This document shows, one piece after another, positions 1-64,000 of a stretch of 64,000 bases of DNA (positions are counted from its first letter, which is position 1; every line of letters begins with the position of its first letter). Under the pieces are notes generated by a model. That model searched no databases and was not told the origin of the DNA. It was given only the letters and a program-made list of their open reading frames with translations. Source of the stretch: Diphasiastrum complanatum (Eukaryota; Streptophyta; Lycopodiopsida; Lycopodiales; Lycopodiaceae); NCBI GenBank assembly GCA_029204225.1, contig CM055110.1:34977947-35041946 (forward strand), in the 5' to 3' direction. The position numbers and the translations under genes were made by a program.

Positions 1-80
1 ATAATTCGAGTTTTGAAAAAGTTTCGCGAATCATTCAAGAAACCCTTTATGAGTTTGTCACTAGAGTTTATACTTGAATT

Positions 81-690
81 TTGCATTTTTTGAGTGCATT
101 TTTTGCATCAAAGAAGAGAATTTCTTTAGTACCGATTTTTTTGGAAGGTAAAGCCATATCGTGGTGGCGAGACCTATATCCTAAGCTAGTCACTTGGGAT
201 GCTTTTCGAGAGGTGTTCCTGAAAGCATTTACGACTGTGGATGAGAGGGACTCATATCGGCATTTCGTTGAACTCAAGATGGGGTCGTGTGACTTGGACA
301 CATACGTCCCAGAGTTCATGGACTTCCCGATTAAAGTGCCGCATTTTCTCAAAAAGTACGTACAGTGGCAATTTGTGTATGGATTGCCAGCGAACTTTCA
401 AAATGAATGCAAGCACAATTTTTTGAACTCATTGGAGGATGCCATTCAGATCGCACAAGTGTACGATCAGACGGTGGAAGCTTCTAGAAAATGGGGGCAT
501 GAAAAAGGCTCAACAAATTTTTGACTGCGAAAGAAGTCAAAAAAAAAAATTGATGAACCTGAAGGGATGGCTTATCAGAAACCCAAATCGGAAAAGAAAT
601 TGAAGAAAAAATCTAAGTCATCAGTCAGATGCCTTTAAACAAAGGCTATGTTTTAATTGTGGCAAGGTAGGCCATATGACTAAAGAGTGC
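81..690 (+). pseudogene. Ty3-gypsy gag (capsid region plus zinc knuckle), broken
   Basis: Nucleocapsid precursor of an LTR retrotransposon, which would package element RNA in cytoplasmic particles. The open stretch 81-524 has the retrotrans_gag signature: a WW pair in AISWWRDL, then TWDAFREVFLKAF and LPANFQNEC. A CCHC zinc knuckle (CFNCGKVGHMTKEC) follows at 649-690 in another frame, so stops and at least one frameshift separate the two parts. The N-terminus probably lies left of the window. It is followed by protease, RT and integrase parts in the usual gypsy order. The family call is firm; the gene is dead. Confidence 0.85.
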
Positions 691-1322
691 CTGTTAAAGA
701 ACAAGTCCTCATCCAATCTCACGAAAGTTGATTTGCTAGCAGGTAAGATGAAAATTGATGTTATTAATAGTACTTATGAATGTCAATTCAGTACATTGTC
801 TTTTGGCCCTCACAATTTGTTTCATGTTAGGGACAAGTTGTTAGGAGAAAATGTGAATGTATTGTTTGATTCACAGTACTCATAACTTTATTAATTCTCG
901 ACAAACTCCAGGTACCTACCAGGCCAAGTGACCATAGATATGTGGGTCAGCTTGCGTCAGGTGTAGATACTGAAGTTTTTGATGTAATGGTTTCAGATTT
1001 GGAGCTAGATCTTCAAGGCCATGTTGAGAAAGTTAATTTCCATGTTCTAAACCTAGGCCAATCGGATGTAATATTAGGCTATGAGTGGCTCTTTGACAAA
1101 TTTGATAGTTTGCACATTGATTTTAAAAAGCATGAATTACAGTTCATGGGTTCTTGTGGTAAGTATGGTGATTTTATTGTGAGTGATGGAAGTCAGTATT
1201 GTAATTTAGATCATGAACATGAAGAAAAACAATTGTTAGCAAATTTAATTCAAGAGTTTGATCATGATTTTCCTAGTGAACTTCCACATGGTCTACCTCC
1301 GTCTAGGTCAGTAGATCATTAG
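676..1322 (+). pseudogene. Gypsy retropepsin-like region, broken
   Basis: Remnant of the aspartic protease that matures the gypsy polyprotein. Two open pieces, 676-885 and 942-1322, are in different frames. The first carries the end of the zinc knuckle and a linker ending in VNVLFDSQYS, where a D-S/T-G catalytic triad would be expected; the triad is not intact. The second contains DVILGYEWLFDKFDSLHIDF, matching the DVILGMDWL flap region of plant gypsy proteases. A TAG at 1320-1322 interrupts the passage into RT. Confidence 0.75.
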
Positions 1323-1691
1323 ATAGAATTAGTTTTGGGTAGTCAACCTATCTTTCGACAACCATATCGGTTTTGTCTGAAGGAAATGGAGAAAGTGACT
1401 CAACAAATTGAGGAGTATCTTTGAATGGGTCACATTTGACCTAGTAAGTTGCCATGGGGAGTGCCGATTCTTCTAAAGGATAAGAAGGATAGTACTTTTC
1501 GGATGTGCGTTGACTACAAGGGTTTGAATAAAGCTACCATAAGAACATGTATCCTCTGCCTAGGATGGACAATCTAGTTGATTGTTTGGGTGGAGCTAAG
1601 TATTTTACTAGAATTGATCTGCAAAGTGGCTATCATCAAGTTCAAATTCATTCAGAAGATGTATCTAAGATGGATTTTAGGACTAGGTTTG
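1323..1691 (+). pseudogene. Gypsy reverse transcriptase, N-terminal half (split by copia insertion)
   Basis: First half of a Ty3-gypsy RT. Readable blocks are GVPILLKDKKDSTFRMCVDYKGLN, then YPLPRMDNLVDCLGGAKYF and RIDLQSGYHQ, which holds the first catalytic Asp. Several in-frame stops are present. The coding trace stops at DFRTRF near 1690, where a copia LTR begins, and resumes at 7707 with HYEFLVLPFG. The two halves therefore formed one gene before the insertion. Confidence 0.88.
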
Positions 1692-1966
1692 ACTTAGAAT
1701 TTGCTTTGCACAAGAACACAGATCATGCTACACAGTAACACAAACGGAAAATCACTCTCCTCAGTAAGCTCACATAGCAACTGTATTTCTCAAAATGAGA
1801 TTACACTGTACATATAGTTGTTCACTCAGCAACCCATGCATGACCCAAGTTGTCGTTGGCGGGACGCGTCTCCCGTCGACTTGCCTCGTGGCGAGGCCAA
1901 CTGATCCTTATCCACTGATAGGACCCACAGTATAGTAACACAATGATTCTAACTTTAATTCTAACT
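1692..1966 (-). repeat. 3' LTR of the copia element, non-canonical ends
   Basis: Direct repeat of 7427-7702. On the minus strand it starts AGTTAGAATT and ends AATTCTAAGT, an imperfect inverted repeat without the usual TG...CA. The limits are fixed by the polypurine tract on one side and the target duplication on the other. Confidence 0.93.
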
Positions 1967-1978
1967 CTCTCCCTTAAA
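1967..1978 (-). promoter_or_regulatory. Polypurine tract (plus-strand primer) of the copia element
   Basis: The minus-strand sequence TTTAAGGGAGAG lies directly against the 3' LTR, where the RNase H-resistant primer for plus-strand DNA synthesis belongs. Confidence 0.85.
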
Positions 1979-2019
1979 GTAGAGTCACTTTTTATACAGT
2001 CATATACATAGCTTTAAAG

Positions 2020-3915
2020 TCAACAAACTTTAAGTACAGAAAGCTTTGATCTAAACTTATCAAACTTTTTTCCAATAAGTGGCTTAGTGAAAATATCAGC
2101 TAGTTGTTCTTCTGTGCTACAATGAACAACATGAATTTCATGACTCAGCAGCCTCTCACGTATGAAGTGATATTGAATCTCAATGTGTTTAGTTCTCGCA
2201 TGGAACACTGGATTCTTTGCTAGCTGAATGTCACTCTGACTGTCGCTATGTAAAGTCGTGGGATTTTTCTGCTTCATGCCAATTTCTTCCAAGATTTGTC
2301 TCAACCATATAGCTTCTTGTGCAGCACTACACATTGCCTTATACTCTGCTTCTGTGGTGGAAAGAGCAATTGTACTTTGCTTCTTACTAGACCAGGAAAA
2401 GCAATTACCACAAAACTGGAATATATATCCTATGGTGGATCTACGAACATCATAGTCACCTCCCCAGTCCGCATCCACATAGCCACACAACTCAGGTAAA
2501 CCATCATGCTTCCTATAAATCAAGCCATACTCTGAAGTGCCTTTCACAAAACTCAAAATGCGTTTAGCTGCCTTCCAATGCGTTTTCGTAGGTGCTGCCA
2601 TAAACTGATTTACAATGCCAACAACATAGCATATATCTGGTCTAGTTGTGGTAAGGTAAATCAAACTCCCTACTAACTGTCTATATAGCATAGCATCAAA
2701 TGACTGTGACTCATCAAACTTAGAAAGCTTTTTACCTGGTTCAATAGGAGTGTTTAGTAGTTTGCAATCCTGCAACCTAAACCTGTGCAATAACTCTTTG
2801 ACATACTTCACCTGTGTTAAACCCACTTCATGTCCTTTTTGCCACACTTCTACTCCAAGGCAGTAATGCATCAGGCTGAGATCCATCCTCTCAAATTGTT
2901 CCATAAGGTCTTTCTTAATCATGCCTATCATCTCTTGATTATTTTCCGTAATAATCAAGTCATCAACATAAAGAGCAATCAAAGCAACCATACCATCAAA
3001 GCATAAGACATATAGATTTGGATCAAAATGTGTTCTCACCATCCCCTTTGAACGAAAGTAGGCATCAATCCTGCTATACCATGCACGTGGTGCTTGTTTA
3101 ACACCATAAAGCGCTTTCTTCAAGTGACATACTTTATTTTCCTGTCCTTTCGTTACAAAGACTTCAAGTTGATCCACGAACACTTCTTCTTCTAACTCAC
3201 CATTTAGAAAAGCAGATTTCACATCCATCTGATGCAAAGGCCAACCAAAATGTAAAGCTAAAGCAATAAGTAGACATAGAGTATTCCACTTACAAACCGG
3301 TGCAAAGGTCTCCTCATAGTCAATGCCTTTATTTTGTGCGTACCCTTTGATCACCAATCTTGCTTTGTGCTTTGCTATACTTCCATCTGTATGGTACTTA
3401 GTCCTGTATACCCATTTGCAACCAATGGGTTTCTTGCCAACTGGTGGTTCTAGTAAGTCCCATGTGCTATGCTTAGCAAATGACTCCATCTCCTCTCCCA
3501 TGGCCTTGATCCAAATGTCATCATCCTTCGCTTCACCATAAGTCGAAGGTTCTTTGCTTTGAATAATGCTAGATAAGAGAGCATAATTTGCTTCATACCT
3601 TTCAGGTAGTATCTTCTCTCTTGTTGATCTTTGTAGCTCTCCCTGGTTAGATGATCCTGGAAAGTCATCTATGTCGCGGCTCTCCATCAATCTCTCAAAC
3701 CACTTAGGGAGCTTTCTGTCAGGTGATCGGCTTCCTGGTGAAAATGTATCCCACGGTATCATCCTTCTCCTTGTGTTTGTCACCTGTAACTTAAATCCTT
3801 CTTGCACCAAAAGGTTTGTCCCTACCTCTCCAACCTGTTTCTTGAGGTTGAGTAGTAGTATCTTCAGATGTATCCTCATGTTCATTACTCGGAAGGTCAA
3901 TGAATGGATCATCAT
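2020..3915 (-). CDS. Copia reverse transcriptase and RNase H (C-terminal pol fragment, 631 aa open)
   Basis: Longest open frame in the window. It is part of a copia pol rather than a separate gene, so its first Met is not a real start. Domain order: linker (1-150); RT (about 153-395) with CKWVYRTKYHTDGSI, RLVIKGYAQ, catalytic Asp231 in MDVKSAFLNG and YVDD at 316-319; RNase H with YVDADWGGD, the TTEAEYKAM Glu and LADIFTKPL near the end. The third RNase H block reads HSDSQSDIQLAKN where DNQSAI is usual. The upstream integrase lies in the same frame but behind stops. Substrate in life: the element's own RNA in cytoplasmic particles. The enzyme core looks intact although the polyprotein is not. 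Confidence 0.93.
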   Translation of the reverse strand: MMIHSLTFRVMNMRIHLKILLLNLKKQVGEVGTNLLVQEGFKLQVTNTRRRMIPWDTFSPGSRSPDRKLPKWFERLMESRDIDDFPGSSNQGELQRSTREKILPERYEANYALLSSIIQSKEPSTYGEAKDDDIWIKAMGEEMESFAKHSTWDLLEPPVGKKPIGCKWVYRTKYHTDGSIAKHKARLVIKGYAQNKGIDYEETFAPVCKWNTLCLLIALALHFGWPLHQMDVKSAFLNGELEEEVFVDQLEVFVTKGQENKVCHLKKALYGVKQAPRAWYSRIDAYFRSKGMVRTHFDPNLYVLCFDGMVALIALYVDDLIITENNQEMIGMIKKDLMEQFERMDLSLMHYCLGVEVWQKGHEVGLTQVKYVKELLHRFRLQDCKLLNTPIEPGKKLSKFDESQSFDAMLYRQLVGSLIYLTTTRPDICYVVGIVNQFMAAPTKTHWKAAKRILSFVKGTSEYGLIYRKHDGLPELCGYVDADWGGDYDVRRSTIGYIFQFCGNCFSWSSKKQSTIALSTTEAEYKAMCSAAQEAIWLRQILEEIGMKQKNPTTLHSDSQSDIQLAKNPVFHARTKHIEIQYHFIRERLLSHEIHVVHCSTEEQLADIFTKPLIGKKFDKFRSKLSVLKVC

Positions 3916-3957
3916 CAGGTGGTATTCTCACTATACCATCTTTCCCACTGGATGTGT

Positions 3958-4700
3958 CTATCTTCTCAGCATCCTCGTCTTCATACTCTTGGATTCATCA
4001 AAGATAACATCTCGGCTTATATGGATTTTGTTTTCGAGTGGATCAAAACATCTATAGCCCTTCACACGATCATCATATCCTAGGAATATGCACTTGTTAG
4101 CTTTTACATCAAGTTTACATCTCTCTTCCTTAGGAATGTGTACAAAGGCCTTATATCCAAAGATTCGCAAGTGGTTCACCTTTGGCTTCTTCTTTGTGAA
4201 TGCTTCCTCAGGTGTTATCTTTGGTATGGCAATGGTAGGACTTCTATTTTGAAGATAGACTGCTGTGCTACATGCTTCTGACCAAAAATCTTTTGGTAGT
4301 TTCATCTCAGCTAGCATAGATCTGGCACTTTCCATAATCGTACAATTTTTGCGCTCAGCTACACCATTGAGAGCAGGAATATGAGCTTGCGTAAATTGTC
4401 TTTTAATCCCACATTGATCACAAAGATCATTGAAGTCATTAGACTTATACTCACCTCCACTATCTCTTAGGACTTTGATCTTCCTTCCTGTCTAACCAAG
4501 TTTTTGAAGTTCTTGAAGTTATCAAATGCATCTGATTTCCTCTTCAAGAAGTAGATCCACGTCTTACGTGACATATCATCAATAAAAGTCATGAAATAGA
4601 CGGCTTTTCCTAAGGACATGGTCCTCATAGGCCCACATAAATCTGTGTGGATTAAATCCAGGATGTTCTTTGCTCTTGAAACACCCCCTTTATTGAACTT
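3958..4700 (-). pseudogene. Copia integrase (rve core and C-terminal part), broken
   Basis: DDE integrase that would join element cDNA to the genome. The core is readable from about 4690 downward: LIHTDLCGPMRT (first Asp), YFMTFIDDMSRKTWIYF and, after a frameshift near 4490, a block ending GGEYKSNDF where SDNGGEY is usual. The C-terminal stretch 3958-4335 is open: LPKDFWSEAC, NRSPTIAIP, LRIFGYKAFVHIP and HISRDVIFDES. Stops between 3916 and 3957 separate it from RT. Confidence 0.88.
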
Positions 4701-4703
4701 CTC

Positions 4704-4982
4704 TCAATGCTGCTTCCCATATACACAAGATTCGCACATCGATTTCAAATGATCTTCTATGGTAGGCAGTCCTGTTACCATCTCTAATTTTATCATCAAA
4801 CTGAGGCTTCCCAAGTTCAAGTGACCAAGCCTCTTGTGCCACAACTCAGTTTGCAAAGGAACGGACGATACAAGTCCATGTTGCCCCTTGATTGTACCAT
4901 GCAACCTTACAATTTTGTATTGGGCTCTCTTACTCCATTCGCAGTAACTTTGAACTTTTGGTTCGCATCCTTCACAAAGCAA
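4704..4982 (-). pseudogene. Copia GAG-pre-integrase (zinc-binding) domain
   Basis: Contains LWHKRLGHLN followed by CESCVYGKQH, the H-H-C-C zinc-binding module before the copia integrase core. The frame differs from the protease block upstream (4997-5572), so a frameshift lies near 4990. Confidence 0.88.
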
Positions 4983-4996
4983 CGATCATGGGAAAA

Positions 4997-5572
4997 TTAT
5001 ACTTTCAACTTTTGATCAGTAATTACTCCAACAGAAAGTAGATTTTTCTTCAAACTTGGTACGTAAAGTACCTCCCTGATCATCCTGCTTTTGCCATCAG
5101 GCAGTTGGATTGAAACTGTGCCTATCCCCTTGATCATGCACACCTCACCATTTGCTTGTGAAACAGATGTTCCATTATCCAACACCTTCAAACTACTGAA
5201 CCAATTCTTGTTACCTGTCATGTGTCTTGTGGCTCCTGAGTCAATATACCATGCTTGATCATCTTGATTAGATGACAATGCAGATATGAAGATGCTAGAG
5301 TCTTCAATCTCACCCTCATCGACAAGGTTACATGCTTCTTTTGGTTTTCCCTTGCCTTGTTCTACCAGGAATTTGCGACATTCACTCTTCCAATGGCCCT
5401 TTTTACCACAATGGAAGCACTTGCCTTTCTTATTAGTTTTGCCAGAAGATCCCTCATCCTCCTGAGACTTGGCAAATTGTTGCTTAGACTTCTTCTTGCC
5501 CTTGCCCTTGCTTTGTTTTTGGCATGTCGCAAGTGCCTGATCGTCAGTATTTTGACGTCTAGCTTTCACCAT
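4997..5572 (-). pseudogene. Copia gag zinc knuckle and aspartic protease
   Basis: An open 191-aa stretch. A basic linker is followed by the CCHC knuckle CFHCGKKGHWKSEC and the copia protease active site WYIDSGATRHMTG (catalytic Asp in DSG). It ends with EVLYVPSLKKNLLSVG, the typical protease C-terminal block. The nucleocapsid part would bind element RNA and the protease would cut the gag-pol polyprotein. It is joined upstream to gag 5573-6122 and downstream, through a frameshift, to the pre-integrase domain. Confidence 0.92.
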
Positions 5573-6122
5573 TTCTCGTCGTTGCTCTTCCTACATAAAG
5601 ATTCCTGTGAGCTCGTCAAAGGTTGGCAGTCTTTCTCTTGATGCTATTCCGCTCACAAACATCTGATAGGGTTCTGCAATGCCGCATAATGCATTATGCA
5701 CCAGCTCCATGCAGTTCATCTCTCATTGTCTTGATTCTGGTCATGTACGTCTGAATGTGCTCTCCTTGCTCCATGCGAACACTATTCAACTTTGACTTCA
5801 AAAACATGATTCTTGACGAATTTGACATCTCGAACTGCTCCTTTAGCACATCCCATGCCTATCTGGGTGTAATAGCATCACAAATGTGGGTAATGATGTG
5901 ATTCTTCACTGACAAGTTAATGAAGGTCAAAGCTTTCCTCATCTTTTTGTTGAACACTTTGATGTCTGCTTCATTTGGCGGCCTTCTCTCATCAACTGTG
6001 ATGACTTCCCACACATCTTTCTCCATCAGTATGTTTTTCATTTTGAATTTCCACACTGCATAGTTGGAAATCCCGTCCAATTTGCTACTTTCACTCAAAA
6101 TGGACTCTCCCATATTTGCCAT
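5573..6122 (-). pseudogene. Copia gag N-terminal (DUF4219/UBN2-type) region
   Basis: The best start is the Met at 6122, which opens MANMGESILSESSKLDG and NYAVWKFKMKNILMEKDVWEVI, the usual copia gag beginning. The frame is cut by TAG at about 5860; the homology continues directly with AWDVLKEQFEMSNSSRI, so this is a point nonsense change. More breaks follow around 5650-5720. The region downstream to 7424 (up the minus strand) is the untranslated leader. Confidence 0.88.
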
Positions 6123-7414
6123 CTCAAAACTGCTTGAAACTTATGCCTTAGGCTAAGAACAGTATGTCGAGGCCAACAGTGATGTCAGAAGTTGAAAATA
6201 ATGACCTGCACTTTTTTTCTTGCCAGGCCACTCGCTGCTTTTCCACCAATTTGAAAGCCAAATCGGCGTCGCCTTCCGAAATGCACTCAGTCGTCAACTC
6301 CCAACAACGTGTTTATTGGAATGGTGAAACAACTTCTGACGTACTCTGAACACTTTATCCACTGCACCCACTCTGTTTTGTTGTATCGTACTTGCAGGTA
6401 CAGTCCAGGTGGCCTTCGTTTGGAGACTATAGCCTTTTGTTTGGGTCAAAACGGGCAAAGGACCCAAAAATAGGGACTTTTCTAGCTTTTGAACTGTTTC
6501 TTCACTTTGAAGAAACTTCACTCTTCACTTGTGAGGGACCCAACTCAACTTTCAGTATGAAAATTTTTAATGAAGTTGAAGGCCAAAATGCACTTCAATT
6601 CTTCAGGGCCCTGTTCAAAGCTTATCCAATGGCTGAACCAAATCTTGTGGTTCAAATTTCTTTCCCATCATAGGACCGTCGATTCATTTGACACCTCATC
6701 CAAAGGTCCAAACTGCATCTGGGCATCGAACCATGCTCATGGAGTCGCTATGGGCTTTGGGACACTAAGTTATCTATTACATTGGGCGCGCGAACAGCCC
6801 GCGACCACCCTGTCTGCGGCCGCGCCTCTCTTCTCTGAAAATTATCAAAATAAACTCTCGTGTGGATCATTTTGAGCACAATCTGAGGCCTGGAGCAGGA
6901 TCACCCTACTGAATCCATGACTGTAGAGTGTTCAGTTAGGAAATTCTGTGGAGAAACGGTGATTTTAGCTCAACTTGACAAAGTGGCTTTTTCACCTTTT
7001 TACCGCAAATCTGCTAGGTTAACTGTCTGGAGACAAATCTCTGACATAAACCTCAAAATCTCTCCATGGCTGGTTGACAATGTGATTAGATTCCTTCCTG
7101 TCCTTACGGCATCCAAAACGGTGCACAAACAGTGAAGAAATCTCCAGTTACGTATAAAAACCGTAACCCCAAGCCCGGTTTCAATTTTCAACTGGCTTCA
7201 AAATTGTCAATTTTTCACCAAATTTTTCCCTGTCTGATGCTATGCACAGGCTAATAATCCCTCTGCTGAGCTTAGCAAGCCTCTATAAATTAGAAACCGT
7301 GCATTAGTGCTTCTCTTTTCGTCTTCAACCTGCCGTAAAACCTCGAACTCTCAGAAGATAGTTCTCCCGAGCTCTCTTCAACGGCGACACTGTACTGTGT
7401 ACACTCCCTGTACG
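6123..7414 (-). other. Long leader of the copia element (no coding content seen)
   Basis: About 1.3 kb between the primer-binding site and the gag start, long for a copia leader. It has no retroelement domain on either strand. A GC-rich patch with overlapping CGCG steps lies at about 6785-6830. Two TATA-like runs on the + strand (GTATAAAAAC at about 7153 and CTATAAATTA at about 7283) have no attached gene. Whether this is native leader or captured DNA cannot be decided here. Confidence 0.55.
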
Positions 7415-7426
7415 GCTCTGATACCA
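7415..7426 (-). promoter_or_regulatory. Primer-binding site, initiator Met-tRNA type
   Basis: The minus strand reads TGGTATCAGAGC, complementary to the 3' end of plant initiator Met-tRNA. It abuts the end of the 5' LTR with no gap, which fixes that LTR boundary. Confidence 0.95.
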
Positions 7427-7702
7427 ACTTAGAATTTGCTTTGCACAGGAACACAGATCATGCTACACAGTAACACAGACTGGAAATCACTCTCCTCAGC
7501 AAGCTCACATAGCAACTGTATTTCTCAAAATGAAATTACACTGTACATATAGTTGTTCACTCAGGCAACCCATGCATGACCTAGGTTGTCGTTGGCGGGA
7601 CGCGTGTCCCGTCGACTTGCCTCGTGGCGAGGCCAACTGATCCTTATCCACTGATAGGACCCACAGTACAGTAACACAGTAATTCTAACTTTAATTCTAA
7701 CT
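7427..7702 (-). repeat. 5' LTR of the copia element
   Basis: Partner of 1692-1966. It has the same AGTTAGAATT...AATTCTAAGT ends and would carry the promoter. Outside it lies GTTTC, matching GTTTG at 1687-1691 with one change. Confidence 0.93.
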
Positions 7703-8640
7703 GTTTCGTCATTATGAATTTTTGGTGTTACCATTTGGTTTAACCAACGCTTTGACCATTTTCCAGTAGATAATGAACGATTTATTTCATCCATATCTGA
7801 AAAAAATTTGTTGTATAACACTCATCAATAGTATAACACTCAAAGAGCATAAAAAGCATCTTTGGACTATCTTGAGGATTTTGAGATGGGAGAAGCTTTA
7901 TGCTAAAGAGTTGAAGTGCGAGTTCTTTAAGAAAGAACTATTGCATATGGGTCATGTCATATCCTGGAAGGGAATTATGATTGCTCGGGAAAAGATTAAA
8001 GTGGTTTTGGATTGGCCAATTCATAAAATAGTAAAGAAACTTAAATCTTTTCTGGGGTTTACTATTTTTTTTTGTAGATTCATCTTGGATTATTCGAGGA
8101 TTGTTGTACCTCTCAATAGTTCATTGAAGGAAATAATTACTCGAAAGGGTAGGCCGAGTCCACCACTCATGTTGAATGAGACATTAGATGCAAGTTTTAA
8201 TAAACTTGAGGAACTAATTGGCTCAGCACCAGTTTTGATCATAACGGATCCTGATAAACCTTATTTGGTTAAAGTGGATGCTAGTGATTATGCGGTTGGT
8301 GCAGTTCTTCTACAAGAGAGGAGGCCAGTTGCTTTTGAGAGTAAGAAATTATCTGATTCACAGACTAGGTATACAACTCAAGAAAAAGAACTTTAGGTGG
8401 TGGTGCATGCGTTGAAGATGTGGAGACACTATTTATATGGTAGTCAATTTATAGTGTGCTCACATCACCAACCATTAAAGTATTTCTATAATCAAAAAGA
8501 TCTTAGGGGTCCAAAGACTTGATGGGCTAAGCTGATGCAAGAATTCGACTTTGATGTGAGATATATAAAAGGATCATCAAATCAAGTGGTGGATGCCTTA
8601 AGTCAGATTGTAGAGGTGAATGAGTTGTCATTCACTAAGA
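7703..8640 (+). pseudogene. Gypsy reverse transcriptase C-terminal half and RNase H
   Basis: Continuation of 1323-1691. It opens with HYEFLVLPFGLTNALTIF, lacks a clean YVDD block (the stretch around 7790-7860 is scrambled), then gives CEFFKKELLHMGHVIS and LKSFLGFTIFFCRFILDYSRI. RNase H follows with VKVDASDYAVGAVLLQ and TRYTTQEKEL, a stop at 8395-8397, then VVVHALKMWRHYLYGS and VRYIKGSSNQVVDALSQ. Catalytic Asp/Glu positions of RNase H remain visible, but stops at 8395 and 8522 kill the gene. Confidence 0.88.
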
Positions 8641-8731
8641 TCACTATTGATTTCTATCTTTCATTTCGAGGTCTTTATGAACAATATCCTCACTCGGACC
8701 TATATGGCAAAGGGTTATTTGTGTCTCTCAA

Positions 8732-9107
8732 TTGGTTACTAATTTGCAAGGTGATCAGTTGGTTGTGAAAGATACGAAGGTTATGGATGATTTTTCCATT
8801 CAGAATGGGATTTTATTCCGAAAGAGAAAAGTGTGTGTACCAGGAATGGATGAGTTAACAAAAAAAAATTATTTGAATGTCATGACGCACCTCATGTTGG
8901 ACATCCAGGTATACATCGTATATCAGATTTGGTATGAAGGGACTTTTTTTGGCCAAAGTTGAAACCTTTCATAGAATCTTTTGTGTTGAACTATGATCAG
9001 TGCCAACGGAATAAAGTAGAGCGCTTAAAGGCTTGTGGACTGTTGCATCTGTTGGATATTCCTTCTAAATGGTGTAATAGTATTTTGATGGAAACAGAAT
9101 GTGATAG
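8732..9107 (+). pseudogene. Gypsy integrase, zinc-binding part only
   Basis: Frames around 8860-9070 give a GHPGIH-like block, FFWPKLKPFIESFVLNYDQCQRNKVERLK and LLHLLDIPSKW, matching the HHCC zinc-binding region of plant gypsy integrases (WPGMK...CDVCQRNK...GLLQPLPIP). The catalytic rve core expected next is absent; different sequence follows from about 9104. Confidence 0.78.
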
Positions 9108-9408
9108 GCAGGTGAGTCATGGGAAGGCCACTAAGTCTGAGGAGGCAGCACCATCAATGTTTAGCGACCAACTTGATCAAGTTGTACCTCCAAACAAGGA
9201 CAACGATAACAATTCAGAATGGGCAAAAATAGATGCATCCACATGGACAACCCCAATAGACTACCCCACTAGATCCAGAACCATAGATCTAACTTCAGCA
9301 ATTTTGGAGAGTGAAGGTATTAAATCACCTATCCCTGATGACATTAATCAGGAGGAGTCATATGGTATACATAACCTATTCAAAGAGCATAAACCCAAGA
9401 GGTATTAA
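9104..9408 (+). other. Coding-like segment of unknown origin replacing the integrase core
   Basis: In frame with the integrase zinc region, an acidic stretch of about 100 residues runs to a stop at 9406-9408. It includes DIDs such as ESEGIKSPIPDDI and a terminal NLFKEHKPKRY. It has no DDE residues and I recognise no family. It may be a fragment of another element joined by deletion or gene conversion. Confidence 0.4.
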
Positions 9409-9434
9409 GTGACATATTCTATTGGAAAGAGGAC

Positions 9435-9691
9435 ATGTCGGGCTATATCTCCGAAGTTGATATTGAGAACGAAGGGCATGAACCAGAAATCAAAATTCCA
9501 AAGAATTTTAAGGTAATGTGCACTGGGAAGCATTACAAACTGTTTGCTAGGTACAATGGACAATATAAAATCTTGAAAAAGAGTGAATCTATAGCTTATC
9601 GATTAGAGTTACTAGTGGGAACCAAGGCTCATCCCATGTTTCATGTAAGTCGTCTGAAGATGAATTTACATGAGGGAGATCATGTTGGTTC
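9435..9691 (+). pseudogene. Gypsy integrase C-terminal tail
   Basis: YKLFARYNGQYKILKKSES, IAYRLEL and AHPMFHVSRLKMN match the SH3-like C-terminal domain of plant gypsy integrases (KLxxRYxGPYxIL...HPVFHVSxLK). The homology is cut after LHEGDHVGS by the LTR that starts at 9692. No chromodomain is visible. Confidence 0.85.
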
Positions 9692-10557
9692 TGTCGTAAA
9701 TAGAGAGGATAGGCAGTTGAAGCATGAAGCTTTGAGCATAGGCATGTAGGAACAGAAACACAACAGTTAGCAGTAGAAAATATTCAAGATGAATCATTCA
9801 TACAAAATTGCGCAAATGAAGAATACAGTAGTGAGAGAAAAATTGCACTTTGATTAATATCAACAGTACTTAGCTTGATTCAGCTAGTATTATATGTATC
9901 TACAAGTGTCCTAAAAAATATCTTACAAGCTTTGAATGCTATTTACGCCAGTCTTTGTATATGTACAAAGTAGGTAACCGCCCTTAGGATATTTAGCAAT
10001 CTAGCTGTTTTTAGGGTTGATGATAAGTTGGCGACGTCGGTCTGCCACTATTGGAAAAACCCGCAAAACCCAAAGGTGTCTTTGAACAGGGAAGGCATGC
10101 AAATCTTGAAGGTGCCCAAAAAGGCAAAGGCAGAGAAATAGAAATACCTGAAGGTAGGCCTGAAATGGATTGCAAGGCATTTTGGCCACTGTGTCACATT
10201 TTTTCTAAAGGTGCAAAAAATGCGAAAAAGACAAAGGTGGCTTAAAATGATTAAGACAAGTCTAAAATGGATTTTGGTCACTGTGTTGTATTTTTTACGA
10301 AGGTGCGAAAAAGGTGAAAAAGACGAAGGTGTCTTAAAACAATTAAGGCAAATCTAAAATGGATTTTGGTCACTTTGACGCATTTTTCATGAAGGTGCAA
10401 AAAACGTGAAAAAGACGAAGCTGTCAAAAAATGTTTAAGGCACAAAATGGAAGAGTGGAAAAATGCAAAAGTCCGAAACATGTAGTCGGCCTTCAACTGT
10501 TTTCAGGATGCTCATTATTTGAATGATTTGTTAAGGCTGAGCATAAGAAATCTAACA
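9692..10557 (-). repeat. 3' LTR (866 bp) with internal tandem repeat
   Basis: It begins on + with TGTCGTAAATAGAG, matching 13484 onward (TGTCGTACATAGAG), and ends TCTAACA next to the polypurine tract. It contains a three-copy tandem array at 10161-10440. Confidence 0.88.
10161..10440. repeat. Three-copy tandem repeat (about 90-100 bp) inside the LTR
   Basis: Copies at about 10161-10262, 10263-10354 and 10355-10440 share AAAATGGATTTTGGTCACT, then GAAGGTGCGAAAAA and GACGAAGGTGTC. The array lies in the U3-like part of the LTR, where tandem enhancers often sit. Confidence 0.75.
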
Positions 10558-11108
10558 CTCCCTCTTAATGTGGATCCTGAAAATCTTTGATTTAACATAT
10601 TGTTAAATCTGAGATGTTGCTCTTTGGATAGAGCCTTTGTGAAGTAATCTGCTGCCTTGTAGTTTGTTCTGCAGAAAACCAATGCTACTTCCTTGTTATG
10701 CACTTTCTCTCTAAAGTAATGATACCTGATTTCGATATGTTTGCTTTGAGAGTGAAATCTCGGACTGAGAGATAGCACTATTGTGCTTTGATTGTCACAA
10801 TAGATTGTTGTAGGAAGTATTTGTGCAAGGTTGATGTCTGCAAGGAGTTGCCTTAGCCAGATCGCCTCTTTGGTTGCATTTGTGACAGCTATGTATTCGG
10901 ATTCCGTCGATGATAATGCAACTAAGGTCTGCTTCCGGCTGTTCCATGAGATTGGGCCTTGATTGTATAAAAATACAAATCTAGAAGTTGTTTTTCTGGT
11001 ATCACCATCTCCTACCCAATCCACATCTATGTAGGCTTCAAGGATGTTGGCAGTTTGGCTGCCTCCATAGCAGATGCTGAGAGTTTTCACTATTTGGATG
11101 TACTTCAT
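10558..11108 (-). pseudogene. Copia RNase H domain
   Basis: Open frame with YIDVDWVGDGDTRKTTSRF, ISWNSRKQTLVALSSTESEYIA, WLRQLL, IYCDNQSTIVLS, HIEIRYHYFREKV and AADYFTKAL: all four copia RNase H blocks, with catalytic Asp and Glu present. The polypurine tract AAGAGGGAG lies at about 10558-10567, beside the LTR. Confidence 0.9.
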
Positions 11109-12010
11109 GACCTTTGTTAGCGTTTTTAATGAGTTAAGCCTGGATTAAATAGGAACTGGCTAAGTGTATTGATCGAATATGCAAGGTCTAGTCACATGCA
11201 GATAATTGCATACATCAGTGAGCCGATGATGGATTGAAATGGGTAGTGCTTCATTTCCTCCTATTCTGCCTCATTTTGAGGAGACTGTTCCTTCAGTAAC
11301 TCTAGTCCAAGGTTGAGTGGAAAGTGACTTGGTCTGTAGTTGGCCATTCCATACTTTTCCAGCACATTGTTGAAATATCATTGTTGACTGATGAAAATCA
11401 GTCTGCTAGGTCGATCTCATTGGATTTGGATTTCGAGATAGTAGTGGGCTGGACCCATGTCAGTCATTTTGTACGCTTGGGCCAGCACGCATTTCATTTT
11501 CTTCATCAAATTCAGATTGTTACTAAATAGGAGTGTATCATCTACATAGAGAGTGACGATGATGAAGTAATCTGATACAGACTTGAAGTAGACATTCGAG
11601 TCTGCCAAGTTTGGAATAAAACCATTCTCGATCAGAAATGCGTTGATTTTCTAGAACCAGGCTCTCGGTGATTGTTTCAACCCGTAGAGTGCCTTGTGAA
11701 TTTTGTATACAAGGTGTCGTTGCTTGCCGTTGAGTTCGTATCCCTCTGGTTGCATCATATAGATTTCCTCTTCGATGGTTCCGCAGTTTGGACATCCATC
11801 TGGTGAACTTCAAGATCTGTTGTAGCTGCAAAGGAGAGGAGGAGGCAGATCGAAGCATGTTTGACAACTGGACTGAAGGTTTTAGAATAGTCCAGATTTG
11901 AAATCTGGGAGTAGCCTTTGGTGACTAGCCTGGCCTTGTAGTGATTTAGCCTTCCTTCAGCATCATACTTCACTTTAAATATCCATTTGTATGGAATCAG
12001 ATTTCAGTCC
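11109..12010 (-). pseudogene. Copia reverse transcriptase, fragmented
   Basis: Pieces in several frames: 11755-11973 gives [25 protein letters not shown] and HQMDVQTA (first catalytic Asp); 11417-11608 gives TLYVDDTLLFSNN (catalytic YVDD) and YKMTDMGPAHYYLEIQI. Frameshifts and stops between the pieces make it inactive. Confidence 0.87.
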
Positions 12011-12640
12011 TTTGGCAACTCCGTGACCATTCATGTTTGATTCTTTATCAGAGAATTAAATTCGGTGTCCATGGCTGTTTTCCATTGGTTAGCATCAGGA
12101 GTAGACATAGCCTCAAAAACAATTGTTGGTTCCTACACAAAGTAGTAGGCAAGATCATCCATAAATTTGGAGGGAGGCTATCTGGACATGTTCGACCTTC
12201 TGGGTTGTGAACTTCGATCCTCTGATGTGGGTCATGGGCCAGCATGGCACTTTCGATGAGTGTCCGATTCTTCCGCTCAACTATACTATTGGACTGAGGT
12301 GAGTAGCTGGTTGTAAATTGCTGATGTATTCCATTAGCCTTGCAGAACTCCTTGAATTCTGTGGAGATATACTCTCCTCCGACTTGATCTTCCTCTAGGT
12401 CTGGTTTTCTGCAGATGCCTTGAACTGCTTGAAGAACTTGAATACTTCATATTTGTTCTTCAAAAAGTCAGTAACAGTCCTTTGTGAGAAGTCATCGATG
12501 AAGATTAGGAAATAGAGAGCTCCCCCTGTCAAAGCAATTTGCATCAGGCCACAAATGTTGCTATGTACAAATGTTGGATGTACGAACTGAGTCTCAAGTG
12601 AAAGGGCTTCTAGCATGCTTGTTGATAATACAGCTTTCGC
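12011..12640 (-). pseudogene. Copia integrase, fragmented
   Basis: 12395-12616 carries YFLIFIDDFSQRTVTDFLKNKYEVF from the integrase core. The next frames include EFKEFCKANGI and a SPQSN...VERKNR-like block at about 12270-12370. The C-terminal half is poorly preserved. Confidence 0.8.
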
Positions 12641-12840
12641 ATGGAGAAGTTGGCCTGCTGACAGACGACAAATCTTGTACTAGACTCTGAGCAAACATTT
12701 GTTGAAAAAGTGGCTATGTGAAGAGCTTGATTGTTAGAAGAGTAGCAATGGCTGAGTTTTTAAAGATAGCTACTTCTTCTTTTAAAGGCTAGAACCTTTC
12801 GAGATCTGTCAAGAATTGTGTAGCCTTCTGTATCGAATTT

Positions 12841-13340
12841 GACCCTCCGATCTGAGTCGGTGATTTCCTACTAACTGAGAGTAGATTCTTGGTCAGATTT
12901 GGAACATGGAGAACGTTGGACAAAATTTGACTTCACCTCTCTGGAATTCAATTGTGATTGTTCCTTCACCTTCGATTGAGTATAATGAGTGGTTTCAGTC
13001 TCAAGGTGAAAAATTTCTTCCTCAAGAGTAACTTAGAAGTTACATCCCTGATATCATAAAGAGCTGCTAGGATGTCCCATGCATTCTTGGCAGTTTGAAC
13101 AGCATGTATGTGGCTGCTTTGTGTATCCTTGATATTGAGGGTGACCATGGCAAATGCTTTGCCATCTCTCATTCTCCACTTGGTGATGCTGGCTGCATCT
13201 CCTTCTGATTTGAGCTCTGTGCCATCAACTATGTCCCACAGTTCTTTGGCTAGTAGTATAACCTTCATCTTGAATTTCCAGAGATGGTAGTTGTCTTCAT
13301 TAAGTTTGTCAATGAGAGATGAACTAGATGATGAATCCAT
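12841..13340 (-). pseudogene. Copia gag joined to a protease tail by internal deletion
   Basis: The gag start Met is at 13340 (MDSSSSSSLIDKLNEDNYHLWKFKMK), continuing through ILLAKELWDIVDG and AWDILAALYD. At about 12966 the gag trace stops, and the next readable block (about 12955-12850) is GEGTITIEF followed by an NLLSV-type block, the C-terminal part of a copia protease. The rest of gag, the zinc knuckle and the DSGA active site are missing, so an internal deletion of several hundred bases is inferred. Confidence 0.8.
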
Positions 13341-13471
13341 TCTGGTTGAACGAGATCGTTGGTAGAAACAACGATTGTCAGAATACTCTTGGTTGCGCGT
13401 TTGCTAGAAGGACGTCTTGGTAGAAACAAGACTGATAGTCCATAGTAGATATGCAGATTACTGAAATGTCT

Positions 13472-13483
13472 GCTCTGATATTA
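13472..13483 (-). promoter_or_regulatory. Degenerate primer-binding site
   Basis: The minus strand reads TAATATCAGAGC, two changes from TGGTATCAGAGC, directly beside the 5' LTR start at 13484. Confidence 0.8.
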
Positions 13484-13636
13484 TGTCGTACATAGAGAGG
13501 ACAGGCAGCGGAAGCTCGAAGCTTTGAGCGTAGGCGTGTAGGAATGGAAACACAACAATTAGCAGCAAAAAATATTCAAGATGAATCATTCATACAAAAT
13601 TGCGCAAATAAACATTACAGTAGTGTCATAAAGAGG
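13484..13636 (-). repeat. 5' LTR fragment of the 9692 element
   Basis: Matches 9692-9840 closely (for example CAAGATGAATCATTCATACA in both) and stops where a TGTTGTGAAG LTR start begins at 13637. Confidence 0.85.
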
Positions 13637-14764
<1,128 letters not shown>

Positions 14765-16034
14765 CTCCCCCTTAATCTGAATCCTTGAATGCCTTGACCT
14801 TCAAACTTAGTTCTACACAAATTCTTCTGTGTGCTTCCCGGACTTAATGCTTTGGTAAAACTATCTGCTGTCATATCTTGCATTCTATAGTACTGCAATC
14901 TGACCTCTTTGTTCAAAATTTCGCTTCTGACGAAATGATACTTCAGTTCAATGTGCTTACTCCTGGAATGAGATCTAGGGTTGGCTAATAAAGCAATGCA
15001 CTTTGATTATCACAAAATAATGTCGTCGGGGCATATTGATTCAGACCGATATCTGAGAGTAAGTTTTTCAACCGAATTGCTTTCTTTGTAGCTTGAGAGG
15101 TTGTGAGAGGCTGTGATATACTTTGATTTAGTGGAAGATAGAGCTATTGAGGATTGCTTGCGACTGTTCCAGGAAATTGGACCATTGTTGAGAAAGAATG
15201 TAAATCCGAAAGTGAATTTACAAGTGTCTATATCTCCTGCCCAACTTGCATCTGTGTAACCACTGAGAAAATTGAGTTTGTTGTTGCCGACTGCTCCATA
15301 ACAAATGCAAAAGTCCATAGTAGCTCAAAGATATCTCATGACTCTGATAAGAGCCTTCCAATGTGTTACACCAGGATAAGTAGTCATACACTGACTAAGA
15401 GAGTTGACTACAAAAGCTATGTCTGGCCTGGTATAGATCATGGCATACATAAGAGATCCTGTAATAGATAGATAAAGATACTCATGCATCTACTGCTTCT
15501 CATGAATTGTTTGGAGACATTGGTTCTTTGACAATTTAATATTTGATTCCATTGGTGAGAGAGCTAACTTGCAATTCATCTAAAAATATATCTGACTAAC
15601 ATGTTGTAGATGTACCTCTGTTGTGTAATGTAGACCAACTTCTATTTTTTGTCTCTGTGGATTTGTATACCAAGGCAGAAACGAGTTTCACCCAGATCGG
15701 TCATGTCAAATTCGGAAGATAGCATTGTCTTCTTTTATCAGATCGGTACTGTTGCTTAAAAATAATGTATCATCCACGTATAAAGTGATAATGATAAAAG
15801 ACTATTGCACTGCTTTGAAGCAAACGTTTGAATCTAAAGAGCTAGGTGTGTAGCCATGATCAATAAGGAAAGTAATAATCCTTTGAAACCATGCTCAAGC
15901 AGATTGCTTCAAGCCATAAAGTGCCTTATGGAGTTTACACACATGATTGTGTTTACCCTCGATAATATAACCTTCGGGTTGCACCATGTAAATGTCTTCT
16001 TCGATAACTCCATTGAGATATGATGTCTGGTTTT
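14765..16034 (-). pseudogene. Copia RT-RNase H fragment
   Basis: RNase H blocks at 14765-15318 include YTDASWAGDIDTCKFTFGFTF, ISWNSRKQSSIALSSTKSKYI and MTADSFTKAL. RT blocks lie at 15640-16034, with ITLYVDD near 15780 and YLNGVIEEDIYMVQPEGYI with LHKALYGLKQSA at 15895-16030. Many stops and frameshifts are present. A Lys replaces the second RNase H Glu (SSTKSKY for SSTESEY). Minus-strand polypurine tract AAGGGGGAG at 14765-14774. Confidence 0.85.
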
Positions 16035-16507
16035 GTTCTATTTTCTCACATATTATCATCTCAAATACACAGCAAAATGACAACACAACTTCATTGCTTC
16101 TTCACATTACACTACTTATATTCAACGAATGAAGGATAAGCATTGTATTCTTACTCTTTCATCATCTCCATCATTCTGCTCTTCATCTTCACTCAAATGT
16201 CCCATGTCCTACCATATCTCTTTGCAAGGATCATCTAGACCCCCCACCTTCAAAGATTCTAACATGTCTCCTTTGCTTTGTGCTTCCTCCTTTACGCCAT
16301 TGTGGGTCTGGTGAGCGAACAAACAAACCTTGCTGTCATCATGGTTGCAAATTGAAACCACCATAATAATCCTAACACCAAACTTGTAGACAACTGAAGA
16401 TGAACAGACGACGCACTAAAACTCAAGTGACTTCAAAAAAAAAAAATCATTCCACTCAGTCCTTTCTCATTCATTCAGCTCTGAGCATTTAGTCTCACCG
16501 GACGACA

Positions 16508-16564
<57 letters not shown>

Positions 16565-17690
16565 AGAAGACTCTACTTTTTCATTTCATGGGTTTCTTAA
16601 TACTAGTTAAGTAAACTTTCTAACAATGTAAAACATGTGCTCATTTTATTGGTTACATGTCAAAGTGGAGAAATGCAAAACTCATGCAACACGTCCCCCT
16701 AAGGACTTGAGAATGTTCATTGTGCACAAAGGGGTGTTAAATAGGTGTGCACGTTAAGCTTTTTGGAATTGTCAGCCCATGGGATCACATAAAAATAGAA
16801 CATAGGTAGACGAGCCAAACTCAACCACAATACATCACTTATGGAAAGATAGGTGTGCACATCATGAAGAAGTGGTGCTTATGAATAACATGGAAGGTGC
16901 TCACAAAGAACATGCAAAGTCTTATAGCCAAATAACTGATTTCAAGACATTGATCTTGAAGCTAGCAAGAACCAAAACGAGTTAGAAATATGAGCTTAAG
17001 TAGTTAATATTTTAAAATAGGCTACAAATGTTGGCAACAAAGAGAATGGTACAAAAAGCTTATTGACAATGTGAAATGAATGCTTTGCTTGCAAATTCGC
17101 TACCTACTTTTCATATTCACATTTGAAAACCTGAGCATGCTACTCATAAGATGTATTGCTTGGTGAAAAGAATTTGAATTTTGGGTGCATTCCATGCACG
17201 TAATGGATACTTGGTAACTATTATGCCCAATTAAAAAGTGTGAAAATTGTCAACTAGTTCTGACATTTTATTTGGCAATTTTGAGGCCAACTTGAAATCT
17301 CAACTTAGAGATAGTTTCATCTTTGTCAATAAAGGCCTAAATAGTGATATTATTATTTTTGGCAAGTAGATAAGTGGATGAGGTCGAGTTTGGACACCCA
17401 TTCTAATTGGCTAATTCTGGTACATTGCATTCAAACTGGTGTTTCTAGGTTTTTGGTTAAGTACCTAGAAGTTGCCATTTTAGGGCATACTTACGAAAAG
17501 TGACTAAATGACATTGTGGCTACTATAAATATTTGTACTTGCATGGAGCACAGATCATTGTATTCTCTTGTGGTGTGGAGAATTCATCTTTGTTGATTCT
17601 ATGTCCGTCTCTTGTAAATTTCTCATGATATCTTCAGTGTCTATATGTAGAATGTTGATTTTCTTTTTTATCTAGCTTTCACACGTGTGG
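16035..17690. other. Intergenic stretch with no recognised gene
   Basis: AT-rich DNA without domain-bearing frames. It holds an (AT)n microsatellite at 16512-16560, a CTATAAATA box at about 17522 and a CACACGTGTG palindrome at 17680-17689. The last two resemble LTR promoter features in this window, but no LTR ends or target duplication could be fixed. Confidence 0.6.
16512..16560. repeat. (AT)n microsatellite
   Basis: About 49 bp of alternating AT. Confidence 0.97.
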
Positions 17691-17793
17691 AGTATTGTAC
17701 TGTACTGTACTGCTACATGGCAGTTTATGACTGGTCAAAAAAGTCAAAGTGTTGTTTATGGTTCATAAAGGATATGTGAATAAAGTTAAAGTA

Positions 17794-17950
17794 TCCATTA
17801 CACAATGGAAGGTGTCGGGCACAGGCCATTATGCCTGGTTCGGCTTTCCAAAAAAATTTAGGCTCATCCCCGGCCTCGCCCAAAAAATTCTGAAAATCCT
17901 TACTTGTCATAATGGCATGTGCCCTACTCCTTTCATAATACAATAAAGGC
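17794..17950. repeat. MITE-like inverted-repeat element, copy 1
   Basis: Left arm ATTACACAATGGAAGGTG then TCGGGCACAGGCCATTATGCC; right arm is its approximate reverse complement (CATAATGGCATGTGCCCTACTCCTTTCATAAT). No coding content. About 90 bp of left flank (CATGGCAGTTTATG, GGTCAAAAAAGTC) also matches copy 5 at 21505-21590, so the repeated unit is longer than the hairpin. Confidence 0.75.
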
Positions 17951-17956
17951 AATGGA

Positions 17957-19734
17957 GTCTACCTCTTTCAAATTAAAAAGTCTTGCTTTCTAGTTTAATG
18001 TAAATACCCATATTTCAAATGCACTTTTTAACTTGATGCAAAACCCGGGTTGAAGCAACTTATTGGCTGCAAGCCAAAAAGCAGACTAGACAGAGTTACA
18101 AAGAGCAGGAAATCCACTTTTCCCACAACAAAAACATACATCCGTGAGCACTGCAGGGAACACAGGGAGCACTGTATGTCGACCGAGGGATCTTCAATAT
18201 GGTCTTTGTCACTGATCGTGATGACGTACTGACCACCCCATCCTTCCACTCAAACAAAAGCACCCCCTCTCCTTCTGCATGCACTGATTCCTGACCGCTC
18301 CCTCAGTGACACATCATGCACTGCTCGCTCTTACCTTCATTACTGTTGATACCTTCATTACTGTTGATGTTCATGCTAGATAGTAACTTGACCCAATTAT
18401 TAGCCTTTATTGCTTGCTCACATATACACGTTGTTTTGATTGATCCCATCCTTCTGCTCGTGATAGCAAGTTGTCAGCCCTGACTGTAGATGTGAATGAG
18501 GGCCGAGGCCTTCTCTGTAGCTACGCTGCGCAATTTGCTTCTTCATAATAGATATTTAAATCAGACAACAGTGTGCAGCAGCTGCAGGTCTCCTGATGAT
18601 CGAGATTCGAGATATGCGGTGGTACAGTCTTGTTACTTTGAAGTTTGATCATGATGATGCTTTGCTTTAGAATAACTTCGGGAAGCCAAATATATACATG
18701 TTAGTAGGACCGGCGCTCAGAAGCTTGGACTAGTGAACTAGAGCGTGCAGCAGGACCCAGGACGTGGTATGAGAACCTACAATATACGCTTGTACAATTG
18801 GTCTTACGCACGCGCACAATCAGCATGGATTAAAACTGCAGATAGTTATCAGTACTAAGTGATTAAGCTTAATAAAGAGTTTAAAACCTTGCCTTTTGTT
18901 ACTTGTAGCATGTAAGCCCCTTGCCGAGCGACATATAATGAAGGTGTCATCACAATCTCAGATCCCTTGCCCGGGTTTGAGGTGCCGCGACTCGCTCGTT
19001 GAGGAAAGCCCACAAAGTAAAGGAATGAAAGACTCGCTCGCTCTCTAAGGAAAGCCCACAAAGTATTGGAAAGAAATTGGGCATTAATTCTCAACAATCC
19101 ATATCATGCCATAACGTTGGACTGTTTTTTATGTAGTAAGTAATGGCCATTGGAAGTCCATTATCACAAATGATCTGTGACTCGGGCATAGTGGCAAAGC
19201 CACGAGCTCATGATGGATCTGATTTTCTCTCTCTTCCCCAACTCACATTATCTCTCTCTCTCTCTATGGCTATTTTTTATCCAAAACTATACAAAACCTA
19301 AAATTCCTAAAAAATAAAAAAATTGCGTTCTCTCTCTCTCTCTCCCTATCACATTACTCACTATCTCGTGAACCTCATGATTATACCCGGTTTTTCTCTC
19401 TCTAGAAACTTCCGTCCAAAAGTTTCAAAAAACATGTGTTCTCTCTCTAGAAGCTTCCAAAAACACGTGTTCTCTCTAGATTTTCAAACCCACATCAAAT
19501 GCTTTTCAAATGCCCTTCAAGTACGTTCTAGGGCAAATGTGGACCAACTTAGAATGTGCAAATCCCATTTTGTCTAACTGGGGTGACATTCTCTGTCTCT
19601 CTCCTCCACATAATATGGCACAATGTGCATTCGCATCTTCAATAATAATAAAAAGTTGGGGCCAAATATTATGTAAAATAGTAAAAGGCCCCAAACCCAA
19701 AAGGACTTAAAAATTGAGTGCACTATAAAACAAG
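17957..19734. other. Intergenic stretch with no recognised gene
   Basis: Short frames only, none with a recognisable domain. It contains a local duplication of CCTTCATTACTGTTGAT at about 18338-18371, a repeated AGGAAAGCCCACAAAGTA at about 19000 and 19040, and several CT-rich runs at 19240-19460. Confidence 0.55.
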
Positions 19735-19880
19735 CTAGAGAGACTACATTTTGCTTGATAAGGAGTCCTAGGCTACGCTAGGAGGGGATGAGACTGGGAC
19801 TTTGACTCTTGAGTTAGAGCTAAAAACTTCTTACCAAAGAGAATGTCATTTGCCTGTTACTTCTAATGCATAATGGACAT
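19735..19880. repeat. MITE-like element, copy 2 (degraded)
   Basis: Core CTTGATAAGGAGTCCTAGG and AGGAGGGGATGAGACT, with right arm TTACCAAAGAGAATGTCATTTGCC, match copies 3 and 4. The left arm is eroded. Confidence 0.6.
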
Positions 19881-20279
19881 CATAGCTTTTTTTCACAAGA
19901 CCATGATTATGAAACAGAATTCGCATCTACAAAACATGAAATTATCATAAGCAAGTGTGAATTGTTCATTATGCTTCTTAAGCAGTCTTGAAAAATGCCA
20001 GAAAAAGCCTCTAGATATGCACTACATACAGACTGTTTCATATAAAGTAGTCAATAAAAATTTAAGAAATTTTGAAAAATGCAAATTCTTTTTTAGGATA
20101 TTAACTGAAAAATATTTCCATATCACTCTCTCTAGTGTTTAAGAAAGCCACCATTATGAAAATTCTAACGGTCTTTTATATAGAAAAATAAACCATTATA
20201 TAAGTAATAGTCTTCAAAAAACCGAGAAGCTTTAAAAAATGCAAGTTCTTCGAGGATAACTCAAAAAATGTTTCTCAAA

Positions 20280-20281
<2 letters not shown>

Positions 20282-20317
<36 letters not shown>

Positions 20318-20324
20318 CTCTCTC
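20282..20324. repeat. (CT)n microsatellite
   Basis: About 43 bp of CT with one interruption. Confidence 0.95.
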
Positions 20325-20556
20325 ACATCCTCGTATGTCATTTTTCCTCCCTCAAAAACCCTATCTTTCCATGCTCTTCATTCTAACGATTCCATGTGTC
20401 CACCCATTTTGCAAAAAGCTCAAACAACCATGATATATATTAACTTTTAGCTAGAAAAGAATAAGTATTACGGGATATAACAAGTCGTTGACCAACATTA
20501 CCCTAAAAAAAACCCTAAAGTATAGGTGACCTGATTAAAACTCATAAGACCCGTTT

Positions 20557-20695
20557 CGTATTATGGAGTGAGTCGGACAGATGGCATTCTGCCCGATAAA
20601 AAGTCATAGGGGCGGCTCGGAGGGGCCGAGACTATGATTCTTTGCCAAACAGAATGTCATCTGTCCCCACCTAGCTAATTCCATTGCATAAAGGA
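20557..20695. repeat. MITE-like element, copy 3
   Basis: Left arm ATTATGGAGTGAGTCGGACA then TGGCATTCTGCCCG; central GGCTCGGAGGGGCCGAG; right arm CAAACAGAATGTCATCTGTC ending TTCCATTGCATAA, roughly its reverse complement. Confidence 0.75.
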
Positions 20696-20887
20696 TGGAT
20701 GCCTTTTCACATAATTATTATGTCTAAGTAAAATCTACATTAATTGAAAAACATAATCAACATGACCATTATCAAGCAGAATTTGCCATCTGCAAAACAT
20801 AATCACCCTTGAAAATGATGGGTCGTCCATTTTGCTTTTCATGCAATATGGAATATGGGCAAAAAATGCAGCAACTATAATTTATAA

Positions 20888-21030
20888 TGTATTATGGAAC
20901 GTGCCGGGTAGAGGACATTCTGCTCGGTAAGGATTTCCATAATCTTTTAGGTGAGGCTCGGACTTAAAAAATTCTAGAAATCTTTACCAAGCATAATGTC
21001 CTTTGCCCGACACATTCCATTGCGTACTGG
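20888..21030. repeat. MITE-like element, copy 4 (clearest arms)
   Basis: The arms pair over about 45 bp. Left: ATGGAACGTGCCGGGTAGAG then GACATTCTGCTCGGTAAGGA. Right, read in reverse complement: ATGGAATGTGTCGGGCAAAG then GACATTATGCTTGGTAAAGA. RNA from this would form a long imperfect hairpin. No frame, no transposase. Confidence 0.8.
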
Positions 21031-21094
21031 GTACCTTGACTTTTTTCACATGTACATTATGAAGCATAATAAGCAATTTGAGTTTGATTGACCA

Positions 21095-21248
21095 ATCTTA
21101 GTGTGCCATGTGGCAACTGTATTGATCTTGTACGTACAGGCATGGTGTAAAAAAAGTAAATACATATGTCAATCTGAATGTGCCGCATGTGGCAGCTGTA
21201 CGGACGTTGTACGGACATGCAGGGTGTAAAAAAAAGTACATACATATT
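21095..21248. repeat. Two-copy tandem repeat, period about 77 bp
   Basis: Copies at 21095-21171 and 21172-21248 share TGTGCC(G)CATGTGGCA(A/G)CTGTA, CTTGTACG-like blocks, CATGGTGTAAAAAAA and TACATAT. Each begins with a near-palindrome of the GCCACATGTGGC type. Confidence 0.75.
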
Positions 21249-21591
21249 CTACTTTTTAATCTGATCAAAAAATGAGCATGATAGTCACAAGGTATCCATT
21301 ATGTCTATTGTCTATATATAAGTGTTGAGAGTCTCTCTCTTTATATATACGTAATGGATTCTTTGTGCTGATTACACCCAATTTTTGGGCTTTTTAAAAA
21401 GCATAAAATGTCATTGGATTTTTTTATATAAATTTCAAAATTCTGAAGCACATTCCAAACGCGCGTCAGACTGTGCGTCAGTCCGCGTCAAACTATGCGC
21501 GTCAGACTGCCACGTGGCAGTTTCTCATTGGTCCAAAAAAACCCACACTGCTGATTATGCTTTGTAAATGGCATGTGAAAAAATCAAAGAC

Positions 21592-21735
21592 TCCATTACG
21601 CAATGGAATGAGCCGGGCACAAGCCATTCTGCCCGATTCGGCTTGCCAAAAAAATTTAGGCTTGACGCCTCCGAGCCTCGCCCAAAAATTTTTGGAATCC
21701 TTACCCAGCAGAATGCTCCTTCCATAATACATATA
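21592..21735. repeat. MITE-like element, copy 5
   Basis: Left arm CATTACGCAATGGAATGAGC then CGGGCACAAGCCATTCTGCC; right arm CCCAGCAGAATGCTCCTTCCATAATAC is the shortened complement. It is preceded by the perfect palindrome TGCCACGTGGCA at 21508-21519. Confidence 0.75.
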
Positions 21736-21801
21736 TTTTGATGGCATTCTCTTTCTTTCTCTCTCTCTTTATATATACATATCTTTTGATGGCATTCTCT
21801 T

Positions 21802-21833
<32 letters not shown>

Positions 21834-22558
21834 TTTTTGTAGTTCTAAAGCCTAGCAAACGTGCTTAGACAACAGCTACGTTCGTAGTTTCAACCAAAGA
21901 AAATCTAGCGAGCTATGGATGCTCTACACTAGTCGAATAGCGCGTTCAGAAGCCTGCTCGACTGCAATCAAGCAGCAGATCTATCCTCTCTGTGGACGTG
22001 GACACGTCTCGCGTCCTTAAACTATGCAAGATCAAGGTTTTTTTTGTCAAGGAAGATGAGAAAAAAATCTCCTATGCGAGGTTTTACATTCCTAGTAAAC
22101 ATCAGTGACATTACCCATAAACTTTCAGGTTATGAAAAGTTGTGGTTGTGATCATTGGAAGCGGAGGTACGAGTCTTAGCTTGCTGTGGCAATTATGATT
22201 GATTCCCGTGGTTTTTAGAGAATATTTCTGTTCCGGTGGTATGTTCTTGGGTATTTCTTCATGAAGATGCACATGCTGGTTAGCCTGATCTCGATATGGC
22301 TGTCGACCCAAGGCCGAGTCTCCAGTGGGTATACGTGTAAGGGTCTAGAACCATGGATGTAGTTAGTAAGCATAGGAAAGATACATAGTTTACTTGCTTC
22401 AAAGTCTTTTTCATTACAGTTCAAACTCATCTGTCACAGCTCATCCTCCTCTAAAAAATTTTCTGTTACGGTTTTGAGATTTGGTTTGAAATATTGGGCA
22501 CCTCAGCTAGCTTCTAATAAATTATATTGCAGTGTGAGTTCTTTTCCTACTATAGCCA
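21736..22558. other. Upstream region of the FAMA-like gene
   Basis: No coding frame with a recognisable domain. It begins with CT-rich and AT-rich runs (21745-21830). This is the likely distal promoter, but no element can be assigned with confidence. Confidence 0.5.
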
Positions 22559-22569
22559 TATATAAATAG
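22559..22569 (+). promoter_or_regulatory. Candidate TATA box of the FAMA-like gene
   Basis: TATATAAATAG lies 343 bp before the chosen ATG. That distance allows a 5' leader of about 300 bp. No other equally good TATA box lies between it and the ATG. Inference only. Confidence 0.4.
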
Positions 22570-22911
22570 TGTTATCTAAGTACCACAACCATAGGGGTTA
22601 TCTACAAGTAGCTTGTCGAACTAATGTAACCCGAAATCTAGAAAGAATACTGAAAACTTAAGGTGCAATAGCTAATTGAATGGTTTGTTAATCTTTTTGT
22701 GACTAGCTTGGAAACTGGTAGTCAAGCCTCTGGAGAGGACATAATATTGAGCAATATTAAATGAAAAGAGAAACTGGGCGAAAGTTTCTCTTGAAGCTTA
22801 ACCCTCATATTCAAACATTTATAAGATTTTCTGTTCGTTTCGGGGCTCTTTGCAGATTCTCGGAGCGTTTCTCAATATATGGATAGCCCTCTTTAATTCA
22901 GATCAGATTCT

Positions 22912-24310
22912 ATGCCTGCTTTATCCAGAGAAACTGAAACTCTCATCAACTCCGAATCTATCAACATGGACATGATGGAAAACCTACTCACTGATATGTT
23001 CTCATTTCAATTTTATTCAGCACCGTCAAAATATCTGTATAATGAGAAGGCCTCTCTAGGTTTTCAGGATATGATAGAATTCTCAGATCAGTCGTCACGG
23101 TTAACATTCCGTCGATTGCTGGAGGAAAATAACGGGAGCATGGAGGAACTAGAAAGCTTTGACCCATTTCAATTGAAGCTACCCGTGCTGGAAGAGCAGC
23201 CACAACAAGAAACTAAACCTGAACAGACACCTTCATTGGCTGCTCAAATGGAAATAAGCACTATGTCAAGCGACGCTCATGAGTTACCCATCGAGCATCT
23301 CCAAAGTATAGCAGATCCGGTTGTTCTAAGTTCAACAATAGCAAGTGATGAGATCTGTGGCAAATGGATCAATCCGATCGCCTCTGAACACGACGAAGAA
23401 TCTTCTCGAAATGCTAAGTCCGGCATGCATAGCAGTCTCGAAAAAGGCCTAACGAATTCTTTAGATGGTCCTCTTTGTGGTGGACCTTCTCGGTCCAGCT
23501 CAGGCACTGACACTCAGAACAAGGCAAAGAGAAAGCGTGCCAAGTCCTGCAAAACCAGCGAGGAGGTTGAAAGCCAACGGCAGACACATATCACAGTAGA
23601 GCGCAATCGGCGTAAGCAAATGAACGAGCATCTCAATGTTCTTAGATCACTCATGCCGGGGTCATACGTTCAGAGGGTACTTTTAGTAAACCTCACAAAA
23701 TTAGCTTGACGCTGAAGTTTGTTCACACCATCTGTAGCTTACCAAACTAATATATATTCACGTCTTTCAACGAACTGTGATACAGGGGGACCAGGCATCA
23801 ATAGTCGGAGGAGCTATTGAATTTGTGAAGGAGCTGGAGCAGCTGCTTCAATGTCTCCAAGCTCAAAAGACAAGAAGAATGTTTGCTGAAGCATTTAGCC
23901 CAAAGCCTCACAATTTACTTCAACCTACGTTCCCGTCTTCTTACTCCTTTCGATCAAACTACTCTCAAGTTTGTTCTCTACCAACGGATTCAAAGTATGT
24001 GGTTGACAACTTGTATGAGCCGATATTGAAGGAAGTCTTTGCAGAATCCAAATCTGAAGTTGCCGAAGTCGAAGTTAAAGTTGTAGGAGCAGATGCTGCT
24101 GTGAAGGTATTATCGCAGAGAAGACCTGGCCAGCTATTAAAGGCTATTGCATTGCTTGAAAGCTTGTGCATGACTATAATGCAAACCAACATTACTACAA
24201 TCGAGGAAACTGTTCTCTACTCCTTCGATGTCACAGTAAGTCTGCATTCTACTATTCGCAGTACAGATCTGTTCAAGTTCCTGTGTATTACCAAAGTACT
24301 TGCTTTATCG

Positions 24311-24353
<43 letters not shown>

Positions 24354-24486
24354 ACGTTGCAAAAGTTTACAGCTTTTTTTCGATTCCCTGCAGCTGGGAT
24401 CTAGATGCAATTTAAATGTCGACGAAATTGCTGCAGCTGTCCAACATATATTTACCGTTATTCACAACGGCTGTAATACATTGTGA
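22912..24486 (+). CDS. FAMA: FAMA-like bHLH transcription factor (three exons, 435 aa)
   Basis: Nuclear bHLH factor of subgroup Ia. In Arabidopsis, FAMA drives the last step from guard mother cell to guard cells, acting with ICE1/SCRM. Exons inferred from GT-AG sites and frame: 22912-23676, 23786-24235, 24394-24486. They give 435 residues, against 414 in Arabidopsis. An N-terminal block ([24 protein letters not shown]) matches the FAMA N-region. [20 protein letters not shown] leads into the basic region with DNA-contact residues His226, Glu230 and Arg234. [21 protein letters not shown] spans intron 1, and an ACT-like tail occupies about 345-430 ([34 protein letters not shown]). The basic-region linker and LLQC favour FAMA over SPCH, MUTE or bHLH94/96. 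The retinoblastoma-binding LxCxE position reads LQCLQ (276-280). The first ATG after a stop-rich leader was taken as start. Confidence 0.92.
23677..23785 (+). other. Intron 1 of the FAMA-like gene
   Basis: 109 bp, GT...AG, phase 0. It splits the bHLH loop between QR255 and GD256 (SYVQR / GDQAS). Without splicing the frame stops at 23707-23709. Confidence 0.93.
24236..24393 (+). other. Intron 2 of the FAMA-like gene, with (CT)n microsatellite
   Basis: 158 bp, GTAAGT...CTGCAG, phase 0, between FDVT405 and LGS406. A (CT)n run at 24313-24351 occupies a quarter of it. Removal restores the ACT-like tail and places the stop TGA at 24484-24486. Confidence 0.88.
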
Positions 24487-27400
24487 CTTGGAGCTTGAAA
24501 GATACATCAAGCGTACGACAGCAAACACTTGTCATACAGATTTCCTGCTTTGTGCTGCAAGAGATCGTATAACCATCATGGAATCTACACAGTTCTCTAG
24601 TTTACATCCTGATATATACTAAAGAGCTTCTTTATGAAGACGATGTGCGTTGTAATTCCTACAGATTATATAGTGACTAGTCCTCAGAAGTTATGTTAAG
24701 TTGGACACTATCACTTTGAATCGGTCAAGAAGCCATTGTACTTTGCTGTGTGAACAATTCTTTAACCTATTCTAAACTAGAAGTTGGAAGTAGATTTATA
24801 TTGACAGCGAACGAGAGAAAAAGCAAACATTGATAGATCATAGACTACTAGACCGTTGCACCTGTTTGCGGATTCGTAGAGTTCATGAATTGACAAATCT
24901 GAAATTTACTAGGTACTGCATGTTCGTGCCTTCAAAATTCAAATAATTACAATATTACTGGCTTATTGCGCATTTCGTAATACACGTTCTACTATTCTAG
25001 TGTTTATGTCCGTACCTTCTAATGATCTCGTTAACTAGCCTTTGTAAAGCAGTCGAGTACCACAGTAACATTCAAAGATCGGATGTTCACTGGGCAAAGG
25101 ACATCCGTAGTTTACTCATCTTTTACACCTACAGCATTTGCCGGCGACGTTGGAGATCTGCAAGGTATTGATCCTTCAGCCAACTGAACAGTGATATCTG
25201 GATGTAGATCTGTATGTAATAGAGTGATGAGCCTTAAATACCATCGTCATACAGCAATACCAATTTTCCAGACTTCTAGCTCTTGGGTGTTACAGACTGC
25301 TATTCCCACCAGCAATTTAAACGAATTGGTGATAGTATTAGTTCTTAGACTTAAGACAGTGAACAGGACTTTCCAAGATTATGCTGAACAAGATCAGAGA
25401 AAGGACAATCGTTTGACGGAAATATTAACGTTCTAGTACTGAAGAGTTGGTTCCGTTCACTTCAGGAAAAACTCTTTGGGGGCAATTACAAGCAGCCATA
25501 GAAATGCAGTAAGTTCTGTGAAAACTAAGAGCCTATTGTTCTGGAAGAATCGTAAGATGGCATCGTACGTGAATTTGGAAATTGTATGGGGAGAAGATAC
25601 ACAAATTATCTACTGCAGAACGGAACAAGGTTCCAGAATATCGACATATTCAGTTTTCAGATAAAAATCATGTTGAAGTTTTTGGCAAATAAACCAGGTC
25701 TTTTCTACCAATAGCCACCTACCAAAGCATAAGTATTAAGGAATTTGATGAAATTCAGTACCTAACCAAAAAATCAGCTGCACCAAGAGAGGAAACAAAT
25801 GTGGAGTACATAGGCTACAATCAAGCTGGGAATCCGTAACGAATCGTCAGAAGTTCCTATTTGATCTTAACACAACCAGATGAGGAGGTTTGAAGCCAAA
25901 AAGTTAGAACGCATTATGCTGCACATGAATATGGGAATGAAGAACATAGTGAAGAATAGAATGCATAGTATAGGAGCAAGAAACTCTGAAAGGTATATGT
26001 TTACCTAGAGGCTTCGAAAGAAAGATTTCTCATTGCCCGAGTCAAATTAATATACATGAGAGCCAAATAATCTATAATATAACATTGACAGTAGAGTGTA
26101 TCATTCTTGGTATTGTTGATACTGAAGCTTGTTTCATTAAATTCATTTCTAGATACCAGTCATAATAAGGATATTCAATATTTTATTTTAGCAAATAATG
26201 CCACGATAGGTAGAAAATGGTATGTGTGCACTGTGACTGCTGATAGATCAAATGAATGATAATGATATATCGTTTTGGACTCATGCAAGGTCGTTCTGGA
26301 CTTATGCAGTAACGGAAAAGTGCAAGTCATAGTTGATTGTTCATGTGGTGGTACCGAGTAATTAAGATCAGTTCTACTAGGAAGGTCTAGTTTGACTTAA
26401 AGAAAAGTTATATGTTTTTCTTCAAGTTCTTGAGATATTTCTATGATGATATACTTGAGTAGATATACAGCTAGGCAACTATAAGCGTTCTGAGATTACG
26501 ATAACTGAGATAAGGCAGAAAAGTGTTTCATGTTGCTCTATATATCAACAAGGGCTCGAAATGATAGAAGCAGAAAAGCTCTAAGCAATCTGCATCAAAT
26601 CAGAAGTCCTGATTAAAACGTGAAATCAGTTTGTTATGGATCTAGTTAAGAAGAAAATTGCTAATGATCAGTGTCATAATATATCTAAGCATGAGATATT
26701 TGGATTTTTGGAAAGCAGCGGCCATTTGTGTGTCCTGTCAAACAAACAATCACCTGAAAGATTATAAGTTGTTACAGGCGGGACTGATATATTGATTGCA
26801 TATTATAAGTTGGAATCAAAATACCGTCTGACCAGGTTTCATGCTTTGATTATGAAGATGGAGAGGATTATTATGCCTTCAATGCTAAGACATTTCGAGT
26901 CTGGGTAGTGTGATGAGGATGCTGAGACACCCATCACTGTCTAGAAGGTAGTTATATGGTCAGGAAAATTGTAGAATTTCCGTTAATGTATATACCAAGA
27001 AAAGACGTGGATCGCTCTTAGTGGCATGAAAACAACTCTGGAGTGTTTCACATAAAAATTTGCACAAGCGTTCTCATTCAATTTCAGACAGTAAGAAAAT
27101 CAACTCTGGTTATGGCTGGCTGAAGTCCCGCTTTATATGTCTATAGTCTATCGACGTGAAGCATGTGAACTTTACATTCTCGTGGTTCATCATAACTAGA
27201 GACTGAGAAACGAGCTCGAGTCTCCACCACTATAAACTATCCTTACCACCAGTTCATGACTTAGCTACACCTAGGTCATGCTGCATGGACTACTTCATGG
27301 TGTATGGATCACTAGTTAATGGACTCTCTATGAACTTTCTAAGACTATAGTCAACCCTGATAAATGTTACCTCTTTATATCTTATCCATATGTATTACTT

Positions 27401-27840
27401 CATTTTCTTTTACTGTTGGTCTCAGGTTCGAGCCTCCCCTTGGAAACCAAGAAGCATTTTCTTTTACTCTTGGGGATTTTACACAACAAAAATGTTAATT
27501 GTTTTCTTTTACATGATTTACTTCCACCTAAAAGAACCTGACCTGGAAAAATGTTAACTTACACAAATAGGGGATTTGCAACGTTTTGGGATATAGGGAG
27601 CTTTCTGACAGAATAATGACAGACAAAAGAATCAATGCCAGTACACGGCATTCACCCGAAGTACATGCCAAGAAAGTGTCCAGACACACGGTGCCATGTG
27701 TGCACTTCAAGAACCCAAAAATTGGGCACTCGTATCCTACCTACCCTTTTACTCCCTGCGCATCTTTTAACGACTGTTAAACCTAACCGCTATTTATCAT
27801 GACAAAAATGGGCTTATGAAATGCCCTTACAACCGTATTC
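24487..27840. other. Stretch downstream of the FAMA-like gene, no recognised gene
   Basis: 3.3 kb. Frames are short and lack recognisable domains. The first few hundred bases should include the 3' UTR of the FAMA-like gene, but no clear polyadenylation signal stands out. Some frames around 26100 (IVDTEACFIKF) faintly suggest a dead retroelement protease; this is too weak to annotate. Confidence 0.45.
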
Positions 27841-28410
27841 AGCTTCGGCCCAAAATCTCTTGGGCAGCGATGGATGCGCTAGCATACATTTGGCTGATTC
27901 AACCAGGGTACAGTTCTTCCTCTCGGCTAAACCATTAGACTAAGGACTGTAGGGAGTGATGAATTGATGCTCAATGTCTTGGCTTTGGCAGTACTCCTTA
28001 AACTCGATAGAGATATATTCTCCACCATTGTGTGACCTTAGGGCCTTGATCGTCCTTCCAGACTCCTTTTCTACACGCTCCTTGAAGATTCTGAAGCAGT
28101 TGAAGGCTTCTGATTTCTTCTTTATAAAGTACACCGTAGTCCTTCTGGAAAATTCATCGATAAAAGTTATAAAATACTTGGCATCCTTCAGCAAAGGATT
28201 TTTCATTGGGCCACAAATGTCTGAATGTACAGTTTTTACAATCCTCTAGCAATATGTTGATGGCTTGATTTAAATGGTTTCCTAGTCTGTTTACCAACTA
28301 GACAGTCTTGACAGACAGGTAACTCGACTTTATCGCGAGGATAGTCGAGATCAAGAACAATAGATTGTCTAGACATTTGTTATACAACAGCATGATTCAA
28401 GTGACCATGA
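27841..28410 (-). pseudogene. Copia integrase fragment (A2)
   Basis: The open stretch 28206-27940 gives YFITFIDEFSRRTTVYFIKKKSEAF and NGGEYISIEFKEYCQSQDIEHQF, with SHNGGEY where SDNGGEY is usual, so the catalytic Asp is changed to His. At 28261-28410 lies the end of the pre-integrase domain (CLVGKQT-type). The piece stops at FWAEA. Confidence 0.85.
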
Positions 28411-28587
28411 TAGGACTGGCTTTCCCTTGGGAATCCATGTGGAAGATTAGTCTAGGTAATAGGAAAGAACTATCAGTGACTTAAGTATGGAAATATGGTA
28501 CAGAATTATAGAAGACAATTACTCTATCGGCTAGTAGAGTCTTGTACTGTAAAAGCTTATCAGGCTACGAAAATGGCTCTGATACCA

Positions 28588-29817
28588 TGTTGGGTGAAAG
28601 AGAGTGTGTGAGTGTGAGGAACAAAAATAGCTCAAAAGGAAAACGAACATGAAAAGAAATGAACTCGAGAATGAGAAATGAACTCGAACGGAATGTGTTT
28701 GTGCGCAACGGAATGAGCTATATTACTCTTTCCCTAAGCATGACTACGCCTATCAGAAATGAGCAAAATGTTAGTGATAGAAATCACAGTCGTTCTAATT
28801 ACGTAGCCAAACTTTAACAAAACATCAGAAGAATAATTTGTCACGAATAGCTAGACAAACTATTAGTCGTGAATGATTCGCGAAGAGCTAGACTGAGTTT
28901 GAATGATAATTAGTCACGAATTAGTCGTGAAAGACGAGACTAAATATTAGTCGTCAATACTAAATATTAGTCGCGAAAGGCGAGACTAAATAATAACTCG
29001 CTAAGAACAGATTACCAGATTGAGCAACAAGATAGTCAGACAAAATGAAGAAAAGCATAGCTATATTGACACAAATCTGAACATAGAACAAAAGAGCTGT
29101 TATTAGATTAAGTATAGCAAAATATACATGTCAATAATGCGGTAGAGCACAAGACAATAGCGTGTGAAACCGCGTGCTCCACAAAGCTAATCTGATCTAT
29201 AAAAGGAATGGACCTATTACTGATAATGAAGAATCAATGCGCAAGGCATCTACTTCGTCTATCTCTGATAAACTTTCGACACATGCTCTATTTTACACAC
29301 ACACTGGATACGCAGATGGTATCCAACATATATACATAATTTTACAGGTGTGCAGATGAAGAAAGTACAAAGTGGATGTGTTGTCTATAGGAGATCGTGG
29401 GTGGCTGCTGTCGTTGTCAAATCTGATTGCACAGTTGCATGGGATGAGCTTGAGAAGGCCGTGACACTAGCCTTTGCTAAAATGAACATTGGTGAAGATG
29501 CAAAAAATGCATCACTTTGTCGAAATGCTTTAGGATTTGATTTACAGGGTGCCTTTGCTTGTCCATTAGGGTGCCTTCGGCATTTGTAGGGTAGTGTCGC
29601 CTTTTTTGCCTGTCACAAATCACGTGTAAAAACACAGTGTCGCTTTTTTTTTTCGCCTGTGAGAATTTACTTGTATTTATGCAGACAGTCGTGTTTTATT
29701 CATTTGTCTTATTTTACATGTAAATATACAGACTGTGCGACAACGTGAGTAAAAATGCAGCATGAATGGAGGCAGATTAAAATGTGATTTAGGAGAGTAG
29801 AGGAGATAAATCCAACA
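28588..29817 (-). repeat. 5' LTR of A2
   Basis: Same family as 40205-41428 and 56439-58387. It includes short repeats built on TAGTCGTGAATGATTCGCGAA at 28840-28990 and ends ATCCAACA. Confidence 0.9.
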
Positions 29818-30942
29818 AGAACAATATATAGAGAGTACAAAGTTTTGCTGAATTCCAACTAAATTCAGTTTACCATTCTTGGAACCATTAGGATTCAGTA
29901 TCCAATTGAGCTCACAGGGATATTATCACTAATGAATCAAGTTTAACCTTAATTTAATCTTTACCACTACAATCCATAATCATGAATATTTAACTATTAC
30001 AGCTTATTCTCAGCAACTATCTAGAGAATTGATGGTATTGCAGTTCCAATCTATGTTCTACATTCGCAGTAATTAGATCCATGAAGCAACATCACTAATA
30101 GCTTAATTCAATTGGAAAATTTAATCTTCATCATTCATTCACTAAACAAAATTAGTCATGCATGAATCCAATCCCAAAGAACATTATGGACCCTTGCAAC
30201 TATCAAAAGCTCCATAGTATGGGAGTCCAAACAACAAGCTACATAATTCACACATGCAAATCATTAAACATGAGTTGGAAATCTTCTCAAGAAACCATAA
30301 AATTAAGATTGAATTTCAAGACTAATTCTTAGCATCTCCTTAAATTCAAAACTTCCCTTGAGAAATTAGCACTCCAATCCGGGAGGCAATTCCAAGTGCT
30401 TCCTCTTTCCAATCCGATGTAGAGCTTGTCTCCAATCCCATCCAAGAAACCACATCCTAGCCGAGCTTTGATACCAATGTAAAGACCACTAGGGAAAATC
30501 CCTACGATGAGGATAGGAAAACACAACAGGAGACATGTAGGAGCAAAACCTCCCAACCAATCCTAGATCAACCCTGGATCTAGCCCCTGAGCCATGCCAT
30601 GTGAAAGCTAGAGGAGAAGAGAGCAACTGGTAACCTGAACCCAAGTTGTCAATGGGAGAATCCCTACCCCAATATATAGAGAGTAGATTTATGTGTATGA
30701 ACCCATGCAATCCCCATGCAGGTCAACTATTAATAGGTCACATCTCTTCATGCAATCCTCCTGCCTATATCCATCACACGTACATGCACTACTCCATATG
30801 TCTCAATTAGAGTGTCTGGGTCCTCTCAGGGTTATTAGTCACAAACTGCTTGACATCGGCGTGACCAATAATCCCAAACACCGGAGGGCCAGTCTACCAT
30901 ATTAGGACTATTTCATGTTCTTAACAGAATATGGCCGTAACA
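29818..30942 (-). mobile_element. Family D non-coding LTR element fragment (D2)
   Basis: The LTR 30478-30942 (465 bp) resembles both D1 LTRs. The primer-binding site on minus reads TTGGTATCAAAGC (30465-30477, one change). The internal part 29818-30464 aligns by eye with D1 internal DNA (shared blocks near 43950 and 49120) and has no coding frame. The left part was lost at the edge of the A2 LTR. Minus strand. Confidence 0.8.
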
Positions 30943-31879
30943 ATTAACATAAAAATCCAATCAACTTTATTGGTGACTTTGAATCATTGCCACATTTTTA
31001 GCCTCGCAAGCAGGTCATGCCACAAGAGTTTTCTTCTTGCAATCTAAAGAGCACATTGAAACTCCATAAAAATACAAGAGAGCCCATAATAGTTTTTTAC
31101 ACATTTTTCATTAATACCTCTTAATTCAAAACTAGACATATTATCAACACTCTTTTCTAGTTGATGAGTTGAAGAACCATTTTTTTCATTAGAAGTTGAC
31201 TGACATGTATTCCTCTAAATTAGCATTTATTGCTGACAAGAAACCTTGCGAGTCATCTTTTCTCTGTTGGTGATGAGCTGAAGATGACGGTATCCTATTA
31301 ACTCTAGATGTTATTTCAATATCGATATAGTTGGATTTCTTATACGATTTCTAAAATAAATCGATAGTTGACATGGTGTGCAATCAATAGACTAACAATG
31401 CTTTTGTCTATTTTGAATAAATCCACCCACATTTGCAATCCAAAATTAATTTCCTTGACTATTTTCATAAGCCAAAAGTGCAACAAGCTTTTCAATCTAA
31501 GTTGCATTAAGATCACTTCACCACTTCATTTTTGGTAGCTCTAATAGTTTGTCTATTGTGTGGGAACGTGATTCGTAATTCTGATTCCTATTTTGCCTAG
31601 ATAGAGTCAAACTATCTATAGCTATTGTTGTGCACTCTTAGCCACAGCTCCTACTGTGCACTAAGATCTATCCTCTTAGACACTGCATATCTGATTTAAG
31701 TTTATGAACAATAGATAATGTTTAATAATAGCGGAAGTATATCTACTATAAGCAAGCATCAAAAATCATTCACATGTTACACACCATAGGCAGAAGGCCA
31801 TCGCAACTCTATTTTGTGCCTCGTGTCTTGCAACTCCAGATTTTCAACAAAAATTGGGTCTAAAATCTCAATAACATTT
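30943..31879. other. Stretch with no recognised feature
   Basis: AT-rich and stop-rich on both strands. It may be further decay of the gypsy relic to its right, but no domain could be read. Confidence 0.4.
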
Positions 31880-32640
31880 TGTCCATCAACTATCACATAT
31901 GTCTATCAATAATTGGCAAATCATTAATTACCTTTACAACTTGTGTACATATCCTTACACTTCTATCAATTCATATCAAAGAACAAGAACAGAAAAAATT
32001 AGCGGCCATTGTCACTATCATTTCAATACCACACACAAATTGGAATGGTGTGTGACCATTAGCCACCTTAGATGTTATTTGATAAGTCAATAAACAAATT
32101 TAGATGTTCATGGGCAAGATCATCCTTTTTTTTGGACCTTCTTGTTGATAATTTTCTTGACAATTTTGCTTGTGCCTTTAGCTTTCCCATTCATTTCAAG
32201 ATAATACAAAATTGAGGTAATTTTACAGGCTCTTTTGAAGTACTCATTAGGTGTTCCACAATATCATCAAGGAAGTTTGTACCACTATTTGAAATCAAGT
32301 TCAAAGGGCAGTCAATGCATTTAATTGAATGTTGTCAAATATGAACTATGTCTTGCTCTCTACATTATTATCTTTTAGTGATTTTGTTTTAGCCTATCAT
32401 TCTATACCATAATCTAGTGCAACAACAATATAACAATTCCTTGGAAGGACAATGGAGAGATCAATTCAATGAAATCCAATCCCCAACTTTACGATGGTCT
32501 CATATACTACAACGATAATGATGGCTAGTCCATATATTGTATGGGTTTTCCTTGGGATTTACAAACATCACATTTACAACATAATCCTACCACATTCTTT
32601 TGAATATTAGACTTTAGCCACTAGTGGTAAATATCTTTCT
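31880..32640 (-). pseudogene. Ty3-gypsy integrase relic
   Basis: Read on minus in several frames: a CDVCKSQGKPIQ zinc-binding block near 32580, a GLDFIELI-like core start near 32460, then NSGTNFLDDIVEHLM near 32270 and YLEMNGKAKGTSKIVKKI with HLNLF near 32190-32110. These match the order of plant gypsy integrases of the YYPQxNGQAEx(S/T)NK type. The core Asp of SDNGT is changed to Asn. Heavily decayed. Confidence 0.65.
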
Positions 32641-32649
32641 AGTTGTAGT

Positions 32650-33130
32650 TTTGAATTAGAGAGGCCTATTCCAATTTTTGAAAAAGAAGAATTGGCATGG
32701 TTTCATTGATCATTAAGCATATCTTAAAAAAATATCAAAGACCGAAGACCAAACTCTTCTGCAAATATTGCAAGAGAACCAATCACAACATCAAATATTG
32801 TCGAGTTCTCAAGCACAATGAAACAAAGAAAAAGATGTAGTGGGATGGAGGATCTGATTCTGTCAGAACCTCTTATGAAGACCAACATTGCTATTGATAC
32901 AAGATCAAGATAGTAGAGATGTCCTTCTATGGTATCTCGATTCTAGTGCTTCTCACCACATGAATCCATGTAAGTTCCTCTTTGAAGATTTCACTCTAGT
33001 AGATTCGAAGTATGTCGGTGACTCAAGTACACTACAGATTGAAGGCCAACGATCTATACGTCTCCATCTTCCAAATGGTGAATTGACCTTGCTTAAGGAT
33101 GTTTTTACGTACCCAAACTGACAAAGAACT
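32650..33130 (+). pseudogene. Copia zinc knuckle and protease relic
   Basis: A CCHC knuckle is read at about 32760-32810 (FCKYCKRTNHNIKYC), followed at 32888-33121 by WYLDSSASHHMNPCKFLFEDF and LHLPNGELTLLKDVF. The active site reads DSSA rather than DSGA, so it is probably inactive. No RT or integrase follows. Confidence 0.75.
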
Positions 33131-34109
33131 TACTGTCAGTTAGCAAGCTCACTGATCAGGGCTGCAGACTATGTTGAAAAGCTTGCACCACAATAGTATG
33201 TGAATTCTCAAATACTTGAGCACTCGACCCCTATTATATACCACTTACAACTTTCATCTCTACCACTAGAGCTTGTAGTAACTTTGGTGTGTACTTATTC
33301 CAAGCTACTATAAGCTCTAGAGCTCCTCAAGATGCTACTTTTTCTAATGACCTAGAGCTCTTTTCATCTTTAATAGTCACTATCTTACTAGTCAAGCTTC
33401 ACTAAAATCAAAGCATGTGGCAAGTTCAATATCATATGTTTGATGTTTGATCAATTTCTTATTGAGTTTGAATCTCTTTCATTAAGTAGATGTTGATTTT
33501 CTACAGGGGCAACATTGGTAGGATTGATCTATTTCTAACCAAAGATTAGGTTATGGATTTGGATCTTAATTGATCTAAATTTCCTCACATAGATAATAGG
33601 AACCTCCTTCTCAATGACATGAAGCTCCACCAATAGCCTCTTGAGCCATAAGACCTCCTCGCATGTTGATGTCAAGGTCTTGTTAATGATAAGCTTCAAA
33701 TTCCCATGGATCCAAGAGCATTAACTCTAATAATAAGCTTATATCAATTAACATATCCAATGTAATCCATGTATCAGATTCCAATTTTAACGTCACATTT
33801 GACCCACAATAGATCACAATCATGATTAAGATAGCAATTAAAATACCTATCATAGCTTATGCAACATGTGATAGATATTCTCAAGCATACTTGTGTGAAG
33901 ACTTGTAGATTTCTCTCATGGCTCATAATAGTTCACTTTGCATAGCAACCAGAAGAGAGTCATTTCTATTCAAGAACGGACAATATCAATCTCCAAAAAG
34001 GTGAGGTTGAATTTGGTGCATTTCCAGAAATGGGGGTCATGGAAAAATCTTAATTGAAAGGCATTTTCATTTTAGAGATTGTAAATCGCCTTATAAAGAT
34101 CTGACTAGA
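33131..34109. other. Stretch with no recognised gene
   Basis: Stop-rich DNA after the protease relic. It is probably decayed retroelement, but no block could be named. Confidence 0.4.
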
Positions 34110-34689
34110 TCATGTTGCAAAACAACCAAAAGGACACCTGTGGAGCAAAACCACCCATCCAAACCTAGATCCCTCCTAGAGTTTCCTCCTGGATCTAGCC
34201 CCCAAGCCATAGTGAAAAACACAAGAGAGGGGAGGAGAAACTGGCTCAAGAATCTGACCTAAATTGAGCTATTGGCCTCCTATTCTTGCATTAAAACAAT
34301 CATTCACTATGCATGTGCTCCTATGTCCAATTATAGGTCTGGGCCCTCATATGATTATTAATTACTTTACAGGCCAAGCCCGGAATGACGAGGCATAATA
34401 TACACCTGGAGTGACTGGCCATCTGCGTCAAGAATTATTCTGATTCCCTTATACAGGACATGGATGTAACATTCTTCCCCCCTTAAACCAGTTATGTCCT
34501 CAGAACGAGTAACTAGGGAAACCCAATTTGTATGCTTTTAACTCTTCCCATGAATCATTATCCTCAATTTGACCAACCAACCTAAGCAAGCACACAGAGA
34601 TAGAGCAATTTCTCAATTGTTTATCTCTGATCTTGAGTACTCATTCAGGGTAACTTGCTAATTTGGGAGATTTAGCATCAAACTGAAAC
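34110..34689 (-). mobile_element. Family D element fragment (D3)
   Basis: The 3' LTR is recognisable from about 34110 (GAGCAAAACCACCCATCC, GGATCTAGCCCCCAAGCCAT) to its end GATGTAACA at 34471. A polypurine tract (minus AAGGGGGGAAGAA) lies at 34472-34485, then about 200 bp of internal DNA like D1. Divergent and truncated. Confidence 0.7.
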
Positions 34690-35685
34690 ATAAGGCTCCA
34701 AAATTGGTACTATATATTCTAGCACGTGTGAAAAGTACCCCTGCAGTCCACAGCAAGTTTTTGTCCATAAATTTTGAGTATACCCATCCTATTCAACTAG
34801 CCACATCAAAATTAGCGAGTTTCCAAAAACTTGCTAATTTGGGCTTACTTTCGGATCAACCTCATCAAATCTTCATAAATCCTCTTGTACTTGGCTCTGA
34901 TACCATGTGGAAATTTGCAAAATTGGACCAAGAATGGATCCTAAAATGATCCACAAGGGTGATTGGATGTTGAATATAATTGATCTATCAATCTACACAA
35001 GATTTAGATCAATCTAGATCAAATTTAGATGAGAAAATCTAACAAGAACAATCATAAATAAAAGGAAATTGTACTTGATGGTTTCACCCATGTGAAAACA
35101 TGTCAAAGCACGGACTCCAGCCTGAAATCAAAGTACAATATGATAGGAACTCAAAACTATCAAGAAACATTAAGACAAACGATGAAATTGACAAGAATTG
35201 CCTCCAAAACCAAGATTGGTGTTTCTTGTTGATTATGGCCAAATGTGGCTCTATATATACAAAAAGTGGGAGCTCGTGGTACTGATCATCCCTCTAATCT
35301 CACATGTGTGAGGGTGCTTTTTCATGTGATGATTCATCATGCAAAATTGACACTTGGACAAAACCTTCTATTTTGAGCCCTTTTGGTCCATTTTTCTACT
35401 ATATAGAGAACTAGGAAAAACTTTTCTAGAAGTGCAAATTTGACTTCCTCAGCTTATTCCACACGTGTGAACAGACCTCTACACATGGGATTTGACACCT
35501 AATCTCATGATGTGGCTTCATGCAATCTCTAGATTGATGCCATGACTATATGTACAAGCTATATGATTGTACTACTACATGAAAAGTACATCTATTTCAC
35601 ACGTGGGAACAAGCTCCACACATGTGTAATCATCCTATATACATAGATTTGGCCTTGACCAAGCATAATTTTTGCATTTTTCACA
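34690..35685 (-). mobile_element. Family C copia fragment (C2): leader and 5' LTR
   Basis: LTR 34906-35685 (780 bp) parallels the C1 LTR 52312-53025. Primer-binding site TGGTATCAGAGCC on minus at 34893-34905. The leader 34690-34892 aligns with 52030-52298 of C1. No coding part is left. Its right end TTTTTCACA borders the B1 leader. Confidence 0.82.
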
Positions 35686-36115
35686 GTCAACCCAAAGACT
35701 TTGATAAGTGCTCATCAAGGAATGCAATTCTAGTCAAGATTGTGTTCAATTTTTGCTTGATTTGTGAGATAGTTTGGATTGACTATTGCATGATGATTCA
35801 ACCTGATCTTGTAGGAATGATTTGAAGAGGCATTTATGTGCTTTTAATTTTTTTTGGTTTAGGTTAGGTGAATCTTATATCCTTGTGAAGTCGAGATCAA
35901 GGAGGAGACAATTCTAGATCCATTTTTTATGCAGATTCAAGCTAGTTTCCATTCTTGTTGACATTCATAGATCTGATTTGGCTTAAGATCAGGTATGATC
36001 TTATTGAGAGGTCAAGTTTTGAGCTTTCTCAAGTCCCTAGGTAGTGGGATAGCTAGTCTTTCAATCATTTCTATTTTGCATCTATTCTTGTGATCAAGAT
36101 CTTGTTTAAAGATAG

Positions 36116-37033
36116 ATGGCTTCAATGAATGCATATCTTTTGGATTCACATGATAGATTGAATGCTTCTAATTATTCAATTTGGAAGCTAAGAATGGAAT
36201 CAATTCCTATTTTACAAGATCTAATGGATATAGTAAGTGGTGAAGAGGATGAGCCCATTCACCCTCAAGAAGCTACAAAATACAAAAGGAGGTGCAAGGT
36301 TGCTCTCCATTGTATAAAAATGAATGTAGCTAATGAGCTTCTTAAGGAGGTAGGTGCTTGCACCTCGGCTCAAGAAGCATGGGAAACTCTTCAAAAGGTA
36401 TATGAATCCAAGAATACTTCAAGGTTGCTATCCTTGAAGAATCAAATCCTTCAATGTTTTCAAGCTAAAGGAGAGAGTAAACATTCATATGTGTTGAAAG
36501 TTAAGGACTTCAACAAGGAGCTTGCTTACATAGGAGATTCCATTAAGGAAAGTTGACTTGTTCAACTAGTATTGAGTGGTTTGAGTGTGGATTCTGCTAA
36601 CCTAGTGCAAGGCTATGCAATTATGAGCAAGTTGCCCTCACTTGAAGATCTCCAAGGAGTCCTCATGGTCGAGGAGAGTAGGAGAACACACATCGAGTCA
36701 AGGATGGAGATGCTCTCTCTCAATGATGGAGATGACAAGGTTCTTTTCATCAAGAGCAAAGGCAAAGGTGCTACATTCAAGAGGAACCAAGTCAAGAGTG
36801 AAGATCAAGAAGGATCTTCAAGTCCAAGCTCAAGCAAGCCAAGGAAGGATAAGTCAAAGGTCAAGTGCTACTTTTGTAGCAAGATGGGGCATTATGCCTC
36901 CAAGTGCTTCAAGAGGAAGCAAGCTCAAGGTCAAGAAAACCTAGGCCAAAAGGAAGAGGAGAGTTCATATGAAGACTCTCTCATGATGTCAAGTTTCTCA
37001 TCTTCAAGCATGAGAGGAGAAAACCCTTGGTAG
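36116..37033 (+). pseudogene. Copia gag with zinc knuckle (B1)
   Basis: The start Met at 36116 is followed by NAYLLDSHDRLNASNYSIW and ALHCIKMNVANELLKEV, the family B/C gag beginning (UBN2 type). One TGA at 36554-36556 interrupts the same frame, which continues LVQLVLSGL, EDLQGVLMVEESRR and the knuckle CYFCSKMGHYASKC near 36870-36910. A second nonsense TAG (37030-37032) replaces the second Trp before IDSGAS. Two point changes are enough to explain the breaks. Confidence 0.9.
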
Positions 37034-37697
37034 ATAGATAGTGGGGCTAGCACCCACATGACAAGTAAGAGGGAGTATTTTTCAACATTATCCACCTATG
37101 ATAGACCTATATTAAGTCAATTTCTATAGCAAATGATTATGCTTGTAAGGTATAAGGCATAGGATCCATACCTTTATGCTTGGGATCTTCAAGGAAGATC
37201 AAGATAGATGGTGTACTTTACATTCCTAGGAACACTAAGAGCTTACTTAGTGTAGGCCAATTGCTTGAAAATGGTTTCATTGTGGAGTTCTCTACTAATA
37301 TATGCAACACAAGAAGAATGGAAAGATCATAGCAAGAGGAAGAAGGTTTGGGAGGTTGTTTAAGCTTGATGCTTTTGGTGATCCTAACCAATTTGTGATA
37401 GTAGCCAAGGAGGACAAGATGACCACAAATAATTTGTGGCACAAGAGGCTTGGTCACATCAACACCAAGTCTATGGAAGCCATATGCAAGGAGGAGCTTG
37501 CTCTAGGCCTTCCAAGATCCATGGCAAAGGAGGAAAAGGTCCGTGAAGGATGTGCTTTGGCTAAAGCACATAGGTTGCCTTTCTCTAACACTATCACTAA
37601 AACTACTCACCCTCTTAAGTTGATTCATTTGGATGTACATTTTGCTAGCACAAAGAGCAATGGTAGAGCCACAATGTTTATAATCTTGAATGATTAA
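37027..37697 (+). pseudogene. Copia protease, pre-integrase and integrase start (B1)
   Basis: IDSGASTHMTSKREYF (protease active site, 37033-37080), GVLYIPRNTKSLLSVGQL, a frameshift near 37300, then LWHKRLGHINTKSMEAI (zinc-binding module) and HPLKLIHLDVHF, the first integrase block with its Asp. A TAA at 37695-37697 ends it. The rest of integrase is absent. Confidence 0.87.
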
Positions 37698-39046
37698 TCC
37701 TCTAAGTATCACATTGGCAAAGATATGGTTGAGATGAAGGAGAAGCTTGATCAAGAGGAGGAGCAAAATCTGAGAACTTCAACTATTCCAAGGAAAACCA
37801 CAATGGAACTATCAATTCTCATCTTAGTGAATAAGGAAAGACAAGTTGAAAAGAGGGGCACATTTTGTACTTCATTTGCTGAGTTTTGTAATGAAGTCCC
37901 TTTGACTGCTAAAGTATGGAATGAAAGGTGGTTGTCACATCTACTTACTCTTGAGTGTGCTAGAAGTAAGCATGACATTTCATTCATAAGTTGAAAGATT
38001 TTGACTTCATTATCAAAGAGGCATATTTTGAACCTTGTATGAGAGTAAGTGAATCATCCTTGAAGGACACTTATATCCATACAAGAGTATTTGGCCTCGT
38101 TAGTTTCAAGTTCAACAAGTATGTATTGCAAATTGCTAGTGGTAAGCAATTGTGGACTAGTCAATTTGGTATAAATAATCTTGGTGATTGTTTTGTTGAC
38201 TTGAAAGATCATATTTAGAAGGGGAACATTCAGGTTTGGACACTTGAAAACAAAGTCCTTGAGAGTCTTGAAGAAGATCATGGTTTGGATCCATGTTTTC
38301 ATCATCAACACCAAGAGGGAGTGAGCATGATGAAGAAAGAAGACATCAAGAAGGAACCCGAGAAAGAGCACCTATCTCAAGGCAAAAGATACCAGAATCT
38401 ACATCAATATGAAGGTTTGAGTAAAGAGAAAGGAGCAGCAAGGAAGTTTATCCATATCTCTCTTTACTCATCTTATTTTTTGTTTGATAAAAAACATGTC
38501 ATGTATATGACAAAGTCCTTTGATGATACTACTATGAACATTGTTTTTCATCCTATATCTTATGATGATGAAATAGTGATCATTACTAGTTTGATTGGAG
38601 TTTTAAATATGTATTCAAAGGCCTCATCTTGTGATCCATCCACTCTTGAATTTCCAAGGAATGAAGACTTCATTGGAAGGATGCCAAGTTGGAGTTCATT
38701 ATTGTCATGGATGAAGTCAAGATGGTGACATTTCAAGCTTTGGTTGAATGTGCTTCATACAAAAGTTGGATCTTATGGAAAGTTGTTGTTTTTCATGTTT
38801 ATTTTAAGGAGGAGACTCACATTTTTCAGCCCAAGGTGTTCATTCAAAAATCTACCAAAGACAAAGCTTGGATCTTAAAGACAATCCTTATTGAGCTCTC
38901 ACTACATTTGAGAACTTGGAGCTCAAATCATATTCTTATCATGATGAGTGATCATACTCACTCAACAAAGCAAGAACCTGAAAATTATATTGTTTTTATC
39001 CATGTATTAATTATTGATCCAGGATAGTCTCATCAAGCTAAATTGT
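37698..39046 (+). other. Coding-like insert of unknown origin inside B1
   Basis: Several open pieces (37725-37994, 37991-38218, 38285-38728 of 147 aa, 38689-39027 of 112 aa) lie where integrase, RT and RNase H should be. They have no retroelement motifs and no other family I recognise. The 147-aa piece is Lys/Glu rich at its start, then hydrophobic. Possible captured host sequence or scrambled filler. Confidence 0.45.
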
Positions 39047-39055
39047 GAGGAGGAG

Positions 39056-39702
39056 TGCTAAAATTTCACAATTCTAGCTTGACCAATTTTGGTCATATTG
39101 CTTGTAATTTGTATTATGGTCATGTTGTGGCTTGTCACACGTGCCAAATAGCATAGGATACTCTCATTCCTAACCTAGCATAGGAGTGGCACCTTTGGAA
39201 TGAGTCCAAATAGTGCTTTGATAGGCTAGAGAGATTGGGATCTCGAGATCTTGACCCCCCAACCCTAAAAATTAGAGTGGATCAAGTGGATATTTAGGTT
39301 AGATGTTAGGGTTAGGTTATGATGAATGCATAGAAGCTCTAATATTCTCAGATCCGAGCTCTACATGTATAAATATGTGATGGGATTTCCATCCAATTAT
39401 GAGCAAAATCGAGATTTTTCTTCTTGACTAGTTTGAGTCTATGATTTGATTGATGAATGCTATTGGCATATGGTTTTTTGTAATGATTGAATGAGTTTGG
39501 ACTTGTAGGTATAGTACACAGGTAGCAGCAGGCCCCGTACTTTCACATGTGTGAAGAGTTTTGGAGCTAATTCAAGGAGTTCAAGCCAAGATAAGCTAGG
39601 AATCAATGCATTGATTAGTAATCTAGCTTCTAGATCTTATTTGGATCTGAAGTAGGTGCTTTCTCCAACATTTCTAGGATCAAATGGGATTATTTTTCTG
39701 CA
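39056..39702 (+). repeat. 3' LTR of B1
   Basis: Starts TGCTAAAATTTCACAATTCT after the purine tract and parallels the B2 LTR at 45184 (CACAATTCTAGCTTGAC, CTTGTCACACGTGCC). The end is placed at TTTTTCTGCA by alignment with B2. Confidence 0.82.
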
Positions 39703-39946
39703 TTATTATCAAGCTTTGTTGGAGGCTAACCTAATTCTTTGCTTGTTGATTTTTTGAGTTTGTAATACAATTTCAGGCTGAAATTTTCAATACACAAGGC
39801 TTGTAGGAGGGCGAGTTCCTACATTCATCTAATGTGTGGTTTCGACACATTCCGGTGCTGATTTTTTAGATTTGATACTTGCTAGTATTTGTGTCTTTTA
39901 GGGCACATTCATGGTTTGAAAAAGTTTTTCTTCTTGGCTGGTTCTT

Positions 39947-40199
39947 ATGGCAAGGGATTTGGGAGCAATTCATACTTGTTCAGGTGAAGATATGTTGGAT
40001 GGCACCAACTATTCATCATGGAGTTGCAAGCTGAGGTTTGGCATCAACATGATGATTAAGCTCTTTCATTGATTTATCGGTAACAAGCTGATCTTCCTTA
40101 TATCATTTGAGATTTTGCAAGACCTCTAAAAGTGCTTGGGAAACACTTGTAAAGATGTACCGAATTATGCTTTCTCCTCTCTACTTCATCCTCTTTGAA
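39947..40199 (+). pseudogene. Copia-type gag N-terminus of element E
   Basis: From ATG 39947: GAIHTCSGEDMLDGTNYSSW then SCKLRFGINMM, the LDGxNYxxW start typical of copia gag, to a TGA at 40070-40072. Degraded homology (WETLVKM-like) continues to the A1 insertion. Confidence 0.7.
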
Positions 40200-40204
40200 G
40201 GTAG

Positions 40205-41428
40205 TGTTGGAGAAAGAGGGTGTGTCGTGTGTGAGAAATGAAAATAGCTCAAAAAAGTAATGAACACGAAAAGAAACGAACTCAAAATTCGAACAAGAAA
40301 CAAACTCGAACAGAATGTGTTCATGCGCAGCAGAATGAGCTATATTACTCTTTCCCTAAGCATGACTATGACTATCAGAAACAAATAGAACATTAGTGAT
40401 AGAAATCACAGTTGATCTGATTACGTAGCCAAATATTAATAGAACATCAGAAGAATAATTTGTCGCGAATAGCTAGACAAATTACTAGTCGTGAATGATT
40501 CACGAAAGAGCTAGACTGAGCTCAACTGATAATCAGCCGTGAATGATTCGCGAAAGGCGAGACTAAATATTAGTCGTCAACAACTAGACTAATAATAACT
40601 CGCTAAGAACAGATTACCAGATTGAGCAACAAGATAGTCAGACAGAATGAAGAAAAGTATAGCGATATTGACACACATCTAAACGCAGAACAAAAAGAGC
40701 TATCATCAAATTAAGTATAGCAAAATATACATGTCAATAATGCAGTAGAGCACAAGACAAGGGCGGATGAAACCGCGTGCTCTACAAAGCTAATTCGATC
40801 TGTAAAATGGAATGAATATATTATTGACAATAAAGAATCAATGCGCGAGGGCATCTACTTCGTCTATCTCTGATAGTCTTCTGATACATGCTCTACTTTA
40901 CACACACTTCATTCATCAGTTTTGAATACGCAAATGGTATTCAATATGTACACAATGTTACAGGTGTGTAGATGAAAAAAGCACAAAGTGGATGTGTTGT
41001 CTGTAGAAGATCGTGGGTGGCTGCTGTCGTTGTCAAATTCGTTAGCACAGTTGTATGGGATGAGCGTAAAAAGGGTCATAATGTCAGCCTTCGCTGAAAT
41101 GAATGTTGGTGAAGTTGCGAAAAATGCGTCACTCTGACGAAATGCCTTAGGATTTAATTTATAGGGTGCCTTCGCTTTTCCTAGAGCACCTTTGGCATTT
41201 TGTAAGGTACCTGTCACAAAATGCGTGTAAAAACACAGTGTCGCGTTATTTTCGTCTTTTCTTCACTTGTGAGAATTTACTTGTATTTATATAGACTGTC
41301 GTATTTTATTCGTCTATCTTATTTTTACATGTACATATGCAGACTGTGCAACAACGTGAGTAAAAATACAGCATGAATGGAGGCAGATTAAAATGGGATT
41401 TAGGAGAGTAGAGGAAATGAATCCAACA
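40205..41428 (-). repeat. 3' LTR of A1
   Basis: 1224 bp, TGTTGGAGAAAG...ATCCAACA, near-identical in length to the A2 LTR (1230) and to the 5' LTR without its insert (about 1238). Short TAGTCG/TTCGCGAA repeats at 40460-40600. Confidence 0.93.
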
Positions 41429-42280
41429 CCCCCCCTTAATTTGGATCCATGAATGTCTTGATCTTCAGACTAAGCAATGCACAAAATTTGTTGTGTGCAT
41501 TAATACTTAATGCTTTCGTGAATATATCTGCAACCATGTCTCGCGTTTTGCAGTACGTTAAGCTCACCTCCTTGTTGCCTTGATGTAGTGATATCTAATT
41601 TCAATGTGCTTACTCCTAGACTGAAATCTAGAGTTGGCCGCAATAGCACTCTGATTATCACAGAATAAAATTGTAGGGTTGCAATGATACAAATCAACGT
41701 CTAACAGTAAATTTCTCAACCAAAATGCTTCCTTAATAGATTGAGAAGCAGCAATGTATTTTGCTTCTATAGAAGAAAGTGCGATAGAGGTTTGCTTACG
41801 ACTGTTCCATGAGATAGGACCGCCATTGAAGAAGAATGTAAATCCGGATGTGGACTTATGATTGTCTACATCTCCTCCCCAGCCTGCATCAGAATATCCA
41901 TTGAGTTGATGAATATTGTCGTTGTTGACGTCTCCATAGCAGATGCACTGGTCCATGGTAGCTCGAATATATCTCATGGCTCTTATGAGAGCCTTCCAAT
42001 GGGTAATGCCAAGATTAGCCATATATTGGCTGAGTGAGCTTACTACAAAAGAGATATTTGATCTTGTACAGACCATTGCGTACATGAGAGATCCAAGTAT
42101 CGATCGATAAGGATACTCTCTCATCTGCTCCTCTTCCTGCTTGGTCTGGAGACATTGGTCCTTTGACAAATGCAGGCCTAGATCCATCGGTGAGTGAGCT
42201 AACTTACAATTCATTAGATTGTATATGTTAAGAACATTGTGAAGATACCTTTGTTGAGTGATGTAATCAGTCATCTCGCT
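41429..42280 (-). pseudogene. Copia RT end and RNase H (A1)
   Basis: Open on minus from the D1 junction: YRSILGSLMYAMVCTRSNI (RT C-terminus), YSDAGWGGDVDNHKSTSGFTF, ISWNSRKQTSIALSSIEAKYI, FCDNQSAIAANSR, HIEIRYHYI. The RNase H Glu is kept in SSIEAKY. The final FTKAL block is broken by a frameshift near 41560. The polypurine tract lies at 41429-41437. The open frame that runs on to 42535 reads into the D1 LTR and is an artefact past 42285. Confidence 0.9.
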
Positions 42281-42285
42281 CTGTC

Positions 42286-42765
42286 TGTTATGACCCTCAT
42301 AAGGTTTGCCCCTAAGATGAGGATAGGAGAACACAAAAAGAGAGACTATAGAGCCAAACTGCCCAACCAATCCTAGATCAAACATGGATCTAGCCCCCAA
42401 GCCATGCCATGTAAAGCAAGAGGAGAAGAGAGAAACTGGTAACCTAAACCCAATATGTCGACAGGAGAATACCCACCTCATTATATAGAGAACAGAGTCA
42501 TGTGCATGAAACCATGCAACCCCCATGCAGGTCAACTATAAATAGGTCTCATCTCTTCATGCAGTCCTCCTGTCTATATTCGTCACACAGACATGCAATA
42601 CTCCATATGTCTCAATTAGAGTGTCTAGGTCCTCTCAAGGTAATTAGTTACAAACTGGCCTTGACATGGAGTTAAATCATGGCGTGACCAATAATCTCAA
42701 GTACTGGAGGGCCGGTCTACCATATTAGGACTATTCCAAGTCTTTAACCAAATATGGCCATAACA
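42286..42765 (-). repeat. 3' LTR of D1
   Basis: 480 bp, complete. Includes a TATATA box at about 42483 and several CATGCA motifs (42513-42595). Confidence 0.93.
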
Positions 42766-45183
42766 TTCTTCCCTCCTTAAACTGCTTCTATCCTTAGAAG
42801 CTCCAAAGAACAGGAAAGAATTACAGTTCCTTTAACTCTCAATATTAACCAAAAAAATCATTATCCTTAGTCTGACTTTCATATCAAACATGTACTCAGA
42901 GATAAACCTATTTCAAATCATTAATCTCTGCGCTGGAGTACAACTCAGGTTTGAAAAGTACACTAAGAGATAAATTTTTCATTTGGGTTACATTCATCAC
43001 AAGTTAGTAACAACACCTTCATGTAAAACCCTTGCATGAAACACTAGGTAAAATAACCTAACTTGGGAGACTAAAGTTAAAAAAATAATAATATTTCTGG
43101 TCTGAAACTATCCACAAACTCTGGCAGACAATTCATAAAAAGCTTCCAAATACAACCATCTTTAGAATCTAATTCTAAGATATGATGATTTATTCAACTA
43201 GAATCTCTGGGAGAATCATTAAGATATAGAATGATTAAAACTCAACTCTGAGTATCCAGATACTCTTTTGAGTTAAATGCTCCTGTTTCTAGCACCAATG
43301 CAAGAAAATAGCATTCATTCATCTTAATAGACTGATCTGTCTCCTATGATAACTAGAGATTCAATCAAACAAAAAAATTGTACTCAAGCATCTGCAGACC
43401 ATAAACTGTAGTGGAATAGCATCCACTAGATAAATAAGATAATGTCTGTGAGATCCATAGGTTCTCAATTAAAATACTGGAGTAAAGAGATTCAAAACAC
43501 TGATCTGAATTCTTACTCAATCAATAGACCAAAACTTAATCGTCATGCTTAAGAATCATTACAATTCTTTACAATTCTCTGACAACAATTAAGTATCTAT
43601 TTACGATCTGTCAACCATAAATATTTAGATTCATATGATTTGTCAATCATAATTTTCTAGAATCCAAAATTATAATCATTTATAGGATACTGGAGTATAT
43701 GTCTAACATAACTTAGGAAAAGTAAGAGTCATTCCAAAATCTTTCTATCAAGAAAATATTGGATTCAGGAATACTTCCAAAACATGATTCTTTAACTGAA
43801 GTGCAAGATTCAAGGTCTAGAAACTATTGGTAATTAAAGACTGAACGCATACCAAGATGACAATCATCTTCAACTACAAAAACTTTAGATTACAATCCAA
43901 AATCACATCTAGATACCCAAAGTCCTGCTGAATATCAATTCACTTGTTATTCTTGGATTCATTATGATTCGTTATCCATTTGAGCTCTCTGAGATATAAT
44001 CACTAATGAGCTGAGTCTATTCCTTAAGGAATACTCTATTCCAAGAATATTGTATATCTAATGCACACAATTTTTAACTGATGAACCAAAATGATTCACT
44101 AATTATGCGTCTTACAAGCAATATAAATCAAAACCATCAATTTCTAGTGAATCCACATCACACTGATTGTTTTACCAATTAACTTTATCCTGGAGTAATC
44201 AACTACTCAAGCTAATTGCCAAGGATTCAAAAATCTCAAATGTCTAGGTGAAGAATTCAATTATACTAGTATGACACCACATTTAGATCCTTATCCAAAC
44301 CATTTATAAGTTAATCCATAAATCTCCAATCCAAAGATTTGTTAACTCTGCAAGTATCTGTCAAAACAATACTTGATCACATGTTTATATTCACCGACTA
44401 GGTTAAGTGTACCAAATAACCCTAGTAACCAGGAATACACAGTAGACTCATACAAGATTAATCATGCACATATGTGAATAATCTCACCATGACCCAGTAC
44501 ATAAACACATTTTTACCTGGTAGATTCCTCCAGAACCCACATATGTAACTCACATATCTCACTGAGATCTTGTAACTCAGCTGCAAAAGATTTTCTATTT
44601 CTCATGAGTAAATAACATATCCGGAAAATCTCTGAGATGAATAACATTCACTCTCAACAGTTTTCCAATCTAACTTACCTCTAATTACATAATTTCTTCA
44701 CTCAATCAACACATCTCTGATCCTAGTACTAAACTAGGATTAGGTTGATCCAATACAGAACTCTCAGACTTAACTTCTAATCAAACTTACTTCTATTCCA
44801 ACCAAAATGGAATTAGTAACCTTTGACCATTCATTGTACTACTTATAGACAATGATTCAACTTTCAAACATGTTCTAGTTCCAGATTGTCCATACAATCC
44901 CTAGAGAATTTCTCTTTTTCGAAAAGTTCCAATTAGGTATCTTACTCTGAATCTATTCAAAGTTACTTTCAGACCAAATCCCATTTCTATTCCACAGTTG
45001 GTTCTCTTTCGAAACTATGCAATTTACAGATTTCCAAATAGAATTTTATTCCACCACTTCACCCGTCCTTTTAATGAAATTATCAATTCCAATAAAAGTT
45101 AACTGGAAAGATGATCTATGAAAATATCCAAATTTAAGAAAAGTCAGTAATAAGTTCATTCCAATAAAGGATTCACTCTATTA
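42766..45183 (-). other. D1 internal region, left part, non-coding
   Basis: 2.4 kb of AT-rich, stop-rich DNA on both strands. Starts with the polypurine tract (42766-42780). Parts align by eye with D2 (about 29830-30470) and D3 (34472-34689), which shows it is element sequence, not host DNA. Confidence 0.75.
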
Positions 45184-45866
45184 TTGTTAAAAATTCACAA
45201 TTCTAGCTTGACTAGTTTTGGTCATATGACTTGTAAATAGTTAGATGGTCATGATGTGGCTTGTCACACGTGCCAAATAGCATAGGATTCCATTCATAAG
45301 GATGTTCTCAAGTAGACCTAAGTGTTAGAACCTTTGGAATGAGTCCAAATTATGCTTAGATACAAGGGAGAAAAAATAGGAGCTATTTTTGGTAATTTTT
45401 GCATTGTTGAAGGATCTCCAAGATTCCAACCCTAACTTGGTAGGGATGAAAGATCCACCAAAATTAGCATTAGGGATAGGTTTAGGGCTACTCATACCTG
45501 CCCAAAACCGTGATGGATCATGTATATATAGGTGATGATATCTCACCAAAATCAATCAAGCAATTTCATGATTTTTCTCTCATAATGGTGCAATTGCTCT
45601 CTATGTTCATAATTGTTTGAGTACTTGTGATTACTAATGATTATAGGATTGAATGTAGGTCTGGTGTACAGTACTCAGACTGTGGGAGGCCGTACTTTCA
45701 CACGTGTGAATCCTTCTTCAAGGATTTGGGCCATTTAGTGAGGTTCAAGCATAGATTTTTGATGGATTTTGATGGTTCAACTTGTGCTAATCTTATGAAA
45801 TCATAATCTATTGTTTCCCTCATCATTTCAAGTGATTTAGGATCCTTATTTGCTGTAATTTTTACA
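45184..45866 (+). repeat. 5' LTR of B2
   Basis: 683 bp, TGTTAAAAATTCAC...TTTTTACA, with the primer-binding site touching its end. Carries the palindrome CACACGTGTG at 45699-45708 and a TATATATAGG box near 45524. Confidence 0.93.
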
Positions 45867-45878
45867 TGGTATCAGAGC
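45867..45878 (+). promoter_or_regulatory. Primer-binding site of B2
   Basis: TGGTATCAGAGC, perfect complement of the initiator Met-tRNA 3' end. Confidence 0.95.
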
Positions 45879-46677
45879 CTAAAGACTGAAATGAGCTAAA
45901 TCCTTGGTTTGCATTCAATTTTATCACAATTTTTGATCTAAATCTTGTGTAGATTGGATCTTAGCATCTAGTATTGATTCTAGAACTCAAAGTGAGTCAA
46001 ATACATTGGAGATTGGTGTTGTGTGACTTCATTTGCAGGTGTTTAGGTGTCTAAAACCAGAGGCAAAGTTGAATTCAATTCACATTACCAAGATAGCAAG
46101 TTTTGCTTGCTCCAAGCATTGATTTCTAAGCGAGTTTTGGAGGTGATTTCATAGAGAAGGCTTTCTAGCATTCAAGGAGAGGGAAGATCAGAGTTTTGGG
46201 GACTCTTCAAGGCTGTTCTAAGGTGTAGTAGGCACCTCCTAAAGTGATTTAGGTTCAGTCCAGCCATTGCTTGACTTATGCACCAAATTAGATCAATTTT
46301 TCATCAATTTTGATCATTTTTTGCTTGTGATTGGATAGTAGATTGTGTTGCATCCTCATTAAGTTCCATTTAGATCTTTTACAAGTGATTTTGGAAGTAT
46401 ATTAGGTTGCTGAATTTCACTCTTGATCAGATCATTTGGAAGCTTTAATGTTCTTTATAGAAAGAGGGGCAATTCTACTAGTATTGTCTACTTCAATCAA
46501 GCAAGTGCATTGTTTCTAGTATTCTATGATTTGATTTTGTTAGAGATCATTCTTAGATCTTTATAGGAAGTCTATTACTGATCTTTTCAGGTCCCTAAGA
46601 AGTGGGATAAGGTAGACCTTCAATCAAATCAATAGAAGTAACCTTCATTTGTGTCAAGTCCTTGATTAGGAGACTAG

Positions 46678-47255
46678 ATGGCATCTATAAATGCATATCT
46701 TTTGGATACTAATGAAAGGCTCAACAAAACTAACTATTCCATATGGAAAGTTAGAATGGAATCTATCATGATCATGCAAGATCTGATGGAAATTGTAAAT
46801 GGTAAGGAGGGTGAACCTATTCATCCTCAAGAAAAAGCCAAATACATCAAGAGGTGCAATGTTGCACTACATTGCATAAAAATGAATGTTGCAAATGAAC
46901 TCTTAAGAGAGGTAGGAGATTGCACTTCAGCTCAAGATGCTTGGGAGACTTTGCAAAAGGTCTATGAATCCAAGAACCAAACTAGAATGTTAGCTTTGAA
47001 GAATCAAATCTATAGAAGCTATCAAAAGAAAGGAGAGAGTGCACATACTTTTGTCCTAAGAGTAAAGGAATTGAACAAAGAGCTAGCCTTTATAGGTGAC
47101 CCTATCAAGGATGAAGAGCTTGTTCAACTCATATTGAATGGACTAAGCTTTGAATTTGACAATTTGGTTCAGGGATATGCAATTATGGGTAAGCTACCCA
47201 TACTTGAAGAACTCCAAGGCACGCTCATGGCCGAGGAATCAAGAAGGAGCCAAAT
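46678..47255 (+). CDS. Copia gag of B2 (open, truncated at the deletion)
   Basis: A 194-aa frame starting MASINAYLLDTNERLNKTNY, then VALHCIKMNVANELLREV, WETLQKVYESKNQTRML and LVQLILNGLSFEFDNLVQGY. It is intact up to EESRRSQM, where the deletion junction lies, and stops at 47260-47262. It is about 80% like B1 gag by eye and lacks that element's nonsense codons. The zinc knuckle is gone, so RNA packaging would be impaired. Confidence 0.9.
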
Positions 47256-47564
47256 GCCTTGAACAAATTTGTTGTTTCAAGGGATGTCATCTTTGATGAA
47301 CATCATATGCATATGCTTGAAGAAGGCTCAAGTGCTCCAACAATCAAGAAGAAGATGGCCGAGGAGCAAGATCTTGGTTTTGAGGAGGAGCTCATGGAGG
47401 AGCAAGCACCAAACCCACCTATCACACCAAGGAGATCTTCAAGGGCAAAAGTGGAGCCATCAAGGCTCACATATCAGGCAAAGGACAGCAAGTTGAGGGT
47501 ATCTCATCCACTTCTTATGCTTTATCTAGTTTTGAAGAACCGTCTAATGTTGAAGATGCATTGA
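47256..47564 (+). pseudogene. Copia integrase C-terminal tail of B2 (after internal deletion)
   Basis: LNKFVVSRDVIFDEHH opens right at the gag junction; PPITPRRSSRAKVEPSRLTYQ follows. Compare C1 at 49900-49750 (SRDVLFDES, PRRSTRTRIEPSRLTY). A frameshift at about 47478 leads into the RT frame. Confidence 0.87.
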
Positions 47565-48590
47565 ACTCCAAAGAATGGTATAAAGCTATGTTGGATGAGT
47601 ATGATGCCTTGATTGAGAATGAAACTTGGTTGCTTGTTGAGAGACCTCAAAGGAATGTAATAGGATGCAAGTGGGTCTTCAAGCTTAAGTTGAATGCAAA
47701 TGGGAGTGTTAACAAACATAAAGCAAGATTAGTTGCAAAAGGTTATGCTCAAGAGAGAGGGATAGACTATGAGGAAACTTTTGCACCCGTGGCCAAGATG
47801 GTCACAATAAGACTAATCATTGCACTTGCATCACATTTTGGATGGATTCTATGTCAAATGGATGTCTCTAATGCTTTCTTGAATGGTTTTTTGGAAGAGG
47901 ATATCTATATGGAGCAGCCACAAGGGTTCATCAAGCATGGAATGGAGAACAAAGTATGCCATCTCCAAAGAAGCATCTATGGCTTGAAGCAAGCCTCAAG
48001 ATCTTGGAATTCAAGACTACATTGCTATGTTATTTCACTTTCTTTTGTTCAAAGTGAATATGATCCCACTCTTTACATTAAGTTTGATGATGTTGGTATT
48101 GTACTTTTACTCATTTATGTAGATGACATCATCATTAGTGGAAATAGTGTTGATGGTATTGAAAAAATCAAGATAGATCTATCCTTAGAGTTCAAGATGG
48201 TAGATCTAGGGTGTCTTCACTTCATCTTAGGCATAGAAGTACTTAGAGGGTCTGATTTTATCTTTATAAGTCAAGTAAACTATGCTCAAAGTCTTTTGAG
48301 GAAGTTTAAGATGGAAGTATGCAAAAGTGTTGACACACCAATGGAGCAAGATGTAAAAGTGCCAAATGAAGATGATGAAAGATCCTTCATGGACATCACT
48401 TTGTTTAGGCAGCTTATAGGTTCCTTAATGTGGATCACTATAACTAGACCAGATCTTAGCTTTAGTGTATGTAGCCATACCAAGTACGAGCTTGTTCAAC
48501 TAGTAACATGGGTTCTGTCAACTGATCCAATGACCAGAGGACTAGAAAAAGGAGGTTATCCGAGCTACAACTCTTCACAGAGGTAGTGAG
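47561..48590 (+). CDS. Copia reverse transcriptase of B2 (open 341 aa)
   Basis: Well-preserved RT: CKWVFKLKLNANGSVNKHKA, RLVAKGYAQERGIDYEETFA, first Asp101 in MDVSNAFLNG, EEDIYMEQPQGF, IYGLKQASRSW, YVDD at 186-189, LHFILGIEVLR, LIGSLMWITITRPDLSFSV. The displayed start is a TTG inside the polyprotein, not a real start. After LSFSV (about 48466) the next residues HTKY...STDPMTRGLEK look like the end of RNase H, so most of RNase H has been deleted. Confidence 0.92.
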
Positions 48591-49206
48591 AACCCATCAC
48601 AAAGGTTTTACAGGGTTTTATCGGCATGCACACACTTTCCAATTCCAAATCTACTTTTCTAGATAATCAACAATTTACAAATCCATTCCATGGTTTCAGT
48701 TTCCAGTTTGCATAAAATACAAGAGGATTAGTCAAATAAACCTTAATTCTTCACATGCAAACCAAAAAAATTTAAGATTTCCAATAGCAATCAGTTTATT
48801 TGTACAAGATAAATCGATTCCATGTCAATCTATCAATAAACCTCTTGCTACCCAATCTGAATCAAACTATCCAAACCATTATGGACTCATGCAAATCATT
48901 CATCTTTAAAAAACAGATTTGAACAAGAAAATGGATCTATCCAAGCGGATCATTCTACCTCAACTGGAAGATTCCTCAAGAAACAGGGAATTACTAATAA
49001 ATTTAAGCTAATTCGTAGCACCTTTACCAAAATCAATCGTGTAGAAGTGCACTCTACCATTTTCAAAAGGTGTGCTAACACCGGAATTAGTGAATCCAAT
49101 TCCATTGAGAAAATAGCACTCAACTGGGATGTTACTCCAAGTGCTCCTAGCTTCTAATCCAATGTAGAGTTTGCCTCCACTCCTCTCCAAGACCGCATCT
49201 TATTCA
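48591..49206 (-). other. D1 internal region, right part (leader), non-coding
   Basis: Aligns by eye with D2 29900-30464 near its end (CAAGTGCT...CCAATGTAGAG before the primer-binding site). No coding frame. Confidence 0.7.
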
Positions 49207-49220
49207 GGCTCTGATACCAA
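49207..49220 (-). promoter_or_regulatory. Primer-binding site of D1
   Basis: The minus strand reads TTGGTATCAGAGCC directly beside the LTR start at 49221. Confidence 0.93.
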
Positions 49221-49453
49221 TGTTATGACCCTCATAAGGATTGCCCCTAAGATGAGGATAGGAGAACACAAAAAGAGAGACTATGGAACCAAACCGCCCA
49301 ACCAATCCTAGATCAAACATGGATCTAGCCCCCAAGCCATGCTGTGTGAAGCAAGAGGAGAAGAGAGAAACTGGTAACCTAAATCCAATATGTTGATGAG
49401 AGAATCTCCACCTCATTATATAGAGAGTAGAGTCTTGTGCATGAAACCATGCA
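49221..49453 (-). repeat. 5' LTR of D1, first piece
   Basis: Matches 42286-42520. The second piece is 53026-53197. About 70-100 bp of LTR sequence present in the 3' LTR (the GGTCAACTATAAATAGG part) is missing between the two pieces. Confidence 0.88.
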
Positions 49454-50201
49454 TCGTTTGCACTTATGAATGGAACCATCTTGATTATATTTCAATCTAT
49501 ATATCCATTTACAAGTTAAGAGGCTTCTTTCCATAAGGTAAATCAACAAGTTTCCAAGTTTGATTTTCCATTAATGCATCAAACTCTACTTGGATAGCTT
49601 TCCTCCAGTATTGAGACTTATTTGCTTCCTCAAAACTAGTTGGTTCTTCAAGCATAGTAGTCAAGAAAGTATAAGAGCTGAGTAGTTGAGAATCTTCCCT
49701 TTTCTCCCCTTTGTCACTATAAGTGAGCCTTGATGGCTCAATCCTTGTCCTTGTTGATCTTCTTGGCACCCTTGGACTTGGAGTAGGTTCCACTTGGTCT
49801 TCACCTTCATGAAGCTCCTCCTCGGCCATAGCATGATCTTTGACAAGTTGAGTGTTGTTGGAAGTGACCTTTCCTTTGGCTTGGAGAGATTCATCAAAAA
49901 GTACATCTCTACTAGTTGTAATAGGATCATATATCCTATAAGCTTTCTTACTTTCACTATAACCAACAAAGATGCCTTTGAAAGAAGTGGCATCTTCCTT
50001 TTTCCGTGTTTCTAAAGGAATATGTACATAAAAAGTACATCCAAAAACTTTCAAATCACTAAGATTTGGCGTTTTGCCAAACAATACTTCATAAGGTGTA
50101 AATCCTTTAATAGCACTACTAGTCATTCTATTACAAAAAAATTTTGCACATAAAATAGCTTCTCCCCAAAATGAAATAGGAAGAGATGCATCTAATCTCA
50201 T
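49454..50201 (-). pseudogene. Copia integrase tail and RT start of C1
   Basis: LPISFWGEAILCAKFFCNRM, FTPYEVLFGKTPNLSDLKVFGC, YRIYDPITTSRDVLFDES, PRRSTRTRIEPSRLTYS, then the RT lead-in QYWRKAIQVEFDALMENQTWKL. A frameshift at about 49520 precedes CKWIYRLKYNQDGSIHK, which is cut by the D1 junction. Confidence 0.9.
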
Positions 50202-50252
50202 AGCTTTAGCACACTCACATAGTGTCCTATTCTTTCTCTCAGCTACTCCATT

Positions 50253-50675
50253 TTATTGTGGAGTATATGTACAAGTAAACTCTTTCTTTATGCCATTAGT
50301 TTCACAAAACTCTTCCATCCTATTGGAGATGTACTCCCCTCCATTATCACTTCTTAATACTTTCAAGCTAGTATTAAGTTGCTTTTCCACAAGAGTTTTG
50401 AACTTTACAAAGGACTCAAAAACTTCACTTTTCTTAGACAAGAGATAAACCCAAGAGTATCTTGATTTATCATCAATAAAAGTGACATACCCACTAGCAA
50501 TACATTTTTCATCTTTCAAGATAGAACATGCTCCATGCTTGAAATGTACATCTAATCCATTATCCATGAGTTGTCCTACACTCAACAAGTTCTTTGTAAT
50601 TGAAGGTACATAAAGAACATTGTCTAGATCTACTTTTTTAGATGATCCTAGACATAAAGGAATGGATCCAACACT
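50253..50675 (-). pseudogene. Copia protease end fused to integrase core (C1)
   Basis: NLLSVGQLMDNGLDVHF (protease tail) runs through CSILKDEKCIASG straight into YVTFIDDKSRYSWVYLLSKK and VLRSDNGGEYISN (integrase core, catalytic Asp kept). The LWHxRLGH zinc-binding module normally between them is missing, and the frame is open across the junction at about 50485. Confidence 0.88.
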
Positions 50676-51106
50676 TACAATCTCACATTCTTGATCACTT
50701 GCAGTGAAGATAAATCTCTTAGAACTATTGAAGAAAGGAGATTAGAAAAGTAGTCTTTTTGGTGAGTCATGTGAGAGCTTGCCCCACTATCAATCCACCA
50801 AGTGTCTTGATTAGATGTTTGTGGTGAGGATACCATCAAAGATAGATTGCCTTCTTCCTCCTCCTCAAGCACAAGATTGCCTTGATTGTTCTTCTCTTGG
50901 GCATTCTTCTTCTTGTAGCACTCGGATGAAAAATGTCTCCTTTTTCTACAAAAGAAACACTTTAGCTTCTTCTTGTCCTTCTTTCTCTTGCCTTTGGAAC
51001 TTGATGCTCCATCTTTGTTCTCCATCTCCATGTCTTGAGTCTTCTTGGATGGAAACTTCTTCTTCTTGCCTTTCAAAGAAAATTTAGCCTTTTTCATCAC
51101 CATCAT
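50676..51106 (-). pseudogene. Copia zinc knuckle and protease of C1
   Basis: CFFCRKRRHFSSEC keeps the CCHC spacing but has Arg in place of the usual Gly before His. Then WWIDSGASSHMTHQKDYFSN, the protease active site. Confidence 0.9.
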
Positions 51107-51785
51107 TCAAAGATAAGGAACTCATCCTACTTTTGATATGAAGCATTCTACTCTCCTCACTAACAAGCACACTTTGAAGTTCTTCAATACTAGGAAGTGA
51201 ATCTTGAATAGCAAAGGTTTGAACAAGATTGAAATAATCATCTCCTAATCCATTCAAACTGATTTGAACTCATTCATCATCTTTGATTTTATCATCTATA
51301 GAAGACAGCTACTTATTCAAAGATTTGATCCTAAAGACATAATTTTGGGCACTTTCACTACTTCCTTTCATGCTTTGAAGGATTTGATTCCTAATCATGA
51401 GTATCCTTGAAGTGTTCTTGGATCCAGAAATGGCTTTTATTGAATCCCATGCCTCTTTGGATGTGGTACAAGATGAGATTTCTTTCAAAAGTTCATTACT
51501 TACATTCATTTTTATGCAGTGTAATGCAACTCTACATCTCTTTTTGTACTTAGCCAATTCAACTCCTCCTTGAGGTTCTACTTCCACCTCAAGTACTATG
51601 TCATAAAGATTATGAAGTACAAGCAAAGACTCCATTCGAACTATCCAAGTAGCATAATTAGTGGATGTAAGTCTTTCATTAGCTTCAAGCAAAAAACCAC
51701 CCATTGATGCCATTCTTGAATGTGAAAAAGCACTAGAAACTCTTATGGTTTCTCTGAGAGATCTGAACCTAAAGTCTTCTAGCAA
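51107..51785 (-). pseudogene. Copia gag of C1
   Basis: The best start is Met at 51713 (MASMGGFLLEANERLTSTNY). ALHCIKMNVSNELLKEI and AWDSIKAISGSKNTSRI follow. A stop near 51309 and another near 51268 break the frame before the knuckle. The upstream extension to 51785 is leader. Confidence 0.88.
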
Positions 51786-52311
51786 TTTAGAAAGCTTATA
51801 GACTCAATCCTATCACTCATGAACCAATCTAGAATGATGGAAATTTAGATTCTAGTCTCAAACTTGCAAAATCACTCCTTAATCTATGATTTTTAGCAAT
51901 TTTTCTCTTCAACCTCAACATACACTTAAAAAAATCAGAGAAGATCAATTAGTGCACCTAATTCAAGCTTCAATTTAAATTTTTTGGCTGATTTAATCCA
52001 AGAACTAATCATTAGATTCACTATAGAAAATGCTTGATTTTGCAACAAAAAACACTCAAATTGGGTTTGTGAGTCAAATTCTACAAAGTTTTGAAATTTC
52101 TCAGTCAAAACTGGAGCTGTACGGCCTCACACGTGTGAAAAGGGTTCCTACAGCCCACAACAAGATCTGGACCAAAAATTTTGAGGATAGCTATCAAATC
52201 CAACTCGCTACACAAAATTTGACTAGTTTCCAAAAAACTGCTAATTTTGGCTTTGATTTGGATTAATCCTATCAATTTCAACAAAACCTCTTGTACTAGG
52301 CTCTGATACCA

Positions 52312-53025
52312 TGTGCAAAAAGTACAAAAAGGACCAAAAGAAGAACAATCATTAATTGAAGGTAGGTGTACTTTCTGGTTTCACACGTGTGAAACACTGT
52401 CTGCGTACGGACTCCAACCTGAAAATCAAGTACACATTGATAGAACCTCAAAACAATCGAAACAAATGTAGACAAATGGAGAGAATCACTCAAAATTGCT
52501 TCCAAAACCAAGATTGGTGTCTCACACTGATTATGGCCAAATAAGCCTCTATATATATACTTTTGGAGCTCGAGGTACTGATCATGCATCAGATATCACA
52601 CGTGTGAGGATGTCTTGTCACCATCATGCAATTTGACACTTGGATCAAAACTTTTCATTTTGGGCATTTTTGGTCTATTTGCCTACTATATGGAGATCTT
52701 CATGGAAATCTTCTAAAAGCAAAAACTTGCCTACTTCAACTATTTCCACACATGTCAGCTGTCCTCTACACATGGGATGTGACACCTATTCAAAATATTT
52801 GGCTCATGCATCATTAGATTGGTGCCATGTGTCATATCTCTAGAAAACTAGTTTTTGGCCGTTTTAGCCACTAGAACTTGAATTAAATCATATGTACAAC
52901 ATATATGATTATGGTGCATGAAAAGTACACTAGTTTCACACGTGAGAACAGGCTCCACACATGTGTCTATCCTATATACAAGATTTTTGGCCTCTACCAA
53001 GCTTATTTTTGCATTTTTCACAACA
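52312..53025 (-). repeat. 5' LTR of C1 with CACACGTGTG palindromes
   Basis: 714 bp, minus strand TGTTGTGAAAAATG...TTTTTGCACA, primer-binding site TGGTATCAGAGCC at 52299-52311. Palindromes CACACGTGTG at 52382-52391 and 52597-52606; another lies in the leader at 52128-52137. Confidence 0.92.
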
Positions 53026-53197
53026 TGCAATACTCCATATGTCTCAATTAGAGTGTCTGGGTCCTCTCAAGGTAATTATTCACAAACTGGCCTTGACATG
53101 GAATTAAATCATGGCGTGACCAATAATCTCGAGTACTGGAGGGCCGGTCTACCATATTAGGACTATTCCAGGTCCTTAACCAAATATGGCCATAACA
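53026..53197 (-). repeat. 5' LTR of D1, second piece
   Basis: Matches the last 170 bp of the D1 3' LTR (TACTCCATATGTCTCAATTA, GGAGGGCCGGTCTACC) and ends at CATAACA, followed by target duplication CTGTC. Confidence 0.92.
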
Positions 53198-53202
53198 CTG
53201 TC

Positions 53203-54051
53203 TTTGTGGATTTGAATGCCCAGACAGAAGTGAGCTTCATCCAGATCAGTCATGTCGAACTATGAAAATAGCATCTGCTTAGAATCCTTGACCAAATTGG
53301 TATTGTTGTTGAAAAACAACGTATCATCCATGTATAGGGTGATGATAATGAAGGATTGCTGCACTGACTTGGAATAGACGTTGCAATCAACAGTGCTTGG
53401 TTTGAATCTTTGTTCGATGAGGAATGTGTTGATCCTCTAAAACCAAGCTCTGGCGGACTGTATCAAGCCGTAAAGTGCTTTGTGGAGTTTACAGACATGA
53501 TTATTCATGCCTTCCAGAACGTATCTCTCGTGCTGGATCATGTAGATGTCTTCTTGTATAAATCCATTCAGATAGGCTATTTTCATATCGAGTTGATGTA
53601 TTTCGAGGTCGGCAGCTGCAGCATAAGACGGACCGACAAATGTTTGACTACTGGACTGAAAGTCTCACTGTAGTCCACATTGGAGATCTGAGTGAATCCT
53701 TGTGCTACCAGTCTTGTCTTCCTTCGATCAATTGCTCCATTGGCATTGTATTTGATCTTGAAGATCCATTTGCAATCAATGATATTGCAGCCAATAGGTG
53801 CTTTGACTAGTGATTACATTTGGTTCTTGATCAAAGAGTAATATTCTCTACTCATAGCTTCTCTCCAGAGATCAGAGTCTGGTGGACTGAGTGCCTCTTC
53901 GACTGTTGTTGGTTCCTGTATCAAGAGACATGCAGACTTAGAAGTATACCTTGTGGGTTGTGTGCGCACTCGGCTTGATCTTCTGGGAGGATTTGACTGA
54001 TGAACCGCTCTTGGGACTTGTTGCTGGTTAGCAGCAACATCTTCATTTTAC
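53203..54051 (-). pseudogene. Copia reverse transcriptase N-terminal part (A1)
   Basis: Minus strand, several frames: [47 protein letters not shown], and a DDTLFFNN-like piece near 53320. It ends DLDEAHFCLGIQIHKDR at the D1 target site and continues at 42280 (MTDYITQQRYLHN). Many stops. Confidence 0.82.
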
Positions 54052-54577
54052 CGAGTTTAAGGAGTACTGCCAAAGCCAAGGCATTGAGCAGCAATTCATC
54101 ACTCTATACAGTCCTCAGTCTAATGGTTTGGCCAAGAGGAAGAACCGTACCCTGGTTGAATCAGCCAAATGTATGCTAGCTCATGCATCCCTACCCATAA
54201 GATTTTGGGCCGAAGCTGTCTCCACTACAGCTTATGTCTAGAACAGATGTTCGACCAAGGCCCTCTCAGGCAAGACACCCCACGAGGTCTGGACAGGCTC
54301 TAAGCCTTATGTGAAGAACCTAAGAGTGTTTGGATGCATTGCCTACGCGCAGATCCCAAAAGACATGAGAAAAAAATTGGACTTCCAAGGTCTCAAGACC
54401 ATTTTGATCAGATATATTTCATCCGATAATACATACAAGTTGTATGATCCTGATACCCAGCAAATCTTGTATACTCGGGATACAGTCTTTATCAAGGATC
54501 AGTTTGTCAACATCAAAGACAAGGATATGGCTCCAGGAGAACCTTCATCACCTGCCATTGACACGACTATCCGAGCT
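54052..54577 (+). pseudogene. Inverted integrase segment within A1
   Basis: Read on +, opposite to the rest of A1: FKEYCQSQGIEQQFITLYSP, QSNGLAKRKNRTLVESAKCM, FWAEAVSTTAYV, then LRVFGCIAYAQIPKDMRKKL, YKLYDPDTQQILYTRDTVF. This is the normal continuation of the minus-strand core that stops at SDNGG (54578). About 14 bp (the EYISI codons) were lost at the break. Confidence 0.9.
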
Positions 54578-55378
54578 TCCACCATTGTCTGACCTTAGGA
54601 ACTTGATCGTCCTTCCAGTCTCTTTTTCTGCATGCTCCTTGAAGATTCCGAAGCAGTTGAAGGCTTTTGATTTCTTCTTTATAAAGTACACCATAGTCCG
54701 TCTGAAAAATTCATCAATACAAGTTATAAAATACTTGGCATTCTTCAGCGAAGGATTTTTCATCGGGTCACAAATGTCTGAATGTACAATGTCTAACAAT
54801 CCTCTAGCAATATGTTGATGGCTTGATTTAAATGGTTTCCTAGTCTGTTTCCCAACTAGACAGTCTTGACAGACAGGTAACTCGACTTTATCACGAGGAT
54901 AGTCGAGATCAAGAACAATAGATTGTCTAGACATTTGTTGTACAGCAGCATGATTCAAGTGACCAAGTCTATAATGCCAAAGTAAACTTTTATTTGCATG
55001 AATAGAAGTACTGAGCGTCTGACTAGAGGTAGAAAAACAATGACTTAATTTATACAAGTATCCATGCCTCTTTTCGAGTGCTAGGATCTTGCATGTCCTA
55101 TCAACTACTTTGCACTGATCACATTCAAATTCTACTCTGTATCCTAGATCTGTGATTCTGCTTACGGAGAGCAGATTTGTAGATACGTTTGGTACATACA
55201 GGACTTTAGAAAGGAGCTTAGACTGATCATTTGCAAAGCTTAATCTTATAGTACCTTCACCTTTAATAGCTTGTGTGCTATTGTCGCCAAGGTGAACATA
55301 TTTCTGGGTATTGTAAGGTGTATAGGACTCAAAATAGCCAATAAGACTGGTCATGTGTTGAGTGGCTCCGAAATCCAA
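54578..55378 (-). pseudogene. Copia protease, pre-integrase and integrase core (A1)
   Basis: MDFGATQHMTSLIGYF (protease active site with DFGA in place of DSGA), LLSKVLYVPNVSTNLLSVSR, LLWHYRLGHLNHAAVQQM with CQDCLVGKQT, HSDICDPMKNPSLKNAKYF and LRSDNGG, at which point the inversion starts. Open over this length. The Ser-to-Phe change should inactivate the protease. Confidence 0.92.
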
Positions 55379-56283
55379 GAACCAAGAAATGCTCCTTGAT
55401 GGCTGGTCATGAAGGCATCATGATCTGCTTCTTGAATAGGTTGTAGAGCTTCTGCAGCTGCATTTGCCACTTGATTCGACTACCCCTTGCTGTTGTTCTT
55501 TGCTTGCAGTATCCGACAGTCTTGAATTTTGTGGTTGTTTTGCTTGCAGTATCTACAGAACAGTTTCTTCTTCGTCTACGGATTCAACTGCTCCTTATGT
55601 TGTGCTAGTTTCTGGTCTGGCTTTGATTGCTTCGGGCCTTTCTTCTTCCTTTGGTTAGTCGTGCTCTTGTCGGTGTATAAAGTGTGAGAATTAGCTGAAG
55701 AGATTGAGGCTTCTTTCCTCCGCGTGTCTTCTTACAACAACATAGTAATGACTCTCAAAAGAGTCAGTTCTGGATGTGTCATGATGATCATCACCCAGTT
55801 GTCGTATGAGCTTGGCAAGCTTGTAAGCAGTTGCATTTCTACATCTTGATCGTCTATGACAGATCCGACGGCGGCCATTTGCTTCAGCAGATTCTTGAAC
55901 TGGTTGATGTGATTCTGCAGGGAATCACCATTCACCATCTTGAGGGAGTAAAATTTCTTTCTGAGATGTAGCTTGGAAGCTATATCTTGCACATCATATA
56001 GTGTGCTCAAGATGTTCCAGACTTCTTTCGATGTCTAAGCCTCGGATACATGGCCGATCTGGGTATCCATAATATTAAGAATGATCAGCGTGAAAGCCTT
56101 TCCATCCTTCAGCCTCCATCTGGCAATTGTTGCATCATCTACTTTGGGTTTCCCTTCTGCACCTATAACAACGTCATACAATTCTTTAGCCATTAGTACA
56201 ATTTTCATCTTGAATTTCCACACATGGTAACTTGCTCCATCAAGCTTGTCCATGATAGGACTGGCTTTCCCTTGGGAAGCCAT
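55379..56283 (-). pseudogene. Copia gag with zinc knuckle (A1)
   Basis: Start Met 56283: MASQGKASPIMDKLDGASYH then VWKFKMKIVLMAKELYDVV. A stop at about 56037 interrupts, then LSTLYDVQDIASKLHLRKKF and LLTSLPSSYDNWVMIIM in the same frame to 55732. The knuckle FCRYCKQNNHKIQDC lies at about 55512-55560. Confidence 0.9.
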
Positions 56284-56426
56284 GTGGAAGATTAGTCTAG
56301 GTGATAGGAAAAACTATGAGTGACTTAAGTATGAAAATCTGGTACAAAATTACAAAACAAAAAGACAATTACTCTATCAGCTAGTAGAATCTTGTACTGT
56401 GGAAGCTTATCAGACTATGAAACCTG

Positions 56427-56438
56427 GCTCTAGTACCA
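56427..56438 (-). promoter_or_regulatory. Primer-binding site of A1 (degenerate)
   Basis: The minus strand reads TGGTACTAGAGC, two changes from TGGTATCAGAGC, beside the LTR start at 56439. Confidence 0.88.
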
Positions 56439-58387
56439 TGTAGGAAAAAGAGGGTGTGTCGTGTGTGAGAAACGAAAATAGCTCGAAAAGAAAGCGAACA
56501 CGAAAAGAAACGAACTCGAAACTCGAACAAGAAACGAACTTGAACGGAATGTGTTCATGCGCAACGGAATGAGCTATATTACTCTTTCCCTATGCATGAC
56601 TACGCCTATCAGAAACTAACAGAACGTTAGTGATAGAAATCACAATCGATCCGATTACGTAGCCAAACGTTAATAGAACATCAGAAGAATAATTTGTCGC
56701 AAAAAGCTAGACAAATTATTAGTCGCGAATGATTCGTTAAAGAGCTAGACTGAGCTCAACTGATAATCAGTTGCAAATGATTCGCGAAAGACGAGACTAA
56801 ATTTTAGTCGTCAACAACTAGACTAATAATGACTCACTAAGAACAGATTACCAGATTGAGCAAAAAGATAGTCATACAAAATGAAGAAAAGCATAGCAAT
56901 ATTAACACAAATCTGAACGCAGAACAAAAAGAGCTGTTATCAGATTAAGTATAGCAAAATATACATGTCAATAATGTGAAGATTATTAAAATATTATCTT
57001 TCTATCTCAAGTTTGGGGCCATGTCCATGGTTATTTCCATTGTATTTCATGTTGTACATAAAAGGTTTGTGAATTGAGCACATAACCTTCTAGTATAAGT
57101 CGGATTTGAGTTAGATAGATTCAATTTTGATGACATGCAGAAGTTTAGATAGCATGCAATGTCATACTGTATGCATGCAAGCCACATGCAATCAAAGCAT
57201 GCAACATGCAAAGTGGTTTCTGTGATCTACACATGTCTAGGCAGTTTTATGAGTTGACATGCAGTACATGCAATATCCATGCATGCAGTTACACATGTGG
57301 ATCTCTGGTAGGTGAATTAGTTCAGTTAAGTGGACTTTCCATGCAACTCCACTGTAAAAATTCGAGTCTCTCTCATGTAGGGAAATCTTGGCATGTTTTG
57401 CAATATTGTGAATAATGAGATTTTGGTTTTTTTTTTTTACTCATTCTCTCTCTACCCGAGTTTTCTATCATTGATTTTCTCTCTCTACTCGAGAGCAGCC
57501 TGTTTTTCCCATACTGAACACTTAGAATTATTTCTGACATTCATTTCTCATAGTGAGAAGTTAGATTTTTTTCATCACATGTATGCCATTGTGCTCTTGC
57601 CATAGTTTTTTCAAGTATAATATTCTCTGATCAATCCTGTAGGGTGTGTGGTGAAGTTCACACGTGCTAAAAACTTTACAAATAATGCGGTAGAGCACAA
57701 GAAAATAGTGGATGAAACCGCGTGCTTTACAAAGCTAATTTGATCTGTAAAAAGGAATGAATCTATTACTGACAATAAAGAATCAATGCGCGAGGGCATC
57801 TACTTCATCTATCTCCGATAGGCTTCTGATACATGCTCTATTTTACACACACTTCATTCATCAGTTCTGAAAACGCAAATGGTATTCAATATATACACAA
57901 TGTTACAGGTCTGTAGATGAAGAAAGTACAAAGTGGATGTGTTGTTTGTAGATGATCGTGGGTGGCTGTTGTCGTCGTCAAATTTGTTAGCACAGTTGTA
58001 TGGGATGAGCGTAAAAAGGGCCGTAACATCAGCCTTCGCTAAAATGAACGTTGGTGAAGATGCGAAAAATGCGTCACTCTGACGAAATGCCTTAAAATTT
58101 GATTTATAGGGTGCCTTCGCTTTTCCTAGGGCACCTTTGGCATTTTGTAAGGTAGTGTCATCTTTTTTGTCTTCACAAAACGCGTGTAAAAACACAATGT
58201 CGCGTTCTTTTTGTCTTTTCTTCGCTTGTGAGAATCTACTTGTATTTATCCAGACAGTCGCATTTTATTCGTCTGTCTTATTTTTACATGTAAATATGCA
58301 GACTGTGCGACAATGTGAGTAAAAATACAGCATGAATGGAGGCAAATTAAAATGGGATTTAGGAGAGTAGAGGAGATAAATCCAAAA
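56439..58387 (-). repeat. 5' LTR of A1, split by a solo LTR
   Basis: Pieces 56439-56974 and 57681-58387 make one LTR of about 1.24 kb after removal of 56975-57680 and one AATAA copy. The right end reads TCCAAAA (TCCAACA in the sister LTR) and is followed by the GGTAG duplication. Confidence 0.92.
56975..57680. mobile_element. Solo LTR with target duplication AATAA
   Basis: 706 bp, TGTGAAGATT...AACTTTACA (TG...CA), flanked by AATAA at 56970-56974 and 57681-57685, inside the A1 LTR. No internal region remains, as after LTR-LTR recombination. It has about eleven CATGCA motifs at 57134-57345, CT-rich runs and CACACGTG near its right end. The family has no other copy here. Confidence 0.9.
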
Positions 58388-58442
58388 GGTAGAAGAGCAA
58401 AGGCATGCAAAGTTTGATCATTGTCTTTCTACAAGTACAAGT

Positions 58443-59291
58443 TTGCATCGGAATGTTGGTATGCTAGAGCATTCTTCTTCTCTTGAGCCATTTGTTGCAA
58501 ATAATGGATGCATTAGTGAAGAACTTTATGAGAAAGCTTCTCAAGTTAATGTTTTGGAAAAGACTGAAATCAAGCATTCTTTGAAGCCATTTTGTACTAA
58601 TGGAGGAGGGGGAAAAATCATGTCTACATTGGTTCAAAGTGGCGTGTTGCTGGATTTTTTAGGTCTTCAAAGTGGCAAGCTGCTGGTTTTTTTCTTGAAG
58701 ATGGTGGACAACAGATTCAACCATGGTTTATTGATCATTTTCAGCCTATGTTACATCATGAGCATCCTATTATGCATCGGGAACGGCCTGTGGAAGGTTT
58801 TTGGACAACAAGGTCCACATTTGGAACACTTTGGACAACAAAGTATTGGTGATTTTGTGGTTGTTGGACAGCCTGCTACAACCTCTTGTTGGCTGTCCGA
58901 GTCTTTGCGGAATAGCAAAGCATCTTTTTACCTTGTAGGAAACACACATGCCTCACTGAAATCAGTACCTTATGCTGATTTTCCTGTTTTGATGCTTACT
59001 TCTTATGATGACGGTAATGCCTTACCTAGTGTTGGTGAGCAGATCATTGATAGTAAGATTCGGGAGGATGTGATGGTAAAAGAGTATCATACTCTTCTTT
59101 ATGTTTCCTGTGGTAAGAAGACTTATGGAATCATGTGGGAACCATTGATGGATTGCAAATCCATATTTCGGCTTGTGGCTGGTTTTTTGGTTACCTACTT
59201 TGAATGGAGCATGCTTGTCTTCACTCTTCGACTTGATGCCACCGCACTTCGTATTCTACATCTCTTTTACATCGGGCATGATTGGGACTGA
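58443..59291 (+). CDS. Open frame of unknown origin in element E (282 aa)
   Basis: Longest frame in the right part of E, ending 150 bp before the polypurine tract. I do not recognise it. Visible features: a hydrophobic stretch LLIIFSLCYIMSILLCIGNG at about 99-118, repeated FGQQ (about 125 and 136) and FLVGNTHASLK-type residues later. The first Met is arbitrary. It sits where a captured host fragment or a decayed pol would be. No RT, integrase or protease motif. Translation and function are uncertain. Confidence 0.4.
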   Translation: MHRNVGMLEHSSSLEPFVANNGCISEELYEKASQVNVLEKTEIKHSLKPFCTNGGGGKIMSTLVQSGVLLDFLGLQSGKLLVFFLKMVDNRFNHGLLIIFSLCYIMSILLCIGNGLWKVFGQQGPHLEHFGQQSIGDFVVVGQPATTSCWLSESLRNSKASFYLVGNTHASLKSVPYADFPVLMLTSYDDGNALPSVGEQIIDSKIREDVMVKEYHTLLYVSCGKKTYGIMWEPLMDCKSIFRLVAGFLVTYFEWSMLVFTLRLDATALRILHLFYIGHDWD

Positions 59292-59430
59292 GATTTTGGC
59301 TACTTTGACTACTTCGAGTTGGAGTTTTTTTTTTTTGGCTACATGAAGTTTTGGACAGCAAGGAACATTTTGCATTTTGTTGCAATTTTTTCATTCCACT
59401 TCATCTCATGCTATGTTTTTTACATTATCA

Positions 59431-59441
59431 TTTAAGGAGGG
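59431..59441 (+). promoter_or_regulatory. Polypurine tract of element E
   Basis: TTTAAGGAGGG directly before the LTR start at 59442. Confidence 0.82.
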
Positions 59442-59863
59442 TGTTAGAAATAATGAATGATAATGTTAGTTTCCCATAGGTTACTTTGACCCAAAAGGTT
59501 GAGACTTGTGTAACCATGGGTTAGATTTATTATTTAGACCATGTTAAGTTAGTTTTAGCTAAGCTGGACCCAATTTTGGCTAATAATATCTCGTGGGTCC
59601 AAGTAAAGTCTAATTGTGTTAAGGGGCCCTATCTTGACTTTTGGGGGTGCCGTATAATTAGTAGTGGATGAACTTAGAGTTTGGAAGAGTCTAGGCCCTT
59701 GGAAGGTCTATTTATATGTACTCATTATTCATTTATAATTCATTCCCTTTCTAGCATTGCTACTACTTTCTGTCTCCTTGAGGGCGCCTAACCCTCTCCC
59801 TCTTCTTCTTGTATATGGAGATTGAATGTTAGAAGGACCATGACACTTTGATTTCTTACAACA
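59442..59863 (+). repeat. 3' LTR of element E
   Basis: 422 bp, TGTTAGAAATAATG...TTCTTACAACA, with a TATTTATATG box near 59708. Only this copy is in the window. Confidence 0.8.
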
Positions 59864-60370
<507 letters not shown>

Positions 60371-60372
60371 CT

Positions 60373-61200
60373 CTCCCTAAATACCCAAGCCATTTATCCT
60401 AAACCCCTCACTCCTAATCTCTTACCCTAGACTCCTTACCCTATTTTCCTAAACCCTAGAACACTTTCGACTCCCTAAATGCAACTATTGACATATGCAA
60501 TATAAATTATCACAAATCCCCTTGTCCTAAACCACAAACCCAAGCCCCTTATCCCTAACCCCTTATCCTAAATCCTAGATCCCTTAACTTAAGCCATGAA
60601 CTCTAAACCCTATGTCTAAACCATAACCCCCTTTTACTAGACCCCTAAGCCCCCTACCCCTTTTCCTAGAGCCCTAAATTCCTATGTCTTTAAATAGATT
60701 TCTCGAAGTAGGTCAATTTAATACTAGTAGAGATTTGACAAAAGAAATTGAGACCCCTAAACCCTAAACCTCTTACTCTTTACTCTTATACATTTTTCCT
60801 AGATTTCTTACCCTAAGCCATATAACCTAAACCCTAGGCATTAAACCCCTACCCCTAAACCATTAACCCCTTTCTCTAGATCCCTAAGCCCCCATATCCC
60901 TTACTCAATACCTCGAAGCCTAAACCTTAAACCCTGAACCTCTTCCTCTTTATCCTAAACCCTTTCCCCTAGACCCCACCCCTAAATCCCTTTCTCCTAT
61001 ATCTCTAACCTTGAACCTCTTACCCCAAACTCATATATCATATCCTAAACTCCAAACCTTATATACTACACCCTCAACCGTACACCCTATGCTAAACCTC
61101 CTACCCCTTATGATACCTAAATTGTAGACCTCTTGTCCTAGATTTCCAAAGCCCCTTACCCTTTCTCCAAAACCCAAAATTACTCCTTATCCTAGACTCT
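60373..61200. repeat. Degenerate telomere-like tract (CCCTAAA-type)
   Basis: About 830 bp dominated by variants of CCCTAAACC, ACCCCTAAACC and TTACCCTA on the + strand, with dozens of CCTAA/CCCTA units but little exact tandem order. Resembles a decayed interstitial copy of the plant telomere repeat CCCTAAA. Confidence 0.75.
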
Positions 61201-61203
61201 TTC

Positions 61204-61696
61204 TGTCATGCCCATGACTGGTCTCGGGTAGCGTGTCCACGCTGGGGACCGATAGACCAACAACCCGCAAGTTAATTGTGACTATAAGGGAATTGGGGCC
61301 CTTATGTGTACATGGTCATAATTAATGGTTGTAGGCCTAAACACATGGTGGTGGAGTTGGTATGGGTCTATCAGTGAGTCATTGGGGAACTGGATGACGT
61401 GGCCCAGATAGGCTGCAGAGGTGTCCAGTGAGGTGTCACATTGCACTACTAGTGGTGCATGGGCCTTGGAGGGTATAAGTATACCTGCTGGGCTCTCACT
61501 AGTGTATGCTTGATAGCATGACCGGTGGTAGGATGTTGTTGGTGTGATGCCACACTCCTCTTTGTGATTGATCCATAGCTTGGGGGCTAGATCCGTTCGA
61601 TCGAGGTTGTTGGGTTGGTTTGTCCACCATCAGGTTCCCTTGTCTTGAATATTATTGGCATGCTTAGAATAGGATCCTTGGATTGAGGACTTTATA
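61204..61696 (+). repeat. Gypsy-type 5' LTR
   Basis: 493 bp starting TGTCATGCCC, common for plant gypsy LTRs, and ending TTTATA directly at the primer-binding site (TTACA expected). Has GTATAAGTATACC near 61470 and GCTTGGGGGCTAGATCC, shared with the D LTRs. Confidence 0.82.
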
Positions 61697-61710
61697 TTGG
61701 TATCAGAGCC
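61697..61710 (+). promoter_or_regulatory. Primer-binding site of the gypsy-type element
   Basis: TTGGTATCAGAGCC, same as in D1. Confidence 0.92.
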
Positions 61711-64000
61711 AGTTCTAAGCTCGTTTAGCTATTGATTTGTGTTCAAGAGAAATCTCGAATTGTAGGGATTTTTCCATTGTGTGATATGGAATCCTGACAC
61801 TTTTTTGAGAATTCAATGGAGTATGCAACAAAGTGGTGAAATTGCGAATTATTCTTCCCGTAGATTTTCTTATTTGAAGTGTAATCGGTTGTGTGGTAAG
61901 TGCACTACCAGGTATACAATTGGTTCGATTTTTAGACACTTCATATTGGTTTTCAAGAAGTAAATTTTCGGTTTTCAATTCACTCGTGTTGCCGTTTACT
62001 TCATTTGGGACACTTTTTTGTTAGCAACGGGATCAATTAGAGGAAATGCTGGTCTTTATGATTTTTTGTTCTTTCGACAGTGATTTAGGTGGTTTTGTTG
62101 GCTGTCTTTTGCTTTTTATTGAGCCAGTTTTGGCTTGAATCAATGGAAAAGCAGGTAAAGAAGCATAAAAAAGACTAATCACTGGTTGTGAGTGTTGGTG
62201 ATTTCTTACAGGATTTGCATGGTGGTTTCTTGATGATTCACAGGTTATGCTGGATTTTTTTGGCAAAGTAACAGTGTTTGTAGGCTTATGTGAATCAGTA
62301 AAGCCATTTGTGATAGTATGAATTACAAGAAAGCTTATCCGGTGGTGAAGGGAAAGGCAGCCTGCAAATCTGTAGTTTGGAAAACTTTGGGCAGCATATA
62401 CCCTGTTTTTCTGATTTAAGAAATCTTTTTTGTGTTGAATCTGTAAGAAAGCATAGCAACAGTGTTTGCATTCTTCTTGCACCTGTTATATGCGAAAATA
62501 GCAGTAAGGAAAGGTAGATAGCTTCTAGTTAAAGCTAAAGCAAGACTAAGCTCTAAGTTTTCTACAAAGGTGGATGCTTAGGCATGAATGTACACAAAAC
62601 GCTGTAAAACCGCCCTGGTTGCTTCAAGAATCTGCAATAATAGCTGTGGAAAAAGGTCAAAAAACTTAGTGAAACAATGAAAACTGAGTTTGGTTGTGTT
62701 TTTGTTATGAAACCATCTAAAGAACAACTATTCTGCCTCCTAAACCACGTCTGACAATGCCTAGCAAGGCGCTCTCCTTACACCTGGATACCTGCTCTGA
62801 ATCGGAGAGGAATGGGAGAAGGAATCGTGCCTCCAAGCCTCTCTGTAGCCTCCATCTTGCGCTTTCTCTGTCTGTGTCTCTCTCTCTCTCTCTCTCTCTC
62901 GGGCCTCTCCCTCACTTCTTCCTGCTCGCGGCCAGTTGATCGTGGCCCGAGAATAGGGTTTCTCTTTTTTTACGAATTAGGGGGCGGGAGGGGGTGTAAA
63001 GTAAACTTTGAGTTAAACTTAAAGTTTATTTTAGTATTTCTTGAGTTGGAGGGCATGGTAGGTAGGGAGGAGGGATGGGCCTCTAGAAGTCATACCTGAG
63101 GTTTTTGGATTTTTTGTTTTGTTAACAAAGTATCAAGGGCTTCTAATAGTCATTATTGACTATAAATTTGAAAATGCAGTTAGGGTACTTGTGAAATCAT
63201 AATGGCTTAAAATCAGTGTGAATTAGATTTCGATGCATATAGTGGTTTTTTTGCAAATTTGTTGCACGATCCATTTTGCAAATGCTCATTGGTATAAATG
63301 TTACAATCACTCTTTGGTCTAATAAAACTACGTTTTTTCGGACAGTGCACTGTTAAAAAATTTGTACCCGTAATGAGTTCAACCGAACGTAATATTTTTT
63401 GTAATTTTTCGGTTTTCAAATAAATTGAGTGAAATTCTTGTTAGGGGTGGCGAATATAAATTCGCCCGACATCACTCACAGTGATGGCCTTCTAAAGTGG
63501 GAAACGCATGGTTACAATTTTGGACCACGGTGTGTTTTGAAATTCAACTGGGCAACAAAAAGAAAAAACTAAATGCAAAATCTATTTAATTGATAATTAG
63601 CCATTAGGATTTACAGCTTGGGCTTAAAAACAAAAAAAAATTTGGTCAGTAAAGCTCGGAAGTTGTCGTGACTGGATAAACCGTTGGGCGAGCTTGTTAG
63701 CTTACACAGCGTCCCAGAATAAAATAAAAAAAAAGTGAATTTCGTCGGTCATTATTTTTGCTTTGGGTGAGGCCTCCTCGTGTTGGAGGACGCAACCCAT
63801 AGAGTTGTGATTGGGCTGAATTCTTGGAGGAATTCCGTAAGGCTTTTTCACAATTGACGAATTGGATTCGCTTTGATTAACTGCAATGGGCAACCAAGAA
63901 CATGAATTCTTGGATTTTTTGGCCAAGGTGTCGTTTTTTCTAAAATCATGCACGGCCAGAAAGGACCCATAAGCCTAAGATGGAAATTGAAATGGAACGA
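61711..64000 (+). other. Leader region of the gypsy-type element, then unassigned DNA
   Basis: 2.3 kb with no gag or other domain. Holds a (CT)n run at 62877-62900 and a GC-rich patch at 62750-62990 that may be foreign DNA. A 149-aa minus frame (62033-62482) has no support. If the element is intact, gag should lie right of the window; otherwise it belongs to the non-coding D-like type. Confidence 0.5.

Follow-up and report, generated by a model that had tools for sequence, protein, structure and literature searches.

The FAMA-like gene described here raises the question of what it means when the motif through which FAMA binds RBR ends in glutamine instead of glutamate. In Arabidopsis, the binding of FAMA to RBR runs through an LxCxE motif, and SPCH and MUTE are without this motif, as stated in passages of PMC4225492. 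The same passages describe FAMA-LGK, in which RBR binding is abolished and guard cells re-enter the lineage; this variant alters the C and the E jointly, and thus gives no measure of the change from E to Q alone. A preliminary description of the locus offered two possibilities: that FAMA may bind RBR weakly or by some other route in this lineage, or that the gene may be a paralogue that has lost this function.

The window gene encodes LQCLQ at the site of the FAMA motif

The window, that is, the whole 64-kb stretch of DNA that was analysed, contains on the + strand a FAMA-like bHLH gene (SMF, group Ia) with three spliceable exons. The features to which we refer are the following.

22879..22896, + strand: upstream frame MDSPL-stop, opened by ATG, five codons, closed by TAA
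22912..23676, + strand: exon 1, residues 1-255; ATG 22912 is the first in-frame ATG downstream of a stop
23044..23196, + strand: N-terminal stretch like the FAMA-unique domain I, residues 45-95
23572..23580, + strand: SQR motif, residues 221-223, adjoining the basic region
23575..23667, + strand: first part of the bHLH (Pfam HLH), in exon 1, 32.3 bits (cut-off 20.7)
23677..23785, + strand: intron 1, GT..AG, 109 nt, between VQR and GDQAS
23786..24235, + strand: exon 2, with the second helix of the bHLH, LQCLQ, the linker and the larger part of the SMF (ACT-like) domain
23846..23860, + strand: LQCLQ (LxCxQ), CTT CAA TGT CTC CAA, residues 276-280, at the site of the FAMA LxCxE
23897..23908, + strand: SPKP, directly after the bHLH, common to the window gene and the paralogues C13a and C13b
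24065..24232, + strand: exon-2 part of the SMF / plant bHLH ACT-like domain (PF22754), 27.7 bits (cut-off 27.6), marginal
24236..24393, + strand: intron 2, GT..AG, 158 nt
24394..24486, + strand: exon 3, end of the SMF domain and stop codon TGA

The joined exons comprise 436 codons including the TGA stop (435 residues), with zero internal stops. Residue numbers assume the ATG at 22912; the ATG at 22966 is an alternative possible start. The short frame at 22879-22896 looks by eye like the start of paralogue C13a (MDCPLDSM), and it is possibly an old start that now forms a uORF, the start having shifted in the window gene.

The preliminary description had read residues 276-280 as LQCLQ, with CAA at 23858-23860 as the last codon, and had pointed out that GAA and CAA differ by one G-to-C change; coordinates, numbering, codon and base change are all right. 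It had also called the rest of the bHLH and the ACT-like tail conserved, which is correct for the bHLH, while the tail clears the Pfam cut-off only just, with a score computed for exon 2 alone. The exon-2 part of the SMF domain is alignable in all seven paralogues (see below). The patterns L.C.E, L.C.[DE] and [LIVMF].C.E are absent from the entire window protein, and none of them gives a further RBR-binding site in it.

Among solved structures, MYC2 (5gnj) matches the bHLH stretch best, in an alignment that covers the motif region; for the SMF domain there was no match with E ≤1. An AlphaFold model of exon 2 alone had a mean pLDDT of 41 and was not used. Searches of prokaryote-genome and viral contigs, with two queries per collection, confirmed no relatives.

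The G+C content of the window is ∼36-42% per 4 kb, and many of its frames look by eye like polyproteins of Copia-type retroelements. Nested imperfect inverted repeats, resembling a foldback element, lie at 20575-21715, 1.2-2.3 kb upstream of the gene, and there are nine inverted-repeat pairs in 20400-22900. A dispersed repeat occurs at 28583-30848, 40205-42657 and 56439-58415, with pieces present two or three times that are 70-92% alike; two ORFs from this repeat had zero Pfam matches. Microsatellites are found at 14206-14324, a perfect (GA)59, and at 60261-60370, a compound (TG)27-(GA)28.

Glutamine is found in six of at least seven group-Ia loci

The bHLH stretch was used to search the genome's own assembly (1.74 Gb, 5,176 contigs) at E ≤0.001, and yielded 16 exon matches in eight places. 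One of these, on C2981, repeats the C13b region with 99.83% identity across 5,949 bases and was not counted as a separate locus. This leaves a minimum of seven different loci of group Ia (SPCH/MUTE/FAMA-type), the window gene included, which we designate by contig. The motif reads LQCLQ in the window gene (C19), LDCLQ in C13a, LECLQ in C13b, C2, C11 and C4, and LQCLE in C12; that is, six of the seven loci have glutamine and one, C12, has glutamate. The glutamine codon is CAA in all six of these loci, which are spread over five contigs, and all seven loci have the L and the C of the motif. The second motif position is acidic (E or D) in five of the six glutamine copies and is Q in the window copy.

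Gene structure is shared as well. The edges of intron 1 and the donor of intron 2 fall at the same codons in 7/7 loci, with GT and AG ends, and intron 1 has a VQR-type sequence on its exon-1 side and GDQAS (SDQAS in C2) on the other. Exon 3 was located by motif in three of the six paralogues (C13b, C11 and C4).

The preliminary description had proposed to look for a second FAMA locus; a separate locus, on C12, reads LQCLE. We rejected the idea that the genome's only FAMA-type gene is one without the motif, given the LQCLE of C12.

Three further observations concern individual paralogues. C13a and C13b, at C13:35572022 and C13:35609250, are ∼37 kb apart and likely represent a tandem duplication. 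In C13b a stop precedes the conserved N-terminal stretch, and there is no Met where C13a has one; C13b may have lost its start. The predicted C2 protein has LPCLD (LxCxD) near the N-terminus, at residues 3-7, a possible candidate for a second RBR site.

The LxCxQ group is old and under constraint

Distances were calculated by the Nei-Gojobori method over exons 1 and 2. The synonymous distance is 0.49-0.61 within the set of the window gene, C13a and C13b, 0.68 between C11 and C4, and from 1.7 to saturated between groups; synonymous sites are saturated in 7 of the 21 pairs, including all six pairs with C12. In the 14 of 21 pairs in which it could be computed, Ka/Ks is 0.13-0.38, with a value of 0.27 for the window gene and C13a. 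Amino-acid constraint is kept among the paralogues.

A maximum-likelihood tree was built from 177 columns and 12 rows, consisting of the seven loci and five Arabidopsis Ia proteins in provisional sequence versions. The six glutamine loci split from C12 and the five Arabidopsis rows with an ultrafast bootstrap of 97 (FastTree 0.960). The same split is obtained when the E/Q column is removed, with values of 93/0.929 for 12 rows and, after removal of some of the Arabidopsis rows, 92/0.943 for 10 rows and 92/0.926 for 8 rows. Another residue, N-terminal to the basic region, tracks the split, being Q in the six loci and M in C12 and the five Arabidopsis rows. Within the glutamine group, bootstrap values are weak (48-68), except for C13a with C13b (88-92) and C11 with C4 (94-96). 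C12 stands beside all five Arabidopsis rows as one group (75), and in the 10-row tree with SPCH and MUTE (50); it is nearer to the Arabidopsis rows than is the window gene, and neither of the two joins FAMA specifically.

If the glutamine resulted from a lesion in a single copy, from a sequencing error or from the decay of a pseudogene, one G-to-C change would suffice, and the start region of the window gene is unsettled. However, the presence of CAA in six of the seven loci argues against chance or sequencing error; these loci lie on five contigs and their synonymous distances run from 0.49 to saturated, which makes the glutamine a long-standing state of a set of paralogues and not a recent lesion or error. 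Moreover, the window frame is intact from the ATG at 22912 to the stop, and the low Ka/Ks with C13a speaks against decay. This explanation is scarcely credible, and we rejected a recent lesion or sequencing error since five other loci carry the same codon. Judged from the sequences, LxCxQ is an old, fixed state of a six-member SMF paralogue group, not damage to one gene.

The direction of the change is a separate matter: the tree has no bryophyte root and so does not give E to Q or Q to E. All five Arabidopsis Ia proteins compared (FAMA, SPCH, MUTE, bHLH71 and bHLH96) have E in the motif column, and for this reason we lean towards E as the older state. The opposite reading is that Q was ancestral or neutral in early SMF proteins, with the column serving mainly helix 2, that E gained RBR docking only towards seed-plant FAMA, a state shared by C12, and that the window gene lost nothing. 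The root may indeed fall inside the glutamine group, and the L and C are found in every one of the seven copies, whether E is present or not. The motif also varies, as passages of PMC4225492 call LxCxE conserved among dicot FAMA orthologues and passages of PMC9940870 give IxCxE for grass FAMAs. Against an ancestral Q stand the E of the five Arabidopsis proteins and the E of C12, and we consider this reading somewhat unlikely. Thus, the earlier suggestion that the window gene is a paralogue is favoured by C12, with LQCLE and a place on the Arabidopsis Ia side of the tree, but it need not have lost a function, since Q may be ancestral.

RBR-type genes are present

Seven matches to RB_B exons were found in the genome, on C21, C22, C10 and C1. 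The second half of RB_B reads FYNE in three kinds of sequence (C21, C22, and the C1 and C10 copies, which have the same printed translation). In the first half, the three loci on C21, C22 and C10 share IYGVCK. We tentatively take FYNE and IYGVCK to be positions that form part of the LxCxE cleft (human Y709, K713, Y756 and N757; Arabidopsis N849). Four of the seven matches have in-frame stops inside them, which we read as introns. The RBR partner of the LxCxE motif seems to be present, and unaltered where its sequence was checked. The two second-half matches at C1:75736616 and C10:62560129 have equal scores, and may reflect either an RBR-type gene that was duplicated recently or a duplicate that arose in assembly.

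C12 keeps LQCLE, and RBR-type genes with the putative cleft residues exist; the motif is thus still present in this genome. The first possibility raised in the preliminary description, taken as a loss across the lineage, is not favoured.

These genes also bear on whether LxCxQ might bind RBR well enough in this plant, by way of an acidic neighbour or an altered RBR, such that the substitution is without functional effect. Binding to the RBR cleft by proteins without LxCxE is reported in passages of PMC11649800, and motif position 2 is E or D in five of the six glutamine copies; the acidic residue within LECLQ or LDCLQ could partly compensate for the missing E. The window copy, however, has Q at that position, and the RBR loci look unchanged at the putative cleft residues. 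Moreover, a grass FAMA with IxCxE enforces guard-cell fate incompletely in Arabidopsis, according to passages of PMC9940870. On balance, adequate binding through LxCxQ is improbable, though less so than an error or lesion.

Comparison with known SMF proteins

The Arabidopsis reference sequences used for identity counts were provisional, and the counts are leads, not database matches. FAMA is the best match to the window protein, with 71/85 identities over the extension and bHLH and 47/86 in the SMF domain. The corresponding counts are 48/86 and 39/86 for SPCH, 41/68 and 35/86 for MUTE, 52/86 and 35/86 for bHLH96, and 50/81 and 30/86 for bHLH71. The window protein is like FAMA (AT3G24140) in domain order, SQR, bHLH and SMF domain; the N-terminal stretch may correspond to domain I, with 14 of 47 aligned residues identical to FAMA over 51 columns. 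It is unlike FAMA in having LQCLQ where FAMA has LQCLE, in the SPKP linker, and in belonging to a six-member group apart from C12. SQR beside the bHLH is proposed as a feature of true FAMA orthologues in passages of PMC6828996.

The window protein resembles SPCH and MUTE in being a group-Ia protein without LxCxE, which is stated for these two in the passages of PMC4225492 cited above. The window protein keeps the L and C and is without E, whereas in SPCH and MUTE the C is missing. Their motif sites presumably read LQSLE and VQVLE, respectively. The sequence AEAFSPKP (window 23885-23908; AEAFSPKP or AKAFSPKP in C13a and C13b) resembles AEVLSPR of SPCH, at the beginning of its MAPK target domain. 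Unlike SPCH, the window protein appears to lack the long MAPK target domain, and in the alignment it has a single SPKP after the bHLH. This SPKP is a possible candidate for a kinase site in the FAMA-like copies.

Grass FAMAs, including that of Brachypodium, provide another natural variant of the RBR-binding motif. Passages of PMC9940870 describe their IxCxE as possibly weaker in RBR interaction, and report that BdFAMA in Arabidopsis gives a stoma-in-stoma-like phenotype. In grass FAMAs, however, the first motif residue is altered, while in the window protein it is the last; and IxCxE is found in grass FAMAs generally, whereas LxCxQ marks one paralogue class beside another within a single genome. 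Passages of PMC3823973 also note several FAMA-like SMF copies per genome, as found here, for Selaginella (three) and Physcomitrella (two). A set of several FAMA-like copies and a genome of this size would suit a lycophyte or a fern; a search for the IFT57 family, made exon by exon, had no match and is uninformative on lineage. No LxCxQ SMF protein was found among the literature matches listed or in the passages cited here.

A possible division of labour among SMF paralogues

Our best explanation, which we hold with middling confidence, is that the window gene belongs to an expanded LxCxQ group of SMF genes without FAMA-type RBR docking, and that C12 keeps the docking. The LxCxQ proteins would retain dimerisation and DNA binding by way of the bHLH, and would dock on RBR through this motif less strongly than LxCxE proteins. 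C12, with LxCxE, would tether RBR and lock guard-cell fate, a FAMA-type role, and the LxCxQ copies would act earlier or elsewhere, like the motif-less SPCH and MUTE in Arabidopsis. Poor docking of the LxCxQ copies and a docking role for C12 are proposed because of the analogy with Arabidopsis and grass FAMA.

Several points count against this division of labour. As noted above, the RBR cleft also binds proteins without LxCxE (PMC11649800), and passages of PMC12197514 report that LxCxD is functional in one viral protein. The Rb epitope is described as LxCxEx(I/L) in passages of PMC11931385; C12 reads LQCLEEQ, without the I/L, so that the epitope is incomplete there too. In addition, the glutamine copies look by eye more like FAMA than C12 does in the domain I stretch.

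A broader claim, which we regard as rather doubtful, is that the SMF genes of this lineage diverged into a single LxCxE copy that docks on RBR and an expanded class of LxCxQ copies that do not, and did so independently of the division between SPCH/MUTE and FAMA in flowering plants. If true, this would be parallel evolution of ‘divide’ and ‘lock’ roles by way of one residue.

The result bears on the origin of RBR docking in FAMA-type proteins, which may be ancestral or may have been acquired when tasks were split among the SMF genes. One genome holds an LxCxE copy, several LxCxQ copies and RBR-type genes with a seemingly intact cleft, and thus provides natural paralogues that differ at the decisive residue, so that the docking question is directly testable by binding and complementation.
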